Assembly (NCBI GenBank): GCA_024637015.1
Contig: JAGXGE010000015.1
Location: 124,001 to 188,000 of the forward strand
DNA: 64,000 nt
Source of the DNA: Aequorivita sp.
GTDB taxonomy: Bacteria; Bacteroidota; Bacteroidia; Flavobacteriales; Flavobacteriaceae
Direction: 5' to 3'
This document shows positions 1 through 64,000 of this stretch, piece by piece; position 1 is the first letter of the stretch, and every line of letters starts with the position of its first letter. A program made the translations under genes and the position numbers. The notes beneath the pieces are model-generated. The model had not been told where the DNA came from. It saw only the letters and a program-made list of their open reading frames with translations, and made no database searches.

Positions 1-1
1 A

Positions 2-1075
2 GAAAGATTACACAGAATTCTAATAGACCTTGACCGAGATATAAAAACGGATAAAATTATTACACTTGTTCAGCAAATAAGAGACCATTTGCAAAATCAA
101 GTAAATCAACCAAATCAGCCAACTCATCAAACAAATTTGGTTAACAGTTTAAATAATCTTTATAAAGCGTTAGAAAATTCCAAATTCAATGATTACTCAC
201 CAAGTTGGAAGGAAATTATTTCTGAAATAAGTGGAGAAATTGAACTTGGAATACCCTTAAAAAATCGAATTGAAAGTATTCTTGCTTCGAATTCTATAAC
301 ACCTGCAAATGCATTAGAAGAAATAAAAAAAATCTTTGATAATCTACAAACATTTCAGACGGCAGTTAAAAGCACTTTAACAGGTTTTAAAGCTCTTGGA
401 ATAGAGGAAGAAGATTTAGAAGCTGGACAATGTGAACTTGGATATACTATTCCGAGAGAATATGTTGAAAACAAACTTTCAGAACTTAAAGATGAACTTG
501 CCGAATTAAATTTTATACTAAATAATATTTCAGAAGCTGTAACTGGAAAAAAACAAGAATACGAAGTAAAAACAATTTCTTCGAGCGACTTTTTACTTTA
601 TGTGATTATAGGTTTACAAGTTGCTGAAGTCCTTTCAAATGCAACAGAAAGAATTTTGAACATTTATAAAGGGATATTAGAAATTAAGCTTTTAAGAAAT
701 CAACTAAAAGAACAGGGAATTCCTGCATCCAAAACAAAATCTATCGATACTCACGCCAACGGAATGATGAGAGAAGAAATCAAAGCGATAGTTAAGGAGG
801 TTATGGATGAACATTATGATGGAGACAACGGAAGGAAAAACGAATTGCAAAATGGACTAACTATATCGCTAAATAAATTGGCTAATAGAATTGATAAAGG
901 ATTCAATGTTGAAATAAGAGTTGAGCCATTACCTGAACCACAAGGAGAAGAGGAGCCAAGTCCTGAATACGCAGAAAAATCGGAATTGATAAAGTCAATT
1001 ATGAAGAGTTCAAGTAAAATAGAGTTTTTAGATATAGGTGGAGAATCAATTTTGAAACTACCTGAAAAAAAATAA
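2..1075 (+). CDS. Hypothetical helical/coiled-coil protein, 5' end outside the window
   Basis: I do not recognise this protein. The reading frame is open to the left edge of the window, so the TTG at 89 is probably not the start and the gene is cut off at its 5' end. What is visible (about 358 residues) is rich in Glu, Lys, Asn and Leu, has several likely coiled-coil stretches, and ends with a charged, proline-rich tail (EPLPEPQGEEEPSPEY) followed by a short C-terminal segment. There is no signal peptide, membrane span or catalytic motif that I can see. It sits at the edge of the mobile region, and a conserved-looking GTGTATAAAA spacer follows its stop codon. Confidence 0.7.
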   Translation, partial: ERLHRILIDLDRDIKTDKIITLVQQIRDHLQNQVNQPNQPTHQTNLVNSLNNLYKALENSKFNDYSPSWKEIISEISGEIELGIPLKNRIESILASNSITPANALEEIKKIFDNLQTFQTAVKSTLTGFKALGIEEEDLEAGQCELGYTIPREYVENKLSELKDELAELNFILNNISEAVTGKKQEYEVKTISSSDFLLYVIIGLQVAEVLSNATERILNIYKGILEIKLLRNQLKEQGIPASKTKSIDTHANGMMREEIKAIVKEVMDEHYDGDNGRKNELQNGLTISLNKLANRIDKGFNVEIRVEPLPEPQGEEEPSPEYAEKSELIKSIMKSSSKIEFLDIGGESILKLPEKK

Positions 1076-1294
1076 AAGCCAGCAGTAACGTGTATAAAAC
1101 ATAGCTATTATAGGCTTTCCGAGAGGTTTCTGCTTATTTAAAAAAACCACCAAATTTTTAAACTTGGCTTTTGGAACAGGCACAATATGGATGAATAATA
1201 GAACAAAAAGCAAGAAATCAAATGCAAAACCTAGCAGAAAAACTAAAATAAATTTTGTAATTTAGTCTTGTAAAACACTTCTCCCCAGTATATT

Positions 1295-1328
1295 AAACCC
1301 CATTTGAATTTATCATTTGGGGTTTTTT
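1295..1328 (+). terminator. Rho-independent terminator
   Basis: AAACCCCA and TGGGGTTT form an 8-bp stem, followed by a T run on the + strand. It lies 7 bp beyond the stop of the minus-strand SRAP gene, so it may work in both directions, but the T run is better on the + strand. Confidence 0.7.
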
Positions 1329-1334
1329 AATTGA

Positions 1335-2063
1335 TTAAAATAATGTACCACTATCAACTTCTTTAAGGATATCGGGGTTATTCGTATCTAAATTTCTCTT
1401 ATATAAATCCCTTGAAACTGGATGTGCCTTAAATTCCTTTTTAGTAAATCCTAAAAGCATAATTTCCATAATTTGATCATCTGTTATACCCTCAGTAAGC
1501 CATTCATTTGTGAATTCTTCATTTAGCACTAATGGCATACGTTTTTTTTGATTGTGAACCTCAGCAAAAAAAGGATTTGCTTCCTTAGTTATGATAGTAC
1601 AACTATAATCTTTTGCGTACTCATCAATAGTTGAATATAATCCTGCAAAAACAAATAAATCTCTACCATCTTCATAGTTTTTAGTAGGCTGATAACATAA
1701 ATAAGGAATACTAACTTTATTTTGATGATGAGGTTCAAAAAAACCATCTGCTATAATGATGCATCTTTTTTCTCGTGTAGATTTTTTATAGGTGCCTAAT
1801 GTAAGAATTGTTTCAGACCTAGCATTATAGGTGTTATATTTTTTCCTAAATTGTTCAAGATTTTCTAATGCATATTCAGGCACAAAACCCCAAGTACTGG
1901 GATAAATAGCATTGGGTTCATCCATTTTTATAATATAGAGGTTTGGGTAGCCAAATGCAGACCTATGGTAATAAGGCTCATATTCAAAATCAATCTTGAA
2001 TTTAGAATGATACCTTCTTTCTATTTTTACTTTCCCTTTGGATAAAACAGTTTCGTAGCACAT
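1335..2063 (-). CDS. SRAP domain protein (HMCES/YedK family abasic-site DNA-protein crosslink factor)
   Basis: Members of this family shield abasic sites in single-stranded DNA by forming a thiazolidine crosslink through the N-terminal cysteine. The expected features are present: Met-Cys at residues 1-2, an NARSET motif (the conserved Asn), a GFFEP motif corresponding to the GFYEW active-site Glu, FAGLY, and an HNQKKRMP motif with the conserved His. The length of 242 residues is normal for the family. The gene lies 17 bp downstream of a small gene of unknown function, and the two probably share a promoter that overlaps a palindromic operator pair. In many bacteria such genes sit in DNA-damage operons, so damage-linked control is a reasonable inference. 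Confidence 0.92.
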   Translation of the reverse strand: MCYETVLSKGKVKIERRYHSKFKIDFEYEPYYHRSAFGYPNLYIIKMDEPNAIYPSTWGFVPEYALENLEQFRKKYNTYNARSETILTLGTYKKSTREKRCIIIADGFFEPHHQNKVSIPYLCYQPTKNYEDGRDLFVFAGLYSTIDEYAKDYSCTIITKEANPFFAEVHNQKKRMPLVLNEEFTNEWLTEGITDDQIMEIMLLGFTKKEFKAHPVSRDLYKRNLDTNNPDILKEVDSGTLF

Positions 2064-2080
2064 TTCACTAATTTATGAAA

Positions 2081-2335
2081 TTATTTTTTTTCAGAAAGTT
2101 TTTCCATTTGAATTAATAAGTGTTGAGGGGGTAACCGTTTAGTTAATTCATTTAGACTTTTTATCCCCCTATATCTTACTGCTGAATTTTTTATTTTTTC
2201 ACTTGGATTATCTGATAAACCAGATAAATAACCTTCCATAAACACAATATTCATCATTCTTTGGAATTGTTCTAAATTTAATTTTGGAATACCATAATAT
2301 TTAAAGTGGTGACTAAAATAATCTGAATATTTCAT
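2081..2335 (-). CDS. Small hypothetical protein upstream of the SRAP gene
   Basis: This 84-residue protein is not recognised. I start it at the ATG at 2335. The longer TTG start at 2353 falls inside a palindrome that overlaps a Bacteroidota -7 element, so it would be transcribed only marginally. The protein is basic at its C terminus, with aromatic residues near the N terminus (SDYFSHHFKYY) and a central FMEGYLSGLSDNP segment. No membrane span or catalytic motif is visible. It is the first gene of a two-gene operon with the SRAP gene and may assist it or be a host-takeover factor of the element; that is a guess from position. Confidence 0.6.
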   Translation of the reverse strand: MKYSDYFSHHFKYYGIPKLNLEQFQRMMNIVFMEGYLSGLSDNPSEKIKNSAVRYRGIKSLNELTKRLPPQHLLIQMEKLSEKK

Positions 2336-2338
2336 TTG

Positions 2339-2372
2339 TTGGATAAAGTCCAAAATTATGGATTATTTCCAA
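2339..2372 (-). promoter_or_regulatory. Promoter with two tandem palindromic operators
   Basis: Two related 15-bp palindromes lie 19 bp apart, at 2339-2353 (TTGGATAAAGTCCAA) and 2358-2372 (ATGGATTATTTCCAA). On the minus strand the sequence TAATTTTG (2351-2358), a perfect TAnnTTTG -7 element, overlaps the edge of the first palindrome. A protein bound here would block RNA polymerase. A nearly identical palindrome with the same overlap lies at 15309-15323. Confidence 0.6.
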
Positions 2373-2439
2373 GAAAAATTTAATTTTAATTTTAATTACA
2401 TTAGTAGTGTCATTTTATTTCTCCCCATAAAAATAAATT

Positions 2440-2711
2440 ATGCGATTAAAATCTTTTGGAAAGGGGATTGTTATTCCCTTTCTATTTTATTAATTCTTTA
2501 CTTTAATTCCAATGGGAAAACGGTGTTTATATGTAAAGGACCACATAGTAAAAAATACCATTTTGTTAAGAATTGCAGAGGCTAGAGTAATTACTCCACT
2601 CAAGTGTATGAAGTGTCCATATCTGAAGCAAATGAGCTGGAAAGAACACTTTGTAGCTAGGGATTTAACATAGAAAATAATAAAAACTTATTTAAAAAAG
2701 ACAGAGAATAA
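2440..2711 (+). pseudogene. Broken small Cys-rich secreted protein of a Bacteroidota family
   Basis: The frame ending at 2585 carries CKGPHSKKYHF and KNCRG, which match a family of short secreted Bacteroidota proteins that continue CRGLSNC and end near LCGWE. Here translation resumes in the same frame after a TAG at 2583 with SNYSTQVYEVSISEANELE and RTLCS, then a second TAG at 2658 where the family has Trp. Each TAG is one change from TTG (Leu) or TGG (Trp), and a family Cys is replaced by Tyr. The N-terminal leader from ATG 2440 seems to be frame-shifted too. I therefore call it a decayed gene. Readthrough of UAG is possible but less likely. The frame finally closes at 2709-2711, overlapping the next start. 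Confidence 0.6.
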
Positions 2712-3592
2712 TGAACGATTATATAAATTACATTGACTTTAGCTCAATAAAATTAGGTGACATAGCTTATGAGATAGGTGATTATAAAAGTGCGGATGAT
2801 AATTATTTCAAGGCTTTAAAAAGACTTAGAAATTATCAAGGCGACAGAATGCAACCTATAATGATGGCAAGTGAACTTGTTGAAAAAATTGAAAAAATAA
2901 AAAGTAAAATTGGAAGGGGAAAGTCAATATTAAAATTTGATGTTTGGAAGTTGACCAAAAGTTCATTTGTCAAGGGGAATCAATGTTTAAAGTATCTTTA
3001 TTTAAACAAACATAAAAAACAGGAAAAAACACCCATTAGTAAAGAAAAACAAAAGAAATTTGATCAAGGTCATTTTTTCGAAGAAAAAGTAAGAAAGGAG
3101 CAGTTTCCAAATGGAATTAATGTAAAAGATAAAGTTGGACATTTTGCTTATTTCAACTCGTATACAAGCTTTTTAATTAATTCAGAAGGTGGAAAAACAA
3201 TATATGAAGCCACTATAATTGAGGAAGATGTTCTTGTAATGTGTGATATTCTCATAAAAGAAGAAAACGGAAAAATTGATATTTATGAGATCAAGTTTAA
3301 TACAGAGGTTAATGATGCTATTATTGCAGATTTAGCAATTCAATATACTATTTGCAAAAAACGGTTTAACTCTAACTTAAATTCATTCAATGTGATTTTG
3401 AGAACAGAAAATGAAAACTGGAAAATTGAAAATCTCACAACAGAATTAGACAAACAAATCAATAATGTTCTTTTAAAAATTAGCGAGTATAAAGCTGTTC
3501 TAACTAAGGAAGAGCCCATAATGATGATTGGGGAACATTGTAATAAACCTTATGAATGTGAATTTATTGACTATTGTACCAATAAGTGCTAA
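2711..3592 (+). CDS. PD-(D/E)XK nuclease-like protein of the Cas4/DUF2779 type with TPR-like N terminus
   Basis: Residues about 1-75 look like a TPR-type helical repeat (GDIAYEIGDYKSADDNYFKAL). The rest resembles the DUF2779/Cas4-like nuclease fold. It has LTKSSFVKGNQCLKYLYL, the KFDQGHFFEEKVRKEQFP segment after it, a metal-site pair formed by MCDIL and IDIYEIKF (the D...ExK pattern), and a C-terminal cysteine cluster (EHCNKPYECEFIDYC) with the spacing expected for an iron-sulfur site. Related enzymes cut DNA ends. Here the role is unknown but fits defence or recombination in a mobile element. It stands alone with no cas genes near it. The upstream gene is decayed and overlaps its start codon by one base. 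Confidence 0.7.
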   Translation: MNDYINYIDFSSIKLGDIAYEIGDYKSADDNYFKALKRLRNYQGDRMQPIMMASELVEKIEKIKSKIGRGKSILKFDVWKLTKSSFVKGNQCLKYLYLNKHKKQEKTPISKEKQKKFDQGHFFEEKVRKEQFPNGINVKDKVGHFAYFNSYTSFLINSEGGKTIYEATIIEEDVLVMCDILIKEENGKIDIYEIKFNTEVNDAIIADLAIQYTICKKRFNSNLNSFNVILRTENENWKIENLTTELDKQINNVLLKISEYKAVLTKEEPIMMIGEHCNKPYECEFIDYCTNKC

Positions 3593-3748
3593 TAGCACTA
3601 TTACCGTGTACAAAAAATATTTTTATTTATTTTAATTATCTCATAGACACATCTTAGGTGAAAAAAAATAAACGTTTAAAAATATGTTTGAAAAAGCTAA
3701 AATGGAGCCATACCATAAAGTAATTATTAAAGAAAAGCACAAGTAAGA

Positions 3749-3970
3749 TTAACTAATAAAAAATTCTCGAACATCTACTTCAATGGCATCTGCAATTTTC
3801 TTTAGTGTTAATGCAGTAAAATTTTGTCTACCATTCTCAATACTGGAAAGATTGGATTTTTCCATTTGAATCTTTGCACAAACGTCTAGCTGACTATAAC
3901 CTTGCTTTTTGCGAAGCTTGGCTATATTCCTGCCTACTCTGTATAAAAACTCTTTTTCTGCGTCTGTCAT
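3749..3970 (-). CDS. XRE-family helix-turn-helix regulator
   Basis: This is a 73-residue single-domain Cro/C1-type regulator: NIAKLRKKQGYSQLDVCAKI, then KSNLSSIENGRQNFTALTL, then IADAIEVDVREFF. I use the ATG at 3970; a TTG five codons upstream would add MSFLI. It is divergent from the small genes at 4014-5431, and it is the only obvious DNA-binding regulator in the mobile region. It could recognise the TTGGAC palindromes at 2339-2372 and 15309-15323, but nothing in the sequence links them directly. Confidence 0.9.
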   Translation of the reverse strand: MTDAEKEFLYRVGRNIAKLRKKQGYSQLDVCAKIQMEKSNLSSIENGRQNFTALTLKKIADAIEVDVREFFIS

Positions 3971-4013
3971 AATAAGAAATGACAAGATGCTTTAATATCA
4001 CACACAGAGAGTT

Positions 4014-4223
4014 ATGATATATAATAACTACTTTGTATATTTATTTAATTTTTCAATTATGCATTTATTTTACCTCCTAGTTATAGGCTTAATTGTTTTT
4101 CTTTTATTTCGAGCATTTGTTCCCGTTTCCAGAGGAAAAGATGAAAATATTGGTTGTTGGATAATTATTTGTCTCTTTATTTCATCATTAATACTTGCGA
4201 CTATTTATACCTTAACATCCTAA
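4014..4223 (+). CDS. Small membrane protein, two spans
   Basis: This 69-residue protein has two hydrophobic segments (about residues 15-37 and 48-67) separated by a short charged loop (SRGKDENIG). It starts with ATG 43 bp from the divergent regulator and is 3 bp from the next gene, so it likely opens the operon 4014-5431. No family is recognised. Confidence 0.55.
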   Translation: MIYNNYFVYLFNFSIMHLFYLLVIGLIVFLLFRAFVPVSRGKDENIGCWIIICLFISSLILATIYTLTS

Positions 4224-4226
4224 GTA

Positions 4227-4553
4227 ATGTCAAAAATTATTACCATTAAGCAAAAGCTTGTAGAGGTTTGTATTAGAGGAAATGTTTTATCATTTCTGCC
4301 GTATTTGATAAGAAATGAAGTAAAAACGAATATGCCTAATAAAATAAGGTTCTATTCTTTCTTTAGCCAAAAGTTGAAATGTGCCCATAAATCCAAAAAG
4401 GGAGACCTAGAACTTAAAATTGAACCGATTGCTTATGAAGGAGGTAATGAACTATGCTATAGTTTTTACGACAACTTCCACAGAGGTGCTAGGATAAGTA
4501 TTATTGTAAAAGAAAATAAAAAAACTATAAAACTAACCACATTACCATTTTAA
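4227..4553 (+). CDS. Hypothetical basic cytoplasmic protein
   Basis: This 108-residue protein is not recognised. It is Lys-rich, has no signal peptide or membrane span, and has alternating beta-type segments toward the C terminus (ARISIIVKENKKTIKLTTLPF). It is packed between a small membrane protein (3 bp upstream) and a small secreted protein (9 bp downstream), so the four genes 4014-5431 probably form one transcript. Confidence 0.55.
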   Translation: MSKIITIKQKLVEVCIRGNVLSFLPYLIRNEVKTNMPNKIRFYSFFSQKLKCAHKSKKGDLELKIEPIAYEGGNELCYSFYDNFHRGARISIIVKENKKTIKLTTLPF

Positions 4554-4562
4554 TCAGCGATT

Positions 4563-4952
4563 ATGAAAACAATAATACTTTTATTTATGGCTTTAATTCC
4601 CTTATTAGGGATGGCTCAAAATGATACAAAAATAAAATATAAAGGAGTTAGTGCTGTATCCTCCCTAACGAATAGTGATGGAGAATTAGTGTTCCAAAAG
4701 ACTGTTGGTAAAGATCCTGTAATAGTTTATGATAAATTTTTTAAGTCATATTCAATCACTTTCACTAAAGAAAATGGAGATATTGCTGAAATGTTTTTAT
4801 CATATATAGAGCCTAATTACTATATTGACACTTTTAAGTCTACCTATTATGTTTTAGTTAAACCAGAGGATGGTAAACTAGTATTAATAGCAACTGAAAA
4901 AATTGAAAATCACTTGAACTTTCTTATGTTTTATGGCGTAATTAAAATTTAA
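4563..4952 (+). CDS. Small secreted hypothetical protein
   Basis: A clear signal peptide (MKTIILLFMALIPLLGMAQ) is followed by about 110 residues with a beta-rich pattern. The cleavage site after GMA is typical of Flavobacteria. The mature part has no Cys and no motif that I recognise. It is 2 bp upstream of another small secreted protein and probably co-expressed with it. Confidence 0.65.
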   Translation: MKTIILLFMALIPLLGMAQNDTKIKYKGVSAVSSLTNSDGELVFQKTVGKDPVIVYDKFFKSYSITFTKENGDIAEMFLSYIEPNYYIDTFKSTYYVLVKPEDGKLVLIATEKIENHLNFLMFYGVIKI

Positions 4953-4954
4953 TT

Positions 4955-5431
4955 ATGAAAAATATTCTATTTATTCTATTGATAATACCCATAATTGGGT
5001 TTTCACAAACTGAAAAGGAAACTATTGACTGGATCAATAAAACTTTACGAGAAAATCAAAATGAGTTTGCCAGAATTGGATTAACAACACTTGAGGAAAA
5101 TTCAGCTCCACACCCCAACGTAATTGTTATACACGGAGGGTCATTTTCATACTCCTATAATTTCAGTTCAAATCAAGTTTCTTCTGTAAAGGAGAAAAGG
5201 GCACCTGCCGGGAACTATAATTTGATGATTTATTTTGATACTTCTATTATGTCAAAATTTCATTCTAGAAATTCAATAGGTGAAATGGAAGTAGATTCAA
5301 CCACATTTGTAAGCGATATAAACTTAGTTCTGGAGTGTGATGAAGAGGATATAAATAGATTAAAAAAAGCATTTACTCATTATTTTAATCTTACAGGCGG
5401 AAATATTAATGATGATTTATTCAAGAACTGA
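4955..5431 (+). CDS. Small secreted hypothetical protein
   Basis: The signal peptide MKNILFILLIIPIIGFSQ is followed by a 140-residue mature part. It contains a stretch with alternating polar and aromatic residues (GGSFSYSYNFSSNQVSSVK) and an acidic C-terminal region (LECDEEDINRLKKAFTHYF) that ends in a likely helix. It is probably periplasmic. I do not recognise the family. It is the last gene of the four-gene cluster, and a T-rich tract follows the stop. Confidence 0.65.
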   Translation: MKNILFILLIIPIIGFSQTEKETIDWINKTLRENQNEFARIGLTTLEENSAPHPNVIVIHGGSFSYSYNFSSNQVSSVKEKRAPAGNYNLMIYFDTSIMSKFHSRNSIGEMEVDSTTFVSDINLVLECDEEDINRLKKAFTHYFNLTGGNINDDLFKN

Positions 5432-5516
5432 TTTATTCAGTTTTTAAAAAATTTTTTTAATTTTTTTTCTGAAAGAGTGAACTAACCTCAACTTCACCCC
5501 ACCCTTATTTAATGTT

Positions 5517-5529
5517 GGGGATAGTCCCC
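5517..5529. promoter_or_regulatory. Short perfect inverted repeat GGGGA-TAG-TCCCC
   Basis: GGGGATAGTCCCC is a GC-rich palindrome in an AT-rich spacer, 34 bp upstream of the 5563 gene. It could be an operator or a 5'-leader hairpin. There is no T run after it, so it is not a terminator. Confidence 0.4.
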
Positions 5530-5562
5530 GTACACCTTTGTTTAACTTAAATTTTAATTATT

Positions 5563-5931
5563 ATGACAAAGTACACAGAGAAAATTGATGAGGAAACTGG
5601 GGAATCCGTTTTTACATTCAATGCAGAATTGGTAAAAGTTGGAGAAACTGTTTTAAAAAACATTAACGAAAAAAATTACAAGATCGTTGAGGTTAAATTC
5701 CACCTGCCAGATGGTAAACTTGTTGAGCGTTCAGCAATATGCTATGCCAGTAACTATGATTACGGATTGAAGATTGGGAAATCTTACTTAACTACTTTAT
5801 CGTTTGATGAAGAAGGAGATCCTCAATTAAGTATGTCGCATCTATCCAATGCAGGTCGTGCAACAGTGGAAGACTTTGCAGGCTTACTACAGGTACAGCA
5901 GCAAGTTATTGAAAAGGAATTCGTGGTTTAA
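5563..5931 (+). CDS. Hypothetical protein of mobile-element type
   Basis: This 122-residue acidic protein is not recognised. It has no signal peptide or membrane span, and no catalytic motif is visible. The sequence is beta-rich in the middle (KIVEVKFHLPDGKLVERSAI) and ends with a Gln-rich helix (FAGLLQVQQQVIEKEF). It has its own leader and a strong terminator at 5955-5987, so it is a single-gene transcript, possibly expressed at a high level. It lies directly before the AAA_24/DUF3871 pair, which suggests an accessory role in DNA processing by the element. Confidence 0.65.
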   Translation: MTKYTEKIDEETGESVFTFNAELVKVGETVLKNINEKNYKIVEVKFHLPDGKLVERSAICYASNYDYGLKIGKSYLTTLSFDEEGDPQLSMSHLSNAGRATVEDFAGLLQVQQQVIEKEFVV

Positions 5932-5954
5932 TTACCTTGTTTCCCATTGAACTT

Positions 5955-5987
5955 AGGACTTATCATTTATTTGATAGGTCCTTTTTT
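5955..5987 (+). terminator. Rho-independent terminator
   Basis: GGACTTATCA and TGATAGGTCC pair over 10 bp with one G-T pair, followed by six T residues. It ends the 5563 gene. Confidence 0.85.
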
Positions 5988-6054
5988 ATTTCTCATAACC
6001 CAGTATTTAATAGAATAATAAAAAAATTAGTATAAACTATAACACAAAAATATA

Positions 6055-6942
6055 ATGGAAATCAGAAAATCTGAAAGGCGTAAAGCCAAAATGAAATTAG
6101 CACTTCAGGGTAGTTCGGGTAGTGGTAAAACCTATTCCTCTCTCTTGATAGCAAAAGGATTGTCAGGAAATGATTTGACCAAGGTAGCTGTAATTGATAC
6201 AGAAAATGGATCAGCAGACCTGTATGCCCATCTAGGGGATTATAATGTGATTGTTTTGCAACCACCTTACTCACCAGAAAGATACATTGAAGCAATTTCA
6301 TTATGTGAAAAGGCTGAAATGGAAGTAATTATTATTGATAGCATATCCCACTGTTGGGATTTTTTGATTGATGCACACAGTAATATGGTAGGGAACTCAT
6401 TTACTAATTGGGGTAAAATAACACCCAGACAGAATGCTTTTGTAAATAAAATTTTACAATCTAACATTCACGTTCTAGCAACAATGAGGGTAAAACAAGA
6501 TTATGTTCTTAATCAAAAAAACGGTAAAACTGTACCTGAAAAAGTAGGGCTTAAAGCAGTACAAAGAGATGATGTTTCTTATGAGTTTACCATTGTGTTT
6601 GATATTGATATTGCACACAATACAAAGGCATCAAAAGACCGCACTGGACTTTTTATTGATAAGCCAGAATTTATTATCAATACTGCAACAGGTAAAAAAT
6701 TATTGGCGTGGTGCAATGAAGGTTCACCAGATCAAATCGAAAGTGTAAAAGCTGCAATTGAAAATTGCAAAAATCTAGAGGAGCTTAGGGTGGTTTATTC
6801 AGAGAATCCAGAAATACAGGATCGTATCAAACAATTGGTTCTTTTAAAAAAAGAGCAGATTGAAAAGATTAACTCCCAAATCATTCCCACCTCAAATATT
6901 GTTCAATCTAATAATTTAAATAATGGAAATAGTATCAGTTAA
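6055..6942 (+). CDS. AAA_24-type ATPase (phage/ICE nucleotide-binding protein)
   Basis: RecA-fold ATPases of this class are common in phages and conjugative elements, where they sit beside single-strand annealing or replication genes. The Walker A motif is QGSSGSGKTYSS (about residues 18-29) and the Walker B motif is VIIIDSISHCW (about residues 95-105). The GKITPRQNAFVNKIL segment and the LATMRVKQDY strand fit the sensor region. The C-terminal 70 residues form a helical tail ending in an Asn/Ser-rich linker. The gene overlaps the DUF3871 gene by 20 bp, so the two are translationally coupled and probably act together. Confidence 0.85.
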   Translation: MEIRKSERRKAKMKLALQGSSGSGKTYSSLLIAKGLSGNDLTKVAVIDTENGSADLYAHLGDYNVIVLQPPYSPERYIEAISLCEKAEMEVIIIDSISHCWDFLIDAHSNMVGNSFTNWGKITPRQNAFVNKILQSNIHVLATMRVKQDYVLNQKNGKTVPEKVGLKAVQRDDVSYEFTIVFDIDIAHNTKASKDRTGLFIDKPEFIINTATGKKLLAWCNEGSPDQIESVKAAIENCKNLEELRVVYSENPEIQDRIKQLVLLKKEQIEKINSQIIPTSNIVQSNNLNNGNSIS

Positions 6943-7897
6943 TAATATTGGAAACCAGATCATTTCAAAAGATGAGGTGGTTATTTCGCAAGGTAATTTT
7001 ATAGAGGCGAACACGGAACAAGTAACATTGGAACATCTAAAGAAAGACTGTATCATCCCAGTATATTCAGATAACGAAAGTACGATTGCTCATTCTGAAT
7101 TTATAGAGGCTACAAGAGAAGTCCTAAAGGAAAAGTTTTCTGAAACTAAAATTTTAGAACCAGATATCCGCATTAGCCATATAATCAAAGGAAGGGTTCC
7201 AACCGCTATAGGAAAGCCTGTAAAGGACCTTTTACCAGAGGAAAAGACAATTTACTACCAAAGGTGTGCTTTTATGATTGAGATGCCAGAAATTAAGCAT
7301 ATAGTCAATGGAAATCCAATTTCCCTATCTGTCGGTGGCGTGAGGGCTTTAAATCAGGAAAACTTATATAGTAAGCGTTCAGTTGAAAAGCTGAAAATTT
7401 TCATAGGCTATAGAAATTTGGTTTGCTGTAATCTATGCATTTCAACGGATGGTCTAAATTCTGAAATCAGGGTAACATCTGTGCAGGAGCTAAAAGAACA
7501 AATATGGAGCTTGATTAACTCCTTCGACCACAAGAGATTTTTGGGAAATATGGAACGAATGAGCAAATTTTATTTAGATGAAACCCAGTTTGCACACACC
7601 ATAGGAAAAATGCGAATGTTCCAACACCTCTCTAAAGAAGAACGACAGACCATATTTCCTTTGGCTATCAATGACAACCAGATTGGTAATGTAGTGAAGG
7701 AATATTATTCAGACCCAAATTTTTCGCGTACAAAAGAAAGCCAAATCAATCTTTGGAGCTTTTATAATCTTCTGACCTCAGCCAATAAATCCACCTATAT
7801 AGATTCCAATTTAAATAAGAATGTTGGAGCATACGAGTTTATTCAGGACCTGGCTAATTCAATGCAAAATGAGAAGCCAAATTGGTTCCTCAATTAA
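6923..7897 (+). CDS. DUF3871 family protein
   Basis: The protein matches the DUF3871 family known from Bacteroidota mobile elements. Recognisable parts are FIEANTEQVTLEHLKKDCIIP at the N terminus, RISHIIKGRVP, LLPEEKTIYYQRCAFMIEMP, SVGGVRALNQENLYSKRSVE, VCCNLCISTDG, KMRMFQHLSKEER and the C-terminal NLLTSANKSTYIDS. The biochemical function of the family is not known. The 324-residue length is typical. The start overlaps the preceding ATPase gene, and the pair resembles a phage-like DNA repair or replication module. Confidence 0.9.
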   Translation: MEIVSVNNIGNQIISKDEVVISQGNFIEANTEQVTLEHLKKDCIIPVYSDNESTIAHSEFIEATREVLKEKFSETKILEPDIRISHIIKGRVPTAIGKPVKDLLPEEKTIYYQRCAFMIEMPEIKHIVNGNPISLSVGGVRALNQENLYSKRSVEKLKIFIGYRNLVCCNLCISTDGLNSEIRVTSVQELKEQIWSLINSFDHKRFLGNMERMSKFYLDETQFAHTIGKMRMFQHLSKEERQTIFPLAINDNQIGNVVKEYYSDPNFSRTKESQINLWSFYNLLTSANKSTYIDSNLNKNVGAYEFIQDLANSMQNEKPNWFLN

Positions 7898-7922
7898 TAT
7901 AACATAGCTTTTTTATACAAAT

Positions 7923-8177
7923 ATGGATTATGAAAAGTTATCAGAAATTTTACGTTTTAGCACTCCGAGAAGTCTCTATATAGTTACTTGGAATAACCTT
8001 TTGAAGGAACTATTCTGTCCTTTTAAAGTTAAGGTAATAAATGCAATAGGAAATTTGGAAGTTGACCAAATAGTATGGGTGGAAGAAATTAAGGTAACAC
8101 CCGAATTAAAAACTGTCTATGTGATAGATAAAACTGCTTATTATTACTTCCATTTTGATATTATGTTGGATAGTTAA
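7923..8177 (+). CDS. Small hypothetical protein
   Basis: This 84-residue protein begins MDYEKLSEILRFS and is beta-rich (VKVINAIGNLEVDQIVWVEEIKV, then KTVYVIDKTAYYYFHF). It follows DUF3871 by 25 bp on the same strand and probably shares its transcript, which ends at the terminator 8286-8316. I do not recognise the family. Confidence 0.6.
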   Translation: MDYEKLSEILRFSTPRSLYIVTWNNLLKELFCPFKVKVINAIGNLEVDQIVWVEEIKVTPELKTVYVIDKTAYYYFHFDIMLDS

Positions 8178-8285
8178 TAGAATTAATAATTTTAGGAGTT
8201 ATGCTGTATTTTGTATATCCAAACTTTTGAGTCGGTCTCTCCTTTGTCAAAAAACCACTGAAAAAGTATCATTAGTGAGAATAAT

Positions 8286-8316
8286 AAGGGTTTTTAACTT
8301 AAAAGCCCTTTTTTAT
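8286..8316 (+). terminator. Rho-independent terminator
   Basis: AAGGG-T-TTTTA pairs with TAAAA-G-CCCTT, followed by a T run. It ends the transcript 6055-8177. Confidence 0.8.
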
Positions 8317-8336
8317 TTAAAATAATGATTAAAAAA

Positions 8337-8368
8337 TTTGGATATTACATATTAATTAACTATATTTG
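8337..8368 (+). promoter_or_regulatory. Consensus Bacteroidota promoter
   Basis: TTTG (8337-8340), exactly 20 bp, then TATATTTG (8361-8368): a full match to the known TTTG-N19-21-TAnnTTTG form. Transcription should begin near 8374, giving a leader of about 225 nt before the RepA-like gene at 8600. Confidence 0.75.
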
Positions 8369-8373
8369 TATTC

Positions 8374-8599
8374 TTCATAAATTTTAAGACGTATAATACC
8401 CAAAACTGAATTAAAAAAGTAATACGTCAACTTTCCAATAAAGAAACATACTAGATTATTTTACTCCTAAAATTAACTATCCTATGAGGATAAAGCGAAT
8501 TTCTGCTTTTGGATAGTTGGTAGAATTTATCTGACTATACTGATTACCCAGATTATCACGATTTAAGGGATCAGTTAGTCACAAATTTTATTATCTAAT
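8374..8599 (+). other. Structured 5' leader or replication control region
   Basis: This 226-bp stretch has no open frame and holds three successive inverted repeats. GACGTAT (8388-8394) pairs with ATACGTC (8422-8428). AACTATCC (8475-8482) pairs with GGATAGTT (8511-8518), enclosing AAAGC/GCTTT (8492-8496, 8505-8509) and an alternative ATCCT-ATG-AGGAT hairpin. GACTATACTGAT (8533-8544) pairs with ATCAGTTAGTC (8570-8580) with one bulge. It lies between a consensus promoter and a RepA-like gene, so it may be a regulatory leader, a small RNA or part of an origin. No iteron array is visible. Confidence 0.5.
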
Positions 8600-9673
8600 A
8601 TGGAAAAAAATGAAAACATATTAAATGAATTAAAAATTACAAAAGGTATTGATTTAATTAAATTAATTGAAAGTGAGCCTCCCATAAAATATTTATGGAA
8701 TGGAATTCCTGAAGGTTCTACAGGTTTGATTACAGGTGTGGCTAAAACAGGAAAAACAACCTTTGCTGAAAATCTTGCTTTAAGTATGGCTGTTGGAAAA
8801 AAATCCTTTTTTGAATATGATATGGATGGAATTCCAAAGAGAGTTTTGTTTGTTAATTTGGAAGAATCTTATCAAATAAAATCTAGAAGAAATAAAAAGC
8901 AGATAAATATTCTATCAAAGAATGAATTAGAATTATTTATTCAAAATTATTATTCTACTCCAATAGATTTTCCAGGTTTTTTGAATACTGATAAAGATTG
9001 GAAATTATTAAAATCCTATATTGATGTGATAAAACCAGACGTTATATTTCTTGACAGTATTTCAAGAATGTGTGTGGGAGAAATTGAGAGGAGCTCTTTT
9101 GCTCAAGAATTTATTCAAAAATTTAAATCATATGTTGTGAGAAATGGGATGACTACTATTGTAGTACATCATAATACAAAAGGAAATGATGTGCCTGCTA
9201 ATCAAAATAAAATTGCTGGTAGTAGATTTATTTTGCAGGAATTTGATTTTGCGTATTGTTTAGAGAGTATTCCTTCCAGACAAGGGGGAAATTATGGTTG
9301 TATGGTATATAATAAATTCATTGAAAATAATAGTAATAAAGCCGAATTATACTCATTAGGTGCTAATGGCTGGATTAGTAAACTTGGGGAAATTAATAAA
9401 TATGATTTATATACCCCTAGTAAAATAGCCGATGGAAGGATAGATAATACAAATGCTGAAAAAGTTTATAAATATATTGTTAATCAGCATAATCAGGACA
9501 ATCAGATTATTTCTACTAAAAACTTGAAAGAAAAATTTGTATATACTGAAAATAAAACAATGTCCTTAGACACCTTACACAATTCAATGAATAAATTAAT
9601 TGAATCTGGTAAAATTATAAAGGAAAGTAACGGGAAATATCAGCTAAATAAAAAATCAGATGCTAATCTATAA
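8600..9673 (+). CDS. RepA-like AAA_25 ATPase/helicase
   Basis: The protein resembles the hexameric RepA-type DNA helicase family used in plasmid and element replication. The Walker A motif is TGVAKTGKTTFAEN (about residues 46-59). The Walker B motif is DVIFLDSISRMCVG, preceded by a helical insertion. An IVVHHNTKG segment (the conserved His of RepA-like proteins) and KIAGSRFILQEFDFAYCL follow. The C-terminal 70 residues form a winged-helix-like region (NLKEKFVYTENKTMSLDTLHNSM). It is translated from ATG 8600 after a long structured leader and overlaps the GIY-YIG gene by 14 bp. A paralogous ATPase lies at 14301-15296. Confidence 0.82.
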   Translation: MEKNENILNELKITKGIDLIKLIESEPPIKYLWNGIPEGSTGLITGVAKTGKTTFAENLALSMAVGKKSFFEYDMDGIPKRVLFVNLEESYQIKSRRNKKQINILSKNELELFIQNYYSTPIDFPGFLNTDKDWKLLKSYIDVIKPDVIFLDSISRMCVGEIERSSFAQEFIQKFKSYVVRNGMTTIVVHHNTKGNDVPANQNKIAGSRFILQEFDFAYCLESIPSRQGGNYGCMVYNKFIENNSNKAELYSLGANGWISKLGEINKYDLYTPSKIADGRIDNTNAEKVYKYIVNQHNQDNQIISTKNLKEKFVYTENKTMSLDTLHNSMNKLIESGKIIKESNGKYQLNKKSDANL

Positions 9674-10292
9674 AGTAGTTAATATTAAAAATGGTTGGGT
9701 TTATGTTGGCTCAACCACTTCAACAATTGAAGAGAGAAAAAAAGATCATATTCAAAAATCATATAGTGGAACAGGGCATCAATTTCAAGAAGCAATCGGA
9801 ACTTATGGACCCGATTCTTTTAAATGGGAACAAATTGATATTGCTAATAATAGTAATGAATTAGCCAGTAAAGAGAAAGATTATATAGTGGAGTATAACT
9901 CCAAGAATAATGGATATAATCAGGACTGTGGTGGTGGATTCAAAAAGAATGTATATCAGTATGATCTGGAAGGAGAAATGCAAAATACCTTTGAATGTTT
10001 GCAAGATGCAGCAGAAGCTGTTGAAGTGAATAAGAAAAGTATAAGTGCTGCCTGCCTAGGTAAAATTAAATCCTGCAAAGGGTTTTACTGGAGCTATGAC
10101 TTAATATATGAGTCTATTGCGGACAATAGAATAAAGAAGGTTCAGCAATTTGATTTTAACGACGATTTGATAAATACATTTTCATCTATTGTAGAAGCAT
10201 CAAATATTACAGGAGTTAATAAATCTTGTATTGCAAAATGTTGCAGAGAAGAAAGAAAATCTGCTGGTGGTTTTAGTTGGAAACTTAAATAA
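9660..10292 (+). CDS. GIY-YIG endonuclease with two NUMOD1 DNA-binding repeats
   Basis: The N-terminal 90 residues form a GIY-YIG nuclease domain: a Tyr-Lys-Val-Val start (IYKVV), the second motif WVYVGST, the conserved Arg in TIEERKKDH, and the catalytic Glu in ASKEKDYI. Two NUMOD1-type repeats follow, each beginning with VYQYD or VQQFD and ending in KGFYWSY or GGFSWKL, and each carrying a helix-turn-helix. This arrangement is typical of free-standing homing endonucleases in phages and mobile elements. No intron is evident. The start lies 14 bp inside the preceding RepA-like gene, so the two are coupled. A strong terminator follows at 10307. Confidence 0.88.
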   Translation: MLIYKVVNIKNGWVYVGSTTSTIEERKKDHIQKSYSGTGHQFQEAIGTYGPDSFKWEQIDIANNSNELASKEKDYIVEYNSKNNGYNQDCGGGFKKNVYQYDLEGEMQNTFECLQDAAEAVEVNKKSISAACLGKIKSCKGFYWSYDLIYESIADNRIKKVQQFDFNDDLINTFSSIVEASNITGVNKSCIAKCCREERKSAGGFSWKLK

Positions 10293-10306
10293 ATAATCAT
10301 ATAAGG

Positions 10307-10331
10307 AAAGCGGTCAATTGACCGCTTTTTT
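10307..10331 (+). terminator. Rho-independent terminator, bidirectional
   Basis: AAAGCGGTCAATTGACCGCTTT is a perfect 22-bp palindrome with T runs on both strands. It separates the convergent genes ending at 10292 (+) and 10351 (-). Confidence 0.9.
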
Positions 10332-10350
10332 ATTACTAACAGAACTCGTT

Positions 10351-10800
10351 TTATCTAGATAATTTTATGGTGTATATTGGTAATTTAGTTGCTTCATCTG
10401 CTTTTATTATCCTAATTCCAAATTTATACTTATCATTGCTATATGTCTTAAAAATTCCATCCTCTATTATCTTCGTTTCAACTAGAGTACAACCTAATTT
10501 TTTAATATCTTCCAAATATTGAAGATATCCCTCTTGAGGTACGAAAGTAATAGAACTCCAAATAATCCCCCCGTCTAAATTAAATAAAAAGGTTATTGAA
10601 GAAGTTTTAACACCATCTCCACTCATAAACACTACAACGTCCTTTTCTGTATTATGAATCTCCCATTTTCTAGCAGATAAAAATTCCTCAACTTCACCCA
10701 AGCTTCCATTACTAAGATCTACAAACTGATTGAGGGTAATATTTTGTCCATAAGTTAAGAATGAATTTAAGGCTAGTAAAATTATAATGATTGCTTTCAT
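10351..10800 (-). CDS. Small secreted hypothetical protein
   Basis: The signal peptide MKAIIIILLALNSFLTYGQ is followed by about 130 residues that alternate beta strands and helices (EVEEFLSARKWEIHNTEK, VVVFMSGDGVKTSSITF, FGIRIIKADEATKLPIYTI). The protein is probably periplasmic. I do not recognise the family. Its start codon overlaps the stop of a 59-residue gene in an ATGA junction, and that gene itself follows the type IIG enzyme by 3 bp, so all three are one operon even though an exported protein is an odd partner for a restriction enzyme. Confidence 0.65.
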   Translation of the reverse strand: MKAIIIILLALNSFLTYGQNITLNQFVDLSNGSLGEVEEFLSARKWEIHNTEKDVVVFMSGDGVKTSSITFLFNLDGGIIWSSITFVPQEGYLQYLEDIKKLGCTLVETKIIEDGIFKTYSNDKYKFGIRIIKADEATKLPIYTIKLSR

Positions 10801-10976
10801 AAAATTTTTGAATTTCCATTAATTACACTTATGACTGCTCTAATGATTTGAGCTTTTAAAATTTTTAATTTTTCTATCTCCGATTTTAAGCAATTTTCAA
10901 ATTTTGATAAATTATCTAAATTATTCTTTTCATCCCAATCATTTTGATATTTATTATTTCTTATCACATCATCCAT
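10797..10976 (-). CDS. Very small helical protein between the restriction enzyme and the secreted protein
   Basis: This 59-codon gene begins with ATG at 10976, 3 bp after the stop of the type IIG gene, and its TGA overlaps the ATG of the next gene (ATGA). The protein is acidic at the N terminus (MDDVIRNNKYQNDWDEKNN) and has a likely amphipathic helix in the second half (SEIEKLKILKAQIIRAVISV). The tight spacing at both ends argues that it is translated. The family is not recognised. Confidence 0.5.
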   Translation of the reverse strand: MDDVIRNNKYQNDWDEKNNLDNLSKFENCLKSEIEKLKILKAQIIRAVISVINGNSKIL

Positions 10977-10979
10977 TCT

Positions 10980-13900
10980 CTAACTATTTTCAACAATTGC
11001 TATTTCCTCTTCACTCAACCCATAAAGCTCATAAACCATAGCATCAATTTCCTTATCTGTTGAGGTTATTTGATTTTGAAGTTCCACAGCTATTTTCTGC
11101 TCAGTTAAAAAGTAATCTTCCCATTCTGCTTTTTGTGATAATGAAAGTTCAATCTTTTTCTTTTTTAATTCCTTGAGAAATTCAGCATAAGTTAATTCAT
11201 GCCAATTTTCCAGCTTCTTACTTAATTTATCCAACTGCTCAAATTCTCTTTGTAGAGTTCTTTGGAATTTATCTGAAACATCTTGTAATTTAGAAGTTAA
11301 AAACAGCATTATGTCTACATTTTCTACGAATGGAGTTTGTTGTTCTAAGTTTTTAATTTGGGGTAGTGGAAATGGTTCTAAATATTTAGTCTTAAATGTG
11401 AAAAAACCACCTCTTAATACGTAGCCAGTTGAACTTAGGAAGAACCAAAGTAATTTAGAATTAAGTATTGCCAACCAAAACTTATTCTCTTCTAAAACAT
11501 CCCTTTTTTTTGCTAAGGTGTAACATTTCGTATTATGGTAATTATAATTCACATCCAAGGTCATATTAGTTCCTAAGGAAATCTCTGGTGTAATAATCTT
11601 CTCTTGTTCAAATAAACTAATTTCTCTTGACCTATGTAAACTATACCAGGCTTTTGGATTGGTTTTATATCTTATTTTTTTCTCTATTAATTCATCTTTA
11701 AATGGCAGAATATAATTATATGCCAAAGGAAAGTTTTCTTTGAAGTAATCCTCCTCAAAAGGTACTGTTTTACCATCTTTTTCATAATGAGGATAGAAAC
11801 AATAATAACTATTATTCAGTTGTGCATATTTTTTTACATCTTCCCCTTTTAATAAAGGTTTTACAATGCGAGATTCTATAGTTATCTCTTTATTAATTTT
11901 ATCAGAATATCCAATAAACAAATCACCTTTTATATTTCCTTTTAATAAAAAAATATCATCTCCTACTGAAACTACTCCTTGACTAATACTCTCAAAAACA
12001 TCTTTAATAGTTTGGGGTTGAGAATATAATTTGGTAAATAAATTTGTTATCTTTTTACTATTCAGATTCCATTTTTCTTCAGAAAGTAAATCATAATTAA
12101 TCTCATCAAATTCAAATGGATAAAATATATTATAAGGATTAATTTCTTTAAATTTTAAGATTTTATTATTATTAGATAAATTAATAATACAAGTATAGGT
12201 TGAGGCATCTGCAAAAACCATATCCGAACCAAAATGCAAAATAGATTCTATGCATTTATTATCCACAAAAAACTTTCTTATGCCACTGCCAAAGTCACTA
12301 ATTAAAAACTTATGTGGTAAAATAAATGAGATAAGCCCTCTATCATTTATAAGTTCAAAGGACTTTTCCATAAAGAGTATATACACATCAAATCTTCCTG
12401 TTGCAGACTTATATTCATTTTCATAAAATTTTGATTCTATTTCAAAATTTGTTCTAAGTCCTTGAACTCTTAAATAAGGAGGATTACCAATAATCACATC
12501 AAAACCACCTTTAGCAAATATTTGAGGAAATTCCTTTTCCCAATTGAATGCTTTATCCCCTGCTACAGAAACATCATCAATTAAAGAGTTTCCACATTTA
12601 ATATTATTACTTAAATCATTCAATTTTCTATTAGGTTGTGCAGTCCTTAACCATAATGATAACTTTGCTATCTCTACAGATTCTTCATTTAGGTCAACTC
12701 CAAAAAGGTTGTTCTCCAAAATGCTTTTTTCAACATCACTTAATATAAATGCATCTTTGTTGTACTTGGCAGAAAGTTCATCTATGTATATATGCTCATT
12801 AATTAAGAAGTCCAATGCTTGATTCAAAAATGCTCCAGAACCACAAGCAGGGTCACAAATGGTTAATTGTAATAACCAATTTCTATATAGGTTGAGGTTG
12901 TCCAGTCTTTTTCTGCTCCTTTGCTTTGCTGGTTGGTATGCTTCATCTGTAATGTCAAGTTCTGCTTTCTTTTCCTCACAAAGCTTTCCTATGGTATTTT
13001 CAACTATGTATTTTGTTATGTATTTAGGAGTATAAAATACACCATCCTTTTTCCTTTTGGTATTTAACTTATCTATGGTTTGACCTTCCAATTGGGCTGA
13101 AACCTCATCCAATTCATTAAGAGAATTTTCAAAAATATGTCCAAGTATATTTACATCAACTTCACTTTCAAAATCATACTCTGAAAGCTTATAGGAATGT
13201 TTGTATAGTAAGTCATCATCAATAGTGATAGTGTCTAAAACTGCATCAGGTTTAAACAAACCACCATTATAGGCAAATACATCATATTGCTTGCCTTTAA
13301 AACCAGTGTTTAGATACTCAAAATATTTTTTGAATCTACCATATAAAGGAGTATAAGCATCAAGTTCTTTTAACTGTTTCCATTGGTTTAGGATTAACCT
13401 TACTGAGTTTGGAGGTAGTAAATTTCTATCTTCTGCAAAAAATAAAAACAAACATCTATCCAATAGCTTTTGGGATTTTTTGAAAAGCTCCAATGGCTCA
13501 AACTGTGGGTTTAATTCACACAGGTTTTGGAATAATTTTCTTTTGAAAAGGGAGTAATCTTTGTAGAGTTGTTTAGTAATTAATTCTTCCTGACTTAATG
13601 ACTCTTCTTTTAATTTTTTTGGGAGGTTATTTTTTACATTCTCAAAACTTAAACACAGATATAGTAATTCAAAATCTTGCTCATTTAATGTAAATAAATT
13701 GAACTCTATATGCTCAATTGCATTATCAATATAAAACCTGAGTTTTTCAAAATTTGAGGTAATTACATAAACACATTCTGATTGATTGTTTTTATATCCA
13801 AAAGCTTGTTCCTCAACCTTACTCAGATCTGTTGTATTGGTTCCTTTGAGTTCTACAACCCCTACGACCTTATCATTGATAATAATACCACCATCAGCCT

Positions 13901-14156
13901 TCTTACTGTCTTTTACATTTTTAAGTTCTGTAGTAAGGTTAAAGTCATATTCAGGATTTAAGGTATATCCCAAAATCTTTACAAATAAATCCCTTAAAAA
14001 ACCTTCTTGGTATTGCTCTTCTTTACTATTCCTAATATTTTCCTGAATCGTTGGATTTAAAAAATGGGATTTGTATATGTTCCAACTTTCAGTAAGATTA
14101 CTTCTATTTTGAGTTTTTAAATATTTTGCAACTACTGTATTTTGAAATAATGACAT
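10980..14156 (-). CDS. Type IIG restriction-modification enzyme (Eco57I-like N6-adenine methylase with nuclease)
   Basis: This 1058-residue protein combines restriction and modification in one chain. The N terminus has a PD-(D/E)XK site: Asp88 in KKADGG, Glu102 and Lys104 in VELKG. The methylase core has motif I DPACGSGAF (Asp435) and motif IV NPPY (558-561), the signature of N6-adenine gamma-class enzymes. The C-terminal 400 residues resemble the TaqI-like specificity domain (KPLLKGEDVKKY, PKAWYSLHRSR, FFTFKTKYLEPFPLP) and end in coiled coil. Such enzymes need S-adenosylmethionine to cleave. It starts an operon with the two small genes downstream and probably protects or stabilises the element. 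No degradation is visible. Confidence 0.93.
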   Translation of the reverse strand: MSLFQNTVVAKYLKTQNRSNLTESWNIYKSHFLNPTIQENIRNSKEEQYQEGFLRDLFVKILGYTLNPEYDFNLTTELKNVKDSKKADGGIIINDKVVGVVELKGTNTTDLSKVEEQAFGYKNNQSECVYVITSNFEKLRFYIDNAIEHIEFNLFTLNEQDFELLYLCLSFENVKNNLPKKLKEESLSQEELITKQLYKDYSLFKRKLFQNLCELNPQFEPLELFKKSQKLLDRCLFLFFAEDRNLLPPNSVRLILNQWKQLKELDAYTPLYGRFKKYFEYLNTGFKGKQYDVFAYNGGLFKPDAVLDTITIDDDLLYKHSYKLSEYDFESEVDVNILGHIFENSLNELDEVSAQLEGQTIDKLNTKRKKDGVFYTPKYITKYIVENTIGKLCEEKKAELDITDEAYQPAKQRSRKRLDNLNLYRNWLLQLTICDPACGSGAFLNQALDFLINEHIYIDELSAKYNKDAFILSDVEKSILENNLFGVDLNEESVEIAKLSLWLRTAQPNRKLNDLSNNIKCGNSLIDDVSVAGDKAFNWEKEFPQIFAKGGFDVIIGNPPYLRVQGLRTNFEIESKFYENEYKSATGRFDVYILFMEKSFELINDRGLISFILPHKFLISDFGSGIRKFFVDNKCIESILHFGSDMVFADASTYTCIINLSNNNKILKFKEINPYNIFYPFEFDEINYDLLSEEKWNLNSKKITNLFTKLYSQPQTIKDVFESISQGVVSVGDDIFLLKGNIKGDLFIGYSDKINKEITIESRIVKPLLKGEDVKKYAQLNNSYYCFYPHYEKDGKTVPFEEDYFKENFPLAYNYILPFKDELIEKKIRYKTNPKAWYSLHRSREISLFEQEKIITPEISLGTNMTLDVNYNYHNTKCYTLAKKRDVLEENKFWLAILNSKLLWFFLSSTGYVLRGGFFTFKTKYLEPFPLPQIKNLEQQTPFVENVDIMLFLTSKLQDVSDKFQRTLQREFEQLDKLSKKLENWHELTYAEFLKELKKKKIELSLSQKAEWEDYFLTEQKIAVELQNQITSTDKEIDAMVYELYGLSEEEIAIVENS

Positions 14157-14300
14157 ACTTATTCGTCCAGAATTTTAATATTTTAAGGGGAGGTTTAAAA
14201 CTAATCAATATATTATTACTATTAATAATCCTATTGAAGATTTTATGGGTTTCTGTCAATCTTATACGTCAAAAAAAAAAGAAGCTATTAATCTTATCTA

Positions 14301-15296
14301 TCACTCATTTAATGATTTCAGTATTGCACCAATAGAAGACTTGCTAATTTCAATATTATTTTTTTTTAATTCCTCAGAAATAGCCCTATAAGTTAAACCA
14401 TCATTTTTTAATTTTGTTACTAACTTAATTATTTCTGGGTCCTGTATTTTTTTTTCTCTAGATTGAAGTTGAGCTTTTTTATTAGTATTGCTAAAAATCA
14501 AATTTGAATTGAATTCTAATAAATAACTTTCGTTTTTATATGATGATGGTAAAAAATTACACTTTAATAATGTAAGTTTTCGTTCATTTATTCCCTTTGA
14601 AGGTTTAAGCTCCAATACACTTCTCATTTTAGCTTCAAAACCCTGCGAACCAATAATATTGTCTTTTGAGGATTTCTTAAAATCTGACCTTTTTCCTAAG
14701 TGGTGTAGAAAAACTATTAAGGTGCCATTCTTAATTGCTAATTTATTGTATTGATTTAAAAACTCGCGGACCTTTGTATTTGAATTTAATTCTCCTGTAA
14801 ATACATCAGCAAATGAATCAATCACGACTAGATCGACTTTAGTAACACTTAATATAAATTCCAATCTTTCAATTAAGTTGTCAAATTCAAAAAAAAAGAA
14901 GAGATTATTTAACTTGTCTAAATCACTTTCCGATGATATTAATTCCTTTAATTGTTTGGAAATTGATTCTTTAGTTGAGTAAAATTCATCCTCCGTACTA
15001 ACATAGATTGCACTTCCGTGCGTAATGTTTAAATTAAAATCTAAAAATTTGGATTTTCGTAAAACTATGGACAGAACTAATTGTCTTAAAAAACTTGACT
15101 TACCAGTGTCAGATGAACCTACAAGACTTGCTATCCCTACTTTTTGAAAAAAAGGGTCTAACAATTTTGGAATTTGTTCTTTATCACTTTTATAAACATC
15201 AAAACCCGTTTGAATTCCTGAAAGAATTTTTGAATAGTCAGGATTTGGGATATTTCTATATTTTAGGTTAACCTCATTTAAATTATTATCTGACAT
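14301..15296 (-). CDS. Second RepA-like AAA_25 ATPase
   Basis: The Walker A motif is VGSSDTGKSSFLRQ (about residues 60-73 from the ATG) and the Walker B motif is VDLVVIDSFADVF. The conserved LIVFLHHLGKR and DNIIGSQGFEAKMRSVLEL segments match the RepA-like helicase family. The C-terminal part is a winged-helix-like region (LKNDGLTYRAISEELKK, EISKSSIGAILKSL). I use ATG 15296. The longer TTG start at 15323 lies inside a palindrome that overlaps the -7 element. It is similar in type to the 8600 gene but diverged, so the element may carry two replication or mobilisation modules. It is the last gene before the element boundary. Confidence 0.8.
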   Translation of the reverse strand: MSDNNLNEVNLKYRNIPNPDYSKILSGIQTGFDVYKSDKEQIPKLLDPFFQKVGIASLVGSSDTGKSSFLRQLVLSIVLRKSKFLDFNLNITHGSAIYVSTEDEFYSTKESISKQLKELISSESDLDKLNNLFFFFEFDNLIERLEFILSVTKVDLVVIDSFADVFTGELNSNTKVREFLNQYNKLAIKNGTLIVFLHHLGKRSDFKKSSKDNIIGSQGFEAKMRSVLELKPSKGINERKLTLLKCNFLPSSYKNESYLLEFNSNLIFSNTNKKAQLQSREKKIQDPEIIKLVTKLKNDGLTYRAISEELKKNNIEISKSSIGAILKSLNE

Positions 15297-15308
15297 AAAA
15301 TTTAATTT

Positions 15309-15328
15309 TTGGACTTTGTCCAAATATA
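15309..15328 (-). promoter_or_regulatory. Promoter -7 element overlapping a 15-bp palindromic operator
   Basis: TTGGACTTTGTCCAA (15309-15323) is a perfect 6-3-6 inverted repeat. On the minus strand TATATTTG (15321-15328) matches TAnnTTTG and runs into the palindrome. The same arrangement is found at 2339-2358, and the two palindromes differ at one base in 15. Confidence 0.6.
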
Positions 15329-15437
15329 ATATTTATATATATTAAATGGACAGGACAAAATTTGAAGGTGCAATATAAGTGTCCCTTTTTTATTTATTTT
15401 ATTATAGGCACGATTCTATAAGGGATTTATTTAATTT

Positions 15438-15460
15438 GTTCGAGTCTCGTCCAGACCGCA
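15438..15460 (+). other. tRNA-Asp 3'-end fragment, probable attachment site at the element boundary
   Basis: The 23 bases comprise a T-loop (GTTCGAGTC), the 3' half of a T-stem, and an acceptor strand CCAGACC followed by G and CA. This is what I expect for the 3' end of a Flavobacteria tRNA-Asp whose acceptor begins GGTCTGG. The matching 5' T-stem strand is absent (ATTTG instead), so no full tRNA is present. A 3'-end tRNA fragment is the usual mark left by integration into a tRNA gene. The intact tRNA and integrase would then lie to the left of the window. Confidence 0.5.
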
Positions 15461-15549
15461 ATTAAAATGTTGTGTTGAGTCACGTAAAGTGGCTTGTGGT
15501 TTAGAAATAGACCGATGAGAAGCTTATCCATATGGATGGGCTTTTTTTG
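15449..15549 (+). ncRNA. Structured element, copy 1, ending in a terminator
   Basis: The element has four parts. AGACCGCA at the 5' end can pair with TGTGGTTT. A variable hairpin AGTCAC-GTAAA-GTGGCT follows. A hairpin with a GNRA tetraloop comes next, TGGTTTA-GAAA-TAGACC, which uses the same TGGTTT and so competes with the first pairing. Last is a terminator hairpin (15520-15548) with a 10-bp stem and seven T residues. Copy 2 at 25448 keeps the pairing with different bases. It may be a small RNA, or the native region downstream of tRNA-Asp. No promoter of the expected form was found directly upstream. Confidence 0.5.
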
Positions 15550-15665
15550 TTTGTGATCCTGATGTAAATTAATTTATATAAAAAGTGGACATAGCACGGT
15601 ACTTTTAATTTCCCCCAGGTTTTGTTACTAATAGGTTAAAACCAAATCACATTGTTGGAAAAATA
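15549..15665. other. Spacer without features
   Basis: This stretch follows the structured element and precedes the convergent end of the surface protein gene. I see no gene or clear signal in it. Confidence 0.5.
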
Positions 15666-17765
15666 CTAATCAATAAAATAGTCCACCCGGGTCATACGAG
15701 TTTTTAATTTATCGACAATTGTTGCCAGATCTGAAGGAGGTGAAAAAGGGGGGCCGTCCATTATGTCCAATATAATATCCTTTATTTCCGGAATCTTATC
15801 AAGTACAGTTACATCCGGGAAAATATCATTTACAGCATTCGTAATTAAGTTTGTTCTTGGATAAACAACATCAGATCTAAGTTTTTGCATCAATCGAATT
15901 ACAGCGTTATTTTCACTATTAATTGAAGAAACGTTTGCACCTTCCAGCCAGCAAAGCATATAACATTGAAACCTGTCAATACCAAAGGTCTCATCACCGC
16001 AGTCTGTATAACAACTTGCAGATTCTGATTCAGAATTGGCAGGAATTGTTCCTTCAAAACTTGTATCTACGGTGTCAAAAAATATGGGTTTGTAATTTGG
16101 GTTTAAATTCGCTAATTCTTGCTGCATTGAATTAATAACTGTTTGCATAGTATTAACTACTGAACCTATTTGAACTGAGTTAAATCCGACTGCTGTGTTA
16201 ATATAATTAAATATTTTGTCGGGATCCGATTTTTGCCAGGAAATGCCTATAACTTTTGAAAAATCATTGGCCTTCATTGAATCTGGGTTTACGGCTTTCG
16301 CTGTCCCATCTCCATCGCCTGAAGGTAAAATATAGTCTCCGATGTTCACATTTCCTAAAACTAAAATAGGTACTTGCCCCATTAACGCCACTTTTTTAAA
16401 TTTACTTTGTTGGTTTTTTTCAGGCATAGCCCCTACAATGATGGGGTTACTAGTAATTGCCATAAATTGACTCGCGTCTGTAAAGGTTTTTGAAATAGTA
16501 CCACCTTTTACCCCCACAACTTCTCCAAATGAAATAGATTCATTGGGATAGGCTTTTAAAAGCCATTCGGCATAATCGGCACCTCCGGATGAATAACTCG
16601 CACCTGGTTGATCACTTAGGAGAATAATTTTTTCTGCTTGAATTAAACCTTTAACACAGTCTTTTAGGTGGTCGATAGTGTCGTCAAAATCGGCTTCTAC
16701 CCCCGCGGTCGGAATTGCAATTCCTAACTTAATTCCAGTCATAAATGCATGCCATAAGGCTTGCGAGTAGGATTTAGCGAACTCAATGGCAGTATCATTC
16801 TTAAAATATTTTTCTCTTAGAAAACTTTTATCCGATTCATTGTTAAGATCAAAACTATTACCATTAGACAAAACAACAGTATTTTGATCGGTTAATGTTG
16901 CTTCAATGATAAGAATAGCATCGCTTACAACATTCGCATTACCTTCAATTCTTGCAATTGCTTCGTCATTAGTATTGAAAAAGGTAATCCAATTATTTTC
17001 TGGTCCAGGCTCATCTTCGGTGACTTTTACTGCGATTCCTTGTTTTCCTCCTTCCACGCGTAAAGGATAAGCTCCATAAAAAGTGTCTGAACCATTAATC
17101 GCCGCATTAACCGTAACCTGACCATTCAAATTAGTAGCTTTGTTGTCTAAAGGATCCCCTACTGTAAGATCACCCGTAATCAAGGAATTTCCTTCACTGG
17201 TAATTTTTAATCGCACAATATCGTTTGTCACAATATTAAGATCGGTTTCATCCGCAGTTCCTAATTTATCTTCATTGGGGTCTGTATTAGTATTCCCAAC
17301 CAGCTTCCATACATTCCCATTTCCCGGGCCATCGGGCCCTTTATTACTTTCTACACTAGACGCTGTATTGGCATGAAAGGCATAGGGTACTGCATACAGC
17401 TGGCTGTTACTTATGGTTTTAAAGTTTGCAGTATTGTCTTCACTAATAGCAATTTCTATCCAGACCTCACCGGTACTCCAGGGGATTTCATTAAAATCAC
17501 CTTTTACAACTATTCCTTCTCCAATCACGATGGAGAATAATCCAAATTGATTTGTCGTTGGACGATGCTGTTCGGTATAATAGATTTCCGGAGTTTCAAG
17601 CGAGCTTTGTAAGCGTATTTGCAATGCGACTTCTTGGTTGGACATTACCTCTCCATCAAGATCTCTAGCTATGGCCTGATACTTCATTCCGTTAGGGACA
17701 GTTTGTGATAAAATTCCCGGGATAAAGAGAAAAACGGATACGATGGTTATTATAACATTTTTCAT
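15666..17765 (-). CDS. Secreted cell-surface protein with tail-fibre-like autoproteolytic-type domain
   Basis: A signal peptide (about residues 1-21, ending SQ) is followed by the N-terminal domain common in Bacteroidota surface proteins (GMKYQAIARDLDGEVMSNQEV, GLFSIVIGEG, YAVPYAFHANTA). The middle contains short repeated beta segments like those of phage tail proteins. Around residues 395-500, GGADYAEWLLK, GEVVGVKGG and ALMGQVPILVLGNVNIGDYI resemble the intramolecular chaperone/autoproteolytic (peptidase G2-like) domain of tail spikes. The C-terminal 150 residues are not recognised and include four Cys near SCYTDCGDE and CYMLC. It is probably a trimeric or fibrous surface protein. It follows a T9SS protein gene by 31 bp in the same operon. 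Confidence 0.7.
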   Translation of the reverse strand: MKNVIITIVSVFLFIPGILSQTVPNGMKYQAIARDLDGEVMSNQEVALQIRLQSSLETPEIYYTEQHRPTTNQFGLFSIVIGEGIVVKGDFNEIPWSTGEVWIEIAISEDNTANFKTISNSQLYAVPYAFHANTASSVESNKGPDGPGNGNVWKLVGNTNTDPNEDKLGTADETDLNIVTNDIVRLKITSEGNSLITGDLTVGDPLDNKATNLNGQVTVNAAINGSDTFYGAYPLRVEGGKQGIAVKVTEDEPGPENNWITFFNTNDEAIARIEGNANVVSDAILIIEATLTDQNTVVLSNGNSFDLNNESDKSFLREKYFKNDTAIEFAKSYSQALWHAFMTGIKLGIAIPTAGVEADFDDTIDHLKDCVKGLIQAEKIILLSDQPGASYSSGGADYAEWLLKAYPNESISFGEVVGVKGGTISKTFTDASQFMAITSNPIIVGAMPEKNQQSKFKKVALMGQVPILVLGNVNIGDYILPSGDGDGTAKAVNPDSMKANDFSKVIGISWQKSDPDKIFNYINTAVGFNSVQIGSVVNTMQTVINSMQQELANLNPNYKPIFFDTVDTSFEGTIPANSESESASCYTDCGDETFGIDRFQCYMLCWLEGANVSSINSENNAVIRLMQKLRSDVVYPRTNLITNAVNDIFPDVTVLDKIPEIKDIILDIMDGPPFSPPSDLATIVDKLKTRMTRVDYFID

Positions 17766-17796
17766 AATAAGAATATTTAATTGGTTATTAGCGTAG

Positions 17797-18285
17797 TTAT
17801 AGTTTTATGATCTTGTGCGATTCAACATTGAAGCCGCCATTATCGGTTATTTTTAAGAGGTATAATCCGGCCGATAACCCAGCCATATTTATATGAGTGG
17901 TTCTAAACCCCTGATTCAATTTAACTTGTTGTAACATTCTACCATGTATATCGTAGAGGCTTAGCATAAATAGATCATGATCGCTAGTGTTAAGACTGAT
18001 ATTAAAATCCGTAGCCGTTGGGTTTGGAAATATGTTGAAAGACAGCAGAGGATGGGACATCCTCAGGTTTTTTTGGTCAAATGTTTGTTGAAAACCCTGA
18101 GTCAATATGATGTGGCTTTGCCTTACCGTTTCAACAAAACTCTCACCTATGGTCCATTCTATAGTGAGATATTCATTTTTGTCGATATTTCCTTGTGATG
18201 AAATAACAGAGAGTGATACACTTTGGGAATAGGAAAGTGTAGAAACAGCCATTAGAAGAACTGCCAGAGATAAGAATTTTTTCAT
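17797..18285 (-). CDS. Small secreted protein with T9SS type A sorting domain
   Basis: The signal peptide is MKKFLSLAVLLMAVSTLSYS. The N-terminal mature part (VISSQGNIDKNEYLTIEWTIGE, ILTQGFQQTF) is a short beta domain often found before sorting domains in Flavobacteria. The C-terminal 80 residues are a type A sorting domain: NIFPNPTATDFNISL, LYDIHGRMLQQ, LSAGLYLLKIT and a basic end. The mature domain is small, so it is likely a surface anchor or carrier. It is the first gene of a two-gene operon with the tail-fibre-like protein. Confidence 0.88.
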   Translation of the reverse strand: MKKFLSLAVLLMAVSTLSYSQSVSLSVISSQGNIDKNEYLTIEWTIGESFVETVRQSHIILTQGFQQTFDQKNLRMSHPLLSFNIFPNPTATDFNISLNTSDHDLFMLSLYDIHGRMLQQVKLNQGFRTTHINMAGLSAGLYLLKITDNGGFNVESHKIIKL

Positions 18286-18799
18286 GATTATAATATTAAA
18301 ATATGAATAATTAAATCACGCAAAATCAAAAAGTAGTAAGCCCAAAATCAATAAATATTTGAGCAGCGGTTAAGCTTTCATCAGTCAATTAATTTCTTGG
18401 GGATACCTAAGGGGAATTACTAAGGTATTCATTAATCGTCTAATATCCAATTAATTACATAAAAAAACGTTGAATAGCTATTTTTAAAGATAATCCTACA
18501 TTAATTTACAGGAATATAGTTGTAACATGTTGGCTTATAGTGTGTAATATAATTTGTTTTGGTGTATAGCTATTTGAGGACAAGACAGTTTTAAAACTTC
18601 TAAAATAACTCCAGAGTAGTTTTAAAAGAAGTGAAGTTTTAGATATTGAAAAAATTTCTAAGTTATTTAAATTATATTTGAGTAATGTTCCCAAATACCC
18701 TATATAATTTAGGATAGAATAAAAGTGATATTGAACATACTTCTATTTTTTAAGTTTCAAAATGGAGTATTTTTAGAAAGAAACAAAATTACATAGAAG
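18286..18799. other. Intergenic region without recognised genes
   Basis: This 514-bp AT-rich spacer separates divergent transcripts. It must contain the promoters for 18285 (-) and 18800 (+), but I find no convincing TTTG-N20-TAnnTTTG match. A 62-codon frame on the minus strand has no coding character. I see no terminator or RNA gene. Confidence 0.4.
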
Positions 18800-20467
18800 T
18801 TGAAACCAACTACTCAATACACAAAAAGTGGTCGTATTAATATCGCCTATCAGGTCTTCGGTTCAGGTCCCGTAGACTTGGTCTACATCCCTGGGTGGGT
18901 CTCAAATATTGACTGGATGTGGAATTGCCCAGAACTGGTGAGTTTTCTACAAGAACTGGGAAAAATAGCACGAGTTATTTTATTTGACAAGCGAGGAACT
19001 GGACTTTCTGATCGTATCATTGAGCTTTCAACACTTGAAGAAAGAATGGACGACATCCGTGCTGTAATGGACGCTGTAAGATCCAAAAAAGCTGTTTTGT
19101 TTGGGCATTCAGAAGGGGGTTCTGTTTCAGCTCTCTTTGCAGCTACCTATCCCGACAGAACTATTTCTTTAATCACATTTGGCATATTTGCAAAACGGAG
19201 ATATGCTCCAAATTATCCTTGGGCTCCTACTGATGAAGAACGTCAGGCTGTATACGATATGATTGAAAATCGTTGGGGAAGTGGAAATATGGGTCTGGAA
19301 TCCTTGGCGCCTTCTAAAGCTAATGATAAGGTATTTATGGATTGGCTCGCTAATTATTTTCGTTCAGGAGCAAGCCCTAATGCTGCTATGGTTCTTACCA
19401 AGATGAATACTCAGGTTGATATTATTGATATTTTAGGGTCGATAAAAGTACCTGCTTTAATAATGCAGCGAACAAATGATATTGATGTTAAAATTGAAGA
19501 AGGCCGTTTTATTGCGGAGCGGATTCCCGACGCTAAATTTGTAGAACTAGAAGGGAATGATCATTTATTCTGGGTAGGGAATACTGAAATGGTTTTAAAT
19601 GAGATTAAATATTTTGTTAGCAATACAAAACCCGAGATTGTTTATGAAAGAAGTCTTTTTACAATAGGAGCAGCAAGAATAATATCAGACAAGAGACTGA
19701 ATGAAGATCAGCAAGAGTTTTTTAATCAATATGTAGCACAATTCAATGGCCAAATAATTCAAGGCGATGGGCAAACTTTTATGGCTACTTTTGAGGGACC
19801 GAGTAAAGCTGTTAATTGTGCATTTGGATTGATTGACGCGGCAAAAAGTCTAAATTCAACAATTATAATAGGTATCCATATTAAAGAAGGTTCTGTGGAA
19901 GAGTCTAATTTTATAAGTGAAGAAACAGGTTTGTTTATAGAGTCTATTTTTGAACAAGCAGAGCCGAATCAAATTCTTATAACCCAAACTGTAAAATACC
20001 TGTTATTAGGAGCCGGATTGAATTTTTCTCAAAACAAGAAACCAGTTTTTGAAACTGTTTCTGGAGAACCCTATTTTCTTTTTTCTGTTGATGATGACCT
20101 AATTGAAAATAACCAATCAACTAGTTTTCATTTCGACCAACTTCCAAAAAACAATTCTTTCCTAGAAAGTGTACTTCAAAGTATTGATGCTCATATCGAT
20201 GATGAATTATTTAGTGTAGAGAAACTTTGTAAAGAAATTGGTATTAGTGACCGCCAATTGCAACGTAAGCTCAAGGCGATTACCAGTAAATCCCCCAATC
20301 AATTAATTTCTTCCGTACGTCTTCATAGAGCCAAAGAGTTATTGCTTGAAAACGAATATAATATTGCAGAAGTCGCCTATCAAACTGGCTTTTCAAATCC
20401 TTCTTATTTCTCAAAATCCTTCAAAAAAGAATTTGGTGTAACGCCATCTGATTTTCTTCAAAAATAA
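18800..20467 (+). CDS. Three-domain regulator: alpha/beta hydrolase, degenerate class III cyclase domain, AraC helix-turn-helix
   Basis: Residues about 1-275 form an alpha/beta hydrolase: oxyanion segment PGWVSN, nucleophile Ser104 in FGHSEGG, an acid near Asp227-229, and His255 in GNDHLF. Residues about 283-430 resemble the class III adenylate/guanylate cyclase domain that follows this hydrolase type in many proteins. The usual FTDIVGS is replaced by SLFTIGA, losing a metal Asp, although GDG is kept (322-324), so catalysis is doubtful. Residues about 460-555 are an AraC DNA-binding domain (LCKEIGISDRQLQRKLK; EVAYQTGFSNPSYFSKSFKKEFG). The likely role is ligand-responsive transcription control, with the hydrolase acting as sensor or signal-removing enzyme. 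Start is TTG; no better start is visible. Confidence 0.85.
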   Translation: MKPTTQYTKSGRINIAYQVFGSGPVDLVYIPGWVSNIDWMWNCPELVSFLQELGKIARVILFDKRGTGLSDRIIELSTLEERMDDIRAVMDAVRSKKAVLFGHSEGGSVSALFAATYPDRTISLITFGIFAKRRYAPNYPWAPTDEERQAVYDMIENRWGSGNMGLESLAPSKANDKVFMDWLANYFRSGASPNAAMVLTKMNTQVDIIDILGSIKVPALIMQRTNDIDVKIEEGRFIAERIPDAKFVELEGNDHLFWVGNTEMVLNEIKYFVSNTKPEIVYERSLFTIGAARIISDKRLNEDQQEFFNQYVAQFNGQIIQGDGQTFMATFEGPSKAVNCAFGLIDAAKSLNSTIIIGIHIKEGSVEESNFISEETGLFIESIFEQAEPNQILITQTVKYLLLGAGLNFSQNKKPVFETVSGEPYFLFSVDDDLIENNQSTSFHFDQLPKNNSFLESVLQSIDAHIDDELFSVEKLCKEIGISDRQLQRKLKAITSKSPNQLISSVRLHRAKELLLENEYNIAEVAYQTGFSNPSYFSKSFKKEFGVTPSDFLQK

Positions 20468-20499
20468 GTACAGTAGTTCTCATTTCGGAAATGTGATAC

Positions 20500-20655
20500 C
20501 CCGTCGGTCTTGTAACATTTTACGTCGTAAAAGTTGCTATTACCGACCTCAATGTTAGAAAATTGATAGCAAATCAAGTGGGTTCACAAATTAAAATAGC
20601 CTTAAGTCATTTATCTTCTGGAACATACTTATTAATCTTACAAGAGGTGAGATAG
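20500..20655 (+). pseudogene. Remnant of a T9SS sorting-domain protein
   Basis: After an in-frame TGA, about 51 codons read ...VAITDLNVRKLIANQ, then ALSHLSSGTYLLILQEVR and a stop. This is the end of a type A sorting domain (compare IYDLTGRLVQ...LSAGxYLLxI). No start codon or upstream body remains, so only the 3' end of a lost surface-protein gene is left. Confidence 0.6.
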
Positions 20656-20723
20656 TAAGTGCCGAGAAAATAATGAAAGATTAATGAAGGGCAAACTCTA
20701 ACTTTTTAAATTAAGCTTTTACT

Positions 20724-20753
20724 AAGTGGTTCCACCAAGGAGCCACTTTTTTA
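20724..20753 (+). terminator. Rho-independent terminator
   Basis: AAGTGGTTCC pairs with GGAGCCACTT over 10 bp (one G-T pair) around a short loop, followed by six T residues. It would end transcripts from the 18800 gene or from the decayed gene. Confidence 0.85.
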
Positions 20754-20807
20754 TATGAATCTCTCGCTAATATTCAGTTTCAAAAGAATATGTCGGAATT
20801 GTAATAG

Positions 20808-20897
20808 TACGTCGTTTTTGTTGTAACGCCTTGTCGCAAATGTTTACGTTTTCGACGTATTTGTTACACGCTAACTATCTTTAACACAATACTTTTG
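20808..20897 (+). promoter_or_regulatory. Interleaved inverted repeats and -7 element upstream of the nitrogen cluster
   Basis: TACGTCG (20808-20814) and CGACGTA (20853-20859) are complementary, as are TGTAAC (20822-20827) and GTTACA (20863-20868); the two pairs interleave. TACTTTTG (20890-20897) is a perfect TAnnTTTG -7 element, 29 bp before a small membrane-protein gene, but I see no TTTG at the usual distance. The repeats may be operator sites that substitute for a -33 element. Confidence 0.4.
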
Positions 20898-20926
20898 CCC
20901 TGAATTAATTCATTAAAAACAAAGTC

Positions 20927-21037
20927 ATGATACTATTATTAATTATGTTTTTCGCTGCACTGGTCATATTGTATTTATATGCGCTAGTATGTTCAATTAG
21001 AGAAAATAAAAAGTTGAATAAAGAATTTTTTAAGTGA
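20927..21037 (+). CDS. 36-residue single-span membrane protein
   Basis: ATG at 20927 opens a short frame with a hydrophobic N-terminal span (MILLLIMFFAALVILYLYAL) followed by a basic cytoplasmic tail (RENKKLNKEFFK) and TGA. It lies 30 bp downstream of a TAnnTTTG -7 element and upstream of the glutamine synthetase cluster. Small proteins of this form are easy to miss. The clean span-plus-basic-tail design supports translation, but it is not proven. Confidence 0.4.
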   Translation: MILLLIMFFAALVILYLYALVCSIRENKKLNKEFFK

Positions 21038-21100
21038 TTACTAAAAAATCTGAATGATCAATCACAACATTATTATTTAAAAACAATTAAAAAAACGGAA

Positions 21101-21220
21101 ATGAAAATTATAAACCAATATACACACTTAGATAGACCCAAACAAACTATGGGGAGCCAATGGAATTCTAAGAGAAGATTCCACTATGCACAAAAACAAA
21201 ATTTTACAAAACAATTATAA
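21101..21220 (+). CDS. 39-residue basic peptide upstream of glutamine synthetase
   Basis: ATG at 21101 opens a 39-codon frame ending in TAA at 21220, 18 bp before the glutamine synthetase start. The peptide is very basic (WNSKRRFHYAQKQNFTKQL at its end) and carries four Gln codons in the last 15. It may be a leader peptide that couples translation to synthetase expression, or simply chance. I do not recognise a family. Confidence 0.35.
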   Translation: MKIINQYTHLDRPKQTMGSQWNSKRRFHYAQKQNFTKQL

Positions 21221-21238
21221 ACTTTAAATCAATTTATT

Positions 21239-22249
21239 ATGGAAACTTACAAATGCGAGTACATCTGGTTAGACGGTTATCAACCAGAAGCCAATCTAAG
21301 AAGTAAAACGAAAATTGTTCAACTAAACCACCCACCGTCTTTAGAGAATTTATCTCTTTGGTCTTATGATGGAAGCTCAACAAAACAGGCTGAAGGAAGC
21401 TCTTCAGATTGTGTATTGAAACCTGTAAAAGTATACAACGATGCAGGGAGAAAAAACGGATATTTAGTGCTTTGTGAAGTGCTGAATCCAGACCTTACAC
21501 CCCACTCGAGTAATCATCGGGCTTCGTATGAAAATATCAAAGATTTTTGGTTCGGCTTCGAACAGGAGTATGTTATTACCAAGAACGGAAAACCACTTGG
21601 ATTTCCTCAGGAAGGATTTCCAGCTCCACAAGGGCAATATTATTGTGGAATTGGAACCGAAAATGTTGTTGCGAGAGACTTCGTTGAAGAACACCTGGAA
21701 CTATGTCTGGACTGTGGACTCAATATAACAGGTATAAATGCTGAAGTTATGGTAGGCCAATGGGAATATCAACTATTAGGAAAAGGGAGCAAAGATGCTG
21801 CCGATGATCTATACGTTTCACGGTATTTATTGTACCGAATGGCTGAAAAGCACGGTTTAAAAATCGAGCTACATCCAAAACCTGTAAAAGGCGATTGGAA
21901 TGGATCCGGAATGCATGCTAATTTCTCTAACGAAAGGATGAGAACAGAAGGAGGAGCAGATTATTTTGAAATGATTATAAACAATCTGAAAGACAATCAT
22001 GCAGAGCACATTGCTCATTATGGATCAATGAATAATGAAAGACTTACAGGGCTGCATGAGACACAAGCGATTGATCGCTTTTCATACGGCGTAAGTGATC
22101 GTGGAGCATCTATCCGAATTCCATTAACCACTGTAGAAAATGAATGGAAAGGATATTTGGAAGATAGAAGGCCTGCTTCTAACGCTTGTCCCTACCAAAT
22201 TGCAGCAAAAATAACAAACACTGTATCCATGGACACTTTGGTGTCGTAG
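21239..22249 (+). CDS. glnII: Glutamine synthetase type II
   Basis: The enzyme makes glutamine from glutamate, ammonia and ATP. The 336-residue length and sequence match the short GSII form found in eukaryotes and some bacteria. Visible are EYIWLDG, LWSYDGSSTKQAEGSSSD, the FWFGFEQEY active-site Glu motif, GINAEVMVGQWEYQ, the NGSGMHANFS motif with the catalytic His, ERLTGLHETQ, and the DRGASIRIP arginine segment. It is first in a three-gene cluster with a glutaminase and an ammonium transporter. A strong terminator separates it from the glutaminase, so its expression can be set independently. Confidence 0.95.
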   Translation: METYKCEYIWLDGYQPEANLRSKTKIVQLNHPPSLENLSLWSYDGSSTKQAEGSSSDCVLKPVKVYNDAGRKNGYLVLCEVLNPDLTPHSSNHRASYENIKDFWFGFEQEYVITKNGKPLGFPQEGFPAPQGQYYCGIGTENVVARDFVEEHLELCLDCGLNITGINAEVMVGQWEYQLLGKGSKDAADDLYVSRYLLYRMAEKHGLKIELHPKPVKGDWNGSGMHANFSNERMRTEGGADYFEMIINNLKDNHAEHIAHYGSMNNERLTGLHETQAIDRFSYGVSDRGASIRIPLTTVENEWKGYLEDRRPASNACPYQIAAKITNTVSMDTLVS

Positions 22250-22273
22250 AGGAGAAAATTGAACCAGTGAAAA

Positions 22274-22307
22274 GGAGACCATTGTGGGGATGGTCTCCTA
22301 TTTTTTA
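22274..22307 (+). terminator. Rho-independent terminator
   Basis: GGAGACCA and TGGTCTCC form a perfect 8-bp stem with a 9-nt loop, followed by TATTTTTT. It ends the glutamine synthetase transcript. Confidence 0.88.
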
Positions 22308-22323
22308 ATTTAATATAGAAACT

Positions 22324-23910
22324 ATGATCTCTACAACACAATTAGATGAGCATGCATCAGATTCATTGTTTAAGATGCTTGATGCTGAAAATAAAAAGAG
22401 CATAACATCGAATACATTCTTAAATCAACTTGCTGAAAATGGTATTTTAGAAGATGATCCAAGAATGCGAGAGTTGTTGCATAGCTTTACCTTTAAAGTA
22501 CCGAAGGATACTAAAACCATTACTCAAGCAGAATTTAATGACATACTAAAGCAAAATGCTTTAGTAAAAAAGTCCCTTTCAAAAAACTTGGTCATTCCAG
22601 ATTTTGAATCCTTCTGCAAACATATTGAAGATATTTTTTTTGAAACAAGAAAAAACAAAACCGGAAAAGTAGCAGATTATATTCCACAGTTAGCACGTGT
22701 CAATCCAGAGCAATTTGCTATTTCTATCTGTACTGTAGACGGGCAACGTTTTTCAATAGGAGACTCTAATGTTGACTTTTGCTTGCAATCTTCTTGTAAA
22801 CCCATCAACTATTGTCTTGCACTGGAGGAGCTTGGAGAGCAGAAAGTACATAGTCACGTTGGACGTGAACCTAGCGGGCAATCCTTCAACGAGCTGGCGC
22901 TTAATTTGAAAGGGCTTCCTCATAATCCTATGATAAATGCTGGTGCGATGATGAGTTGTTCGCTTATAGACCGCAAAAACAGTATTGCAGACCGGTTCGA
23001 CAAAGTGAATAGAACATGGAAAGCACTATGTGCAGAAAAAGCTGTTAGCTTTAACAACTCGGTCTACCTATCTGAAAGACAAACTGCAGATCGAAATTTT
23101 GCACTAGCTTATTTTATGAGAGAGAAAAATGCGTTTCCTGAAAAAACAAATTTGACCGAAACCTTAGAATTTTATTTTCAGTGTTGTTCAATCGAGTCAA
23201 AAACCTACGACCTAGCGGCTGCTGCTGCAACACTTGCAAATGCAGGGACCAATCCATTAACGGGTGAAGTTATTTTTAAATCTTCTACGGTTCAAAATTG
23301 TTTGTCGTTAATGCTAAGTTGTGGTATGTATGATTTTTCTGGAGAATTTGCTTTTAAAATCGGCCTACCAGCTAAGAGTGGTGTTTCTGGTGCTTTAATG
23401 CTGGTGATTCCTAATGTAATGGGTATTAGTATATGGTCCCCTAGATTAGATGAGATTGGCAATTCGGTTCGTGGTGTAGAATTCTGTAAACGTCTTGTAG
23501 AGCGTTTCAGCTTCCATCAATATGATTCATTAACAGGACATTCAACTAAAATCAACCCTAGAAAAAAGGAGAAAGAAGTAAAGGCTTCGAAAGTAATGGA
23601 ACTCATCTGGTCTGCAAGCCATGGAGATTTAGATGAAATACTTCGCCTAGAGGCAGAAGGTGTGAGCCCTGATATAGCAGATTATGATGGACGCACGCCA
23701 CTTCATCTAGCAACATCTGAGGGACAATTAGAAGTAGTAAAGCATCTTATTTCAAAAAATGTAAACCTTAGTCCGAAAGATAGATGGGGCAACACACCTA
23801 TGGAGGACGCAATTAAGTTTAAGCATAAGGAAATACAAAAATTGCTAGAGCAAGCGATTAAATCTTGTAATAGCAAAAAGGATAAAGTAATAGAAAGTAT
23901 ACTTATATAA
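22324..23910 (+). CDS. glsA: Glutaminase with N-terminal helical domain and C-terminal ankyrin repeats
   Basis: The enzyme hydrolyses glutamine to glutamate and ammonia. The central domain (about residues 95-400) has the serine-dependent beta-lactamase-like fold: YIPQLARVNPEQFAIS, the SxxK motif in QSSCKPINY (about residue 156), HVGREPSG, PHNPMINAGAM, and SGVSGALMLVIPNVMG. The first 90 residues resemble the EF-hand-like N-terminal region of animal-type glutaminases, and the last 110 contain ankyrin repeats (DYDGRTPLHLATSEGQLEVVKHL; DRWGNTPMEDAIKF). This long architecture is like eukaryotic glutaminase and unlike the ~300-residue bacterial enzyme. It is 8 bp from the ammonium transporter gene, so the two are co-transcribed. 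Confidence 0.93.
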   Translation: MISTTQLDEHASDSLFKMLDAENKKSITSNTFLNQLAENGILEDDPRMRELLHSFTFKVPKDTKTITQAEFNDILKQNALVKKSLSKNLVIPDFESFCKHIEDIFFETRKNKTGKVADYIPQLARVNPEQFAISICTVDGQRFSIGDSNVDFCLQSSCKPINYCLALEELGEQKVHSHVGREPSGQSFNELALNLKGLPHNPMINAGAMMSCSLIDRKNSIADRFDKVNRTWKALCAEKAVSFNNSVYLSERQTADRNFALAYFMREKNAFPEKTNLTETLEFYFQCCSIESKTYDLAAAAATLANAGTNPLTGEVIFKSSTVQNCLSLMLSCGMYDFSGEFAFKIGLPAKSGVSGALMLVIPNVMGISIWSPRLDEIGNSVRGVEFCKRLVERFSFHQYDSLTGHSTKINPRKKEKEVKASKVMELIWSASHGDLDEILRLEAEGVSPDIADYDGRTPLHLATSEGQLEVVKHLISKNVNLSPKDRWGNTPMEDAIKFKHKEIQKLLEQAIKSCNSKKDKVIESILI

Positions 23911-23918
23911 AAACAAAA

Positions 23919-25130
23919 ATGATGAATACAGGAGATACAGCATGGGTATTGATCGCAACAGCATTAGTAATGTTAATGACTCCAGCAGGTTTGGCGTTGT
24001 TTTATGGCGGACTATCCAATAAAAAAAATGTAATGAACACGGTTGGCATGAGCTATGTAGCGTTTTGCACAGCCACACTGGCCTGGGTTGTAGCAGGTTA
24101 TAGTATTGCTTTTGGTCCAAATGGCCATCCAGTTTTTGGATCATTAGAAAGCGTATTTTTAAAGAACATATCAATAGATCAATTGGTTGGAACAATTCCT
24201 GAACTTGCTTTTGTTGCCTTCCAAGGAGTTTTTGCGGCCATTGCAGTGGCCATTATATGTGGTTCAGTAGTAGGTCGATTTAAATTCAGTAGTTGGATTA
24301 TTTTTTCAACACTTTGGGTGCTATTTGTGTATGCACCATTGGTAAGATTGGTTTGGGGAGATGGCTTACTAAATAATTTAGGAGAACTAGATTTTGCTGG
24401 CGGAACGGTAATTCATGTTAATGCTGGTGTGGCGGGTCTATTGCTGGCATTATTACTTGGCAAAAGAAAAAAGAAAATCGTTCATAAAACCAAGCCCTCG
24501 TCTATAAAACTTACCATTTTAGGATCGGCGTTACTTTGGTTTGGTTGGTTTGGCTTTAACGCAGGAAGTCAATTAGCTGCTGATGGGATTGCGGCTAATG
24601 CACTCTTGGTGACCAACGTTTCAGCCTGTGCAGGTGCATTAGCCTGGATGTTGTTTGAATGGTCAAAAAAGCAAAAACCCAGCATTTTAGGACTTGCCTC
24701 TGGAGCTATTTCTGGTTTAGTAGGGATTACTCCTGCAGCAGGATACGTAGGAATTGAAGGTGCTTTAGTGATTGGTTTAGTATCTGGAATAGTAGGCTAT
24801 TATAGTGTAGTCTATTTAAAAAAGGCACTTAACTATGACGACACTTTAGATGCGTTTGGAATTCATGGGGTAGTGGGAATATGGGGGTCTATTGCAACAG
24901 GTCTTTTTGCTGACCCTAGTATCAATGGTGAAGCTGGGCTTTTTTATGGAAACCCTCATCAATTAGTGTCGCAAGTTATTGCTGTTCTTATTACGATAGT
25001 ATTCTCTTTAGTTGGGACATTTGTGCTCTATAAAATAACGCAACTTCTCACCCGAGGAACAAGAGTAGATGAAGCTATAGAATTAAAAGGAATTGACGCG
25101 GCTTATCACAATGAAAAAAGCTTTTCATGA
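23919..25130 (+). CDS. amt: Ammonium transporter (Amt family)
   Basis: This inner-membrane channel of about 11 spans conducts ammonium or ammonia. Family features are MTPAGLALFYGGLSNKKNVMN, AFQGVFAAIAVAIICGSVVGR, DFAGGTVIHVNAG with the first pore His (about residue 166), LWFGWFGFNAGS, ITPAAGYVG and AFGIHGVVGIWGS with the second pore His (about residue 315). One point is unusual: the APIAHWVWG region reads APLVRLVWG, so the conserved His is replaced. It is coupled to the glutaminase gene. No GlnK gene lies next to it; the only PII-like gene in the window is in the metal cluster at 60219. Confidence 0.95.
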   Translation: MMNTGDTAWVLIATALVMLMTPAGLALFYGGLSNKKNVMNTVGMSYVAFCTATLAWVVAGYSIAFGPNGHPVFGSLESVFLKNISIDQLVGTIPELAFVAFQGVFAAIAVAIICGSVVGRFKFSSWIIFSTLWVLFVYAPLVRLVWGDGLLNNLGELDFAGGTVIHVNAGVAGLLLALLLGKRKKKIVHKTKPSSIKLTILGSALLWFGWFGFNAGSQLAADGIAANALLVTNVSACAGALAWMLFEWSKKQKPSILGLASGAISGLVGITPAAGYVGIEGALVIGLVSGIVGYYSVVYLKKALNYDDTLDAFGIHGVVGIWGSIATGLFADPSINGEAGLFYGNPHQLVSQVIAVLITIVFSLVGTFVLYKITQLLTRGTRVDEAIELKGIDAAYHNEKSFS

Positions 25131-25447
25131 CTAGTATTTTAATTTAAGATATAAACAGAAATGACGGTTTGGGTCCGCAACTCACCTATAAAAAAATCCA
25201 TTATATCATTTTTCTGAAGATGATACTATTCGTGGAAATGTTTTAGGTCATGGAGCAGCAGGAGAAACGTTTTTGTTTCTAAACTTGTGAATTAATTTCG
25301 AAGAACTAAATGTATAGTAAGTCCGAAAATTAGTACAATGCTTCTATGTGTATATAGATTTTTTCAGAAACGATAAAAAAACTGGAATTCTCTAGTTACG
25401 TGTATAAGAATGTGCTGAGATAATAAACAGTACTTTTCAATCTGCAT
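25131..25447 (+). other. Spacer with a possible short coding remnant
   Basis: Near 25210-25290 a frame reads YHFSEDDTIRGNVLGHG, then AAGETFLFLNL and a stop, with no start codon and a frame change upstream. It could be the tail of a lost outer-membrane protein. The rest shows no gene, and I cannot name the family. Confidence 0.25.
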
Positions 25448-25553
25448 GTCCAGACCGCAACTAAAATGTTGTGTTGTTCTCCACCAGAGGCGGAGGATGT
25501 GGTTTAGCAATAGACCGATGAGAAGCTTTTCCTAAATGGAGAGGCTTTTTTTG
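25448..25553 (+). ncRNA. Structured element, copy 2, ending in a terminator
   Basis: This copy shares nearly all bases of copy 1 outside the variable hairpin. The variable hairpin is TTCTCC paired with GGAGGA, different from copy 1 but again paired. The tetraloop hairpin has GCAA in place of GAAA, both GNRA loops. The terminator stem (25523-25552) changes several bases while keeping all 10 pairs. Only 12 bases of tRNA-like sequence (GTCCAGACCGCA) precede it, fewer than in copy 1. It lies 286 bp upstream of the histidine kinase gene and is separated from it by its own terminator. Confidence 0.55.
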
Positions 25554-25838
25554 TTTTTTGTAAACTCTGCGCTAATACTGCCAATTCAAGGTATATATTT
25601 AAGAGACTGTTGTTAGATGCCAAATATTTGATTAGATTTAACAATCAAAATTTATTGGAAACTTAAAGTTGGTCCTTTACTTTCAAAATATTTTTTAATG
25701 ATTTTGCTACTGCCAAATTTAAAGTACTTCGCCAGATAAATATAATGAATGAATAAGTGGGCATAAAGGGACATGCATTAAAAAGTAAATGAAAGCATTG
25801 AAGCCATAAATATCAATTTGAACATTTCCCGATACATA
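25554..25838. other. Spacer upstream of the histidine kinase gene
   Basis: This AT-rich region of about 285 bp must contain the kinase promoter. I see no box like those upstream of the response regulator and surface genes, no RNA gene and no open frame of note. Confidence 0.4.
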
Positions 25839-28800
25839 ATGATGTTATTTAAAATGTTGGCCATTTGTTTGTGCATCACCACTTTTCAACTTAGTGCCCA
25901 AACCTTGTCCCAAATGGAAACATTATCCACAAATGATGGTTTACCATTTCGGGATGTTACTTCCATAGCGCAAGATAGCCTAGGGTTTATGTGGTTTGGA
26001 ACTTCTCAAGGCTTAATGAGGTATGATGGTTATTCGTTTAAACAATATAACAGCAATCCCCAAAATCCAAATTTTATAGGAAAGGATTTATTAACCGAGC
26101 ATAATATAATTTATAGAGATCCAAATTTTTTATGGTATGTCGCAAACAATTCATTATTTCGGCTAAACATAAAAACAGATGGTATCCAAGCTTATGGCCA
26201 AACAGAAGGTATAAAAGGAGGAGTAATAGAGCTACATATAGATTATAAAAAGCAAATCTGGATTGTTTCAGAAAACCATTGGACTTCTTCTAAGACAGAT
26301 ACAAAGCAATACCTCCAAAAATATAACGACTCTAATAATTTTAAAGTAATTGATAGTGTAAAAAGAGGAGAACGAGAATTCACTAAGTTAATTTCTGATA
26401 GCGACAACAATCTATGGTGGACAACAATAAATGGAGGAACCAGACAGTATTCTGAAGAAGGAAAGCAACTAGATGTTCTCACTTTAGATTGGTGGTCTAA
26501 TATGGATAAAGACTCTCTTGATCCTGCTCATCGATTACTGCTTTTTAGTCAATATGATCTAAATACCTACAATGGGGTAAGTGCTGGCACCAATAATTTT
26601 GGAGGGTATTTATTTTTTGACAAGGACAACAATCATTTTTTCTTTCCAATAGATCGAGGGATTGTTAGGTATAATCCAATTTCAAAAAAATTGGAAAGCA
26701 TTTTAAAGGGCCCGATAGGCATTAGTCACGCTATTGAAGATAATGAAGAGAATATTTGGTTTGCGGGAGGATCGGTATTGTACAAAATGGATCGCTTTGG
26801 AAATATTTTCAATTTTACTGAAACGATACATCAAGTGCTGGATTTTACCAATATCTCACAGCTTTTTATTGATAACAGCGGGTTATTGTGGATCGCTACG
26901 GATAATGGACTGGTAAAAATAAAAATAAAACCTAAAATCTTCGATCAGTTATTTAGATCTAATGAAAAAGGCTGGGGAAATAGCATGCGTAGTATGTTTG
27001 AAACCAAAGATGGCAACTTAATAGCCATGTATGAAAGGGGAAAGAAGCTTGTTGTGTTTGACCTATATGGCAAACAACAACAAAATCTAGAATTATGGGG
27101 TGAGTATCCAAAAAATTATAATCCATTGTTTGGTGCCCGTTTTTTCGCAATGGATTTGAATGAAGAATTTGTTTATACCGTTAATGATTATTTGATAAGA
27201 ATACGATTAAAAGATGGCCACACCACTATCTTTCCCAAATATTCCAACCGCCTTAATATAACCGGTCCTAACCCCATAATAACCCTTAAAGATGGACGCC
27301 TATTATTTGGGTTTACACTTTCAAAACTCACATTGTACGATCCATCAACAGGAAAAAGCGAACGGGTTTTTAAAGATACCTTCCAGAAAGATATTTTACA
27401 CTTTAGATTTTTTTTAGAAAGCAAAACGTCCGGGGTTATCTGGATTGGAACAGTTAATGACGGACTTTTAAAAATAAATTTAAACGGTACTATTGAGGCA
27501 CAATACGACTTAAATTCAACACCCCCCTTAAACAATAATAATGTTATTGTAATTCATGAAAATGAAGATAAAAGCCTGTGGTTAGGTACTTTCGGGGGAG
27601 GGTTAACGTATTTAAATCCAAAACAGGGAAAAGTTTTTTTTTACAATACGAACAATGGCTTAGCAAACAAAAATGTTGTTGGAATTTTACCATATAAAGA
27701 ATCATATCTTATAGTAAGCACTTATGAAGGGCTTTCTTTTTTCAATACAAAAACGAAGAGTTTCCAAAATTTTTATGAAGAAGATGGGCTTACCAATAAT
27801 GAATTTAATTATACGTCATTCTTTATAGATAGTAATGGCTATTACTACTTTGGTGGAATGAATGGGATTAATAGATTTAAGCCAGAAAATCTAATTACAG
27901 AAGATGTTTTGTCAAAACCCATTCGACTTACATCCTTAACCCGCTTTAATAGTAAACGCAACGATGTTTTAAAAATCGACCTGTCGTATGCACCCCCTAA
28001 CGTTATCTCGATCTCACCTTACAATCAATATTTTCAAGTCAATTGGACCATACCTAGTTATTTTAAAAATAAATCAAATACATATTTCACAAAACTGGAG
28101 GGTTATGAGTCTTCTTGGTTTTTTCAAGGTACAAACCCATATGTACGTTACAATAAATTACCTGCTGGCGACTACGTGCTAGAAGTGAAAAGCTCAGCGT
28201 TTAACAGCTCAGAAAATAATAGCACATTAAAGATTCCCATAAATGTAAAACCTATTTTCTATAAAACGTGGTGGTTTATTTTATTGAGCATATTATGTGC
28301 GATGGCAATTATCTATGGATTGTATAGGCTCCGTATAAAACAACTATTAGCTGTAGAACATTTGCGGACAAAAATTTCAAGTGATTTGCATGATGATCTA
28401 GGCTCCATGCTTTCCGGTATTGCCATGCAATCTGAATTATTGGAAGCTAATGCTAGAATAGAGGACAAAAACAAACTAAATAAAATAGCGCGTTTAAGTA
28501 GAGATGCCATTTCAAGCATGCGAGACCTGGTGTGGAGTATTGATAACCGCAAAGAAAGAGTTTCAGATTTATTAGAGCGCATGGAAGAACTTGCAGAGGA
28601 ATTATTGTTCCCTAAAGGAATTAACTTTAATATGGAAATGAACAACATAGCTCTTAACAAAAAGCTTCCCATTATCACAAAGCAACACTTGTTTTTTATT
28701 TATAAAGAAGCTATTACCAATATTCTAAGACACTCCAACGCTAAAAATGTATGGCTTCAATTTAAAAATCACCAAGGGAATTGTATCGTACTAATTAAAG

Positions 28801-28946
28801 ACGATGGAACCTTAAAACCATCCAAAAAATCAACCGGTTTTGGACTTTCCAATATGGCACTTCGTGCAAAAAAAATGAATGCCACGATTAATTTTAATAC
28901 TGAAAACGGATTTGAGATTTATATTAAGTTGCCATTTATGTTGTAA
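25839..28946 (+). CDS. Sensor histidine kinase with two-propeller periplasmic sensor and Y_Y_Y domain
   Basis: I use ATG 25839, which gives a signal peptide (MMLFKMLAICLCITTFQLSAQ); a TTG seven codons upstream is less likely. Residues about 25-700 contain repeated Reg_prop-type blades (DSLGFMWFGTSQGLMRYDGYSF, NSGLLWIATDNGLVKI, DKSLWLGTFGGGLTYLNP), followed by a Y_Y_Y-type domain (KLEGYESSWF). One membrane span is at about 811-831. The kinase part is of the NarL-partner class (HisKA_3): phospho-accepting His851 in SSDLHDDLGS, the N box EAITNILRHSNA, and GFGLSNM. The protein senses an extracellular ligand, often a sugar in this family, and phosphorylates the response regulator encoded 75 bp downstream. 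Confidence 0.93.
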   Translation: MMLFKMLAICLCITTFQLSAQTLSQMETLSTNDGLPFRDVTSIAQDSLGFMWFGTSQGLMRYDGYSFKQYNSNPQNPNFIGKDLLTEHNIIYRDPNFLWYVANNSLFRLNIKTDGIQAYGQTEGIKGGVIELHIDYKKQIWIVSENHWTSSKTDTKQYLQKYNDSNNFKVIDSVKRGEREFTKLISDSDNNLWWTTINGGTRQYSEEGKQLDVLTLDWWSNMDKDSLDPAHRLLLFSQYDLNTYNGVSAGTNNFGGYLFFDKDNNHFFFPIDRGIVRYNPISKKLESILKGPIGISHAIEDNEENIWFAGGSVLYKMDRFGNIFNFTETIHQVLDFTNISQLFIDNSGLLWIATDNGLVKIKIKPKIFDQLFRSNEKGWGNSMRSMFETKDGNLIAMYERGKKLVVFDLYGKQQQNLELWGEYPKNYNPLFGARFFAMDLNEEFVYTVNDYLIRIRLKDGHTTIFPKYSNRLNITGPNPIITLKDGRLLFGFTLSKLTLYDPSTGKSERVFKDTFQKDILHFRFFLESKTSGVIWIGTVNDGLLKINLNGTIEAQYDLNSTPPLNNNNVIVIHENEDKSLWLGTFGGGLTYLNPKQGKVFFYNTNNGLANKNVVGILPYKESYLIVSTYEGLSFFNTKTKSFQNFYEEDGLTNNEFNYTSFFIDSNGYYYFGGMNGINRFKPENLITEDVLSKPIRLTSLTRFNSKRNDVLKIDLSYAPPNVISISPYNQYFQVNWTIPSYFKNKSNTYFTKLEGYESSWFFQGTNPYVRYNKLPAGDYVLEVKSSAFNSSENNSTLKIPINVKPIFYKTWWFILLSILCAMAIIYGLYRLRIKQLLAVEHLRTKISSDLHDDLGSMLSGIAMQSELLEANARIEDKNKLNKIARLSRDAISSMRDLVWSIDNRKERVSDLLERMEELAEELLFPKGINFNMEMNNIALNKKLPIITKQHLFFIYKEAITNILRHSNAKNVWLQFKNHQGNCIVLIKDDGTLKPSKKSTGFGLSNMALRAKKMNATINFNTENGFEIYIKLPFML

Positions 28947-28949
28947 AAA

Positions 28950-28998
28950 AACCACATATTGATGTTATTGCAACACATAAATAAGTAGGCTACCTTTA
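28950..28998 (+). promoter_or_regulatory. Response-regulator-type promoter upstream of the regulator gene
   Basis: AACCACAT (28950-28957), three bases, GATGT, one base, ATTG (28967-28970), 20 bp, then TACCTTTA (28991-28998). The box abuts the -33 element. The same order and spacing is found at 29757 and 32049. It suggests that the regulator gene has its own, autoregulated promoter. Confidence 0.65.
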
Positions 28999-29021
28999 AA
29001 ATCTCGTTTTAACAAACCTAG

Positions 29022-29654
29022 ATGAAAACCATACAACTTGCCTTTATAGAAGATGATCCTTTGGTTCAAGATAGTTTGAATACCTATTTTTCGGCTCAAT
29101 TACACACACATATATTATTGTCGGCTACTTCGGTGGAAGCGTTTTTGGATGCATTGCCCAATGCCGATACCCTTCCATCTATTATACTATTGGATATTAA
29201 TTTACCCGGAATTTCAGGAATAGATGGCTTACCATTGATTAAAAAAGCCTGTCCGGATACGGATATTATCATGCTCACCACCTTTGAAGAAACAGACGTG
29301 ATTTTTAAAGCCTTATCCAATGGTGCTTGCTCGTATGTTTCCAAAAGGGTATCTCTTGAAAAAATTGCTGAAGCCATAACGGTTGTTCATGAAGGAGGTT
29401 CGTATATGTCTCCTTCCATAGCGAGAAAGATCGCAAATTTTTATATGCGAAAAAGCAAGCACAACAGTGTGTTAACCAAACGTCAAATGGAGATTGTGAA
29501 CGGTATCGTTTCTGGAAAAAGCTATAAGGTAATTGCTGAAGATTTATTCGTGTCCTTAAATACAGTTAGGAGCCATATCAAGAACATCTATAAGATTTTG
29601 GAGATCAACAGTAAGGCCGAATTGATCAAAAAATCCCTCGACAGAGAACTATAA
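29022..29654 (+). CDS. NarL/FixJ-family response regulator
   Basis: The receiver domain (about residues 1-120) has the acidic pair in FIEDDPLVQD, the phospho-accepting Asp58 in ILLDINLPG, the Thr of MLTTFEE and the Lys of YVSKR. The C-terminal LuxR-type domain (about residues 143-205) reads LTKRQMEIVNGIVSGKSYKV and LNTVRSHIKNIYKIL. It should be phosphorylated by the kinase encoded directly upstream. Three promoters with a common AACCACAT...GATGT box, including its own, are the best candidate targets. The last 69 codons and the downstream region are duplicated at 31737-32114. Confidence 0.95.
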   Translation: MKTIQLAFIEDDPLVQDSLNTYFSAQLHTHILLSATSVEAFLDALPNADTLPSIILLDINLPGISGIDGLPLIKKACPDTDIIMLTTFEETDVIFKALSNGACSYVSKRVSLEKIAEAITVVHEGGSYMSPSIARKIANFYMRKSKHNSVLTKRQMEIVNGIVSGKSYKVIAEDLFVSLNTVRSHIKNIYKILEINSKAELIKKSLDREL

Positions 29655-29822
29655 ACCACACTTCATTCAAGATTTTATTTCAATCTTTCAGTAGAATTGA
29701 CTGGTCTTTTTATAAAGCTCATTTCGGTTTTCAATTTAAGACTCTTCAGTACAAAAAACCACATCAAGATGTGATTGACACGTGCTTTTATAGTAAATAT
29801 CTTAGTGCGCATGATTTTACTT
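29430..29822 (+). repeat. 390-bp segment duplicated at 31722-32114, copy A
   Basis: It covers the DNA-binding end of the response regulator gene and the whole promoter region of the next surface gene. Copy B lies 2292 bp to the right in the same orientation, and only scattered base changes separate them. Confidence 0.9.
29757..29805 (+). promoter_or_regulatory. Response-regulator-type promoter upstream of the tail-fibre-like gene
   Basis: AACCACAT (29757-29764), CAA, GATGT, then ATTG (29774-29777), 20 bp, and TATCTTAG (29798-29805). CACATCAAGATGTG within it is a perfect inverted repeat. The box-to-minus-7 distance is the same 33 bp as at 28950. The gene starts at 29863. Confidence 0.65.
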
Positions 29823-29862
29823 CGTTGATACGAAAGAAAATCACCTTGTAAAAGATTCTATT

Positions 29863-31425
29863 ATGAAATTAAGAAGTATTCCCACTATTCTATTTTTTTT
29901 ATCCTTTTTTGGTAGTCTAAATGTAAGTGCACAAGTGGGTATTGGCACCACCAGCCCCAATGCCCAACTGGATATACAGGCGTCCAATCAAGCAACACCT
30001 GCAAATACCGACGGTATTTTAATCCCTAAAGTAGATGAATATCCAGCAAGTAATCCAACAGCATTACAAGACGGCATGCTAATCTATGCAACCGGTGCCG
30101 GTGCCCCTGCCAAAGGATTTTACTATTGGGACAATGCGCTCACGGCTTGGGTCCCTTTTGGGGGTGGAGGTACGGTTGAAAAGATAGATGACCTATTGGA
30201 TGGGAAATCGGATAGCGATGGTACCGATGATGGGTCTTCGGTATTTTTGGGATTAAACGCAGGTGCTACAGATGATAGTTCGAACAATCAAAATGTCGGG
30301 ATTGGATTTCAAGCATTAACGAGCAATTCTACCGGCTTTCAAAATGTAGCTCTGGGAGCTTATACATTACAAGCAAATACCACAGGTATTGACAATACCG
30401 CCACAGGTTTTGAAGCCTTAAAATTAAATACCACAGCCAATGGAAATACCGCCTATGGCTATCAAGCGTTAACTTCAAATACAACGGGGGCTTACAATAC
30501 GGCCACAGGATGGAGCGCTTTAAGAAATAACACAGGGAATTATAATATTGCAATTGGGGCCTCTGCCTTGTACTCAAATACCACAGGTATAAATAATATT
30601 GCAGTTGGCGTTAATGCACTTTCTGCAAATACTACAGGAGCATCTAATAGTGCCATAGGGCTTGAATCATTAAAGACGAATACATATGGAAACGGAAATA
30701 CGGCACTTGGGTATTTTGCACTTAAATATAACAACAGTCCTGGTAGTAATACGGCAGTAGGATATGGGGCGCTATATTTTAGTGATACAGGATGGGGCAA
30801 TGTTGCGGTTGGTTCCGAAGCATTGAAAAATAATTATACTGGTCTTTATAATACAGCGATAGGGTATCAATCAGGAAATGCACTTAATAACGCTGGAAGC
30901 AATAATATTATAATTGGTGCATTAACTCAGGTTCCTTTAGCTGCTAATTCTAACCAAGTGCAAATAGGAAATGGATCTATTTTATATGCAGGTATTACAG
31001 TGCCGTGGACGGTTACTTCCGATAGACGCTGGAAAAAACAAATTCGACCCTTACCATATGGCCTGAATATGATTGAAAAACTAACGCCGGTAGATTATAC
31101 CCGAAAGAACAACGAGGCCCAAACACGAGAGATAGGATTTATAGCCCAAGATTTGAAGGAAGTGTTACAAGCGTTGAACTATGACGATCAAGGGCTGCTC
31201 ACCACCGACGATCAAGGGTATATGAGTGTGCGATACAACGATTTTATTCCGGTATTGGTAAAAGCAGTACAAGAGCAACAGCAAATAATCGCCGAACAAC
31301 AAAAATTGATTGAAGCCCTACAAAGGGAAAAAGGAAAACAAGAACTAATTATTTCTCAAAGCCAAGAAACCAATAAAAACATTGAAGCTAGACTATTAAA
31401 ATTAGAAGCCCTTATTTCTCAATGA
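29863..31425 (+). CDS. Surface fibre protein with head-type repeats and S74 intramolecular chaperone
   Basis: The signal peptide (MKLRSIPTILFFLSFFGSL, ending SAQ) precedes an N-terminal domain VGIGTTSPNAQLDIQ common in Flavobacteria. Residues about 140-345 are 14-16-residue repeats of the form NTAxGxxALxxNTTGxx, the left-handed YadA-head type. The C terminus has an S74-type domain: SDRRWKKQIRPL (Ser-Asp at the self-cleavage site), IGFIAQDLKEVL, YNDFIPVLVKAVQEQQ, then a coiled coil. The family self-cleaves and trimerises tail fibres; here it is probably an exported trimeric adhesin. It carries no T9SS sorting domain. The gene has its own promoter with the regulator box, so it is a likely output of the two-component system. 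Confidence 0.88.
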   Translation: MKLRSIPTILFFLSFFGSLNVSAQVGIGTTSPNAQLDIQASNQATPANTDGILIPKVDEYPASNPTALQDGMLIYATGAGAPAKGFYYWDNALTAWVPFGGGGTVEKIDDLLDGKSDSDGTDDGSSVFLGLNAGATDDSSNNQNVGIGFQALTSNSTGFQNVALGAYTLQANTTGIDNTATGFEALKLNTTANGNTAYGYQALTSNTTGAYNTATGWSALRNNTGNYNIAIGASALYSNTTGINNIAVGVNALSANTTGASNSAIGLESLKTNTYGNGNTALGYFALKYNNSPGSNTAVGYGALYFSDTGWGNVAVGSEALKNNYTGLYNTAIGYQSGNALNNAGSNNIIIGALTQVPLAANSNQVQIGNGSILYAGITVPWTVTSDRRWKKQIRPLPYGLNMIEKLTPVDYTRKNNEAQTREIGFIAQDLKEVLQALNYDDQGLLTTDDQGYMSVRYNDFIPVLVKAVQEQQQIIAEQQKLIEALQREKGKQELIISQSQETNKNIEARLLKLEALISQ

Positions 31426-31510
31426 TTTAAGTAAGTAATTACTTTATTACTGTTGTTGGTATTTGGTTAATTACCTCTAAAAGACCTACAGCGTATAGCT
31501 AAATAATCTA

Positions 31511-31692
31511 CTGGAAACGGACTGACGGCTATTACGGTTACTGGTACAAATGGTGAAATCAACACCCTTATGGAATTTCTTGCTAGGTTTATTTTTTATG
31601 GAACAGATGCTATTACAGGAACTTTTGCTTGTATGAAGAAGATAATGTTGCTGCTTTTAAAGGTATTACAGGCAAAGTATACTATGTGTGAG
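31511..31692 (+). pseudogene. Frame-shifted relic of an adhesin like the one at 32153
   Basis: Reading from 31511, TGNGLTAITVTGTNGEINT matches the ITATGIIGEINTPE region of the large adhesin, and GTDAITGTFA matches its GTDAVIGTFAGITEG region; a one-frame shift later, EDNVAAFKGITGKVYYV matches ...NLGDITGKISYVG. The piece between these regions is deleted. It shows that a related adhesin gene once lay here. It has no start codon of its own. Confidence 0.6.
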
Positions 31693-31736
31693 GCCTGTAT
31701 ATCTTACCTTCTATTACAAAAATTGCAAACTTTTAT

Positions 31737-31946
31737 ATGCCAAAAAGCAAGCACAACAGTGTATTAACCAAACGTCAAATGGAGATTGTGAACGATATCG
31801 TTTCTGGGAAAAGCTATAAGGTAATTGCGGAAGATTTATACGTGTCCTTAAATACAGTTAGGAGCCATATCAAGAACATCTATAAGATTTTGGAGATCAA
31901 CAGTAAGACCGAATTGATCAAAAAATCCTTCGACAGAGAACTATAA
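31737..31946 (+). pseudogene. Duplicated DNA-binding domain of the response regulator
   Basis: The 69 codons reproduce residues 142-210 of the regulator encoded at 29022, with a few substitutions (NDIV for NGIV, LYVS for LFVS, KTEL for KAEL, SFDREL for SLDREL). It has no receiver domain. An ATG is present by chance within the frame. The frame is intact, so a DNA-binding-only protein could be made and could compete for the promoter boxes, but no promoter is evident, and I score it as a gene fragment. Confidence 0.65.
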
Positions 31947-32048
31947 ACCACACTTCATTCACGATTTTATTTCAATCTTTCAGCAGAATGGAATGGTCTT
32001 TTTATAAAGCTCATTTCGATTTTCTATTTAAGACTCTTCAGTACAAAA

Positions 32049-32097
32049 AACCACATCAAGATGTGATTGACAAGTGCTTTTTTAGTAAATACCTTAG
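32049..32097 (+). promoter_or_regulatory. Response-regulator-type promoter upstream of the giant adhesin
   Basis: AACCACAT (32049-32056), CAA, GATGT, ATTG (32066-32069), 20 bp, then TACCTTAG (32090-32097). The spacing is identical to the two other sites. It lies in duplicated sequence, so it is not independent of the site at 29757. The gene starts at 32153. Confidence 0.65.
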
Positions 32098-32152
32098 TAT
32101 GCAGGATTTTACATCCTAATAAAACTAAATTCAACGTACTAAATATTTCACT

Positions 32153-35100
32153 ATGAAACCAAATTACACAACCTTCGTATTTTTCGTATCCTTTTTTGTA
32201 CTCTGTTTTTCTGAAGTTGCTCAGGCTCAGAAAAAGAAGGTCGAAGCACCCATCCCTTCGCTGTCCGAAATTGAAGACCCAGTGCAGGCAATGCCTACCA
32301 GTAAAAAGTCCGTTGCCAGTTTCGCCATGCAAGGCTACCCAGAAAAAATAGCACCACCTAGTTACGAACAAAAAAGTTCAACCCAGATGGCCAAAATTAA
32401 GGATGTAGAAAACATGACGCTACCAGATTATCATCAGAAAAATCTAGCAAGAGCAGCGAAAATTTTGGACGTTGAAGACAATACAAAACAAGAGGTAACA
32501 TATCCAAAGGTCTTGTTCCCCACAGCGGCAATGGTAAAGCAAGCAAATAAGCAAGTGGCCGGACTCGTCGCGGTCCTGAAAGCTGAATCCAATACCTCTT
32601 TTAGTATGGCCGAAAATGACAATGTGTTATTGCATTATAATTCTACTACTAGAAAGATCGAGTTATCTCCCTTAAATAGCAATTCCGAAGTCTTACAGGA
32701 AGTAACCGCTACCTCTTTAAATGGCGTACTTGTCATTAAAGGGAATAATAATGACAACAATTTGGTGGTAGACGATTCGGTTTTGGAGCTTGGGATTCAC
32801 ATACTTTACGAAGGCGGCGGGGAACAAACTACAAAAGGGGATATACTAACCCTAAAAAATACGGGTATGCCTTGGGAAAATGTGGTGACAAGCGCATATA
32901 ACAAAAGTTCAGGAAAAATTATTGTCAACAATAAAAGTTTCATTACGTATACAGGTTTGGAGCCTATCATTTACTTAGGCACTGGCGGAACCCTTACTAT
33001 TAATTTGCCCAATGTCCCAAATCCTGATGTAGTAGTGGCAAGTGAGGTAACACCAAACCTTACCATTGTTTCCGGAAGCACTTTTGAGAATGTACTTTTT
33101 AATGGGTTTGATGCAATTGTTATTAATGGTGGAACCGATATGGACAACATTTCATTCCAAGGGGTAGACCCCACCATGGATAGCGATATGACCTTGAATT
33201 TTGATACGGACGACTTGGTAACGTTTGAAACAACAGAAACAAATCTTGGGACTCATGATCTTATAGTCAATACAGGATTTCTCGTGGTAAGTACAGATAT
33301 CACCACTACGGGAAACATTAGCCTTACTTCAGAACGAAACACCATAGTCAACAACAACGCCACCCTTTCGGTCACCGATGGCGCGATCAGCATATCAGGT
33401 GGAACAGCCATTGTCATGAATGATGTGTATAATGGGGTGCTTTTAGAGGATGGAAACGCACAAGCTACCGGAGTGGGCACTATTACAATCATAGGTACGG
33501 GGAGCAATGACGGCGCTAACAGTAGAACACAAGGCGTTTTTGTAACAGGAACGTCTTTATTGGAAACCGTTTCAGGGGATATAAGCATTACCGGTACTGG
33601 GGCATCATCCGGAATCGAACGGCAAAATGGCATCAGGATCAATGAAGGGGACGCCGATGGCGCTACCCTGCAATCGGCCGATGGTGACATTTTATTACTT
33701 GGATTCGGAGGAAATGGTACGAGCATACATAGTGATGGAGTCTACCTGCATGGCGTGAATCCAATTCTACTCACCGGAACGGGTTCATTGGTTGTTACAG
33801 GTTTTGGTGGAACTGGAGCCTCATCGTTGTATGGAGTATTTATTGCTTCAGGTCTCATTAGTTTGGAAGATGGATCTGTTGAACTGAATGGAACTGGAGG
33901 TGTTGGCAATGGTAATTTTTGCGCGGGTGTCGGAATCAACGGAGCTACAGTGCAAATTTCTGGAACAGGGACTGTTTTGGTTTCAGGACAAGGCGGGTCT
34001 TCAAGCGGAGGGCAGCAAAATGTGGGAATCGTGATACAAAAATCTAATATTAACGCCTCTGGCGGAGGTATGGTTTTAAATGGTAATGGGGGCTCAGCGG
34101 GCTTTGCGTTAAATGCAGGAATTTCTTTTTTGGGCGGTGCAAATATTGAAGATTCTGAAAATGGGGATATCATACTTAATGGTACTGGAGGTGCATCAAA
34201 TCAACAAAATCATGGAGTTTCGTTTGACGTTGCTCCTAATTCCTCGGTGACTACCAATAATGGAAACATTATAATCACTGGTACTAGTGGAATCCCAGGG
34301 TTTGTTAATAGAGGAATAGACTTGAGAACTGGTAATTTGTTGGCAACAGGAACAGGTTCTATTCAATTAAATGGTACCTCAAACTCTTCTGGAACTTTAA
34401 GCGAAGGCGTCTATGTAGAGAATAGTAATGTTTCTACCACAACTGGAGATATCACCATGATCGGAGCAGGAAACGGCAACGGCCTTGCTAGTGATGGAAT
34501 AGATGTGCTTGAAAATTCATTGGTGAGTACTACCTCAGGTAATATTACCATGACGGGTACTACAACGGCCGTGGGCCAACAACATAGAGGTGTTTATATC
34601 TATACACCCGCAAAATTACAGACGGAAGACGGTACTATTACCATAAACGGTACAGGAGGTTCTGGAGCATTTGGTGAACATCATGGTGTCGTATTGGGCG
34701 GAGGTAATGTAGTTCGGGCAACAGGTTCTGGTTCCGTAAATGTTACGGGTACCGGTGGATCTGGGGGCGCTATTAACGCTGGAATGCTACTTTATAATAA
34801 TGGCTTGGTATCAACTTCCGGTGGTGGTGTAACGTTCAACGGACAAGGAGGCACGGGTACCGGAAATAGCCATTTAGGTATTTATATAATAGCAGGGGGT
34901 TCAATTTCTGATACGGCAGGAGGTAGCATTGTACTCAATGGAACCGGTGGAACGGGAGCAGTTACCAATGTCGGTGTTTATATCAATGGGAATCTTGGAT
35001 CTTCTATCACAACAACCAATGCAGATATTAGTATTACCGGTACAGGTGGCACCGGAGGCGATTCTAATAATGGGGTTTATTTAGAATCTGAAACCCAAGT

Positions 35101-38100
35101 ATCAGCAACCGGAACCGGTGCTGTACAGATAACAGGTATAGCCGGAACCGGAGCAAATAATAACGTAGGAATTCTACTGGTAAACCCTGCTGTAGTGCAG
35201 ACCGAAGATGGCAACATCACCATGAATGGAACCGGGGGTAATGGATCAGGAAATTTTCAAGTAGGTGCCGCCCTGCTTAACGGAAATGTAGTCCAAATAG
35301 CGGGTGAAGGTATTGCCAATATAACTGGTACCGGAGGTACAGGTATAGATAACAATTATGGTGTTTTGGTGCAAAATGCAGCGGTAACAACCTCCGGCGG
35401 TGGTGCAGTGATAACCGGTGATGCCGGTCCGGGTTCGGGAGATGGACAGGTAGGCGTTATTCTGTTGTTGGGATCCACTATTTCTGATGCAGCAAATGGC
35501 GATCTCGTACTAAATGGAACAGCAGGGAACGGAGTAGATTATAACTCCGGTATTTTCCTGGACGGGGGATCAAGGGTGAGCTCATTAGACGGAACTATTT
35601 CGATGACAGGGGTTGGTGATGGAACCGGGGATTTCAATCATGGTCTTCAAATGGCGGCAGCCGCAGTTATTGAAAATACGGGTATGGGTTCAATCAATCT
35701 TCAAGGATCCGGAGGTGACGGAGTTTATATCAATCAGGGAATACGAATGGAGAATACGGGAACAAAAATTACTACTATCGATGGTGGAATTACGCTATCC
35801 GGTACTGGAGGGAACGCAACGGGGGCAAACAATGAAGGAATCACAATTATAAACGAAGCTAGTATTGAGGCGGAGGGAACGGGATCTATTACTTTGACAG
35901 GAAACGCTGTTGCCGGTGACGGCAGTAATAAAGGGGTGGTTCTATTTGCGCCAAATACCTTTGTCCGCTCTAATGGAGGTGGAATCGCAATCACTGGAAA
36001 CGGTGCCGGGACAGGGAGTAATAACTTAGGAATTTCACTGGAAAATGCTTCTAGTGTCCAAGATATGGTGGATGGAAATATTGTTCTGAATGGAACAGGC
36101 GGTAATGGTCTTAGTACCAATCGAGGCATTAGCATTACGGCCGGAAGTGTTGTCACAACTATGGACGGGGAAATTTCACTTACAGGGCAAGGCGGTATGG
36201 GTACAGGTAATAATAACGATGGGATACTCATAAACGGATTGGGCAGTCAAGTGACTTCGAGTCAAGGCAGCATACAAATTATGGCCAATGGGGGTAGCTC
36301 CGGAAGTGGCAGTCAGCATATTGGCCTTTATGTAAATGATTTAGGGATAGTACAAACGGTTGATGGAAACATAACTGTGAATGGTATTGGTGGCGATGGA
36401 TTAGGTAATTTCAATATAGGCGTATTAGTTGGTTTCCAAGGACGCATTGAAGCTACAGGTACAGGAATGGTAGACATTAGTGGTATTGGTGGTGCAGGTG
36501 ATAATCAAAACTATGGAGTTTCGGTTCAAAATTCGAATAGTTTAATTGCCGCCAATGGAGGTGGTATAACGATCAATGGAATAGGTGGACCATCTACCGG
36601 AAATTTTAGTATTGGAGCAGTTGCTTGGGCCGATGGAGATATCATCGAAAATGGAACAGGAGCCATAACCATCAATGGTACTGGGGGGATGGCGAATTCA
36701 GCTAGTGCAGGCGTTTGGATACAAAGTGCTGGAACCACTGTAGTTTCAAACGGAGGGGGTATTACCCTCGACGGAACAGGGGGCCCCAGTACAGGTGATT
36801 TCAGTATAGGAGTGCTCTCCGGATTTGAAGCAGATATCATTGAAAATGGAATGGGGACCATTGCAATTAGTGGAATTGGAGGTATAGCAAATGCTTCCAG
36901 CGATGGTGTTTTATTGCAAAATACGGGATCAACCATTATATCAAATGGTGGGGGCATCAACATTACCGGAAATGGTGGTACTGCTATCACAGAAGATGCC
37001 ACAGGATTATATACATACGAAGTTCTCTTACAAGATACCGGGAATGGAACTATCACAATGAACGGAATTGGTGGTACAGCACCTATTTTTGGAGCTGGAA
37101 CTTGGATAGACGCCAGCTCTGTTATTACAACAGCCACCGGTGCTATTCAAATAGCTGGTACCTCCACCAACGTCCCAGGAACTGGAAAGGAAGGGATACT
37201 TATTGACGGAAACTCAGTGATTACATCCACCTCGGGTAATATCGATTTACTGGGAACTTGTGTGGCGGAAGAGACGTCCGCGATTAATATAGCCGCTATA
37301 GGTGGTCCCATAGCCACAGGAGGAACCATTACGGCTACAGGAATTATCGGCGAGATCAACACCCCGGAAGGGATACCGGCAATGGCTATTTTTGATGGAG
37401 CCAATACCATTATAAACGGTGTATTCTCTCCGGGGCAATCGCCCGGACAAGTAACTGTAAACGGTGACTTTACCATAGGGTCCGGAGATAGGCTCTTAGT
37501 TGAATTTTTGGATTACCTGAATCCGGGAACCGACTTCGATCAAGTAGTGGTAAACGGCTTGGTTACTATTACAGATGCTACGCTAGAATTGGATAATATT
37601 ACTGGTGCAGCTGAAGACTCCTGTGAAACTGTAACTTTAATAGACAACGATGGAACAGATGCGGTAATTGGAACTTTTGCAGGGATAACAGAAGGAGCTT
37701 CCGTTAATCTAGGAGACATTACTGGCAAGATATCCTATGTAGGGGGTGATGGAAATGATGTTGTTCTCGTGTTGGACGACACATTGCCTACCGTGACCTG
37801 TCCAGCGGACATCACGATCAACACCGATGCGGGCAACTGTTCCGCTATGGCAAGCTTCCCAATGCCTGTAGCACAGGACAACTGTGGGGTGACCACGGTA
37901 GTGCAGACCATGGGCGATCCAAGCGGAAGCGCTTTCCCCGTGGGCGTGAACACCATTGAGTTCACTGCAACGGACGTAAACGGAAACACCAATACCTGTA
38001 GCTTTAACATTACGGTGGTCGATAATGAAGCACCAACAATGATCTGCCAAAACATTACCATTCAATTGGATGCTTCAGGAAACGCATCCATAACGGCAGC

Positions 38101-39280
38101 AGATGTTGACGGAGGCTCTACCGATAACTGTGGCATTGCTGGCACATCTGTAAGCCCGAATACTTTTGACTGTGGCGATGTGGGCGATAACCCGGTAGTG
38201 CTTACGGTTACCGATATTCACGGAAACACAAGCACCTGTACAGCGATTGTAACGGTAGAAGATGTGACCGCCCCTGTGGTTGCCTGCCAGAACATAACTG
38301 TGGAACTCGATCCTGTAACAGGAACAGTGACTATCGCTGGAACAGATATAGACAATGGTTCAACAGACGCCTGTGGCATCGCAAGCTATGATCTTGACAT
38401 CGACACCTTCGATTGCTCGAACATAGGCGACAACACAGTAATACTGACCGTAACCGACGTTAATGGAAACTCTGAAACTTGTACTGCCACCGTAACGGTG
38501 GAGGACAATACAAGTCCAGTGCTTGTATGCCAAGATTTCACTATTGAGATTGGAGCAGATGGAACAGCCACTCTTAATCCGAGTGATGTGATAGCATCCA
38601 ACGACGATGCCTGTGGCATCCTTACGGTAGCTGTGGACATCACCCAGTTTAGCTGTGCAGATATCGGAACCCCGGTAACAGTGCAAGTGTTCAGTCAAGA
38701 CAACAATGGCAACCTTGCCACTTGTACGGCTACGGTAACAGCAGTTGACCTGCTTGCACCAGTGGTAACTTGCCCAGCAGACCAGACGGTAGATCCAGGA
38801 CAGGGGAACCTGTTCTACATTGTACCGGATTACTTTGCAACGGGAGAAGCTACGGCAGTAGACAACTGTACCGACCCAGTGACTGTTACCACACAGGATC
38901 CAGCACCAGGGACTTCATTGTCTGATGGCACTTATACCATTACCCTAACGGCAACGGATGAGTATGGAAACACAAGTACTTGTGAGTTTGAGCTTACTGT
39001 GGAGAGTATTTTGGGTGTAGGTGATAACAACCAGAGCCTAGGAACCATAACTATGTATCCAAACCCAGCAAAAGGCAATGTAACTATCGGCAACCCACAG
39101 AGCTTAGAGCTTGAGCGCGCAGATATTTATGACCTAACTGGCAGATTGGTACAATCTTTCAACTTAAAAGGAATGGCAACTGCCAAGACCTTAAATGTTG
39201 ACAACCTTGCCGCTGCTAATTATGTAGTGATCATCAAAGGCAAAGAGGGACAGATAACCAAACGACTGTTGAAAGAATAG
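32153..39280 (+). CDS. Giant T9SS-secreted repeat adhesin
   Basis: The protein has 2375 residues. A signal peptide (ending AQAQ) and an N-terminal region (about 27-330) come first. Residues about 355-1690 are dozens of imperfect repeats built on ITINGTGGxG...NxGVxL...VxTxxGxI, a beta-helix pattern. An autotransporter-like segment (GQSPGQVTVNGDFTIGSG, FDQVVVNGLVTI) follows at about 1760-1870. One HYR domain starts near 1875 (PTVTCPADITIN), then Ig-like repeats (MICQNITIQLD; VACQNITVELD; LVCQDFTIEI) and a second HYR-like domain. A type A sorting domain starts near 2300 (MYPNPAKGNVTIG, IYDLTGRLVQS). It is probably a cell-surface adhesin controlled by the upstream two-component system. A strong terminator follows. 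Confidence 0.92.
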   Translation: MKPNYTTFVFFVSFFVLCFSEVAQAQKKKVEAPIPSLSEIEDPVQAMPTSKKSVASFAMQGYPEKIAPPSYEQKSSTQMAKIKDVENMTLPDYHQKNLARAAKILDVEDNTKQEVTYPKVLFPTAAMVKQANKQVAGLVAVLKAESNTSFSMAENDNVLLHYNSTTRKIELSPLNSNSEVLQEVTATSLNGVLVIKGNNNDNNLVVDDSVLELGIHILYEGGGEQTTKGDILTLKNTGMPWENVVTSAYNKSSGKIIVNNKSFITYTGLEPIIYLGTGGTLTINLPNVPNPDVVVASEVTPNLTIVSGSTFENVLFNGFDAIVINGGTDMDNISFQGVDPTMDSDMTLNFDTDDLVTFETTETNLGTHDLIVNTGFLVVSTDITTTGNISLTSERNTIVNNNATLSVTDGAISISGGTAIVMNDVYNGVLLEDGNAQATGVGTITIIGTGSNDGANSRTQGVFVTGTSLLETVSGDISITGTGASSGIERQNGIRINEGDADGATLQSADGDILLLGFGGNGTSIHSDGVYLHGVNPILLTGTGSLVVTGFGGTGASSLYGVFIASGLISLEDGSVELNGTGGVGNGNFCAGVGINGATVQISGTGTVLVSGQGGSSSGGQQNVGIVIQKSNINASGGGMVLNGNGGSAGFALNAGISFLGGANIEDSENGDIILNGTGGASNQQNHGVSFDVAPNSSVTTNNGNIIITGTSGIPGFVNRGIDLRTGNLLATGTGSIQLNGTSNSSGTLSEGVYVENSNVSTTTGDITMIGAGNGNGLASDGIDVLENSLVSTTSGNITMTGTTTAVGQQHRGVYIYTPAKLQTEDGTITINGTGGSGAFGEHHGVVLGGGNVVRATGSGSVNVTGTGGSGGAINAGMLLYNNGLVSTSGGGVTFNGQGGTGTGNSHLGIYIIAGGSISDTAGGSIVLNGTGGTGAVTNVGVYINGNLGSSITTTNADISITGTGGTGGDSNNGVYLESETQVSATGTGAVQITGIAGTGANNNVGILLVNPAVVQTEDGNITMNGTGGNGSGNFQVGAALLNGNVVQIAGEGIANITGTGGTGIDNNYGVLVQNAAVTTSGGGAVITGDAGPGSGDGQVGVILLLGSTISDAANGDLVLNGTAGNGVDYNSGIFLDGGSRVSSLDGTISMTGVGDGTGDFNHGLQMAAAAVIENTGMGSINLQGSGGDGVYINQGIRMENTGTKITTIDGGITLSGTGGNATGANNEGITIINEASIEAEGTGSITLTGNAVAGDGSNKGVVLFAPNTFVRSNGGGIAITGNGAGTGSNNLGISLENASSVQDMVDGNIVLNGTGGNGLSTNRGISITAGSVVTTMDGEISLTGQGGMGTGNNNDGILINGLGSQVTSSQGSIQIMANGGSSGSGSQHIGLYVNDLGIVQTVDGNITVNGIGGDGLGNFNIGVLVGFQGRIEATGTGMVDISGIGGAGDNQNYGVSVQNSNSLIAANGGGITINGIGGPSTGNFSIGAVAWADGDIIENGTGAITINGTGGMANSASAGVWIQSAGTTVVSNGGGITLDGTGGPSTGDFSIGVLSGFEADIIENGMGTIAISGIGGIANASSDGVLLQNTGSTIISNGGGINITGNGGTAITEDATGLYTYEVLLQDTGNGTITMNGIGGTAPIFGAGTWIDASSVITTATGAIQIAGTSTNVPGTGKEGILIDGNSVITSTSGNIDLLGTCVAEETSAINIAAIGGPIATGGTITATGIIGEINTPEGIPAMAIFDGANTIINGVFSPGQSPGQVTVNGDFTIGSGDRLLVEFLDYLNPGTDFDQVVVNGLVTITDATLELDNITGAAEDSCETVTLIDNDGTDAVIGTFAGITEGASVNLGDITGKISYVGGDGNDVVLVLDDTLPTVTCPADITINTDAGNCSAMASFPMPVAQDNCGVTTVVQTMGDPSGSAFPVGVNTIEFTATDVNGNTNTCSFNITVVDNEAPTMICQNITIQLDASGNASITAADVDGGSTDNCGIAGTSVSPNTFDCGDVGDNPVVLTVTDIHGNTSTCTAIVTVEDVTAPVVACQNITVELDPVTGTVTIAGTDIDNGSTDACGIASYDLDIDTFDCSNIGDNTVILTVTDVNGNSETCTATVTVEDNTSPVLVCQDFTIEIGADGTATLNPSDVIASNDDACGILTVAVDITQFSCADIGTPVTVQVFSQDNNGNLATCTATVTAVDLLAPVVTCPADQTVDPGQGNLFYIVPDYFATGEATAVDNCTDPVTVTTQDPAPGTSLSDGTYTITLTATDEYGNTSTCEFELTVESILGVGDNNQSLGTITMYPNPAKGNVTIGNPQSLELERADIYDLTGRLVQSFNLKGMATAKTLNVDNLAAANYVVIIKGKEGQITKRLLKE

Positions 39281-39312
39281 TTTTTCATAACTGTTGATTG
39301 TTAAAATGAGAT

Positions 39313-39341
39313 CGCCCGAGAATTTCCTCGGGCGTTTTTTT
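39313..39341 (+). terminator. Rho-independent terminator
   Basis: CGCCCGAG and CTCGGGCG form an 8-bp GC-rich stem, followed by seven T residues, 32 bp after the adhesin stop. Confidence 0.93.
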
Positions 39342-39872
39342 GTTTTTAGGAGCACTCATTTTCAGGTCACGTATTTTTCCTGTACCGATAGCAGAAGATA
39401 AAATGTATCGAGACCATTCTTCAACACCAAAACTGTCCTATAAAAAACACAGTAAAAAATGAATTTATTGATTTTTAAAACACAAATACAAACCCCTTCG
39501 CCCTTCGGTTCGACTTCGGGACCCATCGTTTGAATATGTGGAAAAAAACAAAATGCTGTTTGAGCGTAGCCACTTCATTTCGTTCTATATAGAAAACGCA
39601 ATGGGTGAACAAGAATCGTCAGGCTAGATTTTTTTGTTTCTTGCTTGCCCTGAGCGCGGTCGAAGGGTGCGGCAATGTAAAAAAGGAAAGAACATCAAGA
39701 ATATATCAAAAGATACCTAAAGTTTACCTAAGGTCCACTTAAGGTGGATTTAAGGTCAAGGTAAGGTGAAAACAGGTCCAATTTTAATTCAAAAACAATC
39801 TCTTTTCAATATTTTTCTGTAATCTCCCCGTTTATTAGTAATTTGGATATCTCTTAAAATAATAAAACAATT
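39342..39872. other. Intergenic region with REP-like and AAGGT repeats
   Basis: No gene is seen in this 530-bp region. Two GC-rich segments near 39498-39525 (CCCTTCGGTTCGACTTCGGG) and 39649-39670 (CCCTGAGCGCGGTCGAAGGG) resemble repetitive palindromic elements found in many bacterial spacers. At 39730-39767 the word AAGGT occurs five times, spaced 11, 11, 6 and 5 bp, and overlaps CCACTTAAGGTGG. It lies about 105 bp upstream of the formate ligase start and may be a regulator binding array. Confidence 0.5.
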
Positions 39873-41540
39873 ATGTCCGATCTTGAAATTGCAAAAACAA
39901 TAGAATTAAAACACATTACCACTATCGCTCAAAAACTAGGCCTGGAGGCGGACGATATTGAAATGTATGGAAAGTATAAAGCCAAACTTCCCCTTGCTAA
40001 AATTGATCTAAAAAAAGCGGCAAAGAGCAATCTAATCCTGGTCACTGCCATTTCCCCAACCCCAGCAGGGGAAGGAAAAACTACCATGTCTATTGGTCTT
40101 TCCGAAGGATTGAATCAATTGGGAAAACAAACAGTGGTAGTACTTAGGGAGCCTTCGCTCGGGCCTGTTTTTGGCATAAAAGGAGGGGCAACAGGGGGTG
40201 GCTATGCGCAGGTATTGCCTATGGAGGATATTAACCTGCATTTCACAGGTGATTTCTCCGCCATCGAAAAAGCACATAATTTGCTTTCCGCCGTAATCGA
40301 CAATAATATTCAAAGTAGAACCAATTCACTTGGCATTGATGCCCGTACCGTGACTTGGAAACGTGTGATGGATATGAATGATCGTTCCCTGCGCAATATT
40401 GTTATTGGGCTTGGAGGAACTACTTCGGGAGTGCCTAGAGAGACAGGTTTCGATATCACTGCCGCATCAGAGATTATGGCCATTTTGTGCTTGGCAAATG
40501 ACATGGAGGACTTGAAAAAACGCATGGGGTCTATCTTTATAGGCTATACTACGGATCGTAAACCAGTGTACGCGCGTGAGTTAAAAGTGGAAGGCGCCAT
40601 GGCTGCCCTACTCAAGGATGCAATTAAACCGAATTTGGTACAGACCATTGAAGGGAATCCTGCTATTATTCACGGCGGACCCTTTGCGAACATCGCACAG
40701 GGAACTAATTCTGTGATTGCAACCCGCATGGGAATGACTTTAGGCGATTACACCGTTACCGAAGCTGGTTTTGGAGCCGATCTGGGTGCCGAAAAATTTC
40801 TAGATATAAAATGCCAAAGCGCGGGTCTTTCTCCAAAAGCAGTGGTGATTACTACTACTATTAGAGCGCTGAAATATCACGGTGGCGCCGATTTAAAATC
40901 GTTAACCGAACCCAATGTGGATGCCTTGCTAAAAGGAATTCCCAATCTTGAAAAACATTTGGAGAATATTCGCCAATTCAATATTATCCCTATTATTGCA
41001 ATCAATAAGTTTGTGACCGATAGCGATGAGGAGATTGCGGCTATTGAAGCGTTCGCAAAAAAGAATAATGTTCGAGTAGCCCTTGCAGAAGTTTGGGAGA
41101 AAGGTGGAAAAGGAGCACTGGATTTAGCGAGGCAGGTTGTTGAGGTTGTAGAATCGGGAGAATCCAACTTTAAACCCCTTTATTCCTGGGATATGGATAT
41201 GACCTCAAAAATTGAAACCATAGCCACTAAAATATACGGAGCTAAGAGTGTTGATTACAGTGCATTAGCACGCAAAAACCTTAGGACTATAACGGCTTTA
41301 GGGCTAGATCATTTACCTGTTTGTATTGCAAAGACCCAAAAATCATTGTCAGACGATCCAACGCTAATAGGCCGTCCAAGAGACTTCACCATTACCATTC
41401 GTGAAATCGAAATCGCTGCGGGAGCGGGCTTTGTTGTGCCAATCACAGGCGATATGATGCGTATGCCAGGTCTTCCTGCACATCCCGCTTCAGAAAATAT
41501 TAATATCGATAATGAAGGAAATATTACTGGGCTGTTTTAA
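39873..41540 (+). CDS. fhs: Formate-tetrahydrofolate ligase
   Basis: The enzyme makes 10-formyl-tetrahydrofolate from formate, tetrahydrofolate and ATP. The 555-residue length is normal. Visible motifs include the P-loop PTPAGEGKTTMSIGL (about residues 63-77), REPSLGPVFGIKGGA, the TGDFSAIEKAHNLLSA segment, GFDITAASEIMA, HGGPFANIAQGTNS and TEAGFGADLGAEKF, and MRMPGLPAHPA at the C terminus. It is upstream of fdhD and the formate dehydrogenase genes on the same strand, joining formate oxidation to one-carbon metabolism. Whether it is in the same transcript is uncertain, because a 100-bp gap follows. Confidence 0.97.
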   Translation: MSDLEIAKTIELKHITTIAQKLGLEADDIEMYGKYKAKLPLAKIDLKKAAKSNLILVTAISPTPAGEGKTTMSIGLSEGLNQLGKQTVVVLREPSLGPVFGIKGGATGGGYAQVLPMEDINLHFTGDFSAIEKAHNLLSAVIDNNIQSRTNSLGIDARTVTWKRVMDMNDRSLRNIVIGLGGTTSGVPRETGFDITAASEIMAILCLANDMEDLKKRMGSIFIGYTTDRKPVYARELKVEGAMAALLKDAIKPNLVQTIEGNPAIIHGGPFANIAQGTNSVIATRMGMTLGDYTVTEAGFGADLGAEKFLDIKCQSAGLSPKAVVITTTIRALKYHGGADLKSLTEPNVDALLKGIPNLEKHLENIRQFNIIPIIAINKFVTDSDEEIAAIEAFAKKNNVRVALAEVWEKGGKGALDLARQVVEVVESGESNFKPLYSWDMDMTSKIETIATKIYGAKSVDYSALARKNLRTITALGLDHLPVCIAKTQKSLSDDPTLIGRPRDFTITIREIEIAAGAGFVVPITGDMMRMPGLPAHPASENINIDNEGNITGLF

Positions 41541-41641
41541 ATTGAGGCTGAGTAAACCGATTCTTCGATCCGTATTTTAACACTAGCATCCGTTATTTTC
41601 CATTAAATTTGGGTAACGCATCCTTTTATGTAAAAAATATC

Positions 41642-42466
41642 ATGGCAACCAGGAAATATGAAGGCAACAAATTTGAAATGGAAGCTTCACAAAAAATTGT
41701 GGACTGGCTTACTGTTGAAGAAGCGCTTCAGATAGATATTAATGATACTCCTTTTACTGTCTCCATGAGAACACCCGGCGAAGATGAAAATCTGGTTCGT
41801 GGCTTATTGCATTCGGAAGGAATTATAAACGATGTGAACTTTATTCCCGATATTGTTCTGAAAAAAGAGAATGGCGAAGGGGTGGTAACCATCGTTAATG
41901 TTACTATTCCAAAGAATAAATTAGGGGATGGCTATTCCAACAGTCGCAGCCTTTTATCGGTTTCTTCTTGCGGAATCTGTGGGAAAACAGAATTAGGAGA
42001 TCTTGCATTTGCTGGCACCCCTATAGATGACGCCCAAAAGATTGATATGGAGTTAATCCATCAGCTATTTGAAAAAATGAACACCTTTCAGTCAGACTTT
42101 AAATTGTCCGGTGGAACGCATGCAGCCGCTGCCTTTACCATAGACGGCAGCTTGTTGTGTTCTATGGAGGATATTGGAAGACATAATGCGGTAGATAAAG
42201 TAGTAGGGAAATTAATCATTTCAAAAAAGCTACATGAAGCAAAGATAATTACCGTTAGTGGAAGGATTTCTTATGAGATAGTGATTAAATGTTTTAAGGC
42301 AAGAATTCCGTTTTTAGCGGCTGTTTCAGCGCCATCATCCTTGGCGGTAGATTATGCTAAGGAATTAGGGATTACCTTGTTTGCCTTTTGCAGAGGGGAA
42401 AGGGCAACCTGTTACTCCAATGCACATCGCACGAAATTAAATAAACAAAATAGTAAAGCCAGTTAA
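41642..42466 (+). CDS. fdhD: Formate dehydrogenase accessory sulfurtransferase FdhD
   Basis: FdhD passes sulfur from a cysteine desulfurase to the molybdenum cofactor before insertion in formate dehydrogenase. The key motif SSCGICGK with the sulfur-carrying Cys pair is present, along with SMRTPGEDENLVRGLLHSEGI, GGTHAAAAF, MEDIGRHNAVDK, VSGRISYEIV and CRGERATCYSN. I choose ATG 41642; a TTG 33 bp upstream is weaker. The stop is 4 bp before the dehydrogenase beta-type subunit gene, so they are coupled. Confidence 0.95.
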   Translation: MATRKYEGNKFEMEASQKIVDWLTVEEALQIDINDTPFTVSMRTPGEDENLVRGLLHSEGIINDVNFIPDIVLKKENGEGVVTIVNVTIPKNKLGDGYSNSRSLLSVSSCGICGKTELGDLAFAGTPIDDAQKIDMELIHQLFEKMNTFQSDFKLSGGTHAAAAFTIDGSLLCSMEDIGRHNAVDKVVGKLIISKKLHEAKIITVSGRISYEIVIKCFKARIPFLAAVSAPSSLAVDYAKELGITLFAFCRGERATCYSNAHRTKLNKQNSKAS

Positions 42467-42470
42467 TGAT

Positions 42471-44123
42471 ATGTCGGATAATTTAAGTGAGCTACTAGGT
42501 AGAAAATCAGTAGAAGAAAGTCTTTTTAGTAAGTTAGGAGAACTGGCAAAACCTACCGGATCTCCTAGTGAGGAGGCATTGGCTAAATTAGCCGACGAAT
42601 TCCTGATCGGGAAAGCAAATGCCTATGGAACGGCGAGTTTTTACGATTTTCTAAAACCCGAAAATAAAGGCAAGGAAGTGTATGTGTGTAACGGAACTGC
42701 CTGCGTTTGTGCAGCAACACAAGAAAGCGTAATTGAAAACCTAGAAACGAAATTCCAAAAAGATCAGATAGGTCATATGACCTGCCTTGGCAGATGCCAT
42801 GAAAATAGCGCCTTCCATTATAAAGGAAAAAACTACTCGGGAAATGCCATCGGAAAGTTAGATAAAATTCTGGAGGCCAAAGAGCCCTTGAATTCTGATT
42901 TCTATACGGTGAAAGCTTCTGGAGCGGCTATCTTAACTGCACCATTTACTGACATTGCACAGTACTACAAACCATTTAAGGAAGCATTAAAAAAAGATTC
43001 GGAAGTAATTTTAGAAGAAATCAAACTATCCAATCTTCGGGGTCGTGGAGGGGCAGGTTTTCCGATGGGAATGAAACTGGAGTTTTGCCGAAATGCTAAG
43101 AATGACACAAAATTTATCATCTGCAATGCCGATGAAGGCGATCCAGGCGCCTATTCCGATCGCTATTTATTAGAGGAACGCCCACACTCTGTTTTATTTG
43201 GAATGCTCATCGCGGGTTATGTAGCCCATGCAAGTTATGGTATTGTGTACATACGCGCAGAATATCCCGAGTCCGTAAAGATTGTTCAGGATGCCATTGA
43301 TGCCCTTCGTGATGTAGGCTTAATTGGTAAAAATATTGAAGGCAGTGGTTTCAATTTTGATTTTAAAATTATACAAGCACAAGGGTCTTATATCTGTGGT
43401 GAAGAAACAGCACTTATCAATTCCATTGAAGGACAACGCCCCGAAGTTCGCGTTAGACCTCCTTTTCCTGCTCAGAAAGGGCTATTCAATAAACCCACCA
43501 CCGTCAATAATGTTGAAACACTTGCCGCCTTGCATTTTATTATCGAAAAGGGCGGCCAAGCATGGAAAAATATAGGTACAGAAAGATCCTCCGGAACCAA
43601 GCTTGTTTGCTTGGATAGTTTTTTTAAAAACCCAGGAGTATATGAGGTGGAAATGGGAACACCGCTTAAAAAAGTGGTCTATGAATTAGGTGGCGGATTT
43701 AAATCTGAAATAAAAGCGCTTCAAATTGGAGGGCCTTTAGGCGGATTGGTGCCGATTTCTAAAATACAGGAATTGACCCTGGATTTTGAATCTTTTTCAG
43801 CCGCTGGATTTTTATTGGGACATGCATCGGTGGTTTCTGTTCCGAAGTCATTTCCTATCTTGAAATTTATTGAACATCTTTTTGATTTTGCAGCCTATGA
43901 GAGTTGCGGGAAATGTTTTCCATGCAGACTCGGAACAAAACGCGGACAAGAACTAACTGAAAAAGCATTGGAGTCTGATTATAAGATTGATCGCAAACTG
44001 TTTACGGATCTCCTAACCACTTTGGAAAAAGGTTCCCTTTGCGCCCACGGGGGGGGGATTCCACTACCAGTGCGCAATGCGTTGCACTATTTTGATGAAG
44101 AACTAAAACCTTATTTCAACTAA
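42471..44123 (+). CDS. NAD-linked formate dehydrogenase diaphorase subunit (NuoE-NuoF fusion)
   Basis: The N-terminal 150 residues form a thioredoxin-like [2Fe-2S] domain (VCNGTACVC and TCLGRC) preceded by a NuoE-type helical part. The remainder is NuoF-like: LRGRGGAGFPMGMKLEF for FMN/NADH, ICNADEGDPGAYSDR, GSYICGEETALINS, RPPFPAQKGLF, and the [4Fe-4S] motif ESCGKCFPCRLG. The subunit passes electrons from the catalytic subunit to NAD. It is 4 bp from fdhD and precedes the alpha subunit by about 10 bp. The same fold occurs in NAD-reducing hydrogenases, but the partner subunit here is clearly a formate dehydrogenase. Confidence 0.93.
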   Translation: MSDNLSELLGRKSVEESLFSKLGELAKPTGSPSEEALAKLADEFLIGKANAYGTASFYDFLKPENKGKEVYVCNGTACVCAATQESVIENLETKFQKDQIGHMTCLGRCHENSAFHYKGKNYSGNAIGKLDKILEAKEPLNSDFYTVKASGAAILTAPFTDIAQYYKPFKEALKKDSEVILEEIKLSNLRGRGGAGFPMGMKLEFCRNAKNDTKFIICNADEGDPGAYSDRYLLEERPHSVLFGMLIAGYVAHASYGIVYIRAEYPESVKIVQDAIDALRDVGLIGKNIEGSGFNFDFKIIQAQGSYICGEETALINSIEGQRPEVRVRPPFPAQKGLFNKPTTVNNVETLAALHFIIEKGGQAWKNIGTERSSGTKLVCLDSFFKNPGVYEVEMGTPLKKVVYELGGGFKSEIKALQIGGPLGGLVPISKIQELTLDFESFSAAGFLLGHASVVSVPKSFPILKFIEHLFDFAAYESCGKCFPCRLGTKRGQELTEKALESDYKIDRKLFTDLLTTLEKGSLCAHGGGIPLPVRNALHYFDEELKPYFN

Positions 44124-44133
44124 TACTTTGACT

Positions 44134-46869
44134 ATGAATACGGCCTATATTGATAACGACCCTTTTGAAATAGTTGAAGGAGAAACCATGTTAGCTTTCA
44201 TCAGACGCTATAAATCTCAAAAACTAGTGCCTACCCTATGCGATGCACCAAACCTAGATCCTTTTGGGTCTTGTAGAGTATGTAGCGTTGAGGTGGCCAT
44301 GGAAAAATCTGGGAAATTGAGAACGGTAGCATCCTGCCATACGCCAGTAGCGGCCGGACAATATATTTATACAAGTTCAGAAGCGATTAAATCCCTGCGG
44401 AAGAATATCATTGAATTGGTATTGACAGACCACCCCTTAGATTGCCTTACTTGTGAAGTAAATGGCAATTGTGAATTACAAACTGTAGCCGCAGAGGTGG
44501 GTATTCGTGAGGTTCGCTATCCTGAAGGTGCCAATCATCTTTACAAAAGCAAAGACCTAAGTCATCCCTATATGACTTCCGATTTATCGAAATGCATAAA
44601 CTGCTATCGCTGTGTTAGGGCTTGTGATGAGGTACAAGGGGAATTTATCTTGAGTATGGCCGGAAGAGGGTTCGATTCACATATAATAAAAGGCCTGGAT
44701 AATTCATTTATGGATTCAGATTGCGTGAGTTGCGGAGCTTGTTCTCAAGCTTGCCCAACCTCCGCTATTTCAGATATATTCCAATCAAAAGCACTTAAAA
44801 CTGCGGAAACCACAAGAACCATTTGTACCTATTGTGGGGTAGGTTGTAACCTAGAAGTGGCTACAAGCAATGGTGAAATACTTAGTATTCAAGCACCTTA
44901 TGATGCCGAAGTAAATCAGGGCCACACTTGTATTAAAGGGCGGTATGCCTTCAAATTCTATAATCATCAGGACCGATTGGATTCCCCAATGATAAAACGA
45001 AATGGGAATTTTGAAAAAGTAAGCTGGGATGAGGTGTATGAGTACATCGCCTCCAAATTGACTGGGTATAAAGAAGAATTTGGACCCGATTCCATCGCTG
45101 GAATCTCTTCGGCTCGCTGTACGAACGAAGAAAATTATTTGATGCAGAAATTTATCAGAGCGGTTATTGGCACCAATAATATTGATGGGTGTGCACGTGT
45201 ATGCCACTCGCCAACGGCTTTGGGAATGCAACGCACCTTAGGTACTGGAGCAGCTACCAATTCTATAGACGATATTAAAGATACAAACTGTATTATGGTC
45301 ATAGGGGCAAACCCTACGGATGCACATCCAGTAACGGGTGCTAAGCTAAAACAGTTCGCAATGAAATCGGGCAATGTGTCCATTGTGATTGACCCAAGAC
45401 GTACCGAAATTGCGCGTTATGCAACCCATCACATTCCTTTAAGACCGGGAACTAATGTTGCGGTGCTTAATATGATGATATATTATATCATTTCGGAAGA
45501 CTTGATAGATGAAGGATTCATAGACGCTAGAACAGAGGGCTATGAAGATTTCAAAAAAGAAATCCTGGGTATCGATTTGGACCATTTAGAGTCTGTATGC
45601 GGCGTTGATAGATTGGTTATAAAAGAGGCGGCTATGGCGTATGCAACTGCTCCTAATGCTATGTCATTCCACGGTTTGGGTGTTACGGAACACTCTCAGG
45701 GAACTTTTACAGTGATGCAGATCGCAGACCTTGCGCTACTCACAGGAAATATTGGAAGAAGAGGTGTTGGTGTCAATCCTTTAAGAGGACAAAATAATGT
45801 ACAAGGTAGTGCCGATATGGGGGTACAACCCCATCAAGGTGCCGGATACTTAGATGTTACCAGCGACAGCGTGAATAAAAAATACAATGAGTTTTATGGT
45901 GTCAATGTCCCTAAAATGATTGGCTATAAAATTCCTGAAATGTTCGATGCAGCCCTGCAGGGAAAACTAAAGGCACTTTGGGTAATCGGAGAGGATATTG
46001 TACAAACCGATCCAAATACGAAAAAAGTGATACGGGCTTTGGAAAATACAGATTTGGTTATCGTTCAAGAACTCTTTATGACCGAAACTGCAAAATATGC
46101 CGATGTAATTTTGCCGGGCGCGTCCTTCCTTGAAAAAAGTGGAACGTTTACTAATGGCGAGCGACGTATTCAAGCCGTGAGACAGGTAGTTGAACCCATC
46201 ACGGGAGCTAAACCTGATGGGCAAATTATCGTGGAAATCATGAACAAAATGGGCTATCCACAACCTCCCTATACCCCAGAAGGTATGTTAGAAGAAATCT
46301 CCCAAATTGTACCTTTCTTTGAAGGTGTAACCTGGGAACGTTTGGGAAAAAATGGACTGCAATGGCCGGTTGCCAAAGATGGAACCGACACACAAATTCT
46401 TCATAAAACAGAGTTCAAAAGCGGAAGAGGTATTTTCAAATTCAATCCATGGGAAGAAACAAAGGAATTGGTTTCTCATGCCAAGGACTACCCGTTCATT
46501 CTAACTACAAATAGGGAATTGGAACACTACAATTGCGGTACGATGACGCGAAGAACCGCCAATGAAAAATTGTTGACCGATGATTATTTGATGATCAATC
46601 CCGAAGATGCTTTAGATAACTTTATTGCCGAAGGCGATTATGTATGTCTTGAATCACCTAGAGGAAAGGTAGATGTTAGGGCGCGAATCACAGATGAAGT
46701 AAAGAAAGGAATTCTAAGTACAACCTTCCATTTCCCTGAAATTATGATTAATAACCTCACAGGAGATGTACACGATTCTGAAGCGATGTGCCCAGAATAT
46801 AAAGTGGTTGCCGTTCGCATTAGAAAGAGTAAAGGCAAGTACAAACCACAACTGGTTCATGATAAGTAG
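44134..46869 (+). CDS. fdhA: Formate dehydrogenase catalytic alpha subunit, molybdenum type
   Basis: The N-terminal part is NuoG-like: [2Fe-2S] Cys in LCDAPNLDPFGSCRVCSVEV and SCHTPV, the His-Cys3 cluster HPLDCLTCEVNGNC, and two ferredoxin motifs (CINCYRCVRACDE and CVSCGACSQACPT). The catalytic part has the [4Fe-4S] motif CTYCGVGCNLEV and the active-site Cys in RVCHSPTALGMQ, where some homologues have selenocysteine. The C-terminal domain (NCGTMTRRT, MCPEYKV) binds the bis-guanylate cofactor. I start at ATG 44134 in place of a TTG six bases upstream. The stop codon directly abuts the stop of the convergent moaA gene. Confidence 0.95.
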   Translation: MNTAYIDNDPFEIVEGETMLAFIRRYKSQKLVPTLCDAPNLDPFGSCRVCSVEVAMEKSGKLRTVASCHTPVAAGQYIYTSSEAIKSLRKNIIELVLTDHPLDCLTCEVNGNCELQTVAAEVGIREVRYPEGANHLYKSKDLSHPYMTSDLSKCINCYRCVRACDEVQGEFILSMAGRGFDSHIIKGLDNSFMDSDCVSCGACSQACPTSAISDIFQSKALKTAETTRTICTYCGVGCNLEVATSNGEILSIQAPYDAEVNQGHTCIKGRYAFKFYNHQDRLDSPMIKRNGNFEKVSWDEVYEYIASKLTGYKEEFGPDSIAGISSARCTNEENYLMQKFIRAVIGTNNIDGCARVCHSPTALGMQRTLGTGAATNSIDDIKDTNCIMVIGANPTDAHPVTGAKLKQFAMKSGNVSIVIDPRRTEIARYATHHIPLRPGTNVAVLNMMIYYIISEDLIDEGFIDARTEGYEDFKKEILGIDLDHLESVCGVDRLVIKEAAMAYATAPNAMSFHGLGVTEHSQGTFTVMQIADLALLTGNIGRRGVGVNPLRGQNNVQGSADMGVQPHQGAGYLDVTSDSVNKKYNEFYGVNVPKMIGYKIPEMFDAALQGKLKALWVIGEDIVQTDPNTKKVIRALENTDLVIVQELFMTETAKYADVILPGASFLEKSGTFTNGERRIQAVRQVVEPITGAKPDGQIIVEIMNKMGYPQPPYTPEGMLEEISQIVPFFEGVTWERLGKNGLQWPVAKDGTDTQILHKTEFKSGRGIFKFNPWEETKELVSHAKDYPFILTTNRELEHYNCGTMTRRTANEKLLTDDYLMINPEDALDNFIAEGDYVCLESPRGKVDVRARITDEVKKGILSTTFHFPEIMINNLTGDVHDSEAMCPEYKVVAVRIRKSKGKYKPQLVHDK

Positions 46870-47877
46870 TTAGCCGCCAATAGTAATCATACTTCTGTTT
46901 TGAGTGTGCAACTTGGGCTCTTCCAGTTTTTCCTGAGTGTCCATACCACCGCGCACTGCGAGCTTTGCTTGTACGGCTTTTTGGATGATTTCTTCAATGG
47001 GATTGCCAGCGCGTAAGGCGGTGAGTAGGTCCGATTCAGCAGCGGAGAATAAACAGTTTTTTAACCTTCCATTTGCGGTTAAGCGCAATCTATTGCAGGA
47101 ATCGCAAAAGGGGTTTGTCACGCTGCTTATAACGGCAAAGCTTCCTTTAGAACCCGATATTTTATAATTTTTGGAGGTGTCGTTCGCAGCGTCTTGAAGG
47201 CGAATAATTTGTTCCTTGGAATAGACGGCTTCAACACGATTCATAATTTCAGCATACGAAACCAGCTTGTCTTTATTCCATTTATTTCCGTCAAAAGGCA
47301 TAAACTCTATAAATCGTACCGTGATAGGTAGTCGTTCTGTTAGCCTAATAAAATCGATAATTTCATCGTCATTTACTCCTTTCATCACAACCACATTTAG
47401 CTTTACCTTAAATTCCTCCTGTATCAAAAGATGAATATTTTTATAGACGGTTTCAAAATCGTCACGAAGTGTGATTTGTTTAAACTTTTCCCTATTTAAA
47501 GAATCCAAACTTACATTAAGGCTGGCTACTCCATATTGTTTTAGAGAGTCGATGTGTTTGTCGATAATGACAGCATTGGTTGTTATGGAAAGTGCTACGG
47601 GGAGGGTTGATAATTTTTGAAGGATAGTAGGGAAGTCCTTTCGTATCAATGGTTCGCCTCCTGTTAATCTAATTTTGGTAACGCCGTGTTTTACAAATAG
47701 CTGTGCCATAGTAAAAATTTCCTCGTATGTCATTAAATGACTTCTTGGAGAAAGCGGGACACCCTGTTCTGGCATGCAATAGGTGCATCTCAAATTGCAG
47801 CGTTCAATAAGGGAAATACGCAAATAGGTATGCGCTCTTCCAAAAGTATCGGTCAATATGGGAGTCTCTTTTTTCAT
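46870..47877 (-). CDS. moaA: GTP 3',8-cyclase MoaA
   Basis: This radical SAM enzyme starts molybdopterin synthesis from GTP. The N-terminal cluster motif is CNLRCTYC, followed by TKIRLTGGEPLIRKD. The second cluster uses CDSCNRLRLTANGRLKNC. The C terminus ends in two glycines, as is typical. It is the last gene of a nine-gene cofactor operon and overlaps moaC-moaB by 4 bp. Its stop directly faces the stop of the formate dehydrogenase alpha gene. Confidence 0.97.
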   Translation of the reverse strand: MKKETPILTDTFGRAHTYLRISLIERCNLRCTYCMPEQGVPLSPRSHLMTYEEIFTMAQLFVKHGVTKIRLTGGEPLIRKDFPTILQKLSTLPVALSITTNAVIIDKHIDSLKQYGVASLNVSLDSLNREKFKQITLRDDFETVYKNIHLLIQEEFKVKLNVVVMKGVNDDEIIDFIRLTERLPITVRFIEFMPFDGNKWNKDKLVSYAEIMNRVEAVYSKEQIIRLQDAANDTSKNYKISGSKGSFAVISSVTNPFCDSCNRLRLTANGRLKNCLFSAAESDLLTALRAGNPIEEIIQKAVQAKLAVRGGMDTQEKLEEPKLHTQNRSMITIGG

Positions 47878-48788
47878 TGATCGTGTCTTACCCCTTTAAA
47901 TATTTTAAAAATATGAAGCAGGGAAGGAAAAACAGCATCCATAGATTCTTTTGCGCCATTGGTAGACCCCGGGAGCGCTAATAGCAAGCTATCTTTAAGG
48001 GTCCCCGCCACACTTCGGGAGAGCATGGCATATGGCATCCGTTCTTGTCCATACCTTCGTATGGTCTCTTCAATACCAGGGATTTTTCGCTCTATAATTT
48101 CATGTAGGGCCTCAGGGGTAACGTCTCGCTGCGACAAGCCTGTTCCGCCGGTATAAATGATTAATTGAATGCCTTCATTGGCATATTGAAGCGCCTTCTC
48201 TTTTATCATCTCTTTTTCATCGGGAATGACGTCATAGTGAACCACGGAAACATTGCAGGCTTCCAATTTGGTAATTATTGCTTTCCCAGCACGGTCCTCC
48301 TTGGTTCCTTCAAATATGGTGTCCGAACAAACAATCACAGCAGCCGAGAGTCCTCTGGGGAATCGATCGGTAAAATCAGATTTCCCACCCCTTTTTTCCA
48401 ATAATTTGATGGTGTGAATTTGCACACCCTTGTCAATGGGCTTAAGCATGTCATACATATTTAAAGCCACAATACTAGCCCCGTGCATGGCTTCTACTTC
48501 CACACCCGTTTTGTAAATAGTAGAAACAGTACAACGAATTGTAATTTCTAATCCCGCGATGTCATATTCAAAACCGCAAAATTCTATGGGCATAGGGTGG
48601 CAATCGGGTAACAATTCTGCGGTCTTTTTTACACCCAGTAGTCCTGCCGCTTTACTCATGGCAAAAACATTTCCTTTCGGAACAGTATCTTCTTGAATGG
48701 CAGTAATCGTTTCGGGCAAACTTACTTTTACTATAGCCTGTGCCGTTGCAGTTCGAAACGTATTTGATTTATGTGTTATATCTACCAT
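47874..48788 (-). CDS. moaCB: Bifunctional MoaC-MoaB molybdenum cofactor protein
   Basis: The first 150 residues are MoaC, the cyclic pyranopterin monophosphate synthase: MVDITHK, KGNVFAMSKAAG, LPDCHPMPIEF, and GVEVEAMHGASIVALNMYDM. The rest is MoaB/MogA-like and adenylates molybdopterin: VCSDTIFEGTKEDRAG, IIYTGGTGLSQRDVTPEA, GTLKDSLLLALPGS. The fusion joins an early and a late step. It overlaps moaA by 4 bp and follows moaE by 4 bp. The Asp of SQRDVTPE corresponds to the expected MoaB catalytic region. Confidence 0.95.
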   Translation of the reverse strand: MVDITHKSNTFRTATAQAIVKVSLPETITAIQEDTVPKGNVFAMSKAAGLLGVKKTAELLPDCHPMPIEFCGFEYDIAGLEITIRCTVSTIYKTGVEVEAMHGASIVALNMYDMLKPIDKGVQIHTIKLLEKRGGKSDFTDRFPRGLSAAVIVCSDTIFEGTKEDRAGKAIITKLEACNVSVVHYDVIPDEKEMIKEKALQYANEGIQLIIYTGGTGLSQRDVTPEALHEIIERKIPGIEETIRRYGQERMPYAMLSRSVAGTLKDSLLLALPGSTNGAKESMDAVFPSLLHIFKIFKGVRHDQ

Positions 48789-48792
48789 GGCG

Positions 48793-49236
48793 TTATGAAT
48801 TTACTTTCCATTGATGGGACTCATCTGTAAAAATTTCTTTTCCGAATACGGGAACATTGGCTTTTATTTCTTCTACAACAAATTCCAAAGCCTTAAAAAC
48901 AACCTTCCGCCTTGGTGCAGAAACAAATACAAACAAACATATTTCTCCCGTAGCGACGGTTCCTAAACTGTGATAAATATGCATACAGCTTAATTCAAAT
49001 GCACCAAAGGTAGCTTCTCTTATTTCGTGAAATTTGGTATTTGCCATCTCTTCATAGGCGGAATATTCAATGGCGGAAACGGTCTTTCCTTCAATCTCAT
49101 CAGCTCGAACCTGTCCAGCAAAAATGGCATGGGCTCCTATTGCCTTTTTTGATTGATGCTTGGCAATAGAATCACCTATAAATTGCGAGGAAATAGGCCC
49201 TTCTATAAACACATTCTTAATCTTTTTCTCACTCAT
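48793..49236 (-). CDS. moaE: Molybdopterin synthase catalytic subunit MoaE
   Basis: MoaE pairs with MoaD to insert two sulfurs into the precursor. The family pattern is seen in GAHAIFAGQVRADEIEG, AIEYSAYEEMANTKF, HSLGTVATGEICLFVFVSAPRRKVVFKAL and the lysine-containing VPVFGKEIF. The 147-residue length is normal. The start overlaps moeB by 8 bp. Confidence 0.94.
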   Translation of the reverse strand: MSEKKIKNVFIEGPISSQFIGDSIAKHQSKKAIGAHAIFAGQVRADEIEGKTVSAIEYSAYEEMANTKFHEIREATFGAFELSCMHIYHSLGTVATGEICLFVFVSAPRRKVVFKALEFVVEEIKANVPVFGKEIFTDESHQWKVNS

Positions 49237-50305
49237 GGGGTTGTTTTATTTGTGATAGAAGTGCTGTTGCACCTCCTACTACGTTGTAAAAATGGTGGTT
49301 AAAATGTTTTTGTAATCGCGCTATGGCTATTGTACTCCGAGCGCCAGTAGCGCAAAAGATCATATAGTTCTTCTCGAAACGAAATTCATCTAAATGCTGC
49401 TCCAATTCATGTAATGGAATATGCTTGCTATTCGGAAGCACTACTTCAGGAATTTCTCCAACCGCTCGAACATCTACAAACAAGTTGTTTTCAGTTTGTA
49501 ATGCTTCTTCAGCCGAAATATTTGGTATTAAAACGTCGCAAGTTGCTTCATAAGTGTCATTAAGTATCCCCGTCTTTAAGAGCGCTTCTTCTATACTACT
49601 TTTGGATTTCGGGATGGATATAACATTGGTTTGGCCTGTTTGCGAATGATAACACAGAAGCTTACCAGACAATACCCCGCTAAAACCCAAAACGATTTTC
49701 AGAACTTCGTTGGCCTGCATAGCGCCAATAATTCCAGGTAAAACACCCAAAACGCCAACTTCAGAACAGTTTGCTACCGAACCATTTCTCGGTGGATCTG
49801 GGAATAAACTTCGGTACGTAGGCCCATGGTTGTAATTGAACACAGCTAGGTGCCCTTCAAATTTATAAATCGCACCGTACACAATAGGTTTATCACAAAC
49901 AATGGCTGCGTCATTTATTAAGTAACGAGTTGCTATCGTATCAGATCCGTCAACAATAATATCGTAGTCGGTAAACAGGGCTATTGCATTACTTGTGGTC
50001 AGTTTTTCAGGATAGGCGTGGATGCTAATGGTAGGGTTTAAATCTTCCAACCGTTGTTTTGCAGCCAATGCCTTATTCATACCAATGGTGGAAGTTCCAA
50101 AAAGTACTTGGCGCTGTAAATTGGACTCTTCAACCACATCAAAATCAATGATTCCTAAAGTGCCAATACCTGCCGCCGTTAGATACTGAAGCACGGGACA
50201 GCTTAACCCACCGGCACCCACCACCAATACTTTGGCTTGCGAAATTTTTCGTTGCCCTTCTTCACCTATTTCGGTTAATTGAATATGTCTGCTATATCTA
50301 TTCAT
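49229..50305 (-). CDS. moeB: MoeB adenylyltransferase with C-terminal rhodanese domain
   Basis: MoeB adenylates the C-terminal glycine of MoaD and the rhodanese domain can supply sulfur. The N-terminal domain shows RYSRHIQLTEIGEEGQ, the nucleotide motif VVGAGGLSCPVLQYLTAAG, FDVVEESNLQRQ, and the DGSDTIATRYLINDAA adenylation site. A typical zinc-binding Cys pair at the C-terminal side is not obvious. The rhodanese part carries the active Cys in IFCATGARST. The two domains act on MoaD, encoded 4 bp upstream. The protein may also serve thiamine or other sulfur carriers, as in related HesA/MoeB/ThiF proteins. Confidence 0.9.
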   Translation of the reverse strand: MNRYSRHIQLTEIGEEGQRKISQAKVLVVGAGGLSCPVLQYLTAAGIGTLGIIDFDVVEESNLQRQVLFGTSTIGMNKALAAKQRLEDLNPTISIHAYPEKLTTSNAIALFTDYDIIVDGSDTIATRYLINDAAIVCDKPIVYGAIYKFEGHLAVFNYNHGPTYRSLFPDPPRNGSVANCSEVGVLGVLPGIIGAMQANEVLKIVLGFSGVLSGKLLCYHSQTGQTNVISIPKSKSSIEEALLKTGILNDTYEATCDVLIPNISAEEALQTENNLFVDVRAVGEIPEVVLPNSKHIPLHELEQHLDEFRFEKNYMIFCATGARSTIAIARLQKHFNHHFYNVVGGATALLSQIKQPHE

Positions 50306-50309
50306 CTAT

Positions 50310-50543
50310 TTATCCACCTGAAAAAGGGGGTAGTAATGCTATTTCAGGGTTTGTTATTTTGGTATCCTTTGTTACTATTTCTTGCTTGTGTGCCACTTGG
50401 AAATCCTTCGTACCTAGTGCTGGGTATTTTGCTTGTAGCACTGCTAACAGCTCTCCAACCGTTCCTTCGGAAAAAGATAAAGTTTCCTCACTACACTTCG
50501 TGATCTCTGCCAAAACGCCGAAATATTTAATATTTAAGTTCAT
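50310..50543 (-). CDS. moaD: Molybdopterin synthase sulfur carrier MoaD
   Basis: MoaD is the ubiquitin-like sulfur carrier. The protein is 77 residues from ATG 50543 and ends in FSGG, the Gly-Gly that becomes thiocarboxylated. I choose this start because MNLNIKYFGVLAEIT is the typical N terminus; an upstream extension would lie inside mobA. It overlaps mobA by 17 bp and precedes moeB by 4 bp. Confidence 0.9.
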   Translation of the reverse strand: MNLNIKYFGVLAEITKCSEETLSFSEGTVGELLAVLQAKYPALGTKDFQVAHKQEIVTKDTKITNPEIALLPPFSGG

Positions 50544-51111
50544 TTTTAATTGAATTATATTCTGTTTGGGTGTTGATGTTCTGCACAAAAGGTGTCAATG
50601 ATGTATCCAAAGGAATCGTCTTTACACGAAGCCCTGTTACGGCAGATCTCAATCGTCTTTCTCCGGCAGCTAATAAATCTTTAAAATGAGCCACACAGTC
50701 CTGTGTGTATATAGCTACCAAAGGCAATGTTTGCCCTTCACTCTCTAGTTGAATAACATCATACCCTTCTTCAATGTTGTTGATTAAAACATTCAAAACT
50801 ATACTGTTTATAAGGGGAACATCACAACTAAGTATAAGGTTGTAAAATGATGTAGAACGTATAAGCCCAGCATATATTCCTCCCACGGGGCCTGCATCCG
50901 TATATATATCGGGTACCCTAATTCCTTCAAAATGATCGTAGGTTGCATCATCACTCACAATAAATAATTCGTGCACCAAGGGTTGCAAAGCTGCTGTAAT
51001 ATGCGATATAAAAGGACGTCCGTTTAGATCCAACAGCCCTTTGGGAGAACCCATGCGGCTGCTTTTGCCGCCTGCTAATACAATGCCGTTTATGTTTATA
51101 CCGCCTTCCAT
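50527..51111 (-). CDS. mobA: Molybdenum cofactor guanylyltransferase MobA
   Basis: MobA attaches GMP to molybdopterin to give the guanine dinucleotide form needed by the formate dehydrogenase. The nucleotide-binding motif GIVLAGGKSSRMGSPKGLL begins near residue 9, and the LILSCDVPLIN motif provides the metal Asp. The C terminus is variable. The start codon abuts the stop of the TauE-like gene. Confidence 0.92.
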   Translation of the reverse strand: MEGGININGIVLAGGKSSRMGSPKGLLDLNGRPFISHITAALQPLVHELFIVSDDATYDHFEGIRVPDIYTDAGPVGGIYAGLIRSTSFYNLILSCDVPLINSIVLNVLINNIEEGYDVIQLESEGQTLPLVAIYTQDCVAHFKDLLAAGERRLRSAVTGLRVKTIPLDTSLTPFVQNINTQTEYNSIKNELKY

Positions 51112-51855
51112 TTACGTAAATAATAATTTAAAACTCGCTATTACCAAAACAGCCGCTAGCAGATAGCGTAATATATAGGGGTTGAACTTTTTACTTCCGA
51201 AGTAACTCCCTAAAAAACCTCCCACCACAACCGTGATAACCATAACAAAGGATAGCGAAGAAAGTTCCGCTCCCTGTATCAATTGCCCGGCTAAACCTGA
51301 AGCAGAATTTACCCAAATAAATAAAGCTGATACCGCCGCCGCTTCTTTCATATTCCCCCAGTGCAACAATAAAATGAGTGGGGTTAGGATGATGCCGCCG
51401 CCAATTCCGATAAGCCCAGAAAGGAATCCTATTATTGCCCCAAATACCAATGCGGGAATAATTTTTATAGTTCTTTTTTTACTGGGATCCTTACTAAAAC
51501 CAAAGAGCATCTTCAAAACTGCAAATAGCAGCAAAACCCCTAAAATATTTTTGTATAGAGTACTGTCTATTTCCATCAACCCCCCTAAAAAGGCAAAAGG
51601 GATGGAGGTAATGGTAAAAGGCAAGAACAGTTTTTTATTAAAATACCCCGCTTTATAGTAATGATAGAATGCGATACCTGAAACAAACAAATTAAGTAAT
51701 AGGGCCGTGGGTTTCATGATTTCGGGTGCTAAGGAAAATAACGCCATTAAGGCTAAATAACCACTAGCGCCGCCATGGCCAACACTGGCATATAAAAATG
51801 CAACGATGGGCAATATCGAAATTAATAGCCATGTATTTGGTATATCTAGTGTCAT
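51112..51855 (-). CDS. TauE/SafE-family membrane exporter
   Basis: This 247-residue protein has about eight membrane spans and the family signatures SVGHGGASGYLAL near the N terminus and SGLIGIGGGIILTPLILL in the middle. Members move sulfite, sulfoacetate or other small organic anions. Its place inside a molybdenum cofactor operon, coupled by 4-bp overlap with a ModE-type regulator, suggests a substrate tied to cofactor assembly or sulfur or anion balance. No ABC molybdate transporter is present in the window, but direct molybdate transport by this family is not established. Confidence 0.9.
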   Translation of the reverse strand: MTLDIPNTWLLISILPIVAFLYASVGHGGASGYLALMALFSLAPEIMKPTALLLNLFVSGIAFYHYYKAGYFNKKLFLPFTITSIPFAFLGGLMEIDSTLYKNILGVLLLFAVLKMLFGFSKDPSKKRTIKIIPALVFGAIIGFLSGLIGIGGGIILTPLILLLHWGNMKEAAAVSALFIWVNSASGLAGQLIQGAELSSLSFVMVITVVVGGFLGSYFGSKKFNPYILRYLLAAVLVIASFKLLFT

Positions 51856-52187
51856 AATTCAGAATTGGCCAGCTGTTCATCTAAAAATGCCCAACAATTT
51901 TCGTTGAGGTTGTCAAAAGTTTGAATCAAAGTTCTTCCGTATTCGGTTAGTTCGGTTCCACCACCTTTTGTACCTCCAATGGATGTGTTTACCACAGGTT
52001 TTTTGGCACGCGTATTTACAGCATCTACCAATGACCAAGCTTTCTTATAGGACATACTTAAAGAAGCCGCCGCTTTTGTTAAGGAACCTGTTTCTGCAAT
52101 GGCCTTAAGCAACTGAACCCTGCCTTCACCTAACAGAATTTCCCCGTCCACTTCAATCCATATCCGACTTTTTATTTTGTATTCCAT
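51852..52187 (-). CDS. ModE-type winged-helix regulator without a molybdate-binding domain
   Basis: This 111-residue protein matches the N-terminal DNA-binding domain of ModE: GEGRVQLLKAIAETGSLTKAA, SMSYKKAWSLVDAVN, GGTKGGGTELTEYGRTLI. The molybdate-binding C-terminal domains of ModE are absent, so it senses something else or works with a partner. It may control the cofactor operon in which it lies, 9 bp after moeA and overlapping the TauE-like gene. Confidence 0.9.
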   Translation of the reverse strand: MEYKIKSRIWIEVDGEILLGEGRVQLLKAIAETGSLTKAAASLSMSYKKAWSLVDAVNTRAKKPVVNTSIGGTKGGGTELTEYGRTLIQTFDNLNENCWAFLDEQLANSEL

Positions 52188-52196
52188 GGCGCTGTT

Positions 52197-53372
52197 TTAA
52201 GGAAGTAGAATTACCTCCAATTCATCATTTATAGCAATAGTAGTAACAGTCTCTGGCACAAAAACCAGGGCATTTGATACTGCAAAAGTGTGCAACATGG
52301 AAGAGTTCTGGCCTTCGAGAATGCTTACCTTGCCCTCATTATAAAAGGCTTTCAGAAACTGTGGCCTGCCCAGGCTACTTTTAAAACTTGAGGTTGAAAT
52401 TGCTTTTGTTCTTGCCAAGCTAAAGTTGGTGTCTCCAGATCGAATCTTCAAGGCCAAAAGAACATACAGATAAAAACAGCTTAGGAAGGCGGCTGGATTT
52501 CCTGGTAATGCAAAAATTAAAGTGTCTCCCTGCTTCCCAAAATAGAGTGGTTTCCCCGGCTTTTGATTTACCTTATAAAATAGTTCTTCAACACCTAATT
52601 CGTTAAGTGCTTTGCCTACAAAGTCGTAATCCCCCACCGAAATACCCCCAGAAATAAGGACGATATCCTTTGTCGCAATCATTTCTTTTAGGGTTGCTGC
52701 GGTTTCATTATAGTCATCTGTAATTTTCAGACTGCTAACATCTGTATAACCTAATTTGCGCAGCTGACTGAGCACCATTAGATTGTTACTTTCGTAAATC
52801 TTTCCTGGTTTTAGCGGCTGCCCGGCCTCCATCAATTCATTTCCGGTAGCTAGTAAACAAATAGCAGGATTTTTAAAAACATGTAGCTTGGTTATCCCTA
52901 AAGAGGCCATAAATCCTATTCCCGCTGCATTTATACGGGTGCCTTTTTTTAGGGCTACGGCACCTTCTACAACTTGCTCTCCCAACGGACGAATATTATC
53001 GTTTGGAGCAACCGCAGTCAGTACGGATATTTTAGCTGAAGAAGCACTAACTTTTTCTTGAACAACTACCGCATTTGCAGTACTGGGAACGCGAGCCCCT
53101 GTAAAGATTCTGACCGCTTCCCCTTTTTGAAGCACAGGCTCTTGCGGATCTCCGGCTTTTACTTCACCTATCAAGACGTATTCGTTGGAACTGTGAAGGT
53201 GCACCGCATAGCCGTCCATGGCAGATTGACGAAAAGGAGGCATAGCTATCGGCGAAATTATATCCTCAGCGACCACAAAATCCATGGCATCACCCAATTT
53301 AACCGCTACAACTTCAGAAGTCGGAACCGTGTGGTTTTTAATGTAAGCAAATGCGTCAGCTATAGAAATCAT
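52197..53372 (-). CDS. moeA: Molybdopterin molybdenumtransferase MoeA
   Basis: MoeA inserts molybdate into adenylated molybdopterin. Motifs are AMPPFRQSAMDGYAV near the N terminus, GARVPSTANAVVVQE, and SGGISVGDYDF with the conserved catalytic region, followed by KPGKPLYFG. I choose ATG 53372 (MISIADAFAYIK), giving 391 residues, the normal size; the frame is open 51 codons further into sequence that is not coding in character. It is the first gene of the nine-gene cofactor operon. No promoter is clear because the upstream region is repetitive. Confidence 0.94.
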   Translation of the reverse strand: MISIADAFAYIKNHTVPTSEVVAVKLGDAMDFVVAEDIISPIAMPPFRQSAMDGYAVHLHSSNEYVLIGEVKAGDPQEPVLQKGEAVRIFTGARVPSTANAVVVQEKVSASSAKISVLTAVAPNDNIRPLGEQVVEGAVALKKGTRINAAGIGFMASLGITKLHVFKNPAICLLATGNELMEAGQPLKPGKIYESNNLMVLSQLRKLGYTDVSSLKITDDYNETAATLKEMIATKDIVLISGGISVGDYDFVGKALNELGVEELFYKVNQKPGKPLYFGKQGDTLIFALPGNPAAFLSCFYLYVLLALKIRSGDTNFSLARTKAISTSSFKSSLGRPQFLKAFYNEGKVSILEGQNSSMLHTFAVSNALVFVPETVTTIAINDELEVILLP

Positions 53373-53487
53373 GGCAACCGTTATGTAATTGTAAATATAA
53401 CGAGAAATTTCAATTCCTGAATCAATTTTGCAACCCTTAATTAATATAGTGAATCGGAAGCCAGGAATCAAGAGGAAAGTTACTATG

Positions 53488-53908
53488 TACTTCGCACTTC
53501 GTCCTTCCCACTTCGTCCCTCGCACTTCCTATTTCGCCCATCAACCAACAACCGAAATCCCAAATCCCAAATCCCAAATTCCAAAAAAACTCACAAACTC
53601 ACAAACTCACAAACTCACAAATTCACACATTCACAAACTAACTTTCCCAATCAACCAACAACCATCAACCATCAACCATCAACCAACAACCATCAACCAA
53701 CAACCATCAACCAACAACCATCAACTAACTTCCCACTTCGTCCTTCCTATTTCGCCCAACAACCAACAACCGAAATCCCAAATCCCAAATCCCAAATTCC
53801 AAAAAAACTCACAAACTCACAAACTCACACATTCACAAACTAACTTTCCCAATCAACCATCAACCATCAACCATCAACTAACTTCCCACTTCGTACTTCT
53901 CACTTTTA
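53488..53908. repeat. Low-complexity tandem repeats of 7 and 8 bp in two related blocks
   Basis: The region is built from runs of AAATCCC (period 7), ACAAACTC (period 8) and AACCATC (period 7), with separate CACTTCGTCC pieces. Two blocks, about 53520-53720 and 53740-53890, repeat the same order of motifs. The single open frame across it is a by-product of repeat periodicity. No gene is supported. The octamer also occurs in the opposite orientation at 63686-63725. Confidence 0.9.
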
Positions 53909-54023
53909 AGGTCGTCAACCTATATCAGGGACGTACAATAGTGACTAATGACAATATCTTATGAATGAAATAGCATAAAGTTTGGGATTGTTATTGTACG
54001 CACGGACTATCTTTATAATTTTT

Positions 54024-54058
54024 TGCACAACAGTTGCATCCATTAAAATGTATATTTG
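54024..54058 (+). promoter_or_regulatory. Promoter and candidate metal-regulator operator for the efflux operon
   Basis: TGCACAACAGTTGCA (54024-54038) ends 12 bp before a perfect -7 element TATATTTG (54051-54058). The start codon of the first gene follows at 54068. A second site with the form TGCAC-N4-GTTGCA occurs at 60986-61000 with a similar spacing to its -7 element. The likely binder is the Fur-family protein encoded at 60569. Confidence 0.6.
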
Positions 54059-54067
54059 CTATAATTT

Positions 54068-54463
54068 ATGAAAATAATTGTTTCCATAACGATGTCATTT
54101 CTATTCCTTTTTCAAGGAATGGCAGCTAATATGGAGGTTTGTGAACAGATTGAAGAAATGTCGCATTTTCTTGCACATTATCAAGACCACAAGGAACTTG
54201 ACGGATATTCCTTCCTTGAATATGTTTACGAAGATTACCTAAACGATGATGGAGAGTTGGACGACCATCATCAGGATTCGGAGCACGGAGATGCACCTGT
54301 ACACAACGGTCATCAATGCTGCCAGCATCTTGTGTTCTTTACGCCTTTTCAACCTTCCGAGATTAGCGCTATTCCTAGCGAGGAACAAAACAAATTCAAT
54401 TATTACACTTTCCAATTAAATTCCAGATATCTGGAATCACTTTTCCAACCCCCTAAAGTTTAA
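54068..54463 (+). CDS. Small secreted His-rich protein of the metal efflux operon
   Basis: A signal peptide (MKIIVSITMSFLFLFQGMA) is followed by an acidic, His-rich region (DDHHQDSEHGDAPVHNGHQCC) suited to binding divalent metal. The C-terminal part is unremarkable. Proteins of this form often precede CzcA genes in Bacteroidota, and this one lies 92 bp upstream of the CzcA-type gene. It is likely a periplasmic metal-binding protein that feeds or buffers the efflux pump. The exact function is not known. Confidence 0.75.
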   Translation: MKIIVSITMSFLFLFQGMAANMEVCEQIEEMSHFLAHYQDHKELDGYSFLEYVYEDYLNDDGELDDHHQDSEHGDAPVHNGHQCCQHLVFFTPFQPSEISAIPSEEQNKFNYYTFQLNSRYLESLFQPPKV

Positions 54464-54555
54464 TGAATACCTGCAAAGGCAGGTGCTTATAAATTAAGTT
54501 GTCCATTTTATTCGTGGTTAGCTCACTACTATTTATAATTCATTAAACTTTTTCT

Positions 54556-57500
54556 ATGATTAACAAAATCATTTCATTCTCCATTAATAACAAGTTTATT
54601 ATTGGCTTATTCATAGCTGCACTTATAGGAACAGGTATTTGGTCTATGGCTACTATTAATTTGGGTTCTGTACCTGATATTACCAACAACCAAGTACAAG
54701 TGATTACTACTGCGCCAAACCTTGGCACGGAGGATATAGAGCAATTTGTTACCTATCCCGTAGAACTTGCAATGGCAAATCTTCCAGATGTTATTGAGCT
54801 TCGTTCGGTATCTCGCTTTGGATTGTCTGTGGTAACTATCGTTTTTAAAGATGAAGCGGGCACCTATCTACCCCGCCAATTGGTACAGGAAAAACTAACA
54901 GAAGTAAGCGATGATATACCCGAAGGCTTCGGAAAACCTTCCATGGCACCCATTACAACGGGTTTGGGCGAAATATATCAATACAGCTTAAAAGTTAAAA
55001 AGGGCTACGAAGATAAATTCGATGCCATGGAACTTCGCACCATACAGGATTGGATTGTAAAGCGGCAAATGGCATTGGTGCCCGGCGTTGTAGAAGTCAA
55101 TGCGTCTGGAGGCTTTGTAAAACAGTATGAAGTAGCCATAAGTCCCGATAAGCTAAAAAGCTTTGGCATCACCATGAACCAAGTTTTTGAGGCGCTTAAA
55201 AATAACAATGCCAATACGGGCGGCGCCTATATTGAAAAAAACCATCAGGCCAATTTTATCCGTGGCGAAGGCCTGGCCCGAAGTATTGAAGATCTGGAGA
55301 GCACCGTTGTTACTACGCAAAATGGCAGTCCTGTTTTGGTGCGTGATATAGCTGAAAAAGTAGGCTACGGCAATCAAGTGCGTTACGGTGCATTTACCCA
55401 AGACGGTCATGAAGCTGTTGGTGGCCAAATATTGATGCTGAAAGGACAAAGTCCAGGAGATGTAGTTGAAAATGTTGAACGCCGTATAAAGGAAATTCAA
55501 AAGTCACTTCCGGAAGGGGTGTATATAGAACCTTTTTTAAGCAGAAGTGAACTGATAGGAAGGACTACAAGAACGGTGGAAAAAAACCTGGTTGAAGGAT
55601 CGTTGATCGTAATATTTGTTTTGGTACTGCTGTTGGGAAGTTTCCGAGGGGGGTTGATAACTGCATCCGTAATTCCTTTGTCATTGTTGTTCGCATTTAT
55701 TTTCATGAAACAATTTGGAGTATGGGCAAACCTGATGTCCCTTGGCGCCATTGATTTCGGAATTATTGTGGATGGGGCAGTAATTATTGTGGAAGGAATG
55801 GTATTCCATATCCATCAACGAATGAAAAAATCAACCACTGTGATAGATCAGCCCGAAATGGATAAAATTGCCTACGAATCGGCAAGTACCATGATGAATT
55901 CTGCCTTTTTTGGTCAGTTGATTATCCTCATTGTATTTACGCCCATCCTTTTCTTAACAGGCGTGGAAGGAAAAATGTTCCGCCCCATGGCATTCACATT
56001 TGGTTTTGCGGTATTGGGGGCAATTATTCTTTGCCTTACCTATGTTCCAATGGTTTCGGCAATATTCCTAAAACCGGCAAAAAATCAAAATGGATGGTTC
56101 GCGAAGTTTGAAAATAAAATTGACGGCTTCAGTGATAAAATAATGTCTGCGCTAAATAGAGGGTATAAACCTCTATTGTCGTTTGCATTGCGCTTTAAGG
56201 CGGGCATCGTTATTGGCGCAGTTGCGCTGTTACTGATTGCAGGGTTTATTTTTAGCAATATGGGCGGCGAATTCATACCAAAATTTGATGAGGGAGATAT
56301 TGCAATGCAGGCCTTGGTAAAACCGGGAAGCAGTCTTACCGAATCTATAGAGGTTTCCAAAAAACTTCAAAATATAGTAAAGCAATTTCCGGAAGTTAAA
56401 ACGATGGTTTCGAGAATTGGGGTGGCAGAAATACCAACAGACCCAATGCCTATGGACATAGCCGATAGTTATATCATTCTTGAAAAGGACAAAAGCAAAT
56501 GGACTTCAGCAGACAGCAAGGAAGAGCTCATTGAAAATATTCAGGAAAAAATAGCTGTAATACCCGGCGTAAACTTCGTGTTTACACAACCTGTGGAATT
56601 GCGATTCAATGAACTCTTAACAGGTGTCCGTGAAGATGTAGCCATTAAATTATACGGAGAGGATTTAGGTGTTCTCGCCAATAAAATACAGGAAGTAGCA
56701 GCGGTAATCAGAACGGTTCCCGGGGCAGCAGATTTAAATGTAGAAGCCACGAGTGGTTTACCACAGATGACGGTGGAATACAACCGTGCTAAAATGGCGC
56801 AATACGGTGTAACTGTTAATAAGCTGAACGATTACGTAAGTGCTGCCTTTGCAGGGGAAAAGGCAAGCGTAATTTTTGAAGGCGAAAAAAGGTTTGATGT
56901 GGTCATTCGGTTGGCTGAGAAGTACAGGCAGGACATCAACAATCTGAAAGACCTATACATAGATTTGCCCAATGGCGCGCAGGTCCCGCTTAAGGAAGTG
57001 GCAGATATCAGTTATAAACCAGGGCCTATGCAAATTTCACGCGACAATACCTATCGTCGTATTTCGGTGGGTGTAAATGTGCGGGGTCGCGATGTAAAAT
57101 CGATGGTAGAGGAGATCCAGCAGAAGGTAGAAGCGAAAGTGGAACTACCCCCCGGATACTACATAACCTATGGCGGCTCTTTTGAAAACTTGCAAAGAGC
57201 ATCAGATCGTCTAATGATAGTGGTTCCCATTGCGCTTGCTTTGATATTTATACTGCTCTTTTTTGCCTTGGGTTCCTTTTCACAGTCGCTTATGATTTAT
57301 ATGGCGGTGCCATTGGCGGCCATTGGAGGTGTGTTTGCCCTTTGGATTCGAGGAATGCCTTTTAGCATTTCGGCAGGAGTTGGTTTTATCGTGCTCTTTG
57401 GAGTTGCGGTGTTGAACGGACTTGTATTGATAAATAAATTCAATGAATTAAAAGAAAACGGAATGACAAATTTAAAAGACAGAATATACGAAGCCACCCA

Positions 57501-58971
57501 TGAGCGTTTACGCCCCATACTGCTAACAGCAACAGCAGCCATTATGGGCTTTATCCCAATGGCGGTTTCTAATTCTGGAGGTGCCGAAGTGCAACGGCCT
57601 TTGGCCACGGTGGTCATTGGGGGCTTGCTTACCGCCACCTTTTTAACCCTTGTGGTATTGCCGGTATTGTACTATTGGCTCGAATCCAGAAAGGAAAAGA
57701 AAGCCAATGGAAGGGAGGTTAGTTACATCAATAAAAGCACCACGGTAATTACCATAATGTTGTTATTGGGTGGGGTGTTTTCATCTGGAAACACTTTTGC
57801 ACAGGATAAAAATAGTCTTGAAAAAAGCCCAGTTGCCTTCACCTTGGAAGACGCAATTGCAATGGCAAAGAAGAATTATCCTTCACTTAAAGAAAGTGAG
57901 GCCTTTATAGAACACGAACAGGCGATGAAGGGCACTAGTTTCGACCTTGGGAATACACAGGTTTTTACGGGAAAAGAAGAATACGGCAATAATCTTCCTG
58001 GAATACAGACTACCATTGGCGTACAGCAGGGCAATATTGATTTGCTTTCAGGTTTTTCAAAATCGAAGTTTTACAAAGAGCGTGTGGCTTTAGGCGAAAA
58101 ATTCTACGTCCTGAACGAACAGCAGTTAGTGCGCAATGTAATGCAGGCTTATGACCAAATAAATTACTACAAGGCCCAATTGCAATTTGCGGAACAGCTG
58201 GATAGCGTGTACGTTAATTTTAAAACGGCTGCCCAACTACGCTACGATACAGGAGAAACGGGCAAATTGGAGTTTATTGCAGCGTCTTCGGAATATCAGC
58301 AGATTCAGGTATTAAGGCAACAGGCTTATGACGATATAGAGATTGCCAAAAGGGGCTTAAAACAATATTTGGGTACAGCGGAAACTATTGAAACCGTTTC
58401 AGATTCCTATGAACCCTTAGAATTTATGACTGTCACAGATTCCGTTTCAGTGGCAAACAACCCTGTTTTGCAGTATTCCCTACAAAATGCAGAAGTTAGT
58501 AAAGCCAATATAAGTGTTGAGAAATCGCAATTTCTTCCCAAGTTCAGTTTGTCCTATGGCAGACAAGTGGTAGATGATGTTTCTGGATTCAACACTTATC
58601 AAGCGGGGATAAGCATTCCCCTGTGGTTTTTTCCACAACAAGCAAGGGTAAAAGCAGCGAGGGCAGAGGCAATGGTTGCAGAAAACCAATATCTGGAGCA
58701 AAAGGCAACTACTGAAAGTAAGGTTTCTCAATTGCTTAAATCACTTGAAAAAACAAAGAAGATATTGCAGTATTATGAAGAAGGAGCCTTGGTCTTATCA
58801 GACGAGCAGATTGCTACGGCACAATTGGCATCCAAGGAAGGCGAAATAGACTACGTTAACTATATCACTATCCTTAACAGTGCCATCAGGATAAAACAGA
58901 GTCATTTGCAATACGTAAATCAATATAACCAACAAGCCATTGAGGTACAGTACCAATTGGGAAATTTATAA
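54556..58971 (+). CDS. czcA: CzcA-type metal efflux RND pump fused to a TolC-like outer-membrane channel
   Basis: Residues 1-1050 are an HME-RND pump with 12 membrane spans. The fourth span reads DFGIIVDGAVIIVE (about residues 400-413), the Asp-Asp-Glu pattern of pumps for Zn, Co and Cd rather than Cu or Ag. Residues about 1063-1085 form a signal-like hydrophobic segment ending TFAQ, and the rest (to 1471) is an outer-membrane factor of the TolC type with long coiled coils (MAYDQINYYKAQLQFAEQL; TESKVSQLLKSLEKTKKI). The fusion is a known Bacteroidota arrangement. It lies 20 bp before czcB. It would act in the inner membrane, periplasm and outer membrane. Confidence 0.95.
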   Translation: MINKIISFSINNKFIIGLFIAALIGTGIWSMATINLGSVPDITNNQVQVITTAPNLGTEDIEQFVTYPVELAMANLPDVIELRSVSRFGLSVVTIVFKDEAGTYLPRQLVQEKLTEVSDDIPEGFGKPSMAPITTGLGEIYQYSLKVKKGYEDKFDAMELRTIQDWIVKRQMALVPGVVEVNASGGFVKQYEVAISPDKLKSFGITMNQVFEALKNNNANTGGAYIEKNHQANFIRGEGLARSIEDLESTVVTTQNGSPVLVRDIAEKVGYGNQVRYGAFTQDGHEAVGGQILMLKGQSPGDVVENVERRIKEIQKSLPEGVYIEPFLSRSELIGRTTRTVEKNLVEGSLIVIFVLVLLLGSFRGGLITASVIPLSLLFAFIFMKQFGVWANLMSLGAIDFGIIVDGAVIIVEGMVFHIHQRMKKSTTVIDQPEMDKIAYESASTMMNSAFFGQLIILIVFTPILFLTGVEGKMFRPMAFTFGFAVLGAIILCLTYVPMVSAIFLKPAKNQNGWFAKFENKIDGFSDKIMSALNRGYKPLLSFALRFKAGIVIGAVALLLIAGFIFSNMGGEFIPKFDEGDIAMQALVKPGSSLTESIEVSKKLQNIVKQFPEVKTMVSRIGVAEIPTDPMPMDIADSYIILEKDKSKWTSADSKEELIENIQEKIAVIPGVNFVFTQPVELRFNELLTGVREDVAIKLYGEDLGVLANKIQEVAAVIRTVPGAADLNVEATSGLPQMTVEYNRAKMAQYGVTVNKLNDYVSAAFAGEKASVIFEGEKRFDVVIRLAEKYRQDINNLKDLYIDLPNGAQVPLKEVADISYKPGPMQISRDNTYRRISVGVNVRGRDVKSMVEEIQQKVEAKVELPPGYYITYGGSFENLQRASDRLMIVVPIALALIFILLFFALGSFSQSLMIYMAVPLAAIGGVFALWIRGMPFSISAGVGFIVLFGVAVLNGLVLINKFNELKENGMTNLKDRIYEATHERLRPILLTATAAIMGFIPMAVSNSGGAEVQRPLATVVIGGLLTATFLTLVVLPVLYYWLESRKEKKANGREVSYINKSTTVITIMLLLGGVFSSGNTFAQDKNSLEKSPVAFTLEDAIAMAKKNYPSLKESEAFIEHEQAMKGTSFDLGNTQVFTGKEEYGNNLPGIQTTIGVQQGNIDLLSGFSKSKFYKERVALGEKFYVLNEQQLVRNVMQAYDQINYYKAQLQFAEQLDSVYVNFKTAAQLRYDTGETGKLEFIAASSEYQQIQVLRQQAYDDIEIAKRGLKQYLGTAETIETVSDSYEPLEFMTVTDSVSVANNPVLQYSLQNAEVSKANISVEKSQFLPKFSLSYGRQVVDDVSGFNTYQAGISIPLWFFPQQARVKAARAEAMVAENQYLEQKATTESKVSQLLKSLEKTKKILQYYEEGALVLSDEQIATAQLASKEGEIDYVNYITILNSAIRIKQSHLQYVNQYNQQAIEVQYQLGNL

Positions 58972-58990
58972 TCTAAAAAGGGAATAAAAA

Positions 58991-60184
58991 ATGAAACATA
59001 TAAGAATCATAAGTGCAATAGCCACCATCATTTTATTGATGGCCTGCAACAACAAGCCCGAAGGTGAATCGGGCGAGAATGAAAAGCAAACATCCCAACA
59101 TTCCAAAGGCGAGGAAGGTGTTGTTGAAATTACCCAGCAACAGGCAGAAACAGTTGGTCTTGAAATGAAAGCTTTGGAACAAAGAAACTTGGGCAACACT
59201 ATAAAAGTTACGGGCCAATTGGAATTGTTTCCACAGGATAGGGCGAATATAAGTCCCTTTGTGGGCGGGAACGTCCGTTCCATCAATGTGATTGAGGGGG
59301 ACGAAGTAAAAAAAGGACAAGTTTTGGCCTATTTAGAGCACCCGGACATTATTAGTATGCAGCAGGAATTTCAAGAAAAGAATGATGAACTCGTTTTCCT
59401 CAATCAGGATTTTGAGCGCAAAAAAATCCTTCACGAAAAAGGAGTCTCTTCTGGAAGGGAATTCCAGATGGCGCAATCCAAATTCCGAACTACTACCTCC
59501 AGTGTTAACGGATTGCGTTCAAAGTTGAACCTATTGGGCATAAATACCCGCAAGGTTTTGGAAGGTCAGATTTACTCAGCAGTGCCCATTACTTCACCCA
59601 TTGGCGGTTTTGTGGATGAGGTAATGGTCAGCCTTGGCGATTATGTAGCTCCACAGACCAAAATGTTCACGGTAAGCGACAATTCAGAAATCCATGCCGA
59701 CTTTAAAGTATATGAAAAAGACATCCATAAAGTAAAGGAAGGACAGGAGATATACTTTACAGTGGCATCAAAACCTGACGAACTTTTAAGGGCAAAAATA
59801 CACGCCATTGGCAAAACTTTTGAAACAGACCCCAAGGCATTGCACGTTCATGCGGACGTTCACAACGAGGATAAAGAGCTGCTTCCGGGAATGTATGTGG
59901 AAGGTAGGATTGTACAAGAACAAAAAATGGTATATTCAGTACCAGAGGAAGCCATAATCAAAGAAGGCGAACAGTCTTATATTTTTATTTTAAAGGAAGA
60001 AGGCAAAAAAGAAACAGGCAAAATGAAATTTAAAATGATTCCAGTAAGTATTGGCATCAGCGATTTGGGTTTTGTGGAAGTCAACCTTCCTGCGAATGTT
60101 CCAAAGCGAGTAAAAGTGGTAACTAAAGGCGCATATACCTTATCATCAGAAATGATAAAAGGAGAACTGGAACACGGGCATTAA
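58991..60184 (+). CDS. czcB: Periplasmic adaptor of the metal efflux pump
   Basis: This membrane-fusion protein links pump and channel. An N-terminal lipoprotein signal is likely (IILLMACNN with a lipobox Cys), followed by barrel-sandwich halves (GNVRSINVIEGDEVKKGQVLA and GGFVDEVMVSLGDYVAP), a helical hairpin between them, and a beta-barrel and proximal domain (VPEEAIIKEGEQSYIF). The 397-residue length is typical. It shares a transcript with the fused pump gene and has a short spacer before the PII-like gene. Confidence 0.93.
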   Translation: MKHIRIISAIATIILLMACNNKPEGESGENEKQTSQHSKGEEGVVEITQQQAETVGLEMKALEQRNLGNTIKVTGQLELFPQDRANISPFVGGNVRSINVIEGDEVKKGQVLAYLEHPDIISMQQEFQEKNDELVFLNQDFERKKILHEKGVSSGREFQMAQSKFRTTTSSVNGLRSKLNLLGINTRKVLEGQIYSAVPITSPIGGFVDEVMVSLGDYVAPQTKMFTVSDNSEIHADFKVYEKDIHKVKEGQEIYFTVASKPDELLRAKIHAIGKTFETDPKALHVHADVHNEDKELLPGMYVEGRIVQEQKMVYSVPEEAIIKEGEQSYIFILKEEGKKETGKMKFKMIPVSIGISDLGFVEVNLPANVPKRVKVVTKGAYTLSSEMIKGELEHGH

Positions 60185-60218
60185 GCAAATAATATGCATT
60201 CAGAAAAATATTTTTAAG

Positions 60219-60557
60219 ATGAAAGAAATAAAAGCATTTGTAAAGCCAAACAGGATACAAAAAGTAATCGATGCCCTTACCAACAGCGGATTTAAAAGTA
60301 TGACGCTGTCCCAAGCTGAGGGCACAGGGGCCTTTAAGTCAAAAGGAGCAAAACCATCTCTTGATTTTCACATAACGGACAGTCCTGTGGTAAAGTTGGA
60401 ACTGGTTTGTCAAAATGAGGATGCGCAAAATGCCATAGACCTTATTATCGCCAATGGTAAAACCAATGAGCAGGGCGATGGTATTATTTATATGGTGAAC
60501 ATAGAAGATGCCTTTCAGATAAAAACAGGAGCATCCCTAAAGCAAAGTGATATTTAG
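60219..60557 (+). CDS. PII-like protein of the metal-efflux-linked type
   Basis: The N terminus MKEIKAFVKPNRIQKVIDAL is that of the PII family, and the beta strands VVKLELVCQNEDAQNAIDLI and DGIIYMVNIEDAFQI match too. The T-loop is short and has no uridylylation Tyr, so it is not a classical GlnB/GlnK. A diverged PII group found near heavy-metal efflux genes fits better. It may bind a nucleotide or metal and gate the CzcA pump. It lies 34 bp after czcB and 11 bp before the Fur-family gene. Note that the window's Amt gene is 35 kb away. Confidence 0.88.
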   Translation: MKEIKAFVKPNRIQKVIDALTNSGFKSMTLSQAEGTGAFKSKGAKPSLDFHITDSPVVKLELVCQNEDAQNAIDLIIANGKTNEQGDGIIYMVNIEDAFQIKTGASLKQSDI

Positions 60558-60568
60558 ACTTATATACA

Positions 60569-60982
60569 ATGAATGAGATAGAAAAATTTTTAGAGGATAA
60601 AAAGGTTCGCCCAACGGCAATGCGAATTCTCATATATAAATTTTTGGCACAAAAAGAGGTTGCAGTAGCACTTACCGATATTGAGAATGCTTTTGCCAAG
60701 GCAGATAGAACTACTTTATACAGAACCCTGAAAACTTTTGAAGAAAACGGAATCGTTCACCAAATAGACGATGGCACGGGGATTTCAAAATATGCCCTAT
60801 GCGAAAAAGACTGCAATTGCGAAATAGAACAGGATTTACATCTGCATTTTCATTGTTCAAACTGTAATGAAACCGTTTGCCTTACGGAGCATAAAATACC
60901 ACATATAAACCTGCCGGAAGGCTATGTGGCTGAAGACGTTAATCTTGTGGTTAAAGGAATTTGCGAGAAATGTAGCAATTAA
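60569..60982 (+). CDS. Fur-family metal-responsive regulator
   Basis: The DNA-binding domain reads VRPTAMRILIYKFLAQKEVA with ADRTTLYRTLKTFEENGIVHQI. The metal-binding half has HLHFHCSNCNE and CEKCSN, the structural zinc cysteines, plus an extra CEKDCNCE. The 137-residue length is normal. It lies within the efflux cluster and is the best candidate to bind the TGCAC-N4-GTTGCA sites at 54024 and 60986. Its metal (Zn, Fe or other) cannot be told from sequence alone. Confidence 0.93.
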   Translation: MNEIEKFLEDKKVRPTAMRILIYKFLAQKEVAVALTDIENAFAKADRTTLYRTLKTFEENGIVHQIDDGTGISKYALCEKDCNCEIEQDLHLHFHCSNCNETVCLTEHKIPHINLPEGYVAEDVNLVVKGICEKCSN

Positions 60983-60985
60983 AAA

Positions 60986-61021
60986 TGCACTTTCGTTGCA
61001 TTTGATATTTAAGTAACTTTA
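60986..61021 (+). promoter_or_regulatory. Second metal-regulator operator and promoter
   Basis: TGCACTTTCGTTGCA (60986-61000) has the same TGCAC-N4-GTTGCA form as the site at 54024. It ends 13 bp before TAACTTTA (61014-61021), a near-perfect -7 element. The next gene starts with GTG at 61035. The site starts four bases after the Fur-family stop, so the last two genes of the cluster have their own regulated promoter. Confidence 0.6.
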
Positions 61022-61034
61022 TAAAAAAACTAGT

Positions 61035-61391
61035 GTGATAGACTTACTTAAAACCGAAAAGGAAAATTTGATTGCCGCCACTTTGGAAGGCAAAATCTCT
61101 AAAAGCGATGTGGAACTGATGCATACACGCATCCACGAAATTCTTAATAAAAACCAGAAAGTAGACTTCTATTTTGAAATGCACGATTTCCACGGTTACG
61201 ACCTGGAAGGTCTTTGGGCAGATTTAAAAGTAGATGCATCCCATCTTTCCGATTACGGCAATATGGCATTTGTAGGGGAAAAGAAATGGCAGGAATGGGC
61301 AGCAAAAGCTGCCAATTTTTTTACGAGCTCTGAAGTGCAATTCTTCGAATTGAAGGATAAGGAACTAGCAAAAAAATGGATTGCTCAATAA
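61035..61391 (+). CDS. STAS/SpoIIAA-like protein
   Basis: This 118-residue protein begins with GTG and resembles the small STAS/SEC14-type proteins found beside metal and transport genes (KVDFYFEMHDFHGYDLEGLWADLK, MAFVGEKKWQEWAAKAANFF, VQFFELKDKELAKKWI). It has no signal peptide. It likely binds a lipid or nucleotide or acts as a small adaptor. It is 11 bp upstream of the P-type ATPase gene, so a link to metal transport is likely but not proven. Confidence 0.85.
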   Translation: MIDLLKTEKENLIAATLEGKISKSDVELMHTRIHEILNKNQKVDFYFEMHDFHGYDLEGLWADLKVDASHLSDYGNMAFVGEKKWQEWAAKAANFFTSSEVQFFELKDKELAKKWIAQ

Positions 61392-61402
61392 TTTAAAAAT
61401 GT

Positions 61403-63361
61403 ATGATAAAGGATAAAAGAAGCCTTCGCGATTTAGGCCCAAAAGCGCATCAGGGTGATTATAGCGATGATAATGGCAATAAACAAAGTAGCCCTAAACA
61501 GCTATTAAATACTAAAGTTTATCTACCAGCCATCTTCAGTTTTGTAATGTTGCTTGCGGGAATTGTGTTGGACTACTTTGATGTTGCTTTTTTCAAAGAT
61601 TGGGTTCGTATTGGGTGGTATGCACTAGCGTATCTTCCAGTGGGTTTGCCCGTAATGAAGGAAGGTTGGAATAGCATTGCCAAAGGCAATTTCTTCACGG
61701 AATTTTTATTGATGTCCATTGCCACCCTTGGTGCATTCGCTATTGGTCAATATCCTGAAGGTGTGGCAGTAATGTTGTTCTATGCGGTAGGAGAGTTGTT
61801 TCAGAATGCCGCCGTAAAAAGAGCAAAGGGAAATATAAAAGCCTTGCTTGATGTGCGCCCTAATGAGGCATTGGTATATAAGAATGGCGAGTATGTTTCT
61901 ATGAATCCAGAAACGGTTGCCATAGGCGAAAAAGTGCAAGTACGAGTGGGTGAAAAAATACCGTTGGACGGCATTTTGCTTTCTGAAAAAGGATCTTTTA
62001 ATACAGCGGCATTAACGGGCGAAAGCAAACCAGATACCATTGCAAAGGGCGAAAAAGTGTTTGCCGGAAGCATTAACTTGAGTGGTGTTGTTGAAATTGA
62101 AACTACCAAAGAATTCAAGGACAGTTCCATAGCGCGAATTCTAGATATGGTGCAGAACGCTACGGCGCGAAAATCGAAAACAGAATTATTCATCAGGAAG
62201 TTTGCACGAATCTATACGCCCATCGTGGTTTACTCGGCAATTGGCTTGACATTTTTGCCATACTTTTTTGTGGATTCGTATGTCTTTAACGATTGGTTAT
62301 ATAGAGCATTGATTTTCTTGGTCATTTCTTGTCCGTGCGCCCTTGTAATCTCAATTCCCTTAGGTTATTTCGGTGGCTTGGGAGCAGCTTCAAAAAATGG
62401 TATTCTGTTTAAAGGTGCCTCCTTTTTAGATGAAATGACTAAGATTAATACCGTAGTTATGGACAAAACGGGAACCGTGACCAAAGGGGTTTTTAAAATA
62501 AAGGATATAAAAGCAATGGATTGGGAAGAACCTGAATTGATGAAGTATCTAGTGGCGATGGAAAAACAATCTACCCATCCAATTGCCAAAGCCATAATGG
62601 AGTACAAAACCACGGGTGACGATTTTAAGGCTACCAACGTGTCCGAAGTGGCAGGAAAAGGACTAAAAGGCACTGTAAACCGCAAAGCCGTATTGGTGGG
62701 GAATAGTGCATTAATGACTTCCAATAACATTCAAGTACCCACCGAAACCGACGGTATAGTAGCATCTATAGTAATGATTTCCATTGAAGGCAAATTTGCC
62801 GGTTATGTTACCATTGCAGACGAATTGAAAGCCGATGCGCACCAAGCCATTGCGGAAATTAGAAAATCAGGAATTTCCAAAATCATCATGCTTTCAGGCG
62901 ATAAGGATTCCATCACCCAACAAGTGGCAAAGGAAATGGGTATTGACTGGGCTAAAGGTGGCCTGCTTCCGGAAGATAAATTAACCGAAGTTGAAAAATT
63001 AATGTCTGAAAATGACAATAAGGTAGCTTTTATAGGTGATGGTATAAATGATGCGCCCGTATTGGCAGCTAGTGATGTTGGCATAGCAATGGGCGGCTTG
63101 GGTAGCGACGTAGCCATAGAAACCGCTGATGTTATTATACAAACAGACCAACCCTCAAAAATCGCCAAGGCAATAAAAATAGGCCGTTCCACACGTCATA
63201 TTGTTTGGCAAAACATTGGTTTGGCCTTTGGTGTAAAAGCTGTGGTTCTTATTTTAGGCGCATGGGGCCTGGCCACCATGTGGGAAGCTGTATTTGCTGA
63301 TGTTGGCGTGGCTCTTTTGGCTATTTTGAATGCGGTTCGACTTCAAAAAATGGATTGGTAA
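61403..63361 (+). CDS. P1B-type heavy-metal ATPase (Zn/Cd/Pb class)
   Basis: The enzyme pumps divalent metal from the cytoplasm. Visible features are the actuator motif TGES, the membrane CPC motif in SCPCALVIS, the phosphorylation site DKTGTVTKG, the HP motif in STHPIAKA, and GDGINDAP. The last spans have GVKAVVLILGAWG and ADVGVALLAILNAVRL, with the Lys and Asp that mark the Zn/Cd/Pb subgroup. The 652-residue length is short because no N-terminal HMA metal-binding domain is present; only a polar tail precedes the first span. It works together with the CzcA-TolC system. Confidence 0.95.
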   Translation: MIKDKRSLRDLGPKAHQGDYSDDNGNKQSSPKQLLNTKVYLPAIFSFVMLLAGIVLDYFDVAFFKDWVRIGWYALAYLPVGLPVMKEGWNSIAKGNFFTEFLLMSIATLGAFAIGQYPEGVAVMLFYAVGELFQNAAVKRAKGNIKALLDVRPNEALVYKNGEYVSMNPETVAIGEKVQVRVGEKIPLDGILLSEKGSFNTAALTGESKPDTIAKGEKVFAGSINLSGVVEIETTKEFKDSSIARILDMVQNATARKSKTELFIRKFARIYTPIVVYSAIGLTFLPYFFVDSYVFNDWLYRALIFLVISCPCALVISIPLGYFGGLGAASKNGILFKGASFLDEMTKINTVVMDKTGTVTKGVFKIKDIKAMDWEEPELMKYLVAMEKQSTHPIAKAIMEYKTTGDDFKATNVSEVAGKGLKGTVNRKAVLVGNSALMTSNNIQVPTETDGIVASIVMISIEGKFAGYVTIADELKADAHQAIAEIRKSGISKIIMLSGDKDSITQQVAKEMGIDWAKGGLLPEDKLTEVEKLMSENDNKVAFIGDGINDAPVLAASDVGIAMGGLGSDVAIETADVIIQTDQPSKIAKAIKIGRSTRHIVWQNIGLAFGVKAVVLILGAWGLATMWEAVFADVGVALLAILNAVRLQKMDW

Positions 63362-63951
63362 TTCGCACTCGAGTGAATGTCTTTTTGCAGCGCATCCTTA
63401 GCTTTATAGCGAGGAAGGTAGCCTTCTGGTGGGCGGAAGGAAAAGAACAAATAAAGAAAGAGACTACTTTGAACGTTCTTGGAGAAAGCTGATTATAAAC
63501 AACACCAAAAACAAGATAACAGTATAAACAAATATATTTCCAGCACCCATAATAAAACGGTTTTAAAAAATTTATAAAAAGTTAAAGAAATAGGCGGAAA
63601 TGTAAGGGGTCGTGGTTTTAAAAATATAGGAAGAGTAATGCGTGAACGTAAAAAAGGAAGCAGCTGTATTGGTTTAGAGGAGGATTGTGAATTTGTGAAT
63701 TTGTGAGTGTGTGAATCTGTGAATTGAGGTGCTAGGGGTGAAGTGTGAAGCTCGGGAATGGCTTTGCAAATGCAGTAAAAATAGATACGCTTTACCCTCG
63801 GCTCTACTCAGTGCAGGTAAAAGAACGCCAGAGAGGGACCTTTTTCACTTTTTATAGATAAACTACTGTTAAGTGTGCGGTGTATGATGCTTAGTTTAAT
63901 TATATTAGAAAGGAATGGTGAATAAACTATTTAAAGTAACATCTAAAAATT
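63362..63951. other. Intergenic region with octamer repeats
   Basis: No gene is supported in this 590-bp spacer. It contains the octamer repeat at 63686-63725 and a GC-richer piece near 63791-63833 that does not form a clear hairpin. I see no terminator close to the ATPase stop and no promoter of the consensus form. Confidence 0.5.
63686..63725 (+). repeat. Five tandem octamers TGTGAATT and variants
   Basis: The array reads TGTGAATT, TGTGAATT, TGTGAGTG, TGTGAATC, TGTGAATT. Its complement (AATTCACA) is close to the ACAAATTC/ACAAACTC octamers at 53590-53640. The two arrays flank the metal cluster in opposite orientation. Confidence 0.85.
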
Positions 63952-64000
63952 ATGAAAAGATTCTTGATTCTAGCACTTTGTTCAAGTTTTGTTCTTACTT
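63952..64000 (+). CDS. Start of a secreted protein, cut off by the window end
   Basis: ATG at 63952 opens MKRFLILALCSSFVLT, a typical signal peptide start. Only 16 codons are visible, so no family can be named. The hydrophobic core followed by Ser and Thr fits a secreted or lipid-anchored protein. Confidence 0.55.
   Translation, partial: MKRFLILALCSSFVLT

Follow-up and report, generated by a model that had tools for sequence, protein, structure and literature searches.

To our knowledge, little is known about post-transcriptional control in Flavobacteriaceae. Among the systems described elsewhere, 3'ETS-leuZ of Escherichia coli is an RNA from a tRNA transcript that base-pairs and acts as a sponge of small RNAs (sRNAs), and in the same bacterium pnp, the gene of polynucleotide phosphorylase (PNPase), is under RNA control by SraG, encoded beside pnp, and by its autoregulated leader. 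In Bacteroides thetaiotaomicron, FopS/GibS is reported to be a short multicopy sRNA family, described for Bacteroidaceae, with a 5' seed and own promoters, which pairs with the leaders of susC-like mRNAs near the start codon (PMC11697453). In Flavobacterium psychrophilum, the structured sRNA Rfp18 has several stem-loops and is conserved in the genus; the third stem-loop was reported to pair with metalloprotease mRNAs, and the Flavo-1 motif to coincide with several 5' transcribed regions (PMC9723704). The RNA family described here is nearest to FopS in its predicted mode of action, as a short multicopy sRNA of Bacteroidota with a 5' seed, own promoters and leader pairing, but the target here would be pnp, and the available text on FopS describes no tRNA link. 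Rfp18 is likewise a structured sRNA with a third stem-loop, to which its reported pairing with metalloprotease mRNAs is assigned, the two being compared by description only. Flavo-1, as defined in Rfam, is also a structured motif widespread in Flavobacteriaceae; its covariance model, however, does not match full copies of the present element. With 3'ETS-leuZ the family would share the origin from a tRNA transcript and the base-pairing, whereas 3'ETS-leuZ is a sponge of sRNAs; unlike SraG, the present RNA is unlinked to pnp. A literature search over titles and the first lines of abstracts found no description of this tRNA-Asp-linked RNA and nothing joining Flavobacteriaceae, sRNA and polynucleotide phosphorylase. 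We consider it likely that the RNA is a trans-acting sRNA that regulates pnp and is produced from the tRNA-Asp transcript or from its own promoter.

The window, the whole stretch of 64,000 nucleotides of an Aequorivita genome that was analysed, contains two copies of the element, at 15438-15549 and 25448-25553. A sequence-only reading had noted two copies with near-identical ends and pair-preserving internal differences, and the positions as well as the letters of hairpin 1 (hp1), hairpin 2 (hp2) and the terminator stem were all confirmed. Each copy, on the + strand throughout, opens with a remnant of the tRNA-Asp(GTC) 3' end. In copy 1 this comprises 22 nt (GTTCGAGTCTCGTCCAGACCGC, 15438..15459, an att-like left joint with letters identical to the intact tRNA-Asp at L006:14909-14983) and in copy 2 it comprises 11 nt (GTCCAGACCGC, 25448..25458, the left joint of that copy). 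The full-length RNA spans 15461..15546 in copy 1 and 25460..25550 in copy 2, as matched by our covariance model R1 with 97.3 bits (E 2.3e-16) and 88.1 bits (E 1.7e-14), respectively. Its conserved 5' single-stranded segment GUUGUGUUG (block A, 15469..15477, the same block at 25468..25476) is the predicted seed, complementary to CAACACAAC in the pnp leader. It is followed by hp1 (helix 1), which is variable in sequence and covaries, with AGTCAC/GTGGCT at 15478..15494 and TTCTCC/GGAGGA at 25477..25497, and by hp2 (helix 2; UGGUUUA-GAAA-UAGACCG at 15497..15514), where GGTTTA-GAAA-TAGACC in copy 1 stands against GGTTTA-GCAA-TAGACC in copy 2. Block B, AGACCGAUGAGAAGC, at 15509..15523 and with the same letters at 25512..25526, has by complementarity UUUUUCAUUGGUC of the pnp leader as its predicted partner. 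The intrinsic terminator (helix 3 and T-run in copy 1) lies at 15517..15548 and 25520..25552, with the stem GAGAAGCTTATCC/GGATGGGCTTTTT in copy 1 and GAGAAGCTTTTCC/GGAGAGGCTTTTT in copy 2, and the pairing blocks are all intact in both copies. ARAGORN found no tRNA within the window. An intact tRNA-Asp is located at C28:118909-118983, 5 kb before the window, with a third full copy directly after it and a degenerate fourth copy at C28:120406-120487. The source genome therefore carries four copies, three of them full and one degenerate, all on a single contig (C28), a likeness far above chance.

The RNA has a length of about 90-100 nt, with the unpaired GUUGUGUUG first, then two hairpins and an intrinsic terminator last, and thus combines the conserved single-stranded seed and own terminator expected of a trans-acting sRNA. 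R1 was built from 59 sequences, part of 73 candidates from which 14, mostly longer ones with inserts, were dropped. Covariation was tested on 137 matches (119 distinct) in an alignment fitted to the model structure, which favours it; 94.6% of cells were paired, and both sides were changed in 476 cells against 132 after shuffling. The covariation score was 0.488, compared to 0.179 for shuffled alignments and at most 0.133 for slid structures, and none of 500 shuffles reached it. Four of the five measures used were reached by 0/500 shuffles, and the number of pairs with double changes (16/25 observed, 13.5 shuffled) by 10/500. Such changes were found in 6/6 pairs of hp1, 6/6 of hp2 and 4/13 of the terminator stem; covariation is hence present in all three helices, most strongly in hp1, and a MAFFT alignment of the 59 sequences gave the same covariation as the model-fitted one. 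The compensatory changes are those of a structured RNA family. The sequence of hp1 is free to vary, and GUUGUGUUG, GUGGUU and ACCRAUGARAAGC are nearly invariant; the search pattern imposed this near-invariance on the first set, and covariance-model matches obtained without the pattern mostly keep these blocks, with telling exceptions.

The sequence-only reading had named Flavo-1 as a candidate and suggested a check against Rfam as well as a search over Flavobacteria with a model built from the two copies. Rfam 15 gave no match in the 64-kb window; copy 1 alone reached 15.8 bits at best, against a gathering score of 48, and in six loci searched at E<=5 no full copy was matched. Since full copies are matched neither at gathering nor at relaxed thresholds, the element is not Flavo-1 as Rfam defines it, and other Rfam families were rejected on the same grounds. 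BTnc231 gave a weak match (23.9 bits against a gathering score of 80.4; E 0.71) that overlaps the degenerate copy at C28:120406-120487. The search over Flavobacteriaceae with R1 revealed copies with covarying helices in more than 200 genomes, as expected for the structured RNA family that had been proposed and contrary to the two refuting outcomes named with it, a lack of paired copies in other genomes or a plain post-tRNA spacer devoid of covariation. Both elements appear to belong to a small RNA gene family that occurs in Flavobacteriaceae and is absent from Rfam.

A first pattern search with the conserved blocks gave at least 111 loci in named genomes, 80 of which were listed. Among the pattern matches, 86/117 copies followed a tRNA, invariably tRNA-Asp, at a distance of at most 250 nt, 19/117 had only a tRNA-Asp 3' piece upstream, 3/117 were situated at a contig or locus start and 9/117 had neither tRNA nor piece. 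Hosts among the matches listed included Aequorivita, Aquimarina, Gillisia, Ulvibacter, Patiriisocius, Altibacter and Marinirhabdus. One record each under Saprospiraceae and Rokubacteria was matched as well, and these two may be misassigned. R1 matched 227/397 Flavobacteriaceae genomes in 153/237 genera (E<=1e-3, matches weaker than E 2.7e-5 being mostly uninspected), and in an order-level search 26/196 genomes, two of them outside the family. When 30 of the 170 R1-negative family genomes were searched more laxly, 28/30 matched at E<=0.05, a range in which weak terminator matches were common from E 1e-3 onwards. Reading of one locus per genome (two for G089) led to an accepted RNA with GUUGUGUUG in 19/30 genomes and a variant in one more (G029), so that some R1-negative family genomes are false negatives. 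In the remaining 10/30 genomes, no convincing RNA was found in the loci read; the leader motif was nonetheless present in most of those whose pnp leader was seen. Class-wide, 41/395 genomes were matched, 27 outside Flavobacteriaceae, all with E 1.7e-5 or weaker; of eight such loci inspected (L249-L256) only L250 had GTTGTGT close to the match, and it looked unlike the RNA. Searches of phages, plasmids and viral contigs gave no match.

The pnp leader contains a conserved block that is complementary, with the antiparallel order preserved, to the RNA blocks GUUGUGUUG, UGUGGUU and GACCRAUGARAAG. In relatives this leader block resembles UUUUUCAUUGGUCAACCACAACAACACAACAACAC, and read backwards it gives GUGUUGUUGUGUUGUUGUGGUUGACCAAUGAAAAA, i.e. 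the RNA minus hp1 and the hp2 loop. Of the 29 perfect 9-mer sites of CAACACAAC, the complement of the RNA 5' end, in the source genome, three are the RNA itself, one is the pnp leader, one is another intergenic site and 24 lie within genes. CAACACAAC was present in 26/26 Aequorivita pnp leaders (27 Aequorivita genomes searched, G015 left out) and in 0/4 leaders from outside Flavobacteriaceae. Among 88 other family genomes, 82 had ATTGG followed by CACAAC or CAACAC within 70 nt, namely 28/28 with the most similar pnp and 35/40 and 19/20 in two sets of our own choice. G141 is counted in the 82 only via a neighbouring ATTGG, the motif itself reading CACTGG. The six genomes missing the rule were G084, G029, G066, G060, G167 and G114, and in two of them, G060 and G167, the blocks are altered yet still complementary. 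The block B site was located upstream of the block A site, as antiparallel pairing requires, in 42/43 genomes. The two-block pattern TTCATTGG then CAACAC occurred 362 times in 149 family genomes, compared to 97 times for its reverse, and two (overlapping) of its three matches in the source genome are the pnp leader. A laxer covariance-model match, L469 in G197, turned out to be the reverse strand of the pnp leader, as the complementarity between RNA and leader predicts. An Rfam scan of four pnp loci gave no match in the pnp leader, the S15-Flavobacteria leader detected in these loci being a separate element.

In a generic search for FopS-like pairing around start codons, CAACACAA was seen within 20 nt of an ATG 661 times in 18 Aequorivita genomes against 571 times for the reversed control, without element-specific enrichment, and 476 against 323 times in 12 genomes outside the family. 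The RNA might instead work in a different way, sponging other sRNAs or binding an RRM protein as its ligand (cf. RbpB); the pnp leader would then be one among several partners, or itself a sponge of the RNA. The GU-rich single-stranded 5' end would suit such a role, and FopS sRNAs of Bacteroides are reported to bind RbpB through their 5' part (PMC11697453). Against this, a search limited to perfect short matches found no second conserved partner, and we regard this route as unlikely.

The regulation of pnp in trans gains support from co-variation between the two loci. In the 63 genomes for which both RNA and leader were available, cognate pairing amounted to −28.46 kcal/mol, compared to −27.24 kcal/mol (sd 0.20) for swapped partners, and 0/20,000 permutations were as low; in a smaller set assembled likewise (n=43) the values were −28.31 and −26.68 kcal/mol, again with 0/20,000 permutations and relatedness ignored in both sets, and shuffled leaders reached −15.96 kcal/mol. 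Compensating variants were found in G060, G186, G101, G168, G180 and G167. The RNA of G060 reads GUUGUGUG.. and ACUUUUUGAGAAG and its leader CACACAAC and UUUCUCACAAAGU, its own leader ranking first of 63. G186 and G101 share GUUGUGUGUUG in the RNA and CAACACACAAC in the leader (ranks 1 and 2), and G168 combines GUUAGUCGAUGAAAAG with CUUUUCAUUGGUUAAC (rank 1). Lower ranks were obtained for G167, with GUUGUGUA and GAAGUGG in the RNA facing UACACAAC and CCACUUC in the leader (rank 13 on the two blocks scored), and for G180, with CCAAUGGAAAG facing UUUUCCAUUGG (rank 16). Other variants did not prefer their own leader (G135 rank 31, G029 rank 54 and G114 rank 60 of 63); G114 and G029 have retained an RNA with altered seed, and the leader motif is gone altogether. 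Most RNAs have nearly the same blocks, so that the co-variation depends on a few lineages; many common RNAs rank in the middle of the list and some low (G176 36/43, G090 32/43). The complementarity to an unlinked mRNA leader is conserved and co-varies, with relatedness uncontrolled. A family-wide RNA and its predicted target are thereby connected by compensatory changes between two unlinked loci, and the pair would couple tRNA production to RNA decay.

The genomic context bears on how the RNA would be made. From the listed covariance-model loci, including sets of 20 and 40 regions, we chose 89, sometimes two per genome: 58 are located behind tRNA-Asp (1-234 nt), 7 have a tRNA-Asp fragment and 24 have neither, meaning that they lack both a tRNA-Asp at up to 400 nt and a piece of the TCGTCCAGACCGC type, with altered pieces in some of the 24 (for example L208, L286, L292). 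Every linked tRNA is tRNA-Asp, though pattern and model contain no tRNA sequence. A TAnnTTTG box, which we take to be the Bacteroidota −7 element, precedes GUUGUG by 3-5 nt in 6/24 copies without tRNA and was found within 45 nt in 0/58 linked copies; in the laxer search, five further copies with the box 4 nt upstream were recognised by eye (L459, L461, L463, L464, L470). Judging by this placement, the RNA probably starts at GUUGUG where an own promoter exists and elsewhere derives from the tRNA transcript. Behind tRNA-Asp, read-through of the tRNA transcript would be followed by release of the RNA through tRNA 3' processing, and in some lineages the RNA stands alone with its own promoter-like box.

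The position of most copies directly behind tRNA-Asp and their ending in a terminator would also fit a mere 3' trailer and terminator of tRNA-Asp, involved in tRNA processing and termination and lacking a partner in trans. We consider this very unlikely, as a terminator-like hairpin with T-run, identified by eye, stands between the tRNA and the RNA in Aquimarina, Gillisia and others, and as copies without tRNA have their own promoter-like box. In addition, GUUGUGUUG is dispensable for termination yet among the most conserved parts (imposed by the pattern at first, but kept in most covariance-model matches), and the complementarity to the pnp leader co-varies. The distance to the tRNA also decides on a switch that had been proposed for the 5' end, formed by pairing of AGACCGCA with TGTGGTTT. 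The 5' AGACCGC belongs to the acceptor strand at the 3' end of tRNA-Asp, and in many members some 18-75 nt separate the RNA from the tRNA, frequently with another terminator between the two, or no tRNA is close by; the pairing is therefore not a family feature. Of the sequence-only reading, the small RNA family was thus retained and the switch given up. The tRNA-Asp(GTC) origin of AGACCGC had been overlooked there, the element being the downstream neighbour of tRNA-Asp.

In the preferred reading, a trans-acting sRNA that regulates pnp, expression and processing are deduced from the sequences, as are the effect on pnp and its direction. The RNA would act in trans on the pnp 5' leader, pairing GUUGUGUUG with CAACACAAC, UGUGGUU with AACCACA and GACCRAUGARAA with UUUUUCAUUGGUC while hp1 and the hp2 loop bulge from the duplex, and so regulate PNPase synthesis. 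In folds of ten leaders, several pair CAUUGG(UC) with a downstream GACCA or the like and leave the CAACACAAC region open; the RNA 5' end would land on this open region, and block B would then invade the leader stem. In Aequorivita, GUUUUUCAU, which lies upstream in the leader, is also able to pair with AUGAAAAAC close to the start of pnp, and binding would therefore free the initiation region. Over 103 leaders (of 114, the rest being too short or lacking a recognised site), the mean unpaired fraction of the initiation region was 0.441 in the free state, 0.514 in the bound state and 0.455 with random blocks, and changes above 0.02 were upward in 51 and downward in 11 leaders. Among 24 leaders listed individually, the rise was seen mainly in Aequorivita and hardly elsewhere, so that opening of the initiation region is no general claim. 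As binding would free this region in Aequorivita, activation of pnp is slightly favoured by the modelling for this genus.

The two-copy layout of the window can be attributed to island insertion at tRNA-Asp. In Aequorivita, the locus is bordered on one side by DUF58 followed by tRNA-Asp and on the other by nitroreductase-BlaI-M56, and these flanks are conserved. In G011, 184 bp separate the RNA from the next gene, which represents an empty site, and in G027 the RNA is found 59 bp from the nitroreductase and 92 kb from tRNA-Asp. In the source genome, the intact tRNA-Asp and a tyrosine integrase span C28:118909-121822, the integrase (Arm-DNA-bind_5, Phage_int_SAM_5, Phage_integrase) occupying C28:120620-121822; no nitroreductase was detected in the window or in the 12 kb that follow it. 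Segments of 20.5 kb and 10 kb end at the two window copies. Flanks, empty site, the spacing in G027 and the integrase together indicate that islands accumulated at tRNA-Asp, and by sequence comparison the window copies are taken to mark the joints of islands stacked at its 3' end. As in other islands that occupy tRNA genes and carry tyrosine integrases, a tRNA 3' piece is repeated at the distal joint and the integrase lies by the tRNA; the difference is that the repeat here runs through the whole sRNA gene, and integration at tRNA-Asp consequently affects more than the tRNA, the sRNA gene being directly behind. An integron attC site is a single long imperfect hairpin with paired core sites, used by an IntI integrase. 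This assignment was rejected for the element, with its three separate hairpins and a neighbouring integrase of the domain composition given above.

The element could also be chiefly a recombination (att) site, into which islands and single-gene cassettes insert, the copies being insertion footprints. Distal copies bear tRNA-Asp 3' pieces, tyrosine integrases adjoin the tRNA-proximal copies in several genomes, and gene-element-gene-element arrays occur in which, over 15 mapped loci, the elements have one orientation and the intervening genes both. The empty site of G011, however, still has the RNA, and the family-wide occurrence of the RNA, its covariation and its pairing with pnp are unexpected for an att site. 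An att site as sole explanation was rejected, as it accounts for the window copies and not for the RNA, and we hold it to be very unlikely. Returning to the sRNA that would regulate pnp, a by-product of tRNA-Asp maturation might tentatively be thought to report the capacity for RNA decay, although we would sooner expect this scenario to fail than to hold. When PNPase is scarce, the trailer RNA would persist, pair with the pnp leader, free the initiation region and restore PNPase; the loop would be family-wide, and islands at tRNA-Asp would bring or rebuild copies that keep it running or tune the RNA decay of the host. Finally, some partial copies, which would likewise fit an att site, retain only the right half of the element, and this suggests a second insertion point there.

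The first of the islands stacked at tRNA-Asp carries a gene for an Eco57I-like restriction-modification protein (window 10980-14156), and a GIY-YIG/NUMOD endonuclease gene is found at window 9660-10292. In an island segment at window 21239-25130, a glutamine synthetase-like gene lies together with two others in a row, one encoding an ankyrin-repeat glutaminase and one an ammonium transporter. At L006, the locus of the same genome with the intact tRNA-Asp gene, GGTGTGC repeats occur in two places before the tyrosine integrase gene, once after the first element copy (L006:15128-15146) and once after the degenerate copy (L006:16548-16587), and both are candidate arm sites of the integrase. Over the degenerate copy itself, at C28:120395-120488 on the contig that holds the window (equivalent to L002:2932-3025), the Rfam model of BTnc231, an sRNA of Bacteroides, matches weakly, with a score of 23.9 bits compared to a gathering threshold of 80.4 and an E-value of 0.71.

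At eight loci (L131, L115, L101, L105, L096, L107, L077 and L141), element copies separate single genes and thereby form arrays, in which all copies share one orientation while the genes occur in both. Many of these genes have secreted- or lipoprotein-like starts, and starts resembling one another reappear in different arrays. The arrays look like cassettes gathered at the tRNA-Asp/sRNA locus.

REP-like palindromes (CCCGATAGCTATCGGG and similar; CACTGAGCGGAGCCGAAGTG) are inserted into hairpin loops of the RNA at L023-L026 and L028-L030, leaving the stems unbroken. Closely spaced, paired tRNA-Asp genes were observed at L168, L213, L216 and L218-L221, with the RNA between the two, behind both or behind each. 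In genomes G029 (L444) and G114 (L240) the 5' end of the RNA is altered and the pnp leader lacks the motif predicted to pair with the RNA elsewhere, and the RNA may have lost or switched its target there. Finally, the pnp start of genome G015 was matched as two overlapping pieces with a stop codon in each (G015:C1:1661005-1661305), possibly reflecting a frameshift or an assembly error.
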